64,000 bases of DNA from Branchiostoma floridae (Eukaryota > Chordata > Leptocardii > Amphioxiformes > Branchiostomatidae), in contig NC_049982.1 in NCBI RefSeq assembly GCF_000003815.2, positions 18,214,046-18,278,045 on the forward strand, given 5' to 3'. The notes below the pieces were generated by a model. The model did not search any database. It saw only the letters and a program-made list of their open reading frames with translations, and was not told where the DNA came from. Positions 1 to 64,000 of this stretch are shown here, one piece after another. A program made the translations under genes and the position numbers. The first letter of the stretch is position 1; every line of letters begins with the position of its first letter.

Positions 1-153
1 TTCCCCGTAAATTTGGCTGACCTAAAATACATCCCTGGGTAGTTTCTACTATGCAATAACACATTAGATATGAAAGCAAATAAAATAGGTTATTACCCTT
101 ACCAAGAAGGTCATATTTCAGGCAGCGCTAACTTGTCTTTAACGGAGTTTATA

Positions 154-267
154 ACAGTTTTACGGAATACATATGAATTTTACGGAATCCATACGATCGA
201 CGTGCACTGCTAAGAAACATGCTAATTTTGTGGAATACGTAACTGTTACAAGTTTTACGGAATACAC
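154..267. repeat. Short degenerate repeat, TTTTACGGAATAC-like motif, four copies
   Basis: A motif close to TTTTACGGAATAC occurs at about 157, 177, 226 and 252, with irregular spacing. It looks like a decayed short tandem repeat. No gene is visible in 1-1100; the small open frames there lack splice context and protein-like composition. Confidence 0.4.
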
Positions 268-1783
268 ACAATAGTAAGGATGATATGTATGCCCTAAAAT
301 TCGCATGTTTCCTAGCGAAGGATCGTATGATTACCGTTCAGACAGATAATGTGTATATGTAGCCAAGAATAATGGAAATAGTGCAATGGAGGACATTTCG
401 GACTGGGTCCGGGTGTTCTGCCAAATCCGAAAAAAGACGCGATCTGCTGACTACTTCAGGGCATGTGTTTGGTGACAGCCACCCCGAAGGACGACCTTGT
501 CCCCACCACCAAAGACTAAAGCCAGAACTTGTGACCTTCTCCTACCAAGGACTAGGGTCAAAGGGCTGGTCTTTAAGGCCGCGGGGCTAATCATGATAAT
601 ACAAAATACGGTACCACAGCAATCAGAGCAAACACGATCCCGACAACCCGCACGAAAAGAGCTCAGTAACACATGTACACTCCTACACCAGGCTGTTCGC
701 CTTTGCAATAAGTTAACCTCATTTTTGAATACTAGAACAAGATATGCTTGTAACTAAATGTTTCATGTCATATTGTACGCATATCACATACATTATGTAT
801 ACGTATGGTTTTGGACTATGGATTATGAAGTCGTGTGCTGGTGTTTGTCAAAGAAAATCAACGTAATCCACTTGTAGAGATCTAGATTTTCATCAATCTC
901 CCAAATGTTCAACTTGATGAACATTGAATTCGTAATGCCCCATCCAAAAGTCTTACTTCGTGTGATTACGTTATGATACCGTATGGCCTGTAACTGAATA
1001 GACCCGTGCACGAATTACAATGCATACGTAGTTGTCATAGGTTGGTAGTAGCGTTGGTAGCAGCACAACATGCGAGAAGAGAGAAAGCGCATGCCATCAA
1101 AAAGACATGCCGCTAAATCCCATGTCAATGCGCTACATCTGCTTGGAGATGCCGAACCGGTTAATCAAGGACTGTCAAGGCTTTGTGATCCTTGTCACTT
1201 TGCCAACAAAAGTTGCGTAGGGGAAGGCCGTCAACGTTTCCGAACTTCGTAACAGGTATGTGATCTGGTTGTCACAGCATTTTCTGACTTCAGTCTGTTT
1301 TAGTTTCGTAATGAAACTACCAGCTGCAGCACCACTGTACGAAAGACTGAAACTGTACATTTGACCTGAGTAAGCCGTGTGTCGGAGTGAGGTTAATGCA
1401 AGGTCAAAGGTGGGTCCAGTAGAGCCATATTGGCTATTGCACTTTGGGATTTTTCTCTGATAATCTTTTTTGTAGGATATTTTCGTCCCATTAATCTCGA
1501 GCCGGCATGCAATGGGGACATGGGAATTCATACTTTGCATATCTGGTCGAAAATTGTGATTTGTGCAACATAGGGATATGGGTGGTCTTGTATTCGCTAG
1601 CTGGAATGACCCAATGGGCTGGTCATACCAGTCGGCAATGACGTTTCCGTCTTTCCTGACTGCCTTTATAGTAACATAATGGTCCGAGAGTCTACGAAAA
1701 ATGCTCGCGTGTGTTACTGCGGAATGAAACCCAGGTTTTTATAGCATAATTGAACTAGCCTTCAACACATACACATGTGCGCG

Positions 1784-1935
1784 CTTCCTCACTTCACCCA
1801 GGTGTAAAAATGGGTACCTGACTTCGGTCGGGGAGGTAAAAGACTACATTTACCTTCTGTCTGTAGAAGTTTCAAACTTGAGTGCAGTGCCACATTGTCC
1901 TCGTTTGTCCAAAAAGCAAAATAGAAAAACAAACG
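1784..1935 (+). mobile_element. SINE 3' fragment (same family as 33.96-34.23 kb)
   Basis: The stretch starting CTTCCTCACTTCACCCAGGT, then ATGGGTACCTGA and GGGAGGTAAAAG, then a tail with GTGCCACATTGTCCT, recurs at 34.05-34.23 kb. There it sits downstream of a tRNA-like head. This copy lacks the head and is 5'-truncated. A short ACGC run follows it. It ends about 140 bp upstream of the start codon of the first APIP copy, so it lies in that gene's promoter or 5' region. Confidence 0.6.
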
Positions 1936-2079
1936 CACGCACGCACGCACATTGACAGGTTTCAGTTGTCTTATGTTCTTTTCAGAAACCATCGTCGCCA
2001 TGACAATGACGTTTTTATTGCCAGTCTTGTTGTTCTTAGATCCAGACTTTACACCTCCACGAATCTTCAAGCTGAAGCC

Positions 2080-4346
2080 ATGAATGCTGCAACATCCCAG
2101 CAACAAGGACCCATCTCAAGCCAAAAGGTACCATAAGGGGAGTGTCCCACTGCCAAAGGAGTCGGAGAGAAGCATGAAAACTTTTTTGAATGCCGAACAT
2201 GAATGAGGTTATCTGTATAAGTGAGTTTGTATCTGTGTTTGTAGGTCCATTTGTTGAAAATGATCTTTTAGATGAAGTAGAATCTTGATCCCAGCAGGAT
2301 GCAAAATGTGATGACCACCCCCAAGACTGGAGTGAGAATGGCCCAGAGCACCCCAGGCACCTGATTCCTGCACTCCTCCGACAGTTTTATCACCTGGGAT
2401 GGGTCGCTGGCACTGGAGGGGCATTCAGCATTAGGCTTGGGTGAGTTATGTATTTTTTGTCATAACGTTGCACATGACATTAACGTTAATATCTTCAGCA
2501 CAAAATTTCAAATCCGTTACACCCTACAGCATAACAGATGATATACTAGACTAGAGGAATTTCTGATTGGTAGAAGTAATGAAACAACTTTTTCTGTTCA
2601 GTTTTGTAACCGCTATCTCACATTGATACAGAGATGAAATCTACATTGCACCATCAGGGGTCCAGAAGGAACGCATACAGGTTACTTCCTTCTACTGTTT
2701 TGTAAAGTCGTTTTTGTGGGGACCTTTGTATGCTGTTTGTTCACCGATTCTTAAAAAGATATTAGTACACGTATTTCCTTTGCACCATAACACCAAGGTG
2801 ATAAAACCTCCTTGATGAAATATTTCACTTTTGAATCTATTTTTCATATTCCTGTGAATTCGGTAGAAATGTCATGCAGTAACAAATTTGTTTCCTTCTC
2901 TTAAGCCTGATGACATGTTTGTGTGTAATATGGATGGAGAGGACATCTCCTGCCCTCCCCCTAGCAAGAACCTGAAGAAGAGCCAGTGTACCCCGCTGTT
3001 TATGAATGTCTACACAATGAGAGGTACTCTGATGTTCCTGTTCCACTATCCATATCAAACCTCTAGAATGATTATACTGCTGCTGCTGCAGCGTCAAGTC
3101 TAATTGGTATCAACCGTCCTTTGGCGTAACACACCAGCTTTGCAGGCACCCGCAGTAGTAGCAGTTGGTTATATTACACTGAAAGACCTGTCACACCCAT
3201 TTTTGCACATCTAGCTGTATAAGCATTATCTAAGGTATGACGTATATACATCGTATTGCCGATGCCATATTTTTCACCTTCACGGCTTCACCCCATTATC
3301 ATTACTGCAGGTGCAGGAGCAGTGATCCACACCCACTCCAAGGCTGCTGTCATGGTAACACTGTTGAACCCTGGGAAGGAGTTCCGAATCACCCATCAGC
3401 AGATGATCAAGGGCATTAGAAGGGGAAAGTCAGGAGGGAACTACAGGTGAGTCTGGAGGTACATGTTACGGTATCCTGAAGGTGTACTGTTAGGAGTTGG
3501 TAGCAGACAGTGGCTATTGGAAAGTACTTTCCACAGGGATTTGATACTGATGCTGTTTACCCTTTTAGCGGTTATGTCTTATACTCAGTCTTGTTTCCCC
3601 ATCCTCAGGTACTTTGATGAGCTGGTTGTACCTATTATGGAGAACGCACCTGAAGAAAATGATCTTAAGGTGAGTGAACAGATGGACTGTTGTGACATTT
3701 ACACTTCACTTTAACCACTGACTGTTGGTTCAACAGAACTCTGAATACAGTCAATCAGAACAAGTATATCAATAGCTGCCAATCCAGTACCAATAATCAT
3801 TACCTGCCATGTTTCATGTGTCGCCATGATAGGACCGTATGGTACGTGCCATGGAGGAGTACCCAGAATCCTGTGCGGTGTTGGTGCGGAGACACGGGGT
3901 GTACGTGTGGGGAGACACGTGGGAGAAGGCAAAGAGCATGTCAGTACAGAGATATCCTGTGTCTTTGCTACCTAGCCATTATAGATACTGTTCACAAACC
4001 ACAACATGGATCTGCAGCCATGTGTAATTAATTCTGATTTGCAGTTTTGCATGAATAAAAGTACAACTGATCACTGTCATCACTGGTATCAACTTTGTGC
4101 TGCTTACAAAGGAGTTTGCAATTCTTTTAACCATAAGCATAAAAACATGGAATTCAAAGCATTTGTAACACATGTCAGTGATGATAATATTATTCAAATA
4201 TGTAGACTGAGAATTGGCTTTTGTTTTATGACTTCCCCAGGTGTGAATGTTATGACTACCTGTTTGACGTTGCTGTACAGATGAAACAGTTTGGCCTGGA
4301 CCCTGCCCAAAAGCCTGACCCTGCTGTGGAGAAAGGCATTGTTTGA
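2080..4346 (+). CDS. APIP: APIP copy 1: methylthioribulose-1-phosphate dehydratase-like, probable catalytic Glu-to-Gln substitution
   Basis: Eight exons: 2080-2127, 2298-2440, 2632-2680, 2906-3023, 3311-3446, 3609-3669, 3833-3939, 4241-4346. They total 768 nt (255 aa) with GT-AG borders and matching phases. The family is a cytosolic zinc aldolase-fold enzyme that dehydrates methylthioribulose-1-phosphate in methionine salvage; human APIP also binds Apaf-1 and restrains cell death. Visible landmarks are substrate-contact Cys108 in KKSQCTPLF, zinc ligands His126 and His128 in HTH, and His206 in RRHGVYVWG. The position of human Glu139, proposed as the catalytic acid/base, reads CAG: THQQM with Gln150, where copy 2 reads THQEM. 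The glycine-rich TGTGGGIS motif is also altered to TGTGGAFS. No stop or frameshift is present, so this is a conserved but possibly non-catalytic paralogue. An AATAAA lies at 4646. Product identity is certain; loss of activity is inferred. Confidence 0.9.
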
Positions 4347-4744
4347 ACCACAGGATACATACATGGACTTCCACTCTATCATATTGGCAAGATTGATGTG
4401 CAAGATAACTGTTTAATGTGGAAATTTTCACAGAGGTTTGAATGTTACATCTGTAGTGCTTAATCTTTGATAAAAACATTCCCTCGAAAACATATTATGT
4501 CTTTCAGAACACATGCATCCATAATCACCCAGGGGTATTCAAGTGTCTTTAAATTCAACCTCATTGTAGATGATATCACAGTGAGTTAGTTGGTATGACA
4601 AAAATGACATTGATAACACTGTCTTCTACATTACCATAATGAGGCAATAAATTACATGTGTATACAAACTGCAGTTCACTGCGATTGGCCCATTCACAAG
4701 CAAGAGTTATTTCTATGCCTAAAACAAAACTTATCCCAGGAACA

Positions 4745-5345
4745 GAACACAATACACCCATAACCAAGCATACCTGTCCTTGGTGCTGAACACCATACAC
4801 CCATAACTGAGCATACCTGTCATTGGTGCTGAACACCATGCACCCATAACCAAGCACACTTGTCCTTGGTGCTGAACACCATACACCCATAACTGAGCAT
4901 ACCTGTCCTTGGTGCTGAACACCATCCACCCATAACTGAGCATACCTGTCCTTGGTGCTGAACACCATACACCCATAACTGAGCATACCTGTCCTTGGTG
5001 CTGAACACCATGCACCCATAACCAAGCACACTTGTCCTTGGTGCTGAACACCATACACCCATAACTGAGCATACCTGTCCTTGGTGCTGAACACCATCCA
5101 CCCATAACTGAGCATACCTGTCCTTGGTGCTGAACACCATACACCCATAACTGAGCATACCTGTCCTTGGTGCTGAACACCATGCACCCATAACCAAGCA
5201 CACTTGTCCTTGGTGCTGAACACCATACACCCATAACTGAGCATACCTGTCCTTGGTGCTGAACACCATGCACCCATAACCAAGCACACTTGTCCTTGGT
5301 GCTGAACACCATACATCCATAACTGAGCATACCTGTCCTTGGTGC
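4745..5345. repeat. 43-bp minisatellite, about 14 units, with ABAC higher-order order
   Basis: The unit contains CCTTGGTGCTGAACACCAT followed by ACCCATAACTGAGCATACCTG, 43 bp per unit. Units differ at CCATACA, CCATCCA or CCATGCA and at CTGAGCATACC or CCAAGCACACT. Scored left to right they run roughly A B A C A B A C A B A B A, a 172-bp super-unit in part. Because 43 is not divisible by three, all minus-strand frames give periodic open frames of up to 246 codons; these are not genes. The array lies 0.4 kb past the stop codon of APIP copy 1. Confidence 0.95.
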
Positions 5346-6573
5346 TAAATACTCACAAATAAACATGTCTGTTCCTGCACAGTCCATATTCTTTCCCACT
5401 ATGCAATGCATCCAATATTTGTAACATGGTTCAAGGTCTCTACATTTGAAAATGTAAATCAGACGCCTTGTGTTTTATTTGCCAATCTTTTTTTATGTCC
5501 TCACTTTAAATTTGTATCAATAAGATTTACTTTCAGTGCTGTGTGAAACATAAGGACAGATTCATTTAACAAATCTATTGCTTATGAGATGTTACAGCAT
5601 ATCTTTACTACCTTCATCCTAAAATTGTTGATCGGTGCACAATGTCCGTAGACTCTTGCTGTCAGGAAACAAAACAACACTATTAATGTACGTTTGCGAA
5701 TGCCAATATTTGATATTTGAAAGGTAAAAATCAATGTCTGCACAGACTGCACTCAAATCCATCAATCTACTAGTTGTAGCCTAATAAGATTATTGTAGTT
5801 TTATGTTTGAGGGAAAAAGTCATGTACATGTATGTGTGGGTTACCCAATGTAGGATGAGCTGACTGAAAACAATCACTTATTGACTGTTAAACACAAGAT
5901 CAACAGTAACTTAGAAACTATCTGCTTTTAAGTGTACAGTTTAGAATTGGGGAATAGTTGGATGTGATGTTGGACTCATGTGAGATATATTTTAAGCTTG
6001 CACTGCTTATGGGCATAGTGCTAACACTTCACAAGGGCACCTTGCAATGTCAGTTTTCAAATCAATATTCAATAAAACCACAGGATTATGAATAAATATT
6101 CCAGTGTTTCAATTGTTCCCCATAGTTTTCCTAAACATTTGGCAGACCCACAACACCTTCCTGGTTAATTTTCCTGTGTAATGCCACTTGAACTACGGAA
6201 GAAAACACAACATAGATCTTCTTCATAAATAAAGCACAACTTTCCTGCTAGTGGTTTAATTCCAACAATCTGAAGCTCATTTGTGACAACAGTGTAGAAC
6301 TAACAAATTCAATATTCATGGTCAATACATTTTCAATCTATAAAATAATACATTTAAGAACAATTTGTTTTTTTTTACAACAAGCTTTCAATTAAATAGG
6401 ACTGAAACTGAAAGATTCTCTAAACATGCCAACATGTTCTTTTTGAAAGACTTTTTCACAAACTGAAGAGGAGGTTTCTACAAGACTTGCTGTAATTACC
6501 TTGATTGCACAGGAAAACAAGTCTAAGTATCACAAGAATTTGATCCTAACACTAGTATCATAGGTATATATGA
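5346..6573. other. Convergent intergenic DNA between APIP copy 1 and PDHX
   Basis: AT-rich sequence between the 3' ends of two convergent genes. I see no protein-like open frame, RNA gene or recognisable repeat apart from the minisatellite on its left. It probably contains the 3' UTR of PDHX (minus strand). Confidence 0.6.
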
Positions 6574-9500
6574 TCATAACAATGCTGCTTTGAAAGGATT
6601 CTCCAAGTTTTCTTTAAAGTTCTCCAGAAAGGTGGAGGCCAGGGCATCATCCACTACTCTGGAGTCAGAACAGAGTGTCACAGTCATGACAGTTTTTGTT
6701 GTGTGTCCATCCTCCGTGGGCTCCACCAGGACACGTGAGCCGCCGATCGCCATGATACAGGACTGTGGGGGGTTGATGATGGCACTGAACTGGCTGATGC
6801 CAAACATCCCCAGGTTGGAAACACTGCAGAGACAAGGGAACACAGTGAGCCATGTTCTGATGCATTACATGTATTGGCAAAAGAATGCAATGTGTGAACA
6901 GCAATGTGTGAAGTGCCAGAAAGAGCTACATGTAAGTTGCTAAGCTATCTTTTCAAACCAATAAAACTACAAACACAATTATGTCTGCAAAATTGAATGA
7001 AGCCACAGCGATTATCTGGATTTAACAGTGTACCAGTTCTTCCCATCAACTTTAAAGATAACTCCTAAAGACAGTCAGTAGATCAGACCTGAATGTGCCT
7101 CCTTGGTACTCCTGAGGCAGGAGTTTACCTATCCGTGCTCTCCCTGCCAGCTCCTGAAAAATAGGACACTCTTTCAGCTGATACTTCAGAACACCCACAT
7201 CACTCTTCTACTTCTATCTCAACATCTGTTCCTCAAAACAAAATTCTGCACAAACATATGGAAAGCTCTTAACCTTACTGAGGCTTCATGAGTTAAGAGT
7301 ATTGAGTACAGAAGAAGAACTTTATTGCGTGACATTTGTAACAGGTACAATGTATGGCAATCTATGTATACATGGAAGTTGAACTATACAAGAGCAGTAT
7401 TCATTACAAGCCTGTATTGCACCATGCTTGTTTATTACCTTGACAGTTTCTGAGATGTTCTGTAGTCCCCTGGATGGTACATCTGTTACTATGGGAGTAA
7501 TCAAGCCTTTGTCTGTTGCCACGGCAACTGATATGTCCACATTGGAGAGCAGCTGCACCGCCTCCCCCATCCACTGAGCGTTCACCTCAGGTACCGTCTG
7601 TGTAGGCAGAAATCAGGGAAGATTTTAAGCTATGTTTTACATGTATGTCTGTCTCTCTGGCTTGTAAAACTGGTGAAATCATAATACCAAGACAGGGAAA
7701 ATATATCCCTGTAACAAAGTTGTGTAAGAGAGGCATAAGACTGCAACCAATATAACTTACCTTGAGTGCCTGCCCAACGGCCTTGATGATAAAATCATTC
7801 ACAGAAACCTTTACACCAGAACCTTGGAACAGGAGGGGAAGTTGGGGTTGAACAACACTTGTATTAATGTACATGCAAAAAGGAGCATACATGTGATACG
7901 CTTTGATGCAAATCTATATCAAGTTAGAGGAACCCAAAAGCTTGGTCAAATCAATGCCCAAGACTGTCATACTAGCTTAAGCCATGTTAAGTCTATTGGA
8001 TTACTTTGTTTTACCTTAACTCTCTAAAGCACAGGACCAAGTCTATAATGGCTTTCTTTCTCAACCATAAACTGCATAGCAATAGTGTTGTAATGTTGTG
8101 CAATTTTATCTCATGCAAAAGATCTGACATCTGTTGTAAAAGGTCTGTCCTTTCATACTACTGCCAAGGAGTGAACAGAATGATTTACATGTCAGCTGAA
8201 TCAACTCATCACATCCACCACTTCCAAAATTACCTTGTAGCTGTTTTCTGAGTCTCAGGACTGAGCCCATCTCACAGTCTATACTGCTGTAGGCATGTGG
8301 CACTGTAGTCTGGAATGTACAGGAGAACAGATAAGATACAGAAGAACAACCTACAAATGTCAAACTATTGTCTGATTAAGTTTTCAATGTTAACTTGTTT
8401 AATAGGTGGGCATACAGCTGATCAGAGTTATTAAGAGCAACTTTGCACAATTATTACATTTGAATACAGCCGGCAGATACATTGAAACAAGTGAACATGA
8501 CACATATTGTGGTTTAAGAGAAAAGGAATACAAGTCCTACCTTTGATTGTGTGAGTCTTTTTGCTATTACCCTCCTCATGCTTGTGTGTGGGATGTCAAC
8601 AAACTCATCCTGAAAGACATATTTTTGACAATCATGTCTGAAACTGTCTGAAAACCTATGGAAGAGCTACATATGCTTTGAGTTTTTCTGGTATGCATTA
8701 TGCATTTTGCTGTTAACTTTTTTTTACCGGTATATCTAGTTTTTCTTCATCACACAACTTGCCCATTTTCACTTGACACCCCCCTCTAGTCCACCCCATG
8801 TATCAGTTTGTGCTTACCTCCTCTGCTGCAGCAGGGGGTACTGCAGGGTGTGTAACTGGGGGAGGGGGTGGGGGAGGAGCAGCCAAAGGGGTGGGGGCAG
8901 AGGGCATGGTAGGAGCCACCACCTCTTGTCTCCTAGAACTGGGGTCACCAGCAAGGAACTTCAACACATCCCTGGAGAACAGTATGTTAAGTCATAAATT
9001 CTCTTCACTTATAAATAACTTTTAAAGATGACAACATGACTTACTAGTACTACTTTTTAAAATAGTTAGATTACAAGTAATAACCCAGGACCATTGATAT
9101 ATTATTAGGCTTAATTAATGCTGCGAGTCAAGGTTGTCAGATTCCCTGTTCATGCCTTCAATTATTTTCATAGATAGTAGATCTATCAACATGTTACACA
9201 CCTTTTCTTCGTTTCATTAATCTATATATTTCTATCAGATAGAACACAGAGAAGTAGACTCAGCCTTGACTTGTTATTCAAAAGAATCGTTCACCCACCC
9301 TTTGAGTAGTCTTCCATGTGGACCAGTGGGTACAATAGCTGCAGCATCCAGACCGTTGGAATCTACCAAGTACCTTACTGCAGGGGACAGGTCAACATGT
9401 CTGGAAAAACAAACAAACATGTGCATGTCAGTGCACTGTTGTACTGGAGACGGAAACAACTGACTCATGAATGAGTCTGAAGTTGCAAAGACAACACACC

Positions 9501-11300
9501 ATGGCTGTAAAAAATTCCTACCACAGACAGTCCTACTTGTCATATGAAGATACAAATGTCTAGATATGTACCATATCACACCAATTATAAAAGTTCTTGG
9601 CCCTTAGGCCTTACCCTTTTCCCCCTGCCACATGTCTCATGGATGAAAACTCTGATGAGGAGGTGTCCTCTGTGGCTGTAGGTACAGGGGCATCAGCAGG
9701 GGTGTCCACTGCAGCAGACGGAGTGCCTGTCTCTGTTGGGATATCGACCTGAGTGTGGTCTTCTCCTTCAGCCACCATCAGGGCTATCAATTCATTGATA
9801 CGAACATTCTTTGTGTTCCCTGGGACCTGTAAGGGGCATCAGAATGTTAACATAACATAAATGACAAACTGTCTGTGCCTATACTACTAGTATATTTGTA
9901 CCTCATGGTATAAAGTACATTTGGAAAAAAGACAAGTTTTTCTCTGTAATACAGAGACATTGCTCCAATTCCTAGAACTAGTCATCCAAGATCCCTGCTC
10001 TTGAAATAAATTCCTTCATCAAAAGTTGTTGAGATATGAGTATTTAGCGCAGAATTTACAGCATAATATATAAAAAATATTACACTTTTCAACACTCTTA
10101 ATAATGACTTCATTCACTTTGTTTGGCCAAATTTAAACTTACCAAAATTTTGGCCATGACTCCATCATCATCAGCATCCATTGTAAGTGTTGCTTTGTCT
10201 GTCTCAATCTCACACAGTGGGTCACCAGCTGCAATTGGGTCTCCTGTAAAGAATAAACATCAAGAACCCAAAACAAGGTCGATAAGTATGTACAGCATTA
10301 GACTCTTGTCAGATTTCAGAGTGAAGCAATTTCCATTTAACACCTAAAACAAGATCATATCAGGATTTTACAACAGATAACTGTGTCTGAAAATGAAACA
10401 AACTTAAGAGATGGTAAATTTTAGACTTCCCTCAGCCAATAAATGGGTACAAGCTGTGTGCTTCATTTCATGAATTAGTGATATTATTTCTGAGCCGCAG
10501 AAATGTGCAAAAGTACAACTACATTATGATGTGATAAATGATGACAAACCTTCCTTTTTCAGCCATGAGATGATGGTACCTTCCTCCATAGTGGGGGACA
10601 GGGCTGGCATGTGCAGCTTTATTGGAGCTACACCTGATCAGAGATGTGCAGAGATTAGCTGACATGTTGGTTACAAGTCATACTTGTGTACATTACTCCT
10701 AAACTGAAGAGAGTAGACATCTAATGCACCGCATTACTGCTCACGCACCACACACCAATCAGTAGTACCGTTGCCTTTTCTTTAATCAAAGTCGTAGCAT
10801 ACTGTAATGTCACACATTCAAAATGATTCTACTGAACACAAAAAGTTTTTTTTTTTTTCATAGAAATAATTTAATCAGGTTCGTAGAATATATCATATGA
10901 CTGATGAGAATTCTTGCACACAACCAGGATGTACTTTATTCGATGAAAATCATTCCTTTATTTGGAACATATGATCATTAGAATCAAAGGTCTGAATCCT
11001 TGACAACAAAGGAATCAGGGTTAATGTTTTTTTTATATATATATTGATGGTTAACTTCTCGGATGATGCAAGAAATTGATCATGGTGGGACAGATGTGAA
11101 AACTTGCCCCTCCCCCTCCATCGAAAAATAACCTTTTTACGTGCATCAACTGACTCTAAATATTGAAACTACCCACCGAATACTTCTGGTGTCCTGTAAA
11201 AGTTCCTGTACCATTCTGTGCAGCCTGCCGGGCGCCCTAAGGTGTGAGAAGGTAGAAGTTTGGTCCGACCTAACGTCCTCCACAGGACAGAGGACGCCAT
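6574..11300 (-). CDS. PDHX: PDHX: pyruvate dehydrogenase complex component X (E3-binding protein)
   Basis: Twelve exons, 5' to 3': 11177-11300, 10550-10633, 10143-10243, 9615-9826, 9299-9400, 8818-8971, 8541-8609, 8234-8309, 7761-7822, 7439-7597, 7089-7153, 6574-6823. They total 1458 nt (485 aa), near the usual length of about 500. Residues 1-40 are Arg/Ser/Leu-rich, a mitochondrial targeting peptide. One lipoyl domain (about 45-120) carries the lipoyl Lys86 in EIETDKA. An Ala/Pro linker, a peripheral subunit-binding domain (about 175-210, LSPAVRYLV), a second Pro-rich linker and the acyltransferase-like core follow. The E2 active motif DHRVVDGA is replaced by SDSRVVDDA (455-463), so catalytic His is Ser457; this and the single lipoyl domain mark component X rather than DLAT. 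It anchors E3 to the E2 core in the mitochondrial matrix. It is divergent from APIP copy 2, as in human. Confidence 0.95.
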
Positions 11301-11750
11301 GATGGCCTTCTCTCCAACTCAAGTCTCGCGGAATCTCGCGCAGGTTCGACAAAACTTCCCAAGGATAAAACTAAAAATTCTCACAAATTATCCATCAATA
11401 GAATACTTAAAACAACAGGATATATATTCTATAAACTTCATCCGCCACAAGGGGTACCTGCGAGCGCAGTAAAGGCTGTTCTGTGGCATGAAAAGTTTGA
11501 GCCACGTGACTTCTCCGAACCTGATTTAGTACTGTGTCAAAGGTCACAGCCTGTTGGGATACGTGTGGGAAACATTGGTGGGAACGTTGGCTTCTTTCAG
11601 TGAAGTTGGCATACATCTTTTGTAAATGATTTAATGCTTATTGTTCTGTTCTGCACGAATAGGAGCAGTAGGCATAAGTTTTTCTCTTCTAGATCAACTT
11701 TTCAGACCCGCCCCCATCCATCAGGAGTCTTCAAAAACGCTGACTGAGTC
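11301..11750. promoter_or_regulatory. Divergent promoter interval between PDHX (-) and APIP copy 2 (+)
   Basis: Only 450 bp separate the two start codons. Two TCTCGCG elements lie at 11324-11330 and 11334-11340, half-sites of the TCTCGCGAGA promoter motif, and an E-box CACGTG at 11503-11508. No convincing TATA box is placed for either gene. Human PDHX and APIP are also adjacent and head-to-head, so a shared bidirectional promoter is a reasonable inference. Transcription starts cannot be read from sequence alone. Confidence 0.6.
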
Positions 11751-14282
11751 ATGAATGGTGCAACATCCCAACAACAACAAGGAGGAACCATCTCAAGGGA
11801 CAAGGTACATATTTTAGGATCTAAAGAGGCACTTATAAGTTTAGTGGGTGGGCCGAATATGGGAGGGGCGTGCCTTAGTCTTAGATATTCTTCTCATCGT
11901 GACAGAATGTTGTCATCTGTAACGTTATAACTCTCTGTGTGTTGACTATTTAAATTTTTTGAAATAAAAAAAATCTTAAACCTGAGGCTTTTGAAAAAGA
12001 TACTCTTTCAGACATTGTCATTTCTATCTTTCATAGCCAGTATGTTCAATTTGATTGGTGGCAGCTGTAAGTATTAAACCTTTATGTTTTGTGGTTCTTA
12101 AAGAGCTTGAACCTATGTCATTATTTTATATAAAGCTTATAATACATGTTTGCAAAATCAGGTTTTAAAACGTGGTCTCCACCCCCAAGACTGGAGTGAG
12201 TATGGCCCGGAACACCCCAGGCACCTGATTCCTGCACTCCTCCGACAGTTTTATCACCTGGGATGGGTCACTGGCACTGGAGGGGGGATCAGCATCAAGC
12301 TTGGGTAATTTTTAAAAAAGTAAAATCATGTGTTTTCCCACAGGTATTGTATCATAAATGTACTGTGAAAAAATCCTGGTGAGAACCTTGTAACGTTAAC
12401 CAATTGAAAGACAAATAATATAAACACTGTCTGACTGATGTATATGGTGGCAAAATCTCATGAAGCAACATTTCTTGCTTACTCAGGCCATACAGGTTTA
12501 GTGTGTAATGGTATTCATCTTACCGTTGCTTTTGTTACAGAGATGAAATCTACATTGCACCTTCAGGGGTCCAGAAGGAACGCATACAGGTTGCTTCCTT
12601 TATCCTTCCTTCATGTGTTGTGTTTACTCTTTTAACTAAGCTGCTTACGAACTACTAGTATATGCTACATGTTCTGATTCCTGTAAAAAATGTTAATATA
12701 CACAAATGTATGTATTACATATGTTCTATGCTACAATTACATGTAGTAAATGTTTTGGAATGAATTGACCTGAGTTACAAATTTGTTTCCTTCTCTTAAG
12801 CCTGATGACATGTTTGTATGTAATATGGAGGAAGAGGACATCTCCTGCCCTCTCCCTAGCAAGAACCTGAAGAAGAGCCAGTGTACCCCGCTGTTTATGA
12901 ATGCCTACACAATGAGAGGTACTCACGAGTTCCTCAATCTATAGTAAACCTACAGAATAGTTGGTACTGGAACTATAAGTCTACTTGTTTCTGAGTCTTA
13001 AGTCGAGATTTCGTGTATTGAGCATAATTATTACTTTTGGCATTTTCGTTCACTTTCATCCCATTACCATTATTGTAGGTGCAGGAGCAGTGATCCATAC
13101 CCACTCCAAGGCTGCTGTCATGGTAACACTACTGAACCCTGGGAAGGAGTTCCGGATCACCCATCAAGAGATGATCAAGGGCATTAGAAGGGGAAAGTCA
13201 GGAGGGAACTACAGGTCAGTGTGACATCAGGTTAGGGGCAGAGATAGTTTAGGGTAGGTGGTAGGTGATGGTAGTTGTAGTTGCATAGCATTAGTTGTTA
13301 GAAACAATTTTTAACAGGGACTGAACATCACTGCTGTTTCTCCTTGTATATCTTATACATGTACTTGTATCCCCATCCTCAGGTACTTTGATGAGCTGGT
13401 TGTACCCATAGTGGAGAACACACCTGAAGAGAAAGATCTCAAGGTGAGGCACGCATTGCTGTAACCACTGACTGTTGGTTCAACAGAACTCTGAATACAG
13501 TCCATACAGATTCCATGTAGTAGATCATTTGTTGCTAACCAAGTACAAAACATACCTGCCATCTTATGACATTTCCTTAAGACAATGTCGTACATTGTAT
13601 GGTAGTCATCTTCTACTGCTGGATTGAGTTTTTTAATGAAAAATACTAAATACACTGACTGCACTGGTTTGGTGACCATATGATTTCTGAACAATAGTCA
13701 GATGAAATTTCTCAGACTTCCCATTGTTCTTCATGACAGGAGCGTATGGCTCGTGCCATGGAGGAGTACCCAGAATCCTGTGCGGTATTGGTGCGGAGAC
13801 ATGGGGTGTACGTGTGGGGAGACACGTGGGAGAAGGCAAAGAGCATGTCAGTACTGAGATATCCTGTGTCTTTGCTACCTAGCCATTATAGACTGCAGAT
13901 ACTTTTCACAAACCATGTTATGGGTCTGCAGTCATTTGTGATTGATTCTACTGTCTGCAGTATTGCATAATGGATGCCAAATAACGCTCGGTATTAGCTG
14001 TATGTAATCTCAGATAAACCAAGTCATATGTTTGTTTTTCTAGCAAAACAGTGCGCATATTTTTTAATACAAGCAACAAACAAATTACACAGCACATATG
14101 TAAAACACATGTACATTTGTATATAATGATGATCTTACATGAGCACGAAATGACTTTTGTTTCATGACTTCCCCAGGTGTGAATGTTATGACTACCTGTT
14201 TGACGTTGCTGTACAGATGAGACAGTTTGGCCTGGACCCCGCCCAGAAGCCTGACCCTGCTGTGGAGAAAGGCATTGTTTGA
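11751..14282 (+). CDS. APIP: APIP copy 2: methylthioribulose-1-phosphate dehydratase, catalytic residues intact
   Basis: Eight exons: 11751-11804, 12162-12304, 12541-12589, 12801-12918, 13079-13214, 13383-13443, 13740-13846, 14177-14282. They total 774 nt (257 aa), close to the 242 of human APIP. Exon borders and phases match copy 1 one for one. All key residues are present: Cys110 (KKSQC), zinc ligands His128, His130 and His208, and catalytic Glu152 in THQEM, equivalent to human Glu139. The glycine motif is the canonical TGTGGGIS. It catalyses the dehydration step of methionine salvage in the cytosol. Introns 6 and 7 still align with those of copy 1 (for example TAACCACTGACTGTTGGTTC), so the duplication is fairly recent or has been homogenised. 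This is the copy that keeps the head-to-head position with PDHX and is probably the working enzyme. Confidence 0.95.
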
Positions 14283-15316
14283 ACCACAGGATACATACAT
14301 GGACTTGGTTCTCGCTTCTGCAAATTCTATAAAGTGGAAAGATAGTTTTACTTTTATGATGCTTATATTTGATGTAATTTTTCAAATTCAAAGCTTTAAG
14401 AATGTTAAAATGTGACTTATTTCACCAATGTGCCAGACGTTGTACCTAGTGTTGCCAGGTATTATTTCTACATATATGTCACAAATATTGAGTGAACACA
14501 ACCTACCTGCAGAGGTTGTTGTGCCTCATACAGATCCATTTGTTGTACAGTTTGTTAATATCATCTTGACTTCAATGTGATCAAAGTTAAATAGGGATAG
14601 AGCAATTTTTGATAGCACAATCAAACTTATAGCTCCAATGAGAAATGACATTGTCCTTGTCTTAGATTTCCCTACATTAAGAATAGCTATTCTAAGCAGA
14701 TAAGGCTATATGTGAACTATTTGTTAGTTCATACGTTAGACTTGAGTGATTCAACTGCAGATAAATTGAATGATAAATCTTTGTTACAAGTTGCGGAATT
14801 GTAGATATTGGAAATATTGCAGCACGTTTGTCCTTTGGATGGAATTCCTTTGCATGTGTCAGTGATGAATATGTTGTATCAAAGTTTGGAGATTTTCATC
14901 CAATGTTGATTAAATTAACTGGTCATTTGATCACCCCCTACTAAACAACATGTAACTACTTACTACTTACAGCACCCCACACCATGCCTCTTGATAACAT
15001 CATCATAAAGCTGCAGTTATTTGTAATTATTTCAATGTGCCATAGTTAAGCAGTCATTGCTGGTTAGAAATAAACATCTAAAATTTCTCAGAGGTCTTTA
15101 TTTGCCTTTATTGATATCAGTATTGTGATTACTACACCATGAAGTTATGAATATGCACCCTCGTCACTTCCAGACCTCACAGCAGAAAGATTTCCACTCA
15201 CAGTCGTACAAACTTTAAACTCCTTGATAACATGTCGACATACTGGCTTCATATCATGTCATCCGGGTAGCATCTTTACCTGTTTCGGAATGGTATCTTC
15301 CTCCAGGTCAAAGGTG
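14283..15316. other. Intergenic DNA between APIP copy 2 and IPK
   Basis: About 1 kb of AT-rich sequence between two genes on the same strand. An AATAAA occurs near 15068 and might serve APIP copy 2, though it is about 790 bp from the stop codon. I see no open frame or repeat of note. The right end should hold the IPK promoter; no clear core element was recognised. Confidence 0.5.
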
Positions 15317-18300
15317 ATGGCGGAGGCAGATGCTAGTAAGTTGCCTGCTAGTTGGTTACAACCTTGCAATAGCCAGAGGACATTGCATAGGGATATACAT
15401 CATAACTTAAACACTTCAAGTGGTAGGGATTATGTTTATGTTGCTCGTAGGCCAGACCGACACGTCTGTTGACTGATTGTCTGACCTTTAACATAGGAAT
15501 TGTCACGTCGGATCACGTTGTCAGAAGACATGTCATTTCAGGGCTGGAGGTCCCGAGGATTTTTCACTGTTTGGTGTGTCGATGGTCCACAAATGTTGTC
15601 TGTGTCAATGTACTGATGTTTTGTCAGGTCTGGAGTGTATTGTGAAGTTGGGAGGGAGTGCCGTCACTGACAAGAGCACACTTGAAACACCTCGGCTGGA
15701 CGCCATCAGGGCTGCTGCAGATATCATCTCACAAGTTAGGGGGCGCTGCATTGTCGTCCATGGAGCTGGGTAAGATTCATTCTGGAAATTTAGTTACGTC
15801 TTCCACCGTAACCGATTTTTTTTATTAGATAACTCATGAATTTTATCCTTTTCTTCTTGAGTTATCTAGGCCACTATCGAATTGACAATCCTTCCAAGAC
15901 TATGCCATGGGTTGTTTGTAGTACTTTTAAATTTTACTATATATTAAACCTGCTACCCTAACTGAAGTAACGTTACAAAAGTGTCGCATCATTAGCTTCA
16001 CAACACATATTGTGGCCATGGAATATGATTGCCTTCGCCAAGAAGGTTAACGCTATACGTCATGTATGTTGCCGTTTGTGTGTATGTCTCTTGGTCATCA
16101 AAATAACTCAAGAATGGCTGGATGGATAGGGTGTGACAAAAACTGAAATTAATTAGATGTTGGGTCCCCGAAGGCTTTCAAGGGTAATACAGCAGAATTT
16201 TCTGTTTTGATATCTACGCGTGTTCTATACGTGCTATGGTTATGAATTTTAGGCGGTAGATAGTTCTTGTGCTCGGAAAGAAGTGGACCCTCTAGCAGCT
16301 GATTCGGAACTGCAGGTACGTTTCAAGTGCAAGCTTGAAGCCATGTGAATCATGACGGAATTAATGAATTTTCACGATTTTTGAACTGTACATTAAAAAA
16401 ACTTGCTAAATGACAGGACCTTCATTCTCATTACGCACGTAACTTGGTTCTAGAGGGGTGTAGTGCATTAGTGGTAAATGACGTCATACATATTCAGCTT
16501 GTTCGCATTCACCATGATCCCAGCTCTGCTCATACCTTTGCTAATTGTTTCCGTCTAGTAAACTGTCGTCGCCAATGAAACGGCCATCGCCTTCCTACGA
16601 GTATCAGCATACTCCGTACAAACCGTGGCTTACCAATGTTACCGTGGCGTTTCCTGGCGTTTAGGGCTTGACTTGGCTTTTTGACTATGGACCGAACCGG
16701 AGGTTGTGCGTGTTCGCATTTTTCGATAGAATATTCACCATTTATTAATTGCGATCTTGTCGTGCTTTTGTGATTGAAATATTGCTTTGTATACGTTTTT
16801 GATTTGTTATGAAATGCTCGGATGTGGTATCAGGGAAATTGGGACGATAGTTTACGTGTCGGACACGCGCCACGCTTACTCAGTGACAGATCGTACTCTT
16901 GCGATCACGTGAACACTTGCGTTGGCGGGAGCAACTACCGTGGAATGACTTTTCCAGCGCCCCCATTTCCTGCAAAGGACATCAAAGGAAATATCTAATA
17001 GCTTTTTTGTCCCACTTAGGAACTGTACAATAAATGACACGCCATTTGTGCTTGGCCATTTCCGCTGTTTTATTAGTATGTGTATTCCTATATTGCAGTC
17101 TGTCACATAACTACGATATACACCGCACAGTTGAACAATGTCAATGGCGCAACCCATCAAAAAGCGATACAGGGCGTGCGGCTCTCAATTGCCACACAAA
17201 TAGTCCGGATATATTGTTTACACGTTAATGGAACAACTACGACATCTAGTCCGCAACAAAGGTCATGACTATTGTCTCCTTCAAAAAGAGAGGAAGCAGT
17301 TTTCTTCAACATAATTATCAATTCTGATTCTAACATGCCTTTTCTCTTCTTCTTCGCATGCACAAGATACTCTTTATTTCCCTGTACTAGCGGTTAGATT
17401 AAATGTTGGCGTATCGTTGATTTGCACCTTTTGCCCATGACCATGTGTAAGGTAATCACTTGCGGGATATAACATACACTCAGTCGTGAAACAGCCGGTA
17501 CAGATGAGTGACCAGGTCAAGCGGACTATCCGACCCCCTTTTTACCCACGCCATCAGTTCAACGATCCCCCATCTTGGCATGGAGATGTCAGTGAACCCG
17601 CTGTAAATGTTGTATCTTATTAGCTTTGGAAGCGGTCACACATGTCGCACGATCGTCGTACGATCACAAACTGATGAGGGGATTCTTTAATAGGATAATC
17701 ATGCATGTGTCGCACAAAATTCAGCAGTCATGTTTCGAGCAAAGCTGTCCGATACGGTTGGTTCTGTCACCGTCTGCTTGAAAGCTTCTACGACACCAAA
17801 ATCGCACGACGACCTATGACGATGTGACCGTGCCGTTAGTTGTTACAGCAGGATGTTAGATTTGCCACAACAACTCATGGTATACCCACGATGAATGGGA
17901 AATTTCGTAGCTTGTTAAGGTATCCTTAACTTCGGAATGCGCAAACCCGATGATAGGTAGCTTAGTCCAGGCTTGGTGACTCATGGCACAGTACTAAAGA
18001 TAAGCCGATTCTTTTGCTTTCTGGCCAAAAATGGAATAATGATGTTCAATCCATCCTTTTTGTTGTGTGGCACCCCGGTACTTACCGAGCAACATGATTA
18101 TGACGAAGTAGCTATTTTTGCAGTATCCATTTACTTTTGTAGGTCCAGATCGTTTCCCTAGCGCTTTTTTCTTGAAAGCCAATGGTCGGTCTTTTCAGAG
18201 TTTACTAGCTAGCCTGGTAACATTGTAGTTACAGATGTACTTTGCCGGACTTTACCGGATGTACTTTACCGGACCACCACAGGATCGATGTTCTAGGATG

Positions 18301-21300
18301 GTACCAGGCTATGAGATAGATACAGTACATCTGTAAGTGTACTGTTTTGGAAACATGGCCTGCAATAACCTCTGTCTAGAAACTGAGCCCCCTTGAGGTC
18401 ATTCAAGGCATGTGCCCCCGGCTACGCAGAAATATCTTCATTAAATTGGAATTTTTCGTTCTAAATCGGGTTGTCCTCCCTTTAAATATGGTCCATCGGT
18501 GGACTATTCCATAACATACCAGACGAATTCCTCTCGAGGACTATTTTCAGGCTTCGACCACGTCTCTTCGATCCTGTATCCTACGTTTGAAACAGTCCTG
18601 ATGTTATCTGTACTTTCGTCTGTATCTCTTGGCACGCGGTGCTGAACATCACAATGTTCCTCCACTGTGTGATGTTCGAGTATGTCCCTGCTTTCCGTTC
18701 CTATTGGCCCTACACATTATGGTACCTCCAGTTATACATGAAGGCATGCTTCAACATAAAGCGGTCATTCTTGCTTCAAGGCATCACCTCGATACATAAA
18801 GAAACGTGATGAAGAGTTTTAAAACATGTAGAAATGCCTGGTAGTGTAAAAGCTTTTCTGATGGTAATGATCTAAGTTCGGTGTTATGCACCAAACCCTA
18901 AGCGTACCAAAGCATGTCTTTGCTGAGCTAAATTGTCTAAATTGATGAGACCTTTGGCTGCTTTTCAATATTTGCTGCGATTTGGCAGAGCAGGTTACGT
19001 TTCAGCGCTTAACTTTATTGTTCTCTGTATTCTTTTTTTTTTTATCTTCGTTTTTCTATGTTCTCAATCTTTTAGAGAAACTCGCGATCGGTACCATGAC
19101 GACGTACGGTCGGTACCATGACAACGGCAGTAATCAAGTCGATGACGTCGGATTTTCGACGTGATTTCTGTGCCGGTTTTGGACTTCTGACTTTTGTTAT
19201 TCTTACAAAAATGACAGGACGTTCCATAAACCGTAAATGAGGACTTACTGCCTGCTCAAACCAAAAATGTCAGCGTATGAAGTTTTTACGGACACTTTGT
19301 TGCATTAGCAGGCGCCAAAGATCCTCAAAATGGCACAGGAACTGGCAATGTTGTATCAACTTAAAACATCGCGTAAAAATTTGTCCCAATAAATGTTACA
19401 TCGGGACAAAAACAGTGGTTTAGTTTGTAAGCCAGTGTTCTAGTCATGAATACTTGATTCTTTTGATGTTCAGGACGTAAGGCCACATCTTAGCGCGGCA
19501 TTGACAGCACGACTTCACTCTGATTGGCCGGATGAAAAACCGTCTACCATTGGTCAGCACCGCGTCCTTGACAACCGACAGCTGTGCGCACGTGCTGAGG
19601 TCACCAGAACCGCTGGATTGATGTGGATTCCATCTGAAAATGATCAAAACGAAAGTTGTAAGTTTCATGCACAATTCACAATGCCTTCCCTCTGAACTGA
19701 CTGAAGAGTTGAAAAAATATATGTAGCTCGGATCGCTTTTCATTTCACCATCAAAGATCATTCTATGGATGGCCATGGGTCTCAAGACTCAAGACAAGTC
19801 CTGGCTCAAGTCAAGACGCGGCGACGCATGTTCGCGAAAATGAATAAATGAACTTAATTGCTCGACACTAGTTGTACTATGTATGATAACAATTACAAAG
19901 AAATCAAAACAACAATACGCCTTTAAGTAAAGATAGAGTAATATTAACAGAATGACACGGTGTACATTCTTTCTGTTATAGAACCGTGTCTCTTTTATGA
20001 AGCGCTACAATGAAGCCCTATGTAGTCGGAGAATGACATATGTGAAATGTTTATTAGGACATGCATTTAATCATGTCATTATGGTTAAATGCTACAGCTA
20101 GCTGGCAGTTAAGTCAGTAAGTTTCTCTGATCATCCGCTCACCTGCACGGCAGCCCCTCGCTGAGACACGTGACCTCGTGGATCTTCTGCTCGTAGATCT
20201 TGCCCATGAACACCACACACCTGACGATCTCCAGCGGCTGGCCCGTGTGCGGGTCCCGCTCCTCCACAAACCGCGAGGCCGGCCGCTGGACGGACGGGCA
20301 CCCAGACGAGCCCTCCCCGAACCCCAGCCCGAAGGAGCTGCGCCGCGTCTTGAAGGGCTTCAGGGACCGTTTCGGTTTGAAGTACGGCCGGAAGCGACGC
20401 AGCAGTCTCCCCTTAAAATCCACGGCGCAGTCTTCCACGTCGTCAGTGGTGAACTGCTTGAATCCGGTAGAGGTGGAGGCGAGGGCTAATGTCAGTAGGG
20501 CAGACATCACCACCTGGGAGAGAAACGGAGGCATCGTCAGTTCACGTGACGCAATGAAGGAGCGGTTGTTCTTGTGCATAGAAAAAAATCTCTACACGAG
20601 AAACTTCTCTACAGCTGATCTTAAAGGGGTGAACTTTTCTCACAACGTGGGCGGTTGAATCACAGACGGTGGCTACATAGTATAAGTCAAGGTCGATTTA
20701 TTGTTTTCCTCTTCCCTCACAAGGGACACTTTAATCTAGAAGACCTAAACATGAGTTATATGACAAGGGCGTATTGTGGTCCCCCGGGAAGAAATATGCT
20801 CCTTTCAAGGCTTGAGAGTTTCCAGTTAACGAGAGGGCACAGATATGGTAGCATAAGTCAAATTACCGGAGCAGCCCGCAATATTGTCAAAGGCTCCAGT
20901 CAAATGGACAAAATTGGTGTTTTACCCCCTGGGAAGACTGCTGCGTAGCTAGTGGTTCTCTTAGCTGAGAAGAACATGTTTTGGTTGGGATGGATTAGCT
21001 CTATAATATATTGATTTTTAAAAGTCTTTGTCGTGAAGAGAAAGGAGAGATTAGGCATTATTCCACAACTTCTCGGACCGCCCACGTGGAAATATTCTGT
21101 TTTATTTGCTGCGTATTTCTATACAGGTCGAGCGTTCATTGAAACACGTCGGAGATTATGATGGAAAAGGCATCGCCGAACCTATGCAATAACGCCCCCA
21201 CATATCATAACTCCTTCTGCTGGACTTCAACGCCTACCCAAAACTGGTTAGGGGATGTTGCAAATACAAGGATTAAATGAAGGCGATTACGTTACCCATT

Positions 21301-24300
21301 GTAAAACATGGCTTCCTGATGTTCTGAAGAGACAAGTGTGTATCATTGGTCAAGGATTAAGTGCACCGATATTGTAAACGCCCAGAGGCACTTTCAGCGT
21401 TTGACAAATCGCCCACACTGCCCGGGAGGTATAATTTGACAAGTGTCGCTATGAACGCTGATTTCTTTTTACCACGTAGGCCCATCATACAAACGCCAAA
21501 CAGATATGTCTTTACAAGCTTGTAAGGAACATGACTTGATGATAACTTCATGAACAACTGAGCCTGGAGTTTAGTGTGGAGGAGATATTTATGACTCCTG
21601 CTAATACTTGTTCGTGCTCTTCGGTTGTCCATCAGGAGCATAGTTGGAATGGAATGTACTTTAATGCATAATGCAACTTGCACAGTTGTTACATGTTACA
21701 ACTGAAGTAATTTGATTCTTGTCACCAAGCGACTTCATACATCTGCAATGAAAGTTTTTATCAACATGTTTGCAGGACTGGAAAAAAGAACTTATATGTG
21801 CAGGGACACTGATGTATGTTAGCCTGCTTGTATTCCAATACAGCGCCGGGTACACCCTGTAAACCACTGGGATACAAAACATGTTTTGAGTCGCACACTG
21901 TGTCCTTTATGTTTCAACTTCACTAAAATGTGCCCCATCATTCCCGGGTCGGTGCCTCGTCCAGGGCGTCCATTGGCGCATGGACCCCACAAGGGGAGGG
22001 GACCGCTTTCATCTTAGCGATCAGTAATAAGTTTGTCCTGATGAGGTGAAAGCGCGTATAATGAATGCAGGAACGTGGCTTTCACCAAGTAAAAGAAAAT
22101 CTGTGAAGGGTAGACTTTGTAAAAATTTCATGGGAAGTCCCAAAGTGTCACGTATCCGAAGAAATTACAGTGCCGTTTAAGATAAATCATCCGAGTCGTC
22201 GCTGTGGACCTTTCTGATGTAGATCGTCCTTGAAACAAAACTAGGAAACACCTTGTAGTGAATGACTTGTCACCAAAGACTCTACAACAACCCAACATTC
22301 CCCTCAAAGCGGATGTCTCTAGGAATTTGCGCCAACTTTGTGAATTTGTGCCAATATCCCCTTGCGGTCACACTGCGGCGCGTTTGCGAATTATTCTCCA
22401 AGCAGAGGTTACGATCTACGAGATAGAAGTGGCCAAGATAATGTTACGACTGCCTCGGTATCCTCTCTGTGAAGGAGGGCAGCCATAAGAAATGCGACAT
22501 TTTGCGAATTTTTGATTAAAGAAAAGGATTGCACTTTCGAGAAATTGGGTCACGTTGCGAGTGTCTGTCACAATTTGCGCAGTCCAGTGAAATACTTTAT
22601 TTTCAACACGTGCGATGACTCCTTCTCAATGAATGATAGAGACGAGGCATCTCTACAATGTGATCACTCTTATCAGCTACTACATCATCCCCACCGGCGC
22701 CCTGGCCTTGTTTGGTTTCTAGCTTCGTGTATTTTTCCATTGACAAAACGTGCGTGGTCTATAGGGACCGTTCCATACCAGGGGCATTAACCACCGTGCT
22801 CCAGCCTAATATAGATATCATGTACCACCTCTCCTTAGTTAAGACTGTTAAATGTGGGAGGGAGTGCCACAATATCTCACAATACCGGTACCAGAGACGC
22901 AAGTCTTAGATATTGTGATAGTAGTTAATAGTGATATAAATTTCTTATTTATTTATTTTAACAGACCCACAATTAATAAGTTTACCATTAATTGCTGTTG
23001 ACTGGTTCGTCCACTAACGTAAAAACAGTATTTGCTATTGTTTAAGCATACACATTTAATGAATTTGGTATTTTCTTATGTATATGAGGCGCGTAATATG
23101 AACTCATTAAAACAGCTGGAAGGCATTGTGGGGTTTTGAATGTTGCGTATACATGCCGCTTTGATTATAGCTTGAATCGTCTTTTGCAAAGGCGATTTTC
23201 CATTTGTTCCAACGGCTTTTGTACTGGATAGGTATAAACTATTTCTATTACGTATGTGGCGAAGTGATCTTGTTGCGTAATAATAATCCGTTGTTTATGA
23301 ACAGCATGTTTTCGTAGTTGGGTTACCAATACCATTTGGACCATGTTTCCAATGTTTACCATCATTACCAATGATTCAAGCCTCTGTTTTCAATTGATTC
23401 CCCTCACTCTTCATAGACGAGTTTTGCTTCCCTACTCCACCAATCCACTTGTTTCTTATGTGTAGGAAGGTCTACAGTTGAGTAGCATGTGGAGATGTAG
23501 TATATAGTTCAAGGTAACGCTTTGTCCGCACCATCTTGTGTGCTGCACCCACAAATACTTTATGGCCAAAGAAAATAAAGTATCGGGTGATGCATGCACA
23601 TGTACACATATTATTTTTAGAAATGGCTTACTTTAGATTATAACATCATTGGTTTGCGATTTTGAAACTGCCATTGCCCATATCGTGTGCAGCAAGCAAT
23701 AACATGTTAGGCAACAGGAGCACTTGGGAACCAATTTTACACCTTGAGTATTGGATGACGACTTACAGCTAAATTAGGAGCTAGAACTAGGGGCTGGCAA
23801 AACAACGGGCTAGTTAGATACTATAAAATTGACATATGGTCAAAGTTGTTCACTTACCGTTTTCAGTCCGTAGATTTCCATTTTTCTCGTTCTCAGATAC
23901 TACGGTGAGCACTGAAATTCGTCTTACTATTCCAAAACGTCCAACACACGGCACGAGGCGCTGTTTCAGTCTGTGGACTTCTGCCTCAATCTAAAGCACG
24001 AGTTGGAGCGGCAGGGCAGGGCAAGTGCCGTCTGCAGCTTCCCTAGCAACGCTGTTCAGTGGACTGGCAACTGAGGACCCTCGCTGCCAGGTTATCCGCT
24101 ATAACTAGCTTCCGCAACAGGAAGTGACGTTGCCTGGGGATGTTCCCTCCTTTTCAAACAACCAATCAGGCGCGCCTATTCTGATTCAACCTTCATGTTC
24201 ATGACTTCAGGGGTACTGAGGGGTACTGTCAGTCACCACCTGTCACGTGATCAGCAGACGGCTGCACCTGTTGTGTTGACTCACTTGTAACGTAAAAAGG

Positions 24301-27300
24301 TACTATTTCCAGTCCGAAGATTTGTCTGACGTTTATCAAAATTATACGACTATTTAGTCATCAATGAGTGATAGAATGAAGGAATGTCCTCTGCGTAATT
24401 AAGCGCATGTCATCAGATGATTTCGATTCCTTGTGGAAAACAGGGCTTGTCTCCAGGCAGATGTTGAGCATGAAGGTCGTAACGTTTATTTCGGCTGTTT
24501 TTTTTTCTTCTTTCAAACACGAGCGGGACTGTTCTAAATTGTTAACTCTACCCTCCCCACATCTGCTTGGAGATTAGGAGGGCGCCATGGTCCCATAGTT
24601 GGGATTCTGGCGGCGTGCTGCCCCGCGGAGGTACACAGCTGACATGACCTGAGACGTGTCAACACTCATGTACCAGGCATCTCTGTCTACACGCACGTAC
24701 ACAGTCCAACATCTTACAGTGTAGTCATCAACCCGGGGAATAGAGAGATGAGTCTTGGATAGGGGTGGGTACCGGTACAACGTACCGGTACAAACCCGTT
24801 TTTTCTTGTTAGACCGGTCTAGAAAAAACGGACCTAAAAATCAGTAGACTGGATGTTGGACCTATTAGAAAATGAACAGATTATACCGGCAGACGTTCTC
24901 GTGTTTTGGGGCTTTACATGTCTTACATGTCCAAGAAAATAACAGGAGTGAAGTAGAGGAGAGTTTGTAGTCATTTTGACCGAGCTTCTGCGCTACAGTC
25001 AAACTTGGTGTAGAACATCAGAAGTAGTAATAAGTGTTGTTTACATGAAGGTAGGGTTTTAAATACCAGTGGGAGTCGGATACTCCACCAAACAGAATCC
25101 TTTGTAACGAAATTGACTATTATTGTTTTGAGTATTGCCCATTCAGGAGTTTTCACAGATAATTAGGTCCAGGTTCAGATCCGTACTTTTAGGCATGGGT
25201 CATTATCTTAGAAGCCATTAACGTTACGCTTTAAAAGAACGATGACAAGATTAAGAGATTTATCAGAAAAAGGTTCCATCAAACTTTCCAAACTTTTTGT
25301 ATTTTGGTCAGCCTTTTTCTTTCGTGGACTTGTTATTTCAGAGTGACTTGTAGGATAGCCTTAAGAGATTCGTGTTTTACGTTTACAAAAGTTAGTCTTA
25401 TATACATTATGTACCCTCCCCTCTTGTTACCTGGGTTCTGTAATACTGGCTCCCGTTAAAAGGCGAAAGTCAATGTCTGAGTGCCTTCCCAACAGCTGCC
25501 AATTCCTGCAGGACTTCTGACAGGGAAGATCGTCTGACCTTTAGCAGCTTTCATGCTTCATGTCTGTGTAAACAGACTTCCGTCCGACTCACGTCCTGGC
25601 GCATGAGGCAACTGTTTGGCATTCCTCTATGTTTTTTTCTTGTCGTATGACCTTTTATCATGTCCCGAGAGTTTTTCTTCTTCCGGAGAAAGTGGCAACA
25701 CATCTAGGGCAGTGTGAATGAATAATCTCTCGCTCACCTTGTCGTTACAACTATTTGTAGTCACAGCCAAATTGCACAAGGACGACGTTCGCCAACAAGC
25801 GCAAGTTTCCCACCTTCGAATTCACTTTACAACCAGCCTATAAGGTTGTATCCGTGACTCAAGTGCGAAGTCTTTGATTTCGGTGTGTCATGTTGAAGTG
25901 TGTCCGTAGATGCGTATACACTGTCAGAGGAATGGTAGAATGAGTGGGAAGATACTGTAACCGGCAGGGTCAGACCACCAGGAGTGCAGGACCTGTAGAC
26001 GTCAGAGGTGGTAGAACGTGTCGTTAAAAGACAACCCCGGTCACTGGGGCAATAAAAGAGGCTACTGATTGACGTGGATTTATTGGTTTTGTCCGTATCT
26101 GTATTTTCACAGTTATGTATTTTCATATGCAAGTTATGTTGAACGGTTAAGTGACATGAAGAGATTAACGGATACATGTAATGTTAATCAAAACCAACCT
26201 ACATAATCAATGAAGTACGATTGATCAAGACATACGAAAAACGCTTCAAACTCTTGTCATGATGACCTCTTGCTCCTGTGGTACTAGTGCGTCATCAAAT
26301 GCCTTTTGTATGCATATCGGAAAGGGGGAAGCAACCTGGTGAATTTGAAGCTAGTGAAGTGGCTATATATGTACTCTCCAAACAGAAGTCGGTGGGGAAA
26401 ATAGTGTCAGTTTTCATGCGTTTTTTCTTACCGGTCCCACCTTTGGTGAAAGACAATGGGGCATATGAAAAGGTCACAATCCTAGCCAGCAACCTTTGCT
26501 TGTAGAATGTGTGTCAGGTATAACACCAGTTATAAAGTTATAAAGGCTCAGCTTAGAATGCCATCTGACTCTACATTTCTACATCTCTACTTTTGGCAGG
26601 TCTTTCGGACATTTCCAGGCAAGGGAACACGGCGTGGTGTGGGGGTACCGTGACAAGGAGACGGACACAGAGGTTCAGACTGTGAAACTAGGCTTCTGCA
26701 GAACACGACAGTCTGTTACTAAGGTACGGTTTAGATTGACACTTTCAGCCGTTATGGTACTGACTGCCTCCCGGCACGTCCACCTGTTTCTCTGTTGTGC
26801 TGTCTCCTATTGTACTGTGCCTCGTTATTTCCTCAAGTTTGTCATTCTTTCTTTCATTGTAAATAACGATTGTAACAAAGAATTGCATTTTTTAAACATT
26901 TTTTACTGTTACAATGTGTGTGCACTAGGCTATCAAACGTCTTACCATGCATAATGTGGGACTTATAATTCCAGCTTTTACACATCATAACAGAAGAGTT
27001 TGTCCGACTTGGCATCCCCGCAGTTGGCGTGTCAGTGAGTATTTTTCGCCGCCGCATTTTTTAGAGTTCCCTAATATTCAAATTGTAAAAAAGTATTGGC
27101 CACGGATTTATCAAACATGCAGCTTTAACGTTCGGAATATCGTCTCCCCCTTTTCTGACCTTTATCAAAATTTTCTGTTATTTTTCCGACCAGCCCTTGT
27201 CATCATGGGTTACGGATGACGCGTCTGTAGTGAAGGCAGACACTGACAACATCCGGGATATGCTCCTGGAGGGGTTCCTTCCCGTCATGCACGGCGATGC

Positions 27301-28461
27301 TGTCCTAGATCGGAAACGAGGCTGCACCATCCTAAGTGGTGACACCATCATCAAGGTGGGAAGAAACTTCAACATTGAATTTCATCGGTGTCTTACAGGC
27401 GGGATAGGCAATGCTACAGTGCCGAATGCCAAAGAAAAAAAGAGATACTAGCCATCCTGGGGAACTTTATCGTACTCTCCAAGCAGAGGTTTGGCTCCGG
27501 CTGTTTTTGACGTTTTGTTAGACGTTTTTATCGGGCATTAACGTTATGTCTGCTGATGTCTACGGGCCGCGAACAAAACGGTACAAAATAGAAAGCCCGA
27601 TAAAAATGACTTTAAAACTTTTAAAAATAGCCAGAGCCTAACCTCTGCTTGGAGAGAAACTTTATCGCTATCAGGGCTTACCATTCGGCAGACTTCACTA
27701 CTATTCTTCACAAAGTCATCACCGCATGGACCGAGACTCCGCAGATGTCGGGAAAAACTGTACATGTGTCTAGATTGGGCCTAAGTCCAGTTAATTCTTG
27801 AAAGTGTCCTTTGATTATGCATTTTACGACCCATAACTTATCGGTCCGTTACAGCACCTGTGTAGTGTGTTCCGCCCCCCGCGGGTCGTGTTTCTAACCG
27901 ATGTGCCCGGGATCTATGACAGACCTCCCGAACAACCAGGTAACGTCACGTCTAATCTATAGTGATAGTATTCAGTTACCTACCTGTTGCAAATTCAGAT
28001 TTTATCTGTGCAATTTTTACCCCCTGCTGACAAATTCGTTAACGTTAATTGTCTTATTAAGTATTTGAAGGTTTATATTTCTTAGTAGAAAACAAAAAGG
28101 AAGCATACAAACTCATATTGAAAGGATTGCAGATTCTATTTTATTTTTATTCACTTGCTCAAACTCATTTCTCCGATTTGCAGGTGCTCAACTTATACCT
28201 GAAATTCAAGTTGATCGAGATAGAAAACTACATGTCTCCATAGCAACGTCTTCACAAGCACATGACGTCACTGGGGGAATAGCTTTAAAACTCAAGTCTG
28301 CCATTGACATTGTGACGGAGAGCAACGGCCACACATGCGTCATGGTCTGTGGTATCCAATCACAGGCTGCGGTACGAGCATGCGTGGAAGGACAACTCCC
28401 ACAAGGCACTGGGACAATTGTTCAGCTGAACATAAGCAAACATCCGGATGAAGTTACGTAG
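15317..28461 (+). CDS. IPK: Isopentenyl phosphate kinase (IPK)
   Basis: Seven exons: 15317-15335, 15628-15769, 26600-26723, 26975-27034, 27194-27355, 27855-27939, 28184-28461. They total 870 nt (289 aa) with matching phases. The protein is of the amino-acid kinase fold. It has the N-terminal KLGGSAVTDK (13-22), then HGAGSFGH (51-58), formed exactly across intron 2, with His58 as the conserved substrate/catalytic histidine of GSFGH. TRQSVTK, LPVMHGD (144-150), ILSGD (161-165), TDVPG (184-188) and DVTGGI (225-230) follow in family order. IPK phosphorylates isopentenyl phosphate to isopentenyl diphosphate with ATP, the last step of the alternative mevalonate route. The start codon gives a 19-nt first exon whose phase completes Ser7; upstream in-frame ATGs in the exon 2 region would need intron read-through. 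Intron 2 is 10.8 kb and contains an antisense gene; intron 5 contains a MITE. Confidence 0.92.
15770..19443. other. Left part of IPK intron 2
   Basis: About 3.7 kb of intronic sequence. Around 16025-16320 is a degenerate copy of a dispersed repeat (ends near CTAGCAGCT and GGAACTGCA, as in the 31.5-kb copy). At about 18226-18305 a short element has inverted ends (AGCCTGGTAAC and GGTACCAGGCT) and may be a small MITE. No further exon of IPK or other coding sequence is visible. Confidence 0.4.
19444..23881 (-). CDS. Secreted cystine-knot protein (Trunk/PTTH/Spaetzle/neurotrophin type), nested antisense in IPK intron 2
   Basis: Three exons, 5' to 3': 23858-23881, 20143-20513, 19444-19633. They total 585 nt (194 aa). 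Donors (CG|GTAAGT, AG|GTGAGC) and acceptors (CTCTCCCAG, TTTTCAG) are good and all phases match. Residues 1-25 form a signal peptide (hydrophobic VVMSALLTLALAS). A basic stretch (44-66, with RR, KR and RR) may hold a proprotein cleavage site. The Cys-rich region has Cys80 (GCPS), 107, 124 (HEVTC), 131 (GLPC), 147 (STC) and 174, 175, 177 (SCCQC). This six-Cys order with a C-terminal CC-x-C and the E-x-T-C-x6-C segment is that of NGF/Spaetzle/Trunk cystine knots. Such proteins are dimeric extracellular ligands. Subfamily is uncertain: the spacing fits Trunk/Spaetzle slightly better than neurotrophin. An alternative start inside exon 2 (ATG at 20534) also gives a signal peptide. Confidence 0.75.
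20514..23857. other. Intron 1 of the nested cystine-knot gene
   Basis: About 3.3 kb inside the IPK intron. I see no coding exon. At 22391-22410 TTCTCCAAGCAGAGGTTACG matches the terminal sequence of the MITE at 27.5 kb, without a visible partner end, so it is probably a solo or broken copy. Confidence 0.4.
23890..24290 (-). promoter_or_regulatory. Promoter-like GC-richer block upstream of the nested cystine-knot gene
   Basis: This block is distinctly richer in G+C than its surroundings and carries several animal promoter words within 200 bp: CCCTAGCAAC and GTTGCC (X-box-like halves), ACAGGAAGTGACG (ETS site fused to a CRE-like TGACG), and CCAATCA. It ends at the proposed first exon (23858-23881) of the antisense gene. 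The assignment to that gene rests on position. Confidence 0.4.
24291..26599. other. Right part of IPK intron 2
   Basis: No exon seen. ATCTGCTTGGAGATTAGGAG at 24560-24579 matches the right end of the MITE at 62.22-62.36 kb. GGGTGGGTACCGGTACAACG near 24765 looks like one terminus of a DNA transposon, but a matching second end was not found. Open frames here are short and without splice context. Confidence 0.35.
27475..27656. mobile_element. MITE with long inverted ends inside IPK intron 5
   Basis: The left end CTCTCCAAGCAGAGGTTTGG is mirrored by the right end ending CTCTGCTTGGAGAG. The inverted arms extend inward through GGCTCCGGCTG/CAGAGCC and TTTTATCGGG/CCCGATAAAA, leaving a short centre. 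The element is flanked on both sides by AACTTTATCG, a direct repeat of about 9-10 bp that looks like a target-site duplication. That length would fit Mutator-like elements. A related left end occurs at 63.9-64.0 kb. It has no coding capacity. Confidence 0.75.
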
Positions 28462-28979
28462 CACTTTCCATCTACTTTGATAAATTCTGTTGGTTCCATA
28501 GAATATACCTGGACTTCCATCTCCTTTACTTGGCGAGGCTCATTTATTGATGTGTTACATACAAGAAAGCAGACCGTACGTTGTGCCATGTTATCTCATC
28601 CGGTTGTTCAAGATCTATAATCAAACGGCACTTGTTTCATCGTGACCTACATTGTCCGTGAAACACACTTTTGTATAGTTCTTGTACGTTTTCTGCATTT
28701 TCCTAAGCCCACCATTCCTTGTCCCCTGGAGACCTTTTTGCGCCTTTTTTCTTGCTGGCTGCCTTGGAACCCAGATGTCCCCATCCGCGCATGCGCACAG
28801 GTTGTTATTATCTTGGTGTACTGTGCCGTCTGGCGTCACTTCCGATGCGCTGGTCTCAGTAAGCAGCAAAACGTATTCTGGAATGTATGAGAATAATTGA
28901 AATTATTGATTAAGGTAAGTGGAGTGAATGGCTCATATGTCCAGTCTCAATATATCGATAAATTCTCAGACTGGCGTTT
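28462..28979. other. Convergent intergenic DNA between IPK and the four-TM gene
   Basis: About 520 bp between two 3' ends. Open frames on both strands near 28.62-28.89 kb lack supporting splice sites or recognisable motifs, so I treat the stretch as 3' UTR and spacer. Confidence 0.5.
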
Positions 28980-30659
28980 TCATGTGAAACGTGTCTCACC
29001 CTCTTCCCCCGGTCGGTCCTCTTCATGTGTTGGTTGTAAGTCAGGATCTCTTTTCGTCCTGTTGACGTCTGGAGCAGCATATCTGTGGAATCTCTCCAGC
29101 TCGTCCCAGCCTATCCTGGGGGATGAGATAGACCTTTTCTGAAACGACAAGACTTCATGGTAAAATTTGCCTTTCGAAGGAATTGTATTTGGTATTGCAA
29201 TGTTTATTTGCTGTAAATTTTAAGTAATGGATACATAACTAAGTTTGCGATAGGCACACTTTACATCTATATGATAGCTATAGCTACCATGCAGTGCAAT
29301 ACATACTGCTGGACTTCAAATAGTATACGACGGATGGCACTTTCAGACCATACATACATACATGAACAAATAATGTGATTTATATTCTACATCAGTATAC
29401 CACTAATATAGTATAGTATAAATTAACACAGTCTTCTCTGGTTTAACATACCATCTGAGGTTGGCGGCTTATTCTGATGCTGAAAAACAAGATGGCGGCC
29501 TTGGTGATGAACTCCACAGCAATGAAAACAAGAGTATCTCTGGGGAAAGACGTCAGAAGACTCTTCTTCTCTTCCTACGATATACATACAAGGAGAATAC
29601 AAGTCAACAAAAACGAAGAAGTACATCTTACTAATAAAGGATAGATGTTTATTATTGATGTTTACGAAGCGCTGAGTGACACATAGATAACTAGAGTTGA
29701 AAATACTAGTACGTATGTCAGTACGCAATTACTGGTTGGGTCCTGGTTGTACTTTCCTTTTGTACAGTCGTATCTCAGTCGTGTAGCTGCAAACGTATCC
29801 TATACTCTCATGATATCTTTTCTGGTGCTACTAGTAACTGATGAAATGGCCCACAGTACCCAGTAACGTTACATAAGTTCTTACGGATAGGACGAAGATG
29901 AGAACTCCAAACACTACATCCAGTAATAGAGACGCGATGCACAGCAGCTGGAACATCGTGGCCTGCTCGAGAAAAGAAAAATGTCCGTAGATATTGGTCA
30001 CCGCAGAACGTATATCAATATCAAACATGAGGACCGTTTAGATACTTATAGACAGGAAAAGTGTATACAGGTCGTAACTTTCAAGACAATGTACTCTGAA
30101 TATTGATAAGAAGCAATTACTTACCCATGTGAGTCTGCGTGCACCAGATATCACCATTGAAAAGACAGCATTGGTCATACTCTGTCAAGGGAAGAAATGT
30201 AAATTTAAAAGATACACACAATGTAGTTGCTAATATCGGTTATGATATGACACCATTCCTGAAATCATGAGTTGCTCCTTCACCATGACAGATCTTCACA
30301 GACGGATCTCTACAAAATAAACTTCCAAACTGACCATGAAGGCTGTGATGTTTTCCATCAGCCCTCCCCGCACCCCGAGTTGTCCAAACTCCACCAGCCC
30401 CATCAGCAGTAGCAGCGCTCCCAACACACTGGGACAACAGAAAGTTGTAAGTTCGACTTCCATTTGTGGTGTCATCTCTCTGTCCAGCTTTCTTCAAATA
30501 ATATTATCTTCAGTTCCCAATCACATGTGAAACGACATCGAGTATCCCTCATAACGTGATGCTATGTTAATTAACTTACCTGTATGGATTTCCCATTCCC
30601 CACGCTGTGCTGTGCGACCTCCATCCGCCAGGGGACGTTGCTTGCACACGACTGTCCAT
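28980..30659 (-). CDS. Four-transmembrane protein, unrecognised family
   Basis: Six exons, 5' to 3': 30580-30659, 30335-30428, 30125-30181, 29885-29962, 29452-29574, 28980-29138. They total 591 nt (196 aa) with GT-AG borders and matching phases. Four hydrophobic segments lie at about 28-44, 54-71, 80-102 and 117-136. The N-terminus (27 residues) is polar and the C-terminal tail (about 140-196) is strongly charged, rich in Arg, Asp and Glu. An acidic residue sits within several membrane segments (Glu40, Asp92, Glu124). There is no cleavable signal peptide and no Cys-pair pattern of tetraspanins or claudins. The size and hairpin layout recall small four-TM families such as AGTRAP-like or TMEM proteins, but I cannot assign one. 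The exon model is well supported; function is unknown. Confidence 0.75.
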
Positions 30660-31339
30660 TCTTTCCCGTCCGTCGAATGTCAGTTCTTCGTTCTTTTCTC
30701 TTCGTTTGGACTGGTTAGTTTCAGTTGTACACTTTACTACTGTAGCTGGTTGATTTACAATTAACACTGGTTATTTGGGGTGCCGTCATTTCACAATGGC
30801 AAATGAGATCATTTGTGAAATAAAGTTATTATTACCAATTGAATGATGCAACAAGTATGCAAATCTTGCAATCGTTGAACTATTACGTGGCTAAGCTATG
30901 GGTGCACGCACCTAACTTTCCATTGATATGATCTCAGTCCTGCCATCGTAGATCGTTAAATCAAAGTACACCAGTATACAGCATACAGCATTGCTCAGTT
31001 TCAACTTTGAAGATGTAGGCTTCTTATGCAAACTACTTAGTATGTGCTTAGTAACTCCCGAGAAGTGACGACAGTTAACCTATGATATGACGCCCTTGTA
31101 TACGACCTTACGTTTAATCCACCACATTTCAATGCAGTAAATGTAACGTTGCATGTAGACACGTTTTATACATGCTTTGATTTAACATGATTTATTTTAA
31201 ATATGATGTGGTCGGCCTTCGAATGCGCAGAGGATTTGCAGTAAGTAGGAAGTCCTTGGCAAACATGCCTGATTCAATTCACAAGCTATTCCACAACCCT
31301 AACTTCTAGAACACGTAAAGGGAATGATTTGTACCATAC

Positions 31340-31399
31340 CTTGTTACCGACAGGAAGGAAAATGACCTGTGTTCCCACCTGTTTACCCGCAGACGCCAT
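31340..31399 (-). CDS. Possible short first exon (20 codons), weak
   Basis: On the minus strand an ATG at 31399 opens 20 sense codons and meets a fair donor (AAG|GTATGG). The phase is 0, so it cannot join exon 2 of the four-TM gene (which needs two preceding bases) but could join exon 3. It may be an alternative first exon, an unrelated gene start, or chance. Confidence 0.2.
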
Positions 31400-31489
31400 G
31401 TTTACTCACCTACTGATGGAATAAAGTCCATGTCTCTGAGGTCCACAGGGTAAACTATGTTACTGCAGTATTTGATAAAGCTGATAGGT

Positions 31490-31850
31490 ATTGTTACCTC
31501 CATGAAAAATGGAGGTATAGTTTTTGGTGCGTCTGTCTATCTGTCTGTGGGTGTGGGTGTCTGTGTTTCCGGATATTCGTGATCAGCATAAGTCTAGAAC
31601 CTCTGGTGGATTGTAATGATATTTCCTATGTGGGTAGACGTTTGGAAGACAAAGGTCAGGTCGATTTTCGGCCCCCCGGTATGTGACCTTGGTACTGCAG
31701 CCCCATTTTTTGTATATTTTGACCTGGACATGCTATGGTCTTGTTGTTGTTTTTTGGTGACAGATAGTGTGGTGTAAGGAAGAAGTGGTGTATGTTTGGG
31801 CCGCCTAGCAGCTTGCTGGAACTGCATGAGCATATTTTGCAGAGTTGTTC
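31490..31850 (+). repeat. Dispersed repeat family, plus-orientation copy
   Basis: It begins with a small hairpin (TACCTCCATGAAAAATGGAG), then TCTGTCTATCTGTCTG, TTTCCGGATAT, GTGACCTTGGTACT and GACATGCTATGGTCTTG in order. The same words in the same order appear inverted at 43.78-44.05 kb, and a weaker version at 16.03-16.32 kb. There is no coding capacity; it is a non-autonomous dispersed element of unknown class. Confidence 0.75.
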
Positions 31851-33812
31851 CACTGCAATGTTGTGTAGGGATTATTGTGAGTCGATGTCATTTGAATGTC
31901 GAAGTCTGCCAACCAGGCATAGTAATTTTTTCTACCCATTAAAACCACATTAAGACTGAGTCTTGTGGTGGAAGCTACAACTGTAGTTATCATATTGTTT
32001 ATGGAGAGTCCCTGGGCAGGTTTTATGTTTGTCTTGACGTCCCCACAACAGTCACACTGCAGACAGAAATAGATAAGGAGGCGACAAGGTAATTTCCAGC
32101 CTTACCGCGATGTTAGGATCCAAAGTGCCACCGCGTCAACTCCTATTCTATGTCTTTTTTTTCTGTCAGTGAAATAATGAACATATGCTACATCATGACA
32201 TGCCACTGGTCGGCACAATGGTGAGGCTGCTTCCGTCGCCTCATGTCCCACTGTTTTAATACATGGACACAGATAGCATTTGTCTCATGGCAGGCGCCGA
32301 AGTATAATAGAATCATCACTTTCTGTCATCTAGTCTGATTAACTGATTCTAACACGAGGCAAAGGTGACGTTCGTGTCACAGGTGCTGTCTAGGCCGGAC
32401 TAATTAACGAAGATAAATCACACGCCATTAAAAGTGAGCCGGACATTTTCGTCTGCTTTGGGGACGCAGGGGTCAGACTCAACACCATAGCAAACAACGG
32501 ACGGATTCCAGAGCACAAAGGACAAGGAACTGTTTTTCAGTTGCACCGACTGCCGCATAAATGCGATATATGCACCAGCAGCTAATTTTTTTGCGTTCAC
32601 GTGATATTGTGACGCAATAAGGCCCCACCATGTTGGTGGTACCAAAGAACCTGCTATCTGAACATTGTTTTAGTCTAAAACGAAGGTTCATCTGAGACGG
32701 CAATTAACATTGCAGAGATTTTTCAAGCTTATTTCCGTACATTAAGTTAAGCGCTCAGTAAGAAGCTTTCGATCAGTCCTCTGAATCTGATCCTGGTTGA
32801 AATGACTGGTGAGCTGAACAGGTCCCGCAGTTGGTACCGGGTATCGGCTCCCGTCTCGATTGATGAAGGTTGGTTGATGTGCTATAATTTACATAACCTC
32901 TTCTACATATATGTAAATGAGTGTCCTGATGACTCAGCATGAATGTGCTGGGAAACTCACTGGCCTGTAGGCCGATTTGAAGAACAAACAAAGCTAAAGG
33001 TTCAAACAAACTGAAACGTTGCCACACTTTCGTACATAGTACATCGTCTATGGTTGCTGTCGGTCGCACTAACCGTTATATCAGCCGTATGAAGCTTGTG
33101 ACTCCATATCGTAGTAAAATGAATATGTAACCTTTGAAGGTTTAGGTAACGCCTCATACGTTTTATTTCTCTGGTTGTATATGCATGTACAATGTCCATG
33201 GCTACAGATGCTACCACACATTGGGTGATGATATCTGGGTACGAGAGGAAAGTGAAGTTCCGGTAAGTCTATAGAAGCTGGAGACGAGATGGCTATACAT
33301 AAATCACGTGATGGATAGTATTAATGTAATTAGTCGTTTCCATGGGCTTCCTTCTGCATAGAGTTATGTTCTGGAGCAACAGGCAAAAACTTCAAAAGTA
33401 AACGTTATTTCAAGTAACAAGAAACAGCATGTAAATAGACGCTTTGCACATACTTTCTAGCTTATATACAAATATAGTAAGTACGATTGTAACAACTTAT
33501 TTCACTATGTTTAGTGACGTTTCCTACATGGGATTGTAGCATCAAGGAAACATAGCACCACGGAACGTGTAATTATACAACGGTTTCCAATCAAACCCTC
33601 TCGGGTGTGTTGGCAACAATTTTAACCTTTAAATCTACTTAAAAATAACCTTTCTATTCCCAAGCTTGACATCTTTCTGCTCATTCTAGTTCCGCATGAG
33701 TTATTTTCTCCGTCATATTTTCTCTGTCAATTTCCAATTGCAACCATACAGTGCTAGCTGGCTTGCCGACATCTCCGCATAACAGACACCTCCGGGACTT
33801 GACGTGAATGTC
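31851..33812. other. Intergenic DNA between the four-TM gene and the long minus-strand gene
   Basis: About 2 kb with no exon that I can support on either strand. It lies upstream of the four-TM gene and downstream of the stop codon of the long minus-strand gene, so it may include that gene's 3' UTR. Confidence 0.45.
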
Positions 33813-36800
33813 TCATGGTATGGGCATGCCGCACTCGTACCACCTCCCGAAGAACTTGCCGGTTCCGTCGTACCCGATCGGCCCGTACTTCGGGTCCTCC
33901 CCTCGATACCGTCGCCAGAACCCTGGGGAGTAGATGGCAAAGGTACGATAGAATATCGTTACGCGATGTGCGACAGCGATGTAGAGCGGTGGGCTCGGAA
34001 CCTAGAGGTCTCGAGTTCGATACCCGCCGTGCCCCATTGGGAAAGGCACTTCATACGACCTTCCTCACTTCACCCAGGTGTAATAATGGGTACCTGATTT
34101 TGGTCGGTGAGGTAAAAGAATACCTTCACCTTCTGTACTTTGTATGTGGCACTGTTAAAATCAGTTACTAAAGCATGAATGCAGTGACACATTGTCCTTG
34201 TCTGTCCGAAAGCAATTATAGAAAAAAAATATCATTAAGTCAAAACTTTGTTAATGATGTTCTGCTCAGTTTGACAGTTGCGTGAGATGGGCATAACTAA
34301 CATTTTTCCTGCCATAAAATCATTAAAATTGCTTGACATGATGTAGAAACCTGCAAGTCCTGTATTGACGTTGAGACATATCACATGAGAAAACTGCTGA
34401 AATCTGTCCGTTAGATATCTAACTAGTATTATTGTACTGCTGCTCACCTGTGGCCTGCTTACAGTAGGAGTAATACGGGTCTATGGCTGAAGCATCCCGG
34501 GTAGAGCCCAGGAACTCGCAGTGGTCCTGCCCCTGTCCTACCCGGTCTGCCACGTTACGGAATAGGCCTGTCAGAGAGTCACTCAGGAAGATCTGGGGGG
34601 AAAAGATGGTGTTGGACAATCTTGATTTGTTCGTACTTGTTTGTGTGGACTTGTTAGCACCTGATATACTCATTCTGTACAAATGAAACCTAAAGAATCT
34701 TTTTAGGTACAGTCTTAGCAAAAAGAAAACTTCACCACATGCATTATCCTGTCATCACATTGATATAATATATGAAAGATACTACAAATGTTTTAAATAA
34801 CCGATCATGATTACAATTTAGAAGGAACTGCTAATAAGATGAATTGCAATCAATTGAATTCTACGTGTAAGTAATTACGTTAGGTAGATTAACGTTAAAA
34901 ACCTGGTCCAAATACTTAAAGGAAGGGAATAGTTTTGTTAATCCAAACCAGGTATAACCGCACTTGGAGGGCTGGTACAGGTTTCACCAACAGTTGAAAC
35001 GCTCGTTAATCATAGGTGATTTAAAACCACAGGAGGTGCTTTTATGGAACAGTTGAAAACAGTAATATAACGGGGCACTGTTATACATTTGATGAAATAT
35101 TGAATACCTTGTAGCGTGTAGGCGTACACAGGACGACACCGACATATTTGCCGACGTCATACTTTGTACGTTTGACGTACTGGTCGCCATGGCAACTATT
35201 ACAGGTGTCGTCATACTGGAATTTGTAGGCTGTCCAATAGCTTTCGTCCACCGGCGGCGGATCTGCAGATAAAACAAATTAGACAAATACGTTCATTTTC
35301 CACGAGACAAGCGCCCGAGGAAGACTCAAGTTCAAGTACATAAAACCGTTAAGGGGCTCACCGATGGAAACTCCCATGGTTCCAATAAACCACGTATGTA
35401 AAAGTCAGCATTCATTGAGGGAACTCTCGTTTATTTTGCACGGCGTTTACGAGTCCAAGGAAAACGCCATGTGCAAAAAACGAAGGTCATGGTCAGTCAT
35501 CGACCGCTAAAACTGTATAAAAGCTCATCAAAGTCTAACCTTTGCCCTAGTATTCAAAATATAGGCATATGATCTTACACTTTGCAAACTGTAGGGTTAA
35601 TAGGGGAGATTCCGCAGTAAAGAATCACACGCACACGAACCACGTACAGTTGCCATTTACGTCAGGAGTTCGGACAGCACTAGACATTTGGCCGTGACTC
35701 TCAGTGGTTTTCGATGTAAGTTTGGCGCGAGAAAATCTTGTATTTACTCCACATGCGATGATCTACAGCCAGACAAACTCGTTAAACACACAACTGGCTT
35801 AGAATGACGAACACTCTGACTAGCCTCCTGAGCTGAGGAGACATTCTGTGACGGTTTCGTGTGGCAGATAAGATACCGGTTCTCCGTAACACACTGGCTG
35901 TAGCGTAAACCTTTCCGTCTGTATTGATCACAAACGAACTGTATGTGTTCTACTTTATGGGATTAGTGCTGCCGGTTGACTGTGTAATCACTTGCCTGAC
36001 GGGGCGCTAAGACTACACTGACTGACAATTGTGAGAGGACGAGAGGACAAAATGGTAAAAAAAAAACAAGCTATAAAAATCATGATAATTGACGCCCTCT
36101 TGAGTAGTCGATGATAAAAAAAGTTATTGTTTTAAGAACCATTGTTGTGGGCAAGCTAGTTACTCTAAAGGCTACACCAGGAAGATGTTCTTCTCTATTT
36201 CATCAACATCATGTGAGTGAAGGGATGATGAGTGATGTGAACTTAGACTAAAACTGATACCACAACGGGGACTTGGTGCCAGCTTAGTTTAAGTGCAAAG
36301 GTCCTGGGTTCTTGGATGTGGTAATCCCGAGGTGGAGATAGTGACTTTATGGTTATTCCAGACCTGGCTACTGTTAGACTCCAGGAGATGGTGGTCTCGG
36401 ACGTTGGATACGTCAGATTCTGGGTACCCACGTTTAGTACACTTCTAGTACCTCTTCCCATATCAGAGTCTGGTAGACACCATATCTTTCCTTGGTGTTG
36501 AAGTCAGATTGTCTTACTTCCAATTTCCACGTCCATTTGTTGGACTTCACATATGGCAGATTACGTTCCTCTCACAACAAGAGACTGCAACCGCGCTGCG
36601 ATAGCTGAGCGACCATTGATTTGACAGACAGGTTGCTCAATGGATATTTCATAGATCAAGGACAAGTTTGTTACATTCTGCATCATATAGTTATGGAATC
36701 CAGGGTCACTCAAAGAAATACAGTTTCGATCGTTGTACGGTCGCTCCTTACAAAGATGCGTGTTTCATCGGAACTGAGGCCATAAAATCTTCCATATACA

Positions 36801-39800
36801 CAAAGACCCACAGATTGTCCGTGCATGATGACCGAGTTAGGACCTGGAGCCAGCCAGCCGGGAAACCGTGCGAGAAAAGGTCGTGCGCGAAGTCTGATGC
36901 TCGCGAGGAATGTCGAACTGTGGTGCACTCCGCAAATACGTCTGACCGACTGAACCACAAACCAACGGATCACAGCCTGACATCCGTCTGCTAGGCCGAA
37001 ACAGTCGGGATTCGTCTCTGCACTCTCAGACGGATCCAGTCTCTTCTCGAGAAGCGGTTGGGAGACTTGAACTCCTCCAAAGCGTCTGGCAACAGTCGTC
37101 ATGCACGGACAGAGATTGTGGGCCATTGTGCAGAGGCATCGATGGGGAAAAATTGAACGTTGAGAGAAAAGTGGAGGACCATTAATTGTATAAAGCATTG
37201 CAATAACCAGTATACACACGGGAACATTTCGAAAGTTACAACGTTTTCAGCCCTAAAAGCAGGTCCTCCTGATCTGGTCCAAAAGTCATAACGCAATACT
37301 GTTAACAATCTGGTACATGGTCACACAACTGCCCAAACTAATCTCCTCAGCAAGAATGTGGTACTTCCAGATCGAGCCCTTCCCCTCCGAGTGATGCCAG
37401 TAAGCTGCTCATGTAATAAGGAAACTGAAACCATTTTGAGATTACCTGCTATTTAATCCATTCTTAAGCTTTTCTGTCCTTGACCTTGTACCGGGATTTA
37501 ATGATGAGTAAAATAGGGCAAACGGGAAAAAAAGATAGTTTAGACTTGGTGAAGGTCCGTGACCTGTCTCTACACGGGTGGCAGGAACGCACGATGTTAA
37601 GCCGGTTTGAGCTCTAACAGCCTTGCACATGATTTATCCTAAGAATTCTGGTGTTTATTTGTTAAACATGGCTACACACTTGCCCCACATCTGTCGCCGA
37701 CCCAACATACTGTGTTTTGACAGATGTCATGCAAACGTATGCTTAAAAAGTGGCGTTTCGGGGATTTGTTTGTAAAGTGATCACAAGAAGGTCGGCTCCC
37801 CCTCAGGCCCGGTGAAATAACCGGCATAGGTAGAAGATGGCAGACATGTAATCTGTACTGACAGTTGGAATGCAAAAATACAAAGCCGCGAGTCTGATAA
37901 ATGGACCGAGGGAAATCCTGGGGAGCGTAAAGGCAAAGTGAGACTCCGCTTTGATTTACAAAAATTCCTCTAAGTACAGGATGTGTGCCAAACGCAAAGC
38001 CGCAACATTCAACCCTAGACTTGAAAGATAGCTGTGGGGACTACGGTTCATGCCCACACCTTCTTGATTTACATGTACAAAGACATATGCACCCCTTTTC
38101 ACAACGTATAGTTATCGGGGGCAAAGGGCAGAGCTGTTTTAGGGGCGAGCGAAGAGGTTACGATAATATAATCAGGTACTCCTTGTCAATTACATTTCAA
38201 TTTTACTCATTTGATTTGAGTAAAAAAATATCAATATGAGGTTTGCCGCGCGTCTAACCCCTGACATTACATCCGTGATTGTAGACAAAGCCAGATATCA
38301 GAACTATACCTCTTCTAATTCATCTCCATTATCACGTAATCACGAAAAACTACTTAAGACACCGCACCTGTTTCTTTAAGGAGCAACAATCATTCTTACT
38401 TATAAGTCTTGGGGATATCATGTCCGCTACCGTAAACAGGAAATCGACGTTGTAATAAGGTCTGGTTGGTAACCGCGTTGGCGACGGTCGAGCTCCCCTT
38501 GACTAACGTAAATTGTATGATGGTGTCACGTGTTCTGCATCGTCGGATAGCCATAACTACTGTTCTGTTCACCCAATGGTTTTGTTTCTAGAGTCTCCAG
38601 TATAACGTTATAGTCCATGGAAGAAATAGGCACACGCCAAGTTTTTGTCATATAACAATATACCCCAGATATACGCCAGACAAGGGCTGATTCTCACAGC
38701 ATGCCTTCTTCACGTCTGTTTAGTCAGGTAAATTTCAAAACTGTAGCTGTCGCAACGTTATCAGATAAACATGGTTGCTATCATAATGTGTGGCTGGCAA
38801 ACATTGTAACTTGGTGGCTGTTAAAAAGCGGGAAACAGTCAAAATGGAGGCTGGCAGCATAGTGCTTCGCTATAATGTTAGATTCAAGCAGTGCTGTGTT
38901 TTGCAGCATCCCGAACTCTTCAAGAAGCTGTTTGCGTATCCACATTGACCTTCGACTTTTTTTGACACGGCTCCTATGAAATACAGCCTTGGGCACCAAC
39001 TCAGACAAATATCGTTGTTGTTGTTGTAACTCTACCCTCAACAAATGAACGGCTTTGGAGAGTATACCAAGTGGATGAGATGAATGTTTTGAAAATAATC
39101 TAGCATGTTTGATTCACTTCCAAGTTCACGTTGATGGTGAAGTGTGACATTTGACATCAGTTGTCGCTGATGTGTAATGAAGCGACTCTTGTTTGAACAG
39201 GAAGGTCGTGACCTGTCTACTAGAGCTGTCCGCCATCTTGGAATCTATTGGTCATGAGTGACGAAGGTCACCGACCGAGGTAGAGGTCAGTTCATTGTGT
39301 AATCCATCATGAAAGTGATTCACGCTGTAAGGGACTTGGTCTTGGAAAATGGAAGAGAAAAAGTGGATTGTCAATAGGTTTGTAATGTTTCAGGACTATT
39401 CTTCGGACTAGACAATGATTGTCATCAGATCAACCTCGGCAGTTGACTACGATTTTCTCAAACAGTAACGTTAACTTAGTAAATTTAAAGTAGACGGCTA
39501 TTAAAAAAAATGAACAAGGGTATGGAGTGAATTGACTACTACAGTTGTTTCTGCTGATTAATCTTAATGAATGTCTGTCCACGGCGTTCGGCGATCACCC
39601 TTTGCGTGCAACCTGGTATCTGGAACTGCTATGGTTGAGTGACACTCCGGCAAGCGATCTGTCCACACGTCTACACCCTGACATTTTCCACCAGGAAAAG
39701 AAATCATTTAAGATGAAGTGACAGGTGGAAGCACCAATAGTATTCCGTATGTGGCTGCATGAATCCCTAGACTTGTCACAGAAATGTTGGTTTCATTATA

Positions 39801-42800
39801 TGGTTGACATCCTCTGTGAACCCCAAAACTGATGCGAACGTGCAAAAGTTAAACCAAAAAAAGTTCTTCATTATGAAATCTAAGTGGCCAAGAGGTTCTT
39901 CATTTTTGTTCCTTCATGTCTTCTTTGACCCTGGAATATTCTATGACATTAGTATAAGTTTTCCGATATTTGTTTTTTGCAATCCACGGCATATATTTGC
40001 TTATTTTGAAGCTCTTTTGTACGATTTAGATTATGGTTGAAAACTTTTATTTTATTTTGGAAACGGCCGAAAAATTGATGCGCGCTCGGATGTCATCCAT
40101 ATAATGAAATCATCATGGCCTAAGTAGATAGTGGAGCTCTAGAACCTGTCTAGAACCCACTATGTACCAGTTTCCTGTACAGTCCCCACATATGCTTGTA
40201 GCTGTAACGTCTCAGAATCCTACTCCGCTGAGAAACGTGCCTGTCGCATGTGTCCTTACTCGCCCTTTTGTGAAGAATTCGTCTGTTTTGTCCAAGGGTC
40301 ACGTTTTTATGCAGTTCAATACCTACAATGTTAACTTCAGCTTTCTTCGTCATCGTCAACATTCTTAACCTTTGAGTTTAGGAGAAAGAATGTCTATCTT
40401 CGTTTTAATGTCCACTTCAATTTTCTTAACTTCAGTCAATATCAATGGAGTTAACGGAGTAGTAGTTATGAAACGCCAAAGCAAAATTTACAGTCAATGA
40501 TAAACGGATTTCTAGTCCATCCTTAACTCTAAGCCAGTGATGAAGTCAGCATGGTAAAGGTCTTTAAAATTCTGTACCTTCGTTAGTACCTTAAAGGCCC
40601 CCTCTCACTTGACGTGCGGCACGCTTGCGGCATTGCTGCGTTCGTTCACTGCGTCACTGTTTTGTTATTTTCTTCGATTTTTTATGATTCAGATATTGCG
40701 CAATACGTAAAAGTATAACAGAGATTCTATGTTAAATATTTCCAGTTTTACCACAATGTGCCTTTCAAGCAATAAAACTGTTGTAAGACTAGACTGAATT
40801 AGTTCTGGAAGGCGAGGAGTTTAATACCAAGAGAGGAGGTTGACGCCACATGCGGGGTGCCTGATTCACCGAAGCATCACCCAGAAATCCTCAAGAAAGT
40901 AGACCCCACACGGGCAAGCTAACGGGTAGTGCATGAGCGTAATTCAAATGTACTGTATGTAACCCAGATACGTGTACCTTACANNNNNNNNNNNNNNNNN
41001 NNNNNNNNNNNNNNNNNNNNNNNNNNNNNNNNNNNNNNNNNNNNNNNNNNNNNNNNNNNNNNNNNNNNNNNNNNNNNNNNNNNGGGCCTTTACATATGCA
41101 TTATACAGGACTGAAGTATGGGCGACTACAGGTTACAAAATAATTTACACCAGACGTTTGTTCTCCCCAAGGCCCAGTGCAATAATGGATACCTACATCT
41201 AACGTCGGAGGCGGCATGTTCCACGTGCCTTGTCCTTTCTAGCCTACAGGTATAGCAGTCAAGAGACCACCAATTATGCCTTATTTGTTCAAACGTCTCG
41301 GGTAGGTTCACAGAAGACTGCAAGTCCAGATGACCTAGTATCTTCCCCGTATGTTGTTGGGACACCGGACTGTCACCTGTGCTGAAGTCCCTATCCGAAG
41401 CCATGGGTTGGGTAAATTGTCCTTGCTGGGTGTTAGCACAAACTGTCATCACCTTCTGTCGTGCATTAAAAGGCTCATGATGAAAATACACAGGAGAAAC
41501 GTTCGGGTGTGGGGGTGGTGTTGGCTTCTGTGTCGTCCGACCCATGAGGCAGTCAGGTGGGCCCAGAAAGCTCTGTCGGCAGCCATCCTCCTTTTTTCAC
41601 GGTAGGGAGAAAATGAGTGTTTACGGTGTTTTACGCTCGGGGCTGAAACTGCCATGTACTGATATAGATTTATATTCATAGTAAAGAGGTCACCGCCAGA
41701 ACGCGAACATTCAGTACTAGTACTTCACAGGATTACTGGTACGCATCCCCCATTCCCACTCCGGATGTCTCAAATCTGTCATCTCCTCGTAACTTTCAAT
41801 TAACAATAGCGGCGGCATTTCAGACATTTGTCATCAAGATTGAGAAGATCTGAGAACGCTGGCTACAATGTAGGTCAAGGACGAACTGAAACTTGGGCAT
41901 TAGGGATTACCGCCTCTCCTATTGGACGACGCTTCCTCAGTCTAACGTCACATTTACAAGCCGGAGCCCGGTCGGGCTGTTTGTGGAAAAATATACATTT
42001 ATACGTAAAAAAAATATACACAAATAATGTCCACGACTATTGTCTTTACGTATTGTGAACTTTGTGTCTCTTATGCCCGGTTTGGAATTGGAAATGTGAT
42101 GAAGGCCTTACAGGGGACAAATGCCTTGTCCCAACGCGTGGAATGTAAGCAGATGAGTAAAAGAGGACTTCATAAATTTTATTGCAGGCTTTTCCATGGA
42201 TCCAGGAAATGGTAAGTAAAGGATTAAGATGTTATGCACAGAATAATTGTCAAACTTTATGTTTAATGGGCTTGGCAGTTTCTTTCACAATTGGGGGACG
42301 AAGCGTCTCGATCAAACTACATTTGCGTGTGTAGATTTCTCTGTATGTAGAGCCTAAGGTCTATAGACAGTCTGTTGGGAGGTTAGATCCTATCCCAGGC
42401 CTTGGGTGACATACCCGATCGTACCAAGTGTTATCAGAGCCCGGATTGGCCTTCGCATTTCTGAAGGTTCTGAACACGCCCACACCTCGGCTGTCTTCGC
42501 TTACACCACGGCGCCTTACGCACAAATACCGACCTTTCCCGATCGGCGCGACCTGCCAACGCTATCCTTCCCCTTAAACACCTTTAATGTCTCACTCCTG
42601 GTGAATGGCACATACCTAAGCACAACTGCTCTAACCGATTTCAGCTGTCCTGAAATGTTAGCCGTTCCCCTTGACAGATCGCGGAACATGACCTTGGTGG
42701 TTCAAGGGGACATGTTTAGCACTTGGCGAAATGATTCTCACGAGGCTTCTTGCCGCAATTGGAAACAGACAACCAGATATCACTCGACATGGCAAAATTG

Positions 42801-45800
42801 TTTTGACCTATAACGCAATGCCAACAAACCTAGCTAGAAGGTTGCCTTTCCAAGGCTCAAACTTTGGTCAAGTCTAGCTTAGTGCAAATTGACGACGCAT
42901 CCGCCCCCCCCCCCCCCGTCCCCATGACGAACATTCCGAACCATTACGTCAAAACAGCAGGAGGCTGATACTTTGGTGAATTCCACATTTGTCTAGGCCC
43001 ACTCAACACTCACGATGATCCATCACAATCGTAAAATTGACACATTATCTGTTCAAAATTGCTATGTGCAGAGGTGGGATAAATGTCAGCACAAAGGATC
43101 ACTTGTGCTTGATTGTGACAGTGACTAATTGATCTTCAGTAAATATTTCCATCCCAGTCCCTAAATATACAATTGCAGCCAACAGCTTTAAAATAACAAA
43201 CAGAATTGACCCTGTCTGACTGAAGAACTCCAAAAACGCCGGTCTCAGCGTGTGGCGTAATGGATAGGCAGACATGCATTTAGTCAAGGATGGACATTTG
43301 TGTACAATTAAGCAGGGAGGTAGTACCGCGGGGGTTTTGTCATCGCCGTTCAAATTTGATGGCTTCTATGGAGTGAAACCAGCAACTCCGGGGAGCTACG
43401 GGCAATTGGAACAGTCTGGACAGTGGTGAGGGGTGGAAGGGCAGTCTAGAGCTACTTGTGGCGTCAACACTGTGTCTGCTGCGATTTTTAAAAACAAAAT
43501 ACGGTAGATAATCGTAAAGGTAGAAAAGAAGATAATTTGTATGATTTTCTTTCCTCTGCAAATTACTCATTGAGTTTTACATTAATTATCTAAATCAGAA
43601 TCTCATTTGCATAATTAGTATTTGTTGATGTTGATGTAAATCATATACGCTACATGTATGAAAGTCCAATCATGGAAACCACTAAATTTATAGTTTTTCC
43701 TCATTAATAGTGAAACTTAAGTCCTAATCAGTATGTCACATAATTTGAGTACCTCTGTACCTGCATATCGAATATCATGGACACTCGTCATGTTCACTTA
43801 TCCTCATCAAGACCATAGCATATCGAGGTCAAAAGATACAAAATCGGAATTTCTGAGTAGTACCAAAGTCACACATCAGGGGGTCCAAGTTTGACATTGA
43901 CTTCCGCCTTCCCCAAACATACCAACATACCAAATGTCATTACAGTCCATCCAGAGCTTGTGCTGACCACAAATATCCGGAAACACGAACGGACAGACAG
44001 ATACATCAATATCTATACCTCCAGTCTCTCTCATGGAGATAACAAAAAGCCCACGTTTTCAACGATTAATGGGTTGGATGATTCGAGAAGCAAGAGGACT
44101 TTCTGTAGATTTCTTAACATAGGAAAGCTTGTAGAGGTTTCAGATATTCTTGTGAAGTATCTATTTCTTTGACATCGAATTAGGGACATTCGCAGATGAA
44201 AGGTATTTCATTTTCCACTACGCGTCTTCGTCGTTTACATGTTCTGTTGTGAACTGTTTGAACAGGTGACTTTTCGTATTATATTATTTATTAACGGGTG
44301 TGATTCAACGTTTTCATACATATCTTTCCCACGTCGGTCTTAATCACCTGCCCCACATCTCTATCCTCAGCATCAGGCTGAACTAAGATATACCCCAGGT
44401 ACCCTTCCTTGACGCAGTTTTCACGGAACACCTCTGAATGCATTTTCTACGGAACGTTTCAACATCACTTCCCTGCGGGACCTCGCCGCCATCTTTGACC
44501 CAGTCTTTCCCTGCAGGGTTATCTCCATCTCGAGGAACCCCAGCGAGGACTACAAATCCTACCTGCTCACTACAGGCCCCACCACAGCTCATGATCACAG
44601 CTGACCCTTGACCTGACCTAGACCACCAGGAGCGATACATGCCCACAGCAAAAACAAACCAGCCGGCCAAATAGGGATGTGCCCTGCAGACAACCCCGAC
44701 TGTCGTGCCTACCATTAGTGTAACCTAGAATTCCCTCGGCAAACATCCCGGCTTTGCACTAAGCTCCTCTTGATTCGGAGCGCTAGTTGACATGCGTCCA
44801 TAAATGAAGAAGCGTATTAAGCTGTAAGTGATTTGTAAATTGTGAAGAGTCATCAAGGTTAAACAAGCATCGTTTACACGCGTTTGGTGGACACTCCGCA
44901 AGTGTTTGGGACGCATTCGATCAAAAGATATCTAATATTTGGATAAAGAAATCTAGTCATCACTCAACATTCCAATTGTGGTGAGCAAGAAGTACAAGAG
45001 CAAAAGCTACTAGTATGGCAACCATGAAGTAGTAAAAGACGTTTTAATGACAGGAGACTCATGTAAGTGACTCATCAATTGTCTCTCCCACCAAATAAAG
45101 TGGCTCAAGACTTCCACTGGCACATTTCTCCTTTCTGACCAAATGAATCCAAAGCCTGCTAAGCTTACACAAGCCAGGTAATAATAACAGGGAATAATTC
45201 AAAGTACAGACTGCTTCCATCGAGACCAGACACGTAGTACGATTCCATTGTAATCCCCCTGAACGCCCTTGTCAATGGTCGTTCTCTTCCTCGCCAGTTA
45301 TGTTGAAATCCGAAGTGCAGACTTTTCGTCGGCGTACTTGAACTTATCAGGGAACCATCAAGCCGTGAACCACAAAGACTTGGCACAAAGCGCGAACAAA
45401 AGGACGGATCGGCGAAAGATTTCGCTAATTTAAGGACAGAGGTTTATCGCCGACTGAGTTGACGAGGTTTGGGTTACAGGGAACATGCCAGCAGTTGGAC
45501 CCTCCTTGGTGCAACTGTCGTCTTCTTCTTTTCACAGGTTAAGTGTCGTCTACAGAATCTCCAGTCTTTAATGAAAGACTTCACGGACCACTAGATGTAG
45601 CAAATCGAAGTCTCGCAGCTGCAGAGGAGCCAATGCCGCTGAGAAAGAAAGGACTTCAGAAAGAATGGTTCTTGTTCACATTGCCAGGAGTTGTCTCCCT
45701 GCACCATCAGTCTATCGCACAATTGCAAAAACACACAAAGCGCCGTCCCATCTAATGACCTCTTATACTACATTTTTCATATATATGTTGATAAAGGCCA

Positions 45801-47259
45801 TGTCAACATCGTTAACGAGGATGGAAACGTTGATAGAGTAACATGATCAGTAGGGCCCGCTCGACGTTTCAATTGAATGTAAGGTCCTGTCGTCCTGATC
45901 TTCCCAAGCTGACCCAGAGAGGCTAGTTCAGTTGGTCTTATAATCTAAAGGCTATTCTTCCATCCCTCATATAGCATCATTTTGCTTCTGAACTAGATAG
46001 ACTTGGGGTTGAGAGCTTGCGGTCCAGGTGTGTCCGCTTAAAATCACATCGAGGTTGTCAGCATCTGCACCATGGGTATCAACTGCGGACAAACACAGTT
46101 TTCTTTCTTGTTTTCCCACCGCTTCCTTTTCCTGTTACAACAGACCTGCCTTCCATCGGCAGTTTCACAGTTTGAGCAGTCCTGACGTTTTGTATCTCAG
46201 TATTTTGTCTTCTTACCATCTCTAGGTTACAACAACACCGTTCCTCAAGCACTTCAGCAATTTGTTTTGTTATTTCATGACTCTGGTTGGCGTTTGTGCC
46301 CGGAAATTCTATAGCGATGTTTGACAGGTTCGTGCCTCGGGCCTTCTGAACAACTCTAAAATTCGGCTATCTCACGCGCTAGGATCACCCCAACGGAAAC
46401 GTCTTCGCCGGGAGGTGATTCCGAGCCTTCCCGCGGGAAAGCTACAGGGAGGCAACCTGCACGTCAGTCAACGTGTAACACTTACGTGTGGACATCGCTC
46501 GGACTGCTATGGTTAAAAATCAAATAAACAAGTGTCAACGAAAGTTAGGTCAATATTTTGTTTGGAAATAAATGCCTGGTCAAAACAGACGTTAGTGTAA
46601 CTTGGTTCCCAGTAGCCAACGTCTGGTATTGTATTTTACATGAGGCTATCCTGTCGGAAATTACGACACCAGTGAATGAAAAAAAAACCTTACCTTTCGC
46701 ATTTGTCATGCGATAAATTCCCGTCGCATTGGCTATCTTTTCACACCTCTTTCAGAAAAATCAGATTTCATGAATCCGCAGAAAGAGGCACATGCCAACA
46801 ACTAAATCCTTCTTGCCCAGAAAAGAAACGAGTGAGTGAGGAAGGGAGGGAGTGGGTGAGTGAGTGACTTTGTGATCGGGCATTTGTTTCAAGTTCAAGA
46901 ATGCGTTTAACTGAGAAAAAACATTCGTCCGTACCTTGTATTAACAGTTTGAAGACTATCTGTGTCAGGTTAGCGATCAGCCTTTCTTGGGTTTGAATCT
47001 TGGATTCCATTTCTGCTATACTTCTTTCTCTGCGGAAAAATAAATAATCACATCATTTAATCACAAGTCATCGTACGATACATCATACATCATGTACTTA
47101 AAATCTACATTTTCCTTTTTTGTACTGTTCCAATATTGATCATATTACTATTGGATGTACCCGTGACATTCATCAAACTAAATGGCATACAGATGAAAAC
47201 GTCAGAATTGAATACAAAGATGTCCAAAAATATGGAAATTAATCGCGTTCACAGTAGTG

Positions 47260-47313
<54 letters not shown>

Positions 47314-50300
47314 ACTTTTATTTATACTGGTAATGCCCTGTCGGCCTAGGCCGTTCTTCCCAGAGGACCAGTTGACAGTACTGAAAGTCTGTTTTCTACA
47401 AAAAAATGACTTCCAATGTCGTTTATTTGTAAGACTAATAGAACGGTTCATAACTGCGTGTCGGGGTATACATGACGCTATGGTGTACTGGACTCAGTCA
47501 TTGGATTGAAAAAAAATAGTGAAGAAATAAGAAATTGGCTAAATAGGCTGAATGATACATGTATACGAGAGGAGTTTTGTAATTTGCTGATTGCAGAATG
47601 TACTTAAATGGCCCGCTAACACCTCTGGTATATTATTCAGTCTATTTAGCCTATGGTAGTGGTAGAGACTGGATGTACTGTCATCTAGAATTCAAACCAC
47701 CCATCTGGTGGATTACCACCTGGTCTAAACCTGTTACGGCTAATCTCCCACATCAAGTAAGCAAATCTAGAAATCGGGTCATCCTATCTGGGGTGTACCT
47801 ACATCCTAACAACGTCTGAGACGTGAGGCAACGATGAAGGTCACAGAGACCGTGTGAAGTTCGCGGAGCTGAGCCAGATGAAAAATTCTGCGGATCACAG
47901 ACGATGACTCTAAGAAGGAGTGGGGAGGGGAATAATTGGTAAATTAACCCTGCCGTATGCGGTAACTTTGACCTCCACACTGCGTCAGAAATTGGTCGGT
48001 GTGTTTGCAGGCTGAGCCGCTGAGTGAGCGGCTGCGTGTCGTGAGGGTCAGGGTTAACATGGAGGGTGCCGGAAGGTCGGCGGGCTGCTATCCGAGCTGA
48101 CACCGGTTTTAAACTGTTACCATCTGAAGTGTAGAAACGAAGCGGCAAGTACGCTTCACCACATTCACGTGACCGATAGCTACTGCAGATTAATCCGCAC
48201 CAATCCACACCCGTGCAGTATCACTTTGACGGACGGAGGACAGTGGATATCTTGCCCTGTACCAAATTTGCCCCATACCAAAGTAGACATCCATAGACGA
48301 CATGTCCTTGAGTTGGGAGTTCCCCATTAACGCCCAAGACCCGGCGGCAGGTACAGACGGATCCCCACCGGCGGCGCGGCAGGGTCAGGCCGGTTCAAGG
48401 TGCCGCTTTATCCTGATGAATGACGGGACGACTAATCCCGTTAGCTGTAATTTACCTAGTGAATGTTCCGCCTGCGGTTCCTCCTGCCGCACAGGAAACT
48501 ATCTATCTCCGGTCTGCTCTCCCGGATAGTTACGAGTGGTAATAAACGTCCACTAGGATATAACTGTATTATACCGCGGCCCAAACTCGTAACCTACACC
48601 GGCAGTGCGCTCCATACCCATTCTGAGCCGCCAGTCATTGCGGCTGGAAACAATCTTGGCAACCAATCTGCTGTGAAAGGCCGGCCATAATAAATCGCTG
48701 TTCTTTATTGCTTTAAACGCCTATTCTTTGGTGACATCTTCCGACCCTTCAAAAGATCAAATTTAAGACAGTCCAACTCATTCTAATTGATTTCCAATAT
48801 GTCAGAAACAGTTTCACGTTGAGTACTTTTCGTTTGACCTTTTACATTCCTAACAAACGCAACAGTCAAAAGTACGACAAAGAGCTTAGGTGACATTGTA
48901 CAGCTAACATATTGATATCACAATTTCCTGAGAAAAATCCCGAACAAACGTTTTAGAAAACATGGGGAAAACCAAGATTTTCAGGCGTGTTCGATGATGT
49001 ACACGTCCCTGAGTGACCCACCTGGTGCCTTGTACCACCTCCCTCCCCACGTTAATCTTCCGGATCTCGGTGGTGAGGTTCTCCAGTTTGGACTGCTGCA
49101 GGCTCAGCCTCCGGCTCAAGTTGATCTGGTTTCTCGCCAAATGCTGCAGAAAGGAACAACCGCCAACTCGTCAACAACTGGGGTTACGGATGTTAATGTT
49201 CCTGTCAACATCTTACCAGTAATAGCACCAGAACTTTTTAAGTGTGCAACATACCCAAAACATTCACTCTTTTGCCAACTCATCTTCTTAAGAGTCTCTT
49301 AAGACAGAAATTGTATCAAGGCATGTTTCAATTCAATGACATCTATACAAACGTATGACCGTAGTATCTGCAATGTCCATATCATCATCATCACCATCAG
49401 TCATACACAGCGAGTCCGAGTTAAAGTGTCAAGTCTCCCCAACTTTGACCAGATTCTGACTCAATAAGGTTACTACTGTAAAGTATGCGTCTCCTTTTGG
49501 CTTCAGTGGAGACCAAATGAACAGTTAAGCGGCTGATTCGTAATGACTAAACACATGCCATGGCCAGTAAGTTGTTTGTCTGTTGTGTGTTTCCACCAGG
49601 TTTGTCATATATAACACGCAGCATCTTGGTAAAGGTATCGTGCACTTTCCTAGTCTGAGATGAGTCCCACGCCTCAAAGCCAGATAACAGAATCGAAACA
49701 GCACAACATTAAAATAATACTTTGGCCTTTGTTTCTTCTCTAATGTTGGTCTTCAATCCAGATTCCTATAAGAGAGTGGACAACACTCAATGGCTGGCCA
49801 ATTCGCACCTCGAATCTGAGAACCCCCGAGATATTTAAAGTCGGTAACCCTCTCGATTTCAGACTCATCTAGACATAGACCTGGTCTATAGTTATCTGGT
49901 ATCCGGGCTAACTCTTTTGAGAAGGTCCTGTGCACGTTGTGATGTGTTTTCGAGTAGAGCGATGTCATCAGCAAAATCAAGATCTAGGAGGATCCCTGAT
50001 GGATACCGACGACTCCGGTGACGATGTGGCTGCAATTGGCTCCTTGCGATACCCTGGCAACATCTGAAGGAATGTCATACGCATGTAGTATTGAATGCCT
50101 GATGAAAATCGATGAAGACAACCGCAGCTTGTCTTTGCTAGTCTTGGATGAGTACAAATCTACATACTCAAATGTCAACAACATATGCCAAGTTAATTTG
50201 ATTAATATCTCTGGTCAAGGTCATATGCCATAGTTTTTCTAGCTAGATCGGTCGACTTTTACAATCTTCCCATGTACTTATTGACTGGTTTAAGCATGAT

Positions 50301-53300
50301 ATACATGTGAATATTTGTGTTGCAGAGTTGCAAAGATAATATTTTCCCAAGTAGGTTATCGGGCGACCAGATGTCGGAAGCAGAGGCGGAGGAGGACGCT
50401 AGTATCACATCCACCGGGACGTCCATCTTCAACTCTGTCATCTTTCATCACGTTCCGGCGCAAAGGGTCATAACCCCGCTTTCAACAACACATAACTCCG
50501 TCATGTCGGTCACAAAAAAGTGAATGCGAATTCATTGGCCATGTCTTTTATCTAGGTATTAAGAAATCTTTTCACTACACGTGGCAGTACGACTATTAAT
50601 TGATACTCTACTTGTACCCCAAACAGGCTGGTACACAACAAGTCGACAGGCATTAAATGGGCTGCCTGGTTTTGGTCACATTTACATCCGTGGCGACCAA
50701 ACACTCATCATTCGTTATTGCGCTGTCTTATCAAACCACACACACTTCATCAGGACTGTACGGGCAACTGATACAATTCTCGTTGATAATGAAATATGAA
50801 GGTTCTATGCGTCGTTTTAGATGAGAAGCACCTGGTGACGACCATCGCCATTTCATCAAGAAACGTCATGATCGATGATGACCTCACTAATGTACTGTCT
50901 TTGTTTAGCCACCATACAAGCATTTTAGTAACATTGGAATGTAACATTGAGGTCATGAAAGAGAATTGCGATGGGGATGAAAATCTGTGCATCTCCATGT
51001 TACACAGTCGAGGAATGTACTGCTTCATCCTGTGAGTCATACAGGAGGACAGAACGGACGTTTTGAAATGTCATTTTCCAGGTAAAGAAAGGTACGCATG
51101 TACACGCGAACTGACACGGCCCAGATTGGATCATCCCTTGCCTGACTCCCGTCCATTGGCTTGTTTAGCACCCCGGTGGGGAGGGGTCGATAGGTTGATA
51201 ACGGTTGATCAACTACAGGTGTATACACGTTTAATCTGTAATCGACAGTGCATGCATGGTGGTGAATCCACGCCCAGACACCACGGAGTGTCTGTCAGTG
51301 GAACCCAAGCATGACAAATACACAGATTAAACACCAGTAAGATAATCGGCAATTGAGTTGTCAATATTGTACTGCCATTTGACATTTAATAAGGTCCCAT
51401 ATCAAATTTTGATTACCTTAACGTTCGATAATCTGCTTTGATGGAAATTCAGTACCCGAGATTGTCACCAGGTTGATGGCTATTTTGGAGACCACAGCGG
51501 GTGTGAAATGCGTCTTCCCCGGTTGGCGATGTTCTACAGATGGTGTCTCAATTGCTGTTTGCTCAAGTCTCATTTATTTCTAATCACCTCGATTCATATC
51601 AGTATCGTTGGATAAACATCACACGTGTTTTCACACGCTGGGCAGTGTATGGAGTTGTTCATGATCTTGATACTATCCTCCTATATATAGCTTTTGACCA
51701 CTGTTTGGATTTGTTTCATTTCGAGTCGGTAACTATTTCGCCGCATGTGGTACTCATCGTTGTCGACCTTGGATCTGGAGGGGCGGCGAAACCGAGATTG
51801 TCCTTAGATGATCCATCTATTCCGTTTAACCCGAAAATGACAGGAATGTTTTCGTGGATGGAGGTCAGGTAACAGAGCTGGCTAGTAGTTATGTTTTCTA
51901 CGGGCTAATATTGGGTCTTCTCTTGCTTATGGGCACAATTCACATATAAATTCATTGCGTCCATCCCGTTTAACCCTTCAAGAAGGGCCTCGCCGTTGAT
52001 AGCACGATAAATCACACTTGTAAGATTGTAATCTTACATTAAATGGAGTTCTCACATCCAGAAGTGTACAACGTGGTGTTTTGTTGACGGTCCTGTTGCG
52101 TGCATTATTTCTGATTTGAGGGAGCATGATGCATCCAAAAGGCTCAGCACATGTCGTCCCGGCTGAGTTACACAGCTAGGTCAACGTACAGCTGTGAGGA
52201 TCAAGGGTTAGGATCAGCCGTACTGCAGACTGGCAGAGGGAAATCCTGGGGACCAGGACCTTCATCCAGATATCCCTGACTTATGGATGTACATGTGGCC
52301 CTACAAATCTATGTTTCCTACATTTCACATTTACCGTGTGGCATCAGTCGTTATTTGATGTTCATTCTTGAACAAAACGTCGGACCGGTTCAGTGTATGG
52401 CCAAAGTCATATCTGTCAGGAAGGACGGCTTCTAAAACAACACGTGATCTGATCCGTCTTGGCGGTTAGCATTACTGATAGTGTGTTGTTATAACTTAAC
52501 CTTACAGAGGACAGGGACTAGTATCCTAGAGGGTGAGAGATGGCAGATAAGATTCCTCCCTCTCAGGGTCACGTCTGCAGTTGCCCTGCTGATCAGAAGA
52601 CTAACGGCAACTGTACATCACTGGGATCAGGAGGAGGTCACACTGTGAGCCAAGGATTTCGACCCTGGAATCCTGGAAAGTTACACAGGGAGCTCCGTTG
52701 AAATGGAGACATCTGCGTTTAACGTCAATAAGAAAACTGATAAAACGAGAATACACTATCATACCAGTCTTAATAAAGCCAGCCGAGCCTATGGCACGGA
52801 GCCCGTCCAAGGTGCAACTCTTCGTCGTATGTTTTATGTAGGCTACCGTCCAAATGTGTAAATGTATCTGAAACTAACAATATGCATAGTGTGATGAGGG
52901 TAATCTTGTTCTTGCCAACTTCAACGGACAAATGACCTTTATTCCCAGTCCCTGCTGTAGGCTATTCACTCAGACCCCTCGTGGCTCGTCCCCTGACATG
53001 CATACTGTATGGCTGGCACTGACCCAAGCTGCCTGGCAGTGACTTTTGCCGAAGTTGAGTTGAAGCAGGACTGGTACCCGTGACGACCAAACGTTTCACT
53101 GTCCATTCAGTCGGAAAGTATTTGCAGGCGCTGAAAGGACACCGCAGACCTTAGTGTTACGAGAAAGTGCCACATTGACTGGTCGCTCACGTTCTCGTCT
53201 GAATTCCAGCGCTAAGAATTTCTCCACATCGAGGCTTACTTATGGTCGATCATCAGTAGTTCCGTTGTTCGGCATTTTCATGAGGAATAAACATGTTGGG

Positions 53301-56300
53301 GAAATATTTCATGGGAAGCATTTCTTTCTATCTCCTGTAGAATGCAATTTTGGCCACACTGCAACTCTTCCGTTCTTTGGGAAAATTCGTGAGACGCAGA
53401 CTTACAATCGCAGATTCTGTAGTGGCTGGTCTGGACACTACTACCCATGGAAACTTACGTGTGTAACAAACGACGTACGATAATATACATACTTTTAAAT
53501 CAATATTTAAACCAGAGTCCAAAACTACCTTAGAGCAATATTAATCCAACATTGACCGGTCAACAAAGTTGTCACTAATACATTTATTTCTGATTGGTGT
53601 ATCAATGAAAGGGGTAGTTAATTATTTTTAATATCATTTCGTGTCTAAACTATATGACAGAAACTGTTGTTCTCAGAAATGCTATCGTTTCAGAAAAGTC
53701 AAACGACTGAGGGCCGATGTGTGCCGATGTTGGACGTACAGAGCTCCATAAAGACGTCGACAATTACCTCTATCGTACGCGACATGTTCTGACGGATATG
53801 TCCTGTCCTTACGGGTCAAACATGCTCATCACTTCACGGCCATATATCAGGTATCTAACTTTCCACTTAAGTTTATATCATTTGTGTTACAGCCATGTTC
53901 GCGCCGAAAGTAAGGTATTCCAGAGTTAAACACTTTCCAAGGCGTCGGTTCCGTGCACCAAAGCGTGTTTCCGGAACAAGGGCTCATGCTGCAACTACAT
54001 ACGCTGTTTCAAACGTTCACTTCGACTTTCCCACCCCTTATGTTAGGGTCAGCCATTGGGTAATTACAACGCACTCTTCAAATGTTGTAATACAGCAATC
54101 CTATCTACACATAGTTCACGGGTCAGGAGCAATGTTAGGAGTGCCACGTGTTTTTCTGCAGTAGGGTTGATGAGGTTGAACTCCATCTGAGTGGTTGAGC
54201 AGCCGTTAAGTTAAGTAAAAACACCAGGCTGTGTACACATTGGCCTTGACGTTGATATTCAACAGAGCTGAGTTGTTGGAGTACTGCAAGGCAATTAGAG
54301 AGCTATGCAGTCAACAACATTCTGCATTGAGGGAAAATATAACGAGAAGTTTCCAATCGTGATGCTTGTGTACTGTTCCTGACAGACTGTTGAATGGCTG
54401 GTTGGTTTGCTGCTTGACCATTTGCAAAATTAATCGTGTCCGTTGGAATGTTGACATACAGTCACTGATGCCGTCTCCTCAGCGTAACCTCGCCCGCTGA
54501 CCATAGCATATGTANNNNNNNNNNNNNNNNNNNNNNNNNNNNNNNNNNNNNNNNNNNNNNNNNNNNNNNNNNNNNNNNNNNNNNNNNNNNNNNNNNNNNN
54601 NNNNNNNNNNNNNNNNNNNNNNNNNNNNNNNNNNNNNNNNNNNNNNNNNNNNNNNNNNNNNNNNNNNNNNNNNNNNNNNNNNNNNNNNNNNNNNNNNNNN
54701 NNNNNNNNNNNNNNNNNNNNNNNNNNNNNNNNNNNNNNNNNNNNNNNNNNNNNNNNNNNNNNNNNNNNNNNNNNNNNNNNNNNNNNNNNNNNNNNNNNNN
54801 NNNNNNNNNNNNNNNNNNNNNNNNNNNNNNNNNNNNNNNNNNNNNNNNNNNNNNNNNNNNNNNNNNNNNNNNNNNNNNNNNNNNNNNNNNNNNNNNNNNN
54901 NNNNNNNNNNNNNNNNNNNNNNNNNNNNNNNNNNNNNNNNNNNNNNNNNNNNNNNNNNNNNNNNNNNNNNNNNNNNNNNNNNNNNNNNNNNNNNNNNNNN
55001 NNNNNNNNNNNNNNNNNNNNNNNNNNNNNNNNNNNNNNNNNNNNNNNNNNNNNNNNNNNNNNNNNNNNNNNNNNNNNNNNNNNNNNNNNNNNNNNNNNNN
55101 NNNNNNNNNNNNNNNNNNNNNNNNNNNNNNNNNNNNNNNNNNNNNNNNNNNNNNNNNNNNNNNNNNNNNNNNNNNNNNNNNNNNNNNNNNNGTCATTCAT
55201 CTGTTGTAGTCATTCAGTGAGGGGACAGAAAATCCTAGGAAAATGTGTCCCCATTCTCGTAATACATTCAGCGAGGGGACAGGAAATCCTAGGAAAATGT
55301 GTCCCCATTCTCGTAATACATTAAGCGAGGGGACAGAAAATCCTAGGAAAATGTGTCCCCATTCATCTGTTGTAGTCATTCAGCGAGGGGACAGAAAATC
55401 CTAGGAAAATGTGTCCCCATTCTCGTAATAAATTCTGTGAGGGGACAGGAAATCCTAGGAAAATGTGTCCCCATTCTCGTAATACATTAAGCGAGGGGAC
55501 AGAAAATACTAGGAAAATGTGTCCCCATTCATCTGTTATAGTCATTCAGTGAGGGGACTGAAAATCCTAGGAAAATGTGTCCCCATTCATCTGTTATAGT
55601 CATTCAGTGAGGGGACTGAAAATCCTAGAAAAATCTGTCCCCATTCTTGTAACACATTAAGCGAGGGAACTGAAAATCCTAGGAAAATGTGTCCCCATTG
55701 ATCTGTTATACATTCCGTGGAAATTGTGTCCCCATTCTCGTAATACATTAAGCGAGGGGACAGAAAATCCCGGGGAAATGTGTCCTCATTCACCTGTTAT
55801 ACATTCCGTGAGGGGACAGAAAATCCTAGGAAAACGTGTTCCATTCTCGTAATACATTAAGCAAGGGGACTGAAAATCCTAGGAAAAACTGTCCCCATTC
55901 TTGTAACACATTAAGCGAGGGAACTGAAAATCCTAGGAAAATGTGTCCCCATTCATCTGTTATAGTCATTCAGTGAGGGGACAGAAAATCCTAGGAAAAT
56001 CTGTCCCCCATTCATCTGTTATAGTCATTCAGTGAGGGGACGGGAAATACCGGTTACCCCGGGGAAATATGTCCCATTCACCCGTAAGGCATCTCCAAAA
56101 AGTCATATTTATTTGTTTTAGAAACATTGAAATTAATGTCAAGAGTTGTAGTTTCAAGTCGAGAAACAGGTTTCAAATTTGACCACAGTGAGACTAGTTG
56201 ACTTGTAGCTGATGGACACCTTTGGGATATGTTAACCTGGAATCCCTACAAATGTCGAACTAATGAGCCTTCTTTTTTGGTTGAATGGTTTATTGGACAT

Positions 56301-58276
56301 AGAGACATAGCGATTACAAACAAAAACATCACACTTGCAGTCATTGTAGTGACTGAATTGCGNNNNNNNNNNNNNNNNNNNNNNNNNNNNNNNNNNNNNN
56401 NNNNNNNNNNNNNNNNNNNNNNNNNNNNNNNNNNNNNNNNNNNNNNNNNNNNNNNNNNNNNNAGCGCTCAGTGTGTGATGCCGTGCTGGTCAGCCAAACA
56501 GATTCAGATTTACCCAACATGACTCAGATAGCTTTCTTTCGGACGAGTATATGCTGCACGCGGCGTTTCTTTACCTGTGACTGTCTTACTGTTGGTATGG
56601 TTGCGTTCAAACAGGACTTTTGTTCTTATGTCCTCCTGTCCAGGGAAATGTGTACAATACAAACGTTCAAATACCTGTCCGTAAAAAGTTCGGTTTGGAC
56701 TTTGGTCATCATAAACAGGCCCTTAAATTTACGAATTTAAGGGCTCCGTAGTCTGTGACTGAATGTGTCGTCTTTCATTAGTACCTTCATCTGTATTCAT
56801 TGTATTTTTATGTCTGGACGAGGGCTAGTAAAGGTGCAGTCACCTGTTCCATCGCCCCTAGGCCTGCCACTTGAGTGGTGAATTTTAATAAACACACTGT
56901 CACGTAAACAAATAAACAAACAGTTTGTGGAATTTCTGCCAATATTTATCAGTTTCTCCGTGGCTACAGACTCTGTCTGCCCGGTGCACCTTCCAGGTGT
57001 CCCGGAGTGCTACAAGGTCACGCCAGACGAGCAGGTTATCGCGGCACGTAGTAAAGAAAACAGGTCCATTCGGAAACATCCCCTCCTAGAGGACGTGTAA
57101 GAGACTTTGGATAATTTCAATGAAGACTAAGAAACGGCTCCTAACCTAGTGCTTTTCAAAACAAAAATTGAAACATCAGAGTGCGGACAGGCTACAGAAT
57201 GACGAATTATTCAGTCTTATGTATGCGGCGATGACTTCTGTAAGACACACCAAACTCACCTGCATGTCCTCATGTCTGAGGGGTGAAGAAGTTCCACCGT
57301 CAGGCTGCCGCTCCGGTGTCCTTTCTGAGCCTAGTGCGTTCACTTGCTCGAAGAGCTGTAGAATTGTCCCACTTTGGTTATAGACTAAGTTTCGAACTTC
57401 CATTTGGAATTTGCTGTTTTTCGCTCGCTCTTCTCTCATTGTCAGTTTTAGCTGCTGAATGAGCGTCTCGTGCGCCGTTAGGACTTTGTCGACTTCTTCT
57501 CTGTCCCGTACAAGGCTCCTTATCAAGTTGTCTTGGTTACTATTTATGCCTTCTAGCACTGCCAGTCTGTCCTTCAGTTGTCTAATCTCTATTTCCAGAT
57601 TACGGTCCGGTGGAGCCTGCTGCGGCGTGCTCGGCTTCTCCTCGCGGTGCAGCCTCTTCATGAACTCCGCGGACTTGTTCAGCACGTTCCTCTCCGTCTC
57701 CAGGAGTCGCGTGGTCAGTTCGCTCCGGAGCTGAGCGATCTGGGTCTGCATGATTTCCCACCGGCGGGACATGGCCTGTATGTCCTGCTGCCTGATGCCC
57801 GTGTCCGCGGCGTTACAGGTCTGCTTCGCTAGGGTTTCTGGCACGATGAACGTGTAGGCACACTGACCGGACCCTGGTGCCAGGACCTGCGCTAAGGTCT
57901 CTGCAGCCAGGCTGGGGGAGGGTGAGCCGTGGGCAGTTTGCCCCTCCCCCGTGACCGGAACATTAGTTCTGACATTGATAGTTTCTACCTCGGGCAGGAC
58001 AGCGCCAAGTCCCTCAGCGGCCCAAGACGCCGTTGCCTTTCCGGCTACTGCTTTCTTCAGCCTTTCTGTCTCTTCAATGGCCTTATGCTTCTCACTGTCG
58101 GTAAGGACAGACCCCTCCCCCGCCTGTTCCCCCTCCGTAGCCCCTTGGAATTCCCGGCCTGCGAGGGACGCGGTTTTCCCGGCCACGGATTCTCCATCGG
58201 CGAAGGTCAGCGTTCCGAACAAGCACAATACCGCTAAGCTAGGAAGCACGTCCCTCCTGAGCACCGTACAGAGCAT
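33813..58276 (-). CDS. Secreted coiled-coil protein with angiopoietin-like N-terminus and unrecognised six-Cys C-terminal domain
   Basis: Six exons, 5' to 3': 57260-58276, 49022-49143, 46935-47029, 35108-35262, 34448-34592, 33813-33922. They total 1644 nt (547 aa); every junction is GT-AG and in phase. Residues 1-26 are a signal peptide. An Ala/Glu-rich segment is followed by GQCAYTFIVPE (137-147) and Cys154, nearly identical to the GQCAYTFILPE clustering motif of angiopoietins. A long coiled coil (about 160-320) continues through exons 2 and 3 to about 411. Angiopoietins then carry a fibrinogen domain; here residues 412-547 instead hold six cysteines (TCNSC, VVLC, DHC, SYC, YEC) and motifs GDQYVKRTKY, TPTRYKIFLSD, GQGQDHCEF and GPIGYDGTGK. 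I do not recognise this domain. Expected role: oligomeric extracellular matrix or ligand protein. The weak point is the 11.8-kb intron joining exons 3 and 4: the two halves could be separate genes, the second starting at the 16-nt exon 35362-35377. Confidence 0.65.
33955..34230 (+). mobile_element. tRNA-derived SINE, near full length
   Basis: The head resembles a tRNA gene with an A-box-like GTAGAGCGGTGGG and a B-box GAGTTCGATACCC, typical of polymerase III SINEs. The body has CTTCCTCACTTCACCCAGGT and ATGGGTACCTGATTTTGGTC, and the tail GTGACACATTGTCCTTGTCT ends in an A-rich run. Body and tail recur at 1784-1935. It lies in the last intron (33923-34447) of the long minus-strand gene. It is not a functional tRNA gene because no cloverleaf 3' half with acceptor stem can be drawn. 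Confidence 0.7.
36700..37130 (-). pseudogene. Tc1/mariner-type transposase relic
   Basis: On the minus strand, in slightly shifting frames, are VARRFGGVQVSQPLL (about 37053-37103, like the first helix-turn-helix of Tc1 transposases), EETGSV just downstream in another frame, and SSDETRIFVRSD (about 36750-36790), resembling the FSDESRF-x-DGR segment around the second catalytic Asp. Frame changes and a stop between them show it is dead. It lies in an intron of the long minus-strand gene. Family placement rests on motif order only. Confidence 0.5.
37150..40983. other. Intronic DNA of the long minus-strand gene
   Basis: No exon supported. A minus-strand open frame at 38781-39044 contains a basic stretch SRRSMWIRKQLLEEFG, which faintly recalls the RR-x-WVRPW region of PIF/Harbinger transposases, but there is nothing else to support it. 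The rest is unremarkable. Confidence 0.35.
40984..41083. other. Assembly gap (100 N)
   Basis: A run of exactly 100 N, the usual placeholder for a gap of unknown size. Confidence 1.
42399..42813 (+). CDS. Orphan open frame, possible exon, weak
   Basis: An acceptor-like TATCCCAG precedes 135 or more sense codons ending in a stop at 42813. Composition is protein-like: third positions favour C and there are several N-glycosylation sequons (NVS, NGT, NMT, NDS). There is no ATG at its start and no neighbouring exon was found. It lies antisense in an intron of the long minus-strand gene. It may be a terminal exon of a nested gene or chance. Confidence 0.25.
42904..42917. repeat. Poly-C tract (14 C)
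   Basis: An uninterrupted run of 14 C preceded by CCG. Such tracts are slippage-prone, and its length may be unreliable in the assembly. Confidence 0.95.
43780..44052 (-). repeat. Dispersed repeat family, minus-orientation copy
   Basis: The reverse complement of this stretch contains TCTCCATGAGAGAGACTGGA, TCTGTCTGTCCGTTCGTG, TTTCCGGATATTTGTGG, GTGACTTTGGTACTACT and CGATATGCTATGGTCTTG in the same order as the copy at 31.49-31.85 kb. The hairpin end is partly lost. Confidence 0.75.
44291..44443 (-). CDS. Small open frame (50 codons) with protein-like composition, weak
   Basis: From an ATG at 44443 the minus strand reads 50 codons to a stop. They include VFRENCVKEGYLGYILVQPD, which looks like real protein. 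An acceptor-like GTTCCGTAG lies just upstream. The overlapping longer minus-strand frame (44383-44715) is in a different phase. No partner exon was found, and it matches no family I know. Confidence 0.25.
   Translation of the reverse strand: MHSEVFRENCVKEGYLGYILVQPDAEDRDVGQVIKTDVGKICMKTLNHTR
44444..46934. other. Intronic DNA of the long minus-strand gene
   Basis: Apart from the overlapping open frames near 44.4-44.7 kb and a short GAGT-rich run at 46828-46868, nothing distinctive is visible. No fibrinogen-type exon, which would be expected for a true angiopoietin, was found here. Confidence 0.4.
47254..47313. repeat. (AGT)n microsatellite, about 20 units
   Basis: Nearly pure AGT/TAG trinucleotide run with one GTGG interruption near its left end. 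It reads as poly-Ser or poly-Tyr in open frames, which are not genes. It lies in an intron of the long minus-strand gene. Confidence 0.98.
49540..50170 (-). pseudogene. Non-LTR retrotransposon reverse transcriptase relic
   Basis: Minus-strand motifs in order: VFIDFHQAFNTT (about 50089-50125; RT motif A, IDF-x-KAF), LDFADDIALLENTSQ (about 49940-49985; motif C with catalytic FADD), VTDFKYLGGSQI (about 49815-49860; the FKYLG segment), then SILLSGFEAWDSSQTRK (about 49650-49700), typical of the region after the RT domain in non-LTR elements. Stops and frame changes intervene, and the 5' part and endonuclease are absent. It lies in the first intron of the long minus-strand gene. Confidence 0.7.
50200..54514. 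other. Intronic DNA of the long minus-strand gene
   Basis: About 4.3 kb without a supported exon. Open frames at 50317-50523, 51540-51872 and 53154-53483 (+) have no recognisable motif. The first has an acceptor-like TTTGTGTTGCAG just upstream and an acidic Glu-rich stretch, but no partner exon was found. Confidence 0.35.
54515..55191. other. Assembly gap (677 N)
   Basis: A run of 677 N directly abutting the left satellite array, so the array probably continues into the gap. Confidence 1.
55192..56095 (-). repeat. Left satellite array, 54/58-bp unit, inverted relative to the right array
   Basis: Units read GAGGGGACAGAAAATCCTAG, GAAAATGTGTCCCCATTC, then either TCGTAATACATTAAGC (54-bp form) or ATCTGTTGTAGTCATTCAG (58-bp form). 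Each unit contains an imperfect palindrome of about 32 bp bounded by GGGGACA and TGTCCCC and centred on TCCTAGGA. Roughly 16 units are present, with divergence and partial units towards the right. The reverse-complement array lies at 59.04-60.36 kb. Periodic open frames in it are not genes. Confidence 0.95.
56096..56285. repeat. Non-tandem inner arm of the large inverted repeat, left
   Basis: This stretch is the imperfect reverse complement of 58862-59040. Shared landmarks are GACCACAGTGAGACTAGTTG, GATATGTTAACCTGGAATCC and CTACAAATG, ending near AATGAGCCTT. It shows that the two satellite arrays belong to one inverted-repeat structure rather than being independent. Confidence 0.85.
56363..56462. 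other. Assembly gap (100 N)
   Basis: A placeholder run of 100 N within the loop of the inverted repeat. Confidence 1.
56955..57100 (+). other. Open stretch with coding-like look, strand uncertain
   Basis: After TATTTATCAG the plus strand reads about 48 codons to TAA, including VCPVHLPGVPECYKVTPDEQ. The minus strand is also open and reads NLLVWRDLVALRDTWKVHRA. Either could be an exon or part of a mobile element. It lies in the first intron of the long minus-strand gene, about 160 bp from exon 1. No partner exon found. Confidence 0.25.
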
Positions 58277-58494
58277 GCTTGCTTACTGGAGCCTCGCTTC
58301 TGGCTCTCAGCTAGCGCCCGAACTGTGTAACCTAAGATAGCGCAGCATCACAAAAACGCTACCGCGGGGGGAAGTCCGTCTGGGCCCGACAAGTCCGCTT
58401 TCCTGCCTGCTCTTGGCTGAACTGCCAGGGCCTGTGTCGCCCCGGGAAGTGCCCTGTCCGTGGTCAACTGTGATAGATGTGTCGGTCCTTTCGT

Positions 58495-58630
58495 GTCAGG
58501 ATGGCCGCATGCCGGTGTTCCAGGAATATGTGTCTCCCCAGGAAAATCAGTCCCCCTCCTGCCATTGGTCCAATTTGAGGCCGGTGGGCGTGGCCTAAAA
58601 GTACGAAAGCCCACAGCAACAAAGACTACT
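58495..58630 (-). repeat. Outer inverted-repeat segment, copy 1 (near exon 1 promoter)
   Basis: The reverse complement reads GTTGCTGTGGGCTTTCGTAC, TTTTAGGCCACGCCCACC, GATTTTCCTGGGGAGACACA and TATTCCTGGAACACCGG, matching 60719-60830 on the plus strand. It lies 220-350 bp upstream of the start codon of the long minus-strand gene, so it may overlap that promoter. Confidence 0.8.
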
Positions 58631-58861
58631 ATATGCTATATTTCAACATTGAAAGCTGTTTTTCAATGTAACGCACATCTTAAACTTGAATGTTTAAAGA
58701 ACAAACATACTTTTTGTAGTGATTGAAAGAAGGGGGCCCATTTTCCCGGGCAGATTAGATTTTCGGTGCCCTTAGATCTTCCGATGCCGACCCTTTTTTT
58801 CATCTTGAAGACATATCTCGTAATACAGCATTAAAAAGATATGAACGTTCAGTGAACGAAA

Positions 58862-59040
58862 AAGGCTCATTAGTTTGGCATTTGTAGGGATTCCAGGTTA
58901 ACATATCCCCAAAGGTACTCGGGATTAATGTCCCCTCAACTAAAAGTCAACTAGTCTCACTGTGGTCAAATCTAAAACATGTTTCTCGACTTTTTGGCCA
59001 TCGAATGCATTACGGGTGAATGGGGACATATTTCGCCGGG
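58862..59040. repeat. Non-tandem inner arm of the large inverted repeat, right
   Basis: Imperfect reverse complement of 56096-56285, with GGATTCCAGGTTAACATATC and CAACTAGTCTCACTGTGGTC. It leads directly into the right satellite array. Confidence 0.85.
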
Positions 59041-60362
59041 GTAACCGACTGAATGACTATAACAGATGAATGGGTACACATTTTCCTAGGATTTTCTGTC
59101 CCCTCGCTTCATGTATAACAGATGAATGGGGACACATTTTCCCGGGAATTTCTGTCCCCTCGCTGAATGTGTTACAAGAATGGGGACACATTTTCCCGGG
59201 ATTTTCTGTCCCCTCATTGAATGTATTACGAGAATGGGGACACATTTTCCTAGGATTTTCTGTCCCCTCACGGAATGTATTACAGGTGAATGAGGAAACA
59301 TTTTCCCGGGATTTTCTGTCCCCTCACAGAATGTATTACGAGAATGGGAACACAATTTCCTAGGATTTTCTGTCCCCTCACTGAATGACTACAACAGATG
59401 AATGGGGACACATTTTCCTAGGATTTTCTGTCCCCTCGCTTAATGTATTACGAGTATGGGGACACATTTTCCTAGGATTTTCTGTCCCCTCGCTTAATGT
59501 ATTACGAGAATGGGGACACATTTTCCTATGATTTTCTGTCCCCTCACAGAATGTATTACAAGAATGGGGACACACTTTCCTAGGATTTTCTGTCCCCTCG
59601 CTTAATGTATTACGAGTATAGGGACACATTTTCCTAGGATTTTCTGTCCCCTCACAGAATGTATTACGAGAATGGGAACACAATTTCCTAGGATTTTCTG
59701 TCCCCTCACTGAATGACTACAACAGATGAATGGGGACACATTTTCCTAGGATTTTCTGTCCCCTCGCTTAATGTATTACGAGAATGGGGACACATTTTCC
59801 TAGGATTTTCTGTCCCCTCGCTTAATGTATTACGAGTATGGGGACACATTTTCCTAGGATTTTCTGTCCCCTCGCTTAATGTATTACGAGAATGGGGACA
59901 CATTTTCCTAGGATTTTCTGTCCCCTCACTGAATGACTACAACAGATGAATGGGGACACATTTTCCTAGGATTTTCTGTCCCCTCGCTTAATGTATTACG
60001 AGAATGGGGACACATTTTCCTAGGATTTTCTGTCCCCTCGCTTAATGTATTACGAGTATGGGGACACATTTTCCTAGGATTTTCAGTCCCCTCACTGAAT
60101 GACTACAACAGATGAATGGGGACACATTTTCCTAGGATTTTCTGTCCCCTCGCTTAATGTATTACGAGTATGGGGACACATTTTCCTAGGATTTTCTGTC
60201 CCCTTGCTTAATGTATTACGAGAATGGGGACACATTTTCCTAGGATTTTCTGTCCCCTCACTGAATGACTACAACAGATGAATGGGGACACATTTTCCTA
60301 GTATTTTCTGTCCCCTCGCTTAATGTATTACGAGAATGTGGACACATTTTCCTAGGATTTTC
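59040..60362 (+). repeat. Right satellite array, 54/58-bp unit
   Basis: About 24 units reading GGGGACACATTTTCCTAGGA, TTTTCTGTCCCCTCGC, TTAATGTATTACGAGAAT or TGAATGACTACAACAGATGA. Towards the right it is organised in higher-order blocks: two 54-bp units plus one 58-bp unit (166 bp, starts at 59933, 60099 and 60265) and three plus one (220 bp, from 59713). The left end is more diverged than the right, suggesting recent expansion at the right. The 54-bp unit keeps frame (18 codons), giving periodic open frames on both strands that are not genes. Confidence 0.95.
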
Positions 60363-60462
60363 NNNNNNNNNNNNNNNNNNNNNNNNNNNNNNNNNNNNNN
60401 NNNNNNNNNNNNNNNNNNNNNNNNNNNNNNNNNNNNNNNNNNNNNNNNNNNNNNNNNNNNNN
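60363..60462. other. Assembly gap (100 N)
   Basis: Placeholder run of 100 N interrupting the right satellite array; the array length is therefore a minimum. Confidence 1.
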
Positions 60463-60587
60463 TATAAACTTAACCAACAAAGTTGTTTACAATAGAATTT
60501 ATAAACTAACAAAGTAATTCTTGTTCACTTAACGTTCATTTTCTTAAACGTTGTATTACGAGATATCTCTTTAAAAAAACGGGAAAA

Positions 60588-60705
60588 TATGTCCCCATTC
60601 TTGTAATACTTTTAGTGAGGGGACAGAAAATCCCGGCCTAAACCCCGGGAAAATGTGTCCCTATTCATCTGTTATACATTAATTCAATAGGGGGCAGAGA
60701 ATCCC
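60588..60705 (-). repeat. Satellite units in reversed orientation after the gap
   Basis: Two diverged units read AAATATGTCCCCATTCTTGT, GAGGGGACAGAAAATCCCGG and AAAATGTGTCCCTATTCATC, the orientation of the left array and opposite to 59.04-60.36 kb. Orientation therefore switches within or next to the gap. Confidence 0.8.
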
Positions 60706-60718
60706 GGCTGTGTGTTTA

Positions 60719-60830
60719 AATGTTGCTGTGGGCCTTCGTACTTTTTAGGCCACGCCCACCGTGTAAGGGGGACCGATTTTCCTGGGGTACACTCATTCCT
60801 GGAACACCGGACCCCACATGTGTGTTTATC
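60719..60830 (+). repeat. Outer inverted-repeat segment, copy 2
   Basis: GTTGCTGTGGGCCTTCGTAC, TTTTTAGGCCACGCCCACC, GATTTTCCTGGGGTACACTC and ATTCCTGGAACACCGG match the reverse complement of 58495-58630. Together the two copies bracket the right array, a layout of outer ends facing each other. Confidence 0.8.
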
Positions 60831-61544
60831 TTCACCACCTCGGCAGCGAGGCTCTCGTGGGAGACTTCAGAGCGTCGGACTGCACCGTCGGGGATTCCTG
60901 GCACCTCTGACGTACAGGCATGGGCTCTTTTGGGGTACCCCAGAGCACCGGTTCACATCAATAAGATCACGGTGGAACTTCGAGGGAAGAAGGGTGGGTT
61001 TGAGTAGTAGGGTTTGAGGAGTTGTGGACGGTGTAGATAAACGGGAATAAATTATTTAGTATAATTTACGGAGCTACTCACTATCCCGAGGGACACTGTT
61101 TTCATATGAAAGTAATGTGTTCATATGATTGTTTTTTTATATACGACTATTTACCCCCGCCCCACCCCGCTCGGTTTACATTGACAAGCGCCTTTGCTTC
61201 TGGTACCCACATTGTAGGCAACGCAAGACTTTGTGTGTCGGGAGCCACTTTCTCACAATGCTGTGTTTGTTCTCAGTTACCCCACCCGTCAGGACTGTCA
61301 CGAGAACGCCAACAAATGGCAGGGACAGGCAAAAGCGCACATTCCCGCGGTCCGGGCAACCAGAAATCTCCATTTCCAGATGGGCCAGTCTCACAAGTTC
61401 GCACGGTGATGTCAAACGAACTTTCGCAAACTTCACACGCCTACACATGCTACAGAACAACACTGCTTTCGCGGTCCACGGGACAATCGTCTACTTGTGA
61501 TGGTCTGGGTGATGTCCTTCCACAGGATTTACAGCCTACAGCCC
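60831..61544. other. Unassigned sequence right of the inverted repeat
   Basis: Overlapping plus-strand open frames (60720-61007 and 61106-61500) have no motif, signal or splice context that I can support. The first overlaps the outer repeat copy. Confidence 0.35.
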
Positions 61545-61933
61545 NNNNNNNNNNNNNNNNNNNNNNNNNNNNNNNNNNNNNNNNNNNNNNNNNNNNNNNN
61601 NNNNNNNNNNNNNNNNNNNNNNNNNNNNNNNNNNNNNNNNNNNNNNNNNNNNNNNNNNNNNNNNNNNNNNNNNNNNNNNNNNNNNNNNNNNNNNNNNNNN
61701 NNNNNNNNNNNNNNNNNNNNNNNNNNNNNNNNNNNNNNNNNNNNNNNNNNNNNNNNNNNNNNNNNNNNNNNNNNNNNNNNNNNNNNNNNNNNNNNNNNNN
61801 NNNNNNNNNNNNNNNNNNNNNNNNNNNNNNNNNNNNNNNNNNNNNNNNNNNNNNNNNNNNNNNNNNNNNNNNNNNNNNNNNNNNNNNNNNNNNNNNNNNN
61901 NNNNNNNNNNNNNNNNNNNNNNNNNNNNNNNNN
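61545..61933. other. Assembly gap (389 N)
   Basis: A run of 389 N. Long open frames crossing it are artefacts of undetermined bases. Confidence 1.
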
Positions 61934-62223
61934 CTTCTCCCATGTTGTGATACAATGCTGGTTATTCAGAATGACGACGTATCCTGGCGAAAAGCCATAA
62001 TAAATGATGTCCACTACTGTTTCCCGGTACATCATGACGTTCTCTTTGACGTCATTTAGCATTGCCTGGTGTTCAAACCGTTATTGTAGCTGTCGAGACA
62101 TTTTCTGTCTCTGTCACAAATAGAGAAAGGCGATAATCACGAAAGTACTTGGCAACTATTTCGCGGTGGAAGAACCATTTGCGGTGGGTTTAAGTTTCGG
62201 TTGAAAAAAAGGAGTTAGGCGGG

Positions 62224-62362
62224 TAATCTCCAAGCAGATCCTACGGTGCTATAAGATAGTATCAAAGCTGGCCAAGAAGTATAGCCGGCCAAAGGGAGTC
62301 AAACGGGCACCTACGGTGGGTTTGATACTATATTACACCACCGTGGATCTGCTTGGAGATTA
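62224..62362. mobile_element. MITE, 139 bp, with inverted ends TAATCTCCAAGCAGATCC
   Basis: The left end TAATCTCCAAGCAGATCC and right end GGATCTGCTTGGAGATTA are exact inverted repeats. The arms continue inward with mismatches through CGGTG and ATAGTATCAAA/TTTGATACTAT, about 43 bp each, leaving a GC-richer centre. The outermost TA could be part of a TA target site. There is no coding capacity. Solo ends of similar sequence occur at 24.56 kb and, more weakly, near 1.14 kb. Confidence 0.8.
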
Positions 62363-63535
62363 TTAGGCGGGCAGAAAACAACAGGCCACGCGTATTACTC
62401 ATATTGCCAAAACAAGCTACCGTACGGTTAAGACAGGATGCACCCTCTATTGCTACAACTGTAAATGTATTTTGTATTGCCTGACTTTTGCCCTATCAGA
62501 ACGAACCCTGACACCATTGCTCTGACTGACGGAAAATTGCTACGTCTTTTCCCGAGGGGTCTCACTGGCGTCTGGGGTATCGTTAAACTTGATCAAGTTA
62601 AGATGTGGGATTCTCCCAGCGCGTGCTAGAAAACCTGAGTTATTACCACCGCTGCCCCAGGCATTCCTCACCAGCTGCTCTCCTCTCATCTCTACATCTC
62701 TACAGACGATTTAGACTAAATCAAGAGCGATATGCTGTGACGTCCTGCGTTTGTTGGCAATGAAGGTACTTTACTGGTAAAGAATAGAAGACTGATGAGT
62801 TGCTGGATTGGAACTGACAGCTTTTCAGACCCCGCGAGACACAGCGGGACCTCACGATGGCAGAGATACCTGATCGATGTCGGCAGGGTGCTGTCGAGAA
62901 ACGTGAAGTAATACTGAAGTGTTATTTTTATCGGTGCCGCAATTAGACGAAGCTATTACATATTGTTACGACGGATCATAGCAAGTTCCAAGTAATCCAT
63001 CTAGACACCTGGGCGCTCGTAGCGTGAGACATGGCTCCGACATACTATGAGAAGATCTACTGGCGTCAGAATGGGCTCTGCATCTCCTGTAACAGTATTG
63101 GCAAAAGATTACTGGATAACTGGTATGTCGGATCATTTTTACAAGGCTATCTTCAAAGGGCATCGCCGAACTAAAGTCTGTCATTTCTACTTCAGCCCAG
63201 CCATCTAATGATCAATTTGTCTATATACATGTGTGAGTGAGAAGAAGCCTTGCATTGAATTCAATTAGATTAGACACCTTACAAGAAGAAAGCTCTCTTT
63301 TAATAGCCGGACTGCTCCACTGCTAGACCGTGTCTAAAGCGTTTATGGTTACTGTAAGGTGTCCAATGTAGATGGGTGTAGACATACTTGCCCACGCATC
63401 TCTCTGTGGAGTCTTCAGTGCATCGTAAAATACCACTTACCGTGTTTGTGGTTCAATGAAAAGTGGGATGCTTAGGCTTCCTTTGTCTATTGGGTCACTA
63501 GTAGTTTGAACTGGCCCTATACAGAAGACGAATGC
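62363..63535. other. Unassigned intergenic sequence
   Basis: No supported exon, RNA gene or repeat. The minus-strand open frame at 62966-63184 has no recognisable feature. Confidence 0.4.
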
Positions 63536-63541
63536 ATGTGT

Positions 63542-63662
63542 GCGAGAGTGAGTGAGTGAGCGATTGAGTGAGTGAGTGAGCGATTGAGTGAGTGAGTGAA
63601 TGAATGAGTGAGTGAGCGATAGAGTGAGTGAGTGGGTGAGTGAGCGATTGAGTAAGTGAGGG
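63542..63662. repeat. (GAGT)n microsatellite with regular GCGAT interruptions
   Basis: Runs of GAGTGAGTGAGT are interrupted at intervals by GCGATTGAGT or GCGATAGAGT, about four times, so the locus has a longer secondary period of roughly 25-45 bp. Confidence 0.95.
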
Positions 63663-63902
63663 TATGTTTCATTAGTATTTTCCCTTCGGCGTTTATGTAG
63701 TGATCAAAATCGAGGACGAGCGAGTTTCCTGCCTTGCTGTAGGTTTGTACTTTGGATGTAAGCAGACGTCGACTCGGGTTCAGATGATGTGAGCTATGTT
63801 GTAATTACAGCAATGATCTAAGGACAATGCTCACAATGATCAAATAAACCATTCATTAGTGCTAATGTTAACTGATGTTAAGGACACAAGTGGCTTTTTC
63901 CT

Positions 63903-64000
63903 ACTCTCAAGGCAAGAGGTTAAGCTCCAGCTGCTTTTTCCTCGTTTTTCTAGTCGTTTTTATCGGGCTTTCTGTTTGGTCTTTTTTTTTTTTTTTGCTG
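63903..64000. mobile_element. Left part of a second MITE of the 27.5-kb family, cut by the window end
   Basis: AGAGGTTAAGCTCCAGCTGC and TTTTTATCGGGCTTTCTGTT match, with substitutions, the inverted ends of the element at 27475-27656. A poly-T run follows at the window end, so the right end is not visible. Confidence 0.55.

Follow-up and report, generated by a model that had tools for sequence, protein, structure and literature searches.

Glu139 of human APIP is taken here to be the proposed acid/base residue of the enzyme, a wording that reportedly goes back to Kang et al. in PNAS in 2014. In this chemistry zinc coordinates the oxygens of the substrate and a general base shifts its proton. Besides its part in methionine salvage, APIP holds back cell death, and three papers used engineered mutants to test whether its jobs can be separated (PMC3532061, PMC5008309, PMC6602929). 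According to PMC5008309, human mutants of C97, H115 and E139, residues described as essential for MtnB activity, give no growth rescue on MTA; the same mutants stimulate growth and AKT/ERK as APIP does, and zinc-ligand mutants still form multimers. PMC6602929 states that C97A, H115A and E139A proteins are without MtnB activity and wild-type-like on hypoxia signalling (data not shown there), describes the enzyme function as independent of apoptosis inhibition and related to pyroptosis, and announces an E139A knock-in mouse. PMC3532061 reports that a triple His mutant of human APIP failed to rescue and that an inactive short isoform had no dominant-negative effect on the full-length protein; it also mentions, without a residue number, a conserved glutamate important for substrate deprotonation.

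The window analysed here, a stretch of 64,000 nucleotides from positions 18,214,046 to 18,278,045 of contig NC_049982.1 of the lancelet Branchiostoma floridae, carries two APIP genes (Table 1). In the open-licence literature, no paper was found on this lancelet APIP duplicate, on amphioxus pseudoenzymes or on amphioxus methionine salvage. Both genes score far over the 137.05-bit cut-off of TIGR03328, the NCBIfam model of MtnB/APIP enzymes. In each, the frame is open, all seven introns are GT/AG, and the exon cuts fall at matching places. The copies lie ~10 kb apart on the same contig with a PDHX-like gene in between, and their alignable intron and flank columns are mismatched at 149 of 737, with 116 more gapped. 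The mismatches, the same-contig placement and the intervening gene rule out a folded-in allele, and copy 1 is a real tandem APIP duplicate. When the whole genome (513,431,437 bases, 431 contigs) was searched in six frames, exon by exon, for the protein of copy 2, 16 candidates yielded 15 exon matches; each lies in one of the two window genes, so no third APIP copy or extra haplotype copy was found. A genome search with the Pfam class II aldolase model gave 11 matches, two in the APIP copies and nine in loci L035-L041, where no tblastn match to copy 2 was better than E 1.5 (runs of N occur in three of these loci). The 6 kb upstream likewise held no further APIP copy (best E 0.91).

Table 1. Features of the window, numbered from its first base
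Feature	Position	Strand	Remarks
APIP copy 1	2080-4346	+	eight coding exons, 255 aa; TIGR03328 228.5 bits
Exons, copy 1	2080-2127, 2298-2440, 2632-2680, 2906-3023, 3311-3446, 3609-3669, 3833-3939, 4241-4346	+	
Exon 2, copy 1	2298-2440	+	T42A, G47A, I48F, K51R
Exon 5, copy 1	3311-3446	+	46 codons compared with copy 2: one amino acid change (E139Q) and 5 synonymous differences
CAG codon, Gln150 of copy 1	3400-3402	+	human Glu139 position
APIP copy 2	11751-14282	+	eight coding exons, 257 aa; TIGR03328 231.8 bits; catalytic residues all kept
Exons, copy 2	11751-11804, 12162-12304, 12541-12589, 12801-12918, 13079-13214, 13383-13443, 13740-13846, 14177-14282	+	
GAG codon, Glu152 of copy 2	13168-13170	+	human Glu139 position
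PDHX-like gene	6577-11300	-	borders approximate, exons assembled by eye; top PDB hit human PDHX (6h60, E 1e-131)
Upstream ATG frames	2000-2083		ATGs at 2000 and 2006
Minisatellite	4745-5346		14 copies of a 43-base unit
Isopentenyl phosphate kinase-like exon	15630-15770	+	NF040647, E 4.7e-7, 29 bits, below the cut-off of 120
Inverted minisatellite arrays	55194-56048, 59048-60362		54-base units
Open stretch between the arrays	57176-58282	-	368 residues

The PDHX-like gene (pyruvate dehydrogenase E3-binding protein) and copy 2 are arranged head to head, and its 3' end faces that of copy 1. The human PDHX-APIP pair presumably has the same head-to-head arrangement, so copy 2 is most likely the parent, with copy 1 placed beyond the far end of PDHX. 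At the acetyltransferase site where CDHRVVDG carries what we take to be the catalytic His, the PDHX-like protein reads CSDSRVVDD (SDSRVVDD against CDHRVVDG), so this His is replaced, as it is in human PDHX. Around copy 1, a minisatellite lies just downstream of the gene, and the stop of two upstream ATG frames overlaps its start codon, should they be transcribed. Further along the window, one exon resembles the start of isopentenyl phosphate kinase. Two inverted minisatellite arrays, with arms of up to 395 nt that are 96% complementary, enclose ~3 kb with an open stretch that has no Pfam match, and the whole resembles a mobile element. No Pfam match was obtained for nine long frames in other parts of the window.

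The first-pass annotation had reported Gln at the human Glu139 position of copy 1, within a span (3361-3446) that proves to be the larger part of exon 5. This was confirmed: copy 1 reads THQQM where copy 2 reads THQEM, with a CAG codon against GAG, and the alignment to human APIP (4M6R) is ungapped in the region, with Cys97, His115, His117, Glu139 and His195 in their expected places. The 15-base pattern spanning the codon occurs in the window at only these two places (100 shuffles gave a mean of 0.00). Copy 1 keeps Cys97 and the zinc ligands His115, His117 and His195, and the rebuilt gene is open across its eight exons, again as first reported; copy 2 keeps all five residues, Glu139 included. 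An alteration of the TGTGGGIS motif, also claimed from the first inspection, holds as well, since copy 1 reads AGTGGAFS: human residues 43-49, GTGGGIS, become GTGGAFS, with T42A just before. In full, the changes that belong to copy 1 are T42A, G47A, I48F, K51R, E80G, A104V, E139Q, T167A, K171N and A178V, and from human position 181 on a single residue (K/R) separates the two copies. Copy 1 has thus lost a catalytic residue while keeping its metal ligands and open frame, and it stands beside a catalytically complete paralogue. Of the marks of the MtnB/APIP family, it has the zinc histidines and a Cys at the Cys97/Glu97 position, with Gln in place of the catalytic Glu139.

To place this change, the Glu139 column was followed across relatives, of which human was the only other animal sequence and the survey rows were all prokaryotic. 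In two prokaryotic phyla, a gene over the TIGR03328 cut-off was present in 82 of 282 and 26 of 299 genomes, and 111 rows over the cut-off were aligned (L044-L099 and L104-L158; 56 search loci and 55 fetched afterwards). The column holds Glu in 109 rows, Arg in one, Thr in one and Gln in none, and in the Arg row as in the Thr row the Cys97 column is Asp. Each of the three zinc His columns (human 115, 117 and 195) is present in 111/111. The Cys97 column itself divides into 60 Glu, 47 Cys and 4 Asp, and Glu139 is kept in all 47 rows of the Cys97 type. MtnB enzymes hence comprise a Glu97 type and a Cys97 type, the latter frequent in the survey of the two phyla and also present in animals; human APIP and both lancelet copies are of the Cys97 type, and copy 2 shares 41-56% identity with the Cys-type genes of prokaryotes. 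An earlier scan of bacterial and archaeal genomes had found 23 relatives, all with Glu at this column, and adding 11 loci of plasmids and viral contigs brings the tally to 30 Glu of 34; this set overlaps the larger survey (L001, L003 and L016, for example, recur), and the two counts are not summed. The four exceptions are distant viral-contig loci with Thr at this column; their identity to copy 2 is 17-20%, and at Cys97 they have Asp. On viral contigs, neither a single-protein scan nor a bacterial-type alignment found a relative, and a Cys97-type alignment found six loci. One viral-classed contig of 257,533 bases (L024) holds at 1001-1603 a Cys97-type MtnB gene that is 44% identical to copy 2.

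Several features suggest how the substitution would act in copy 1. Firstly, the Glu97 type has a carboxylate in both columns and the Cys97 type only at Glu139; copy 1, with Cys and Gln, has one in neither, so that loss of catalysis is likelier than the bare E139Q substitution would imply. Secondly, in the eukaryote-type enzyme Cys97 replaces the bacterial-type Glu97 and makes Glu139 the sole carboxylate of the two columns, and Gln139 would then leave copy 1 without a general base for the substrate proton. Finally, G47A, A104V and T167A suggest a lifting of enzyme-specific constraint. A Glu-to-Gln change can leave weak activity, and, judging from these residues, copy 1 has probably lost or nearly lost methylthioribulose-1-phosphate dehydratase activity. 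It would be classed as an MtnB/APIP paralogue rather than a working member of the family, with catalysis carried by copy 2 beside PDHX. The copy 1 protein should fold, bind zinc and assemble as APIP does, although its folding is not certain, given that PMC7162832 describes a related aldolase domain as unstable once its proposed active-site Glu was changed to Ala. Alternatively, copy 1 could still be a zinc lyase or aldolase that acts on the same sugar phosphate or a different one, Cys97 or water serving as the acid/base. The intact zinc ligands and Cys97 would suit such an altered enzyme, as would a 139 column that is not absolute, with Thr in four viral-contig loci and Arg and Thr in 2 of 111 rows. 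Yet all six of these exceptions carry Asp, and thus a carboxylate, in the Cys97 column, no Cys97-type row is without Glu139 (47/47 Glu), and human E139 mutants are reported inactive in PMC5008309 and PMC6602929, all of which makes an altered enzyme distinctly unlikely.

Copy 1 has also changed faster than its neighbour. Across the part alignable to human, the copies differ at 15 amino acids, and human agrees with copy 2 at 10, with copy 1 at two and with neither at three. This gives 10 changes specific to copy 1 against two specific to copy 2 (exact p 0.039), or Fisher p 0.075 when the 10 and two are set against an assumed 10 and 10 synonymous changes. In the 47-row Cys-type set, 47 of 215 compared positions are invariant (one gap allowed), and four of the 10 copy 1 changes (G47A, A104V, E139Q and T167A) fall on them, compared with 1 of the 40 differences between human and copy 2 (Fisher p 0.004). 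Blind placement expects 2.2 such changes and yields at least four with P 0.15, so the changes of copy 1 show neither avoidance of conserved sites nor a significant excess there; the numbers of changes behind these tests are small. If gaps are disallowed and human and copy 2 join the set, 38 positions are invariant, and the copy 1 changes at 104, 139 and 167 fall on them. With the first five relatives as reference, the comparison is 4/10 against 4/40 (p 0.041), and a stricter definition gives 3 changes with 3.0 expected. The remaining changes include some that appear unalarming by family comparison: K51R and E80G reach residues common in the Cys-type set (44/47 and 39/47), and the residue reached by I48F occurs in 16 of 111 rows. 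Ten changes placed at random among the 215 positions strike at least one of the five catalytic residues in 21% of cases, so that Gln139 alone proves nothing about selection and was rejected as proof of it.

These counts fit a duplicate on which constraint was lost recently and which is drifting to a pseudogene, with Gln139 as one of several neutral changes. Such decay, which we consider possible though short of probable, is favoured by the 10 to two imbalance, by changes that meet invariant positions about as blind placement would have them in both reference sets, and by a low synonymous divergence between the copies. It has to contend with a gene free of stops, frameshifts and splice losses, and, with an even split of synonymous changes, full neutrality would be expected to produce more than the 10-13 non-synonymous ones of copy 1 (p 0.005-0.016); with only 4-7 synonymous changes on copy 1, however, the test of 13 non-synonymous ones is not significant (p 0.12-0.52). 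Counting puts pairwise dN/dS at 0.34 over the whole protein and 0.19 in the core, and codon likelihood gives 0.43 (below 1, p 0.008) and 0.26 (below 1, p 1.7e-4), values that average both copies and all time since duplication and are thus no proof of present constraint on copy 1. An assumed even synonymous split would put dN/dS at ~0.28-0.36 on copy 1 and 0.06-0.14 on copy 2, figures that lose their force if few synonymous changes fell on copy 1. The dN/dS check proposed in the first-pass annotation speaks in two directions, with a pairwise value below 1 that argues against a long-dead pseudogene, and a copy 1 that is faster and does not avoid conserved positions. At the N-terminus, 13 non-synonymous differences stand against one synonymous difference between the copies; positive selection on this fast stretch was considered and rejected, the sites being too few. 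The picture is one of relaxed constraint that includes catalysis, in a copy 1 not yet freely decaying.

The probable loss of activity is compatible with a further reading, which adds retention: selection may have kept copy 1 for a non-catalytic function such as Apaf-1/caspase-9 inhibition, growth signalling or the regulation of copy 2 within mixed tetramers. With most of its chain preserved, the C-terminal region included, copy 1 could act as a non-catalytic APIP in death or growth signalling or as a mixed-tetramer partner, or it could be early in decay. Retention would agree with the open frame and intact splice sites over eight exons, with pairwise omega below 1, with an exon 5 that has one amino acid difference against five synonymous ones, and with exons 7 and 8, which hold three amino acid differences from copy 2 between them. 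The upstream region of copy 1 is also unlike that of copy 2, without a BLAST match except for ~25 bases beside the ATG that align as an extension of the exon 1 match, and catalytically dead human APIP retains activity in PMC5008309 and PMC6602929. Nevertheless, copy 1 has changed faster than copy 2 without sparing conserved sites, and the short inactive human APIP is not dominant negative in PMC3532061, which leaves selective retention somewhat unlikely. Of the retained pseudoenzyme originally proposed for this locus, the pseudoenzyme half is supported by the identity of Glu139, its conservation in the family and the separability published for human mutants, whereas retention for function is not shown by a gene with 10 changes to two and no avoidance of conserved sites.

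The divergence between the copies suggests that copy 1 is a young duplicate. Synonymous divergence is 0.14, and alignable introns and flanks stand at 0.236 (JC). Taken with the mutation rate of 5.89e-9 per base per generation from the PMC12862219 abstract (the exponent differs in the introduction of that paper), the two values place the duplication ~12 to 20 million generations ago. Divergence this low indicates that the duplication is probably confined to this lancelet lineage, unless conversion of whole exons reset the clock, an option kept alive by introns and flanks more diverged than synonymous sites. Patchy gene conversion as a cause of the low exon divergence was rejected, as the exons do not differ in their share of synonymous differences (Monte Carlo p 0.61) and thus give no sign of patches. 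Heterozygosity in B. floridae is ~3% according to PMC12862219, so some copy 1 changes, perhaps E139Q among them, may still segregate. Against a dS of 0.14, this heterozygosity would allow about a fifth of the differences to be polymorphic, and Gln139 rests on a one-base difference; a base-call error or minor allele, in which the base at 3400 is not typical of copy 1, is nonetheless very unlikely. G47A, A104V, T167A and six further changes specific to copy 1 are independent of that base.

Dead enzyme paralogues are already known as a kind, and the nearest example lies between the two APIP genes. PDHX resembles copy 1 in being an E2-related paralogue without the enzyme's catalytic His, and it is old, with an established role, kept as a structural partner, whereas copy 1 is young. 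Human APIP/MtnB (4M6R) belongs to the same family and has Cys97 and the three zinc His in common with both lancelet copies; over 215 aligned positions, copy 2 is 81% and copy 1 ~78% identical to it. Unlike the human enzyme, copy 1 has Gln139, Ala47, Phe48, Val104 and Ala167, and its enzymatic role is likely lost. Further counterparts are the engineered human C97, H115 and E139 mutants. Copy 1 is altered at the same catalytic residue with its zinc ligands and Cys97 intact, and it is useful precisely because the change falls on a residue used for separating the roles of APIP. A natural copy without the catalytic glutamate beside an intact copy would offer a test in an animal that branches near the root of the chordate tree. 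That copy 1 is a natural separation-of-function APIP, free of the metabolic role and kept for signalling in cell death or growth, or as an inactive subunit tuning mixed tetramers, is on present evidence unlikely, but if true, a lancelet duplication did what human E139A does in the laboratory. The engineered proteins differ from copy 1 in being laboratory-made; copy 1 is a natural paralogue that carries Gln rather than Ala, has more changes and stands beside an intact copy.
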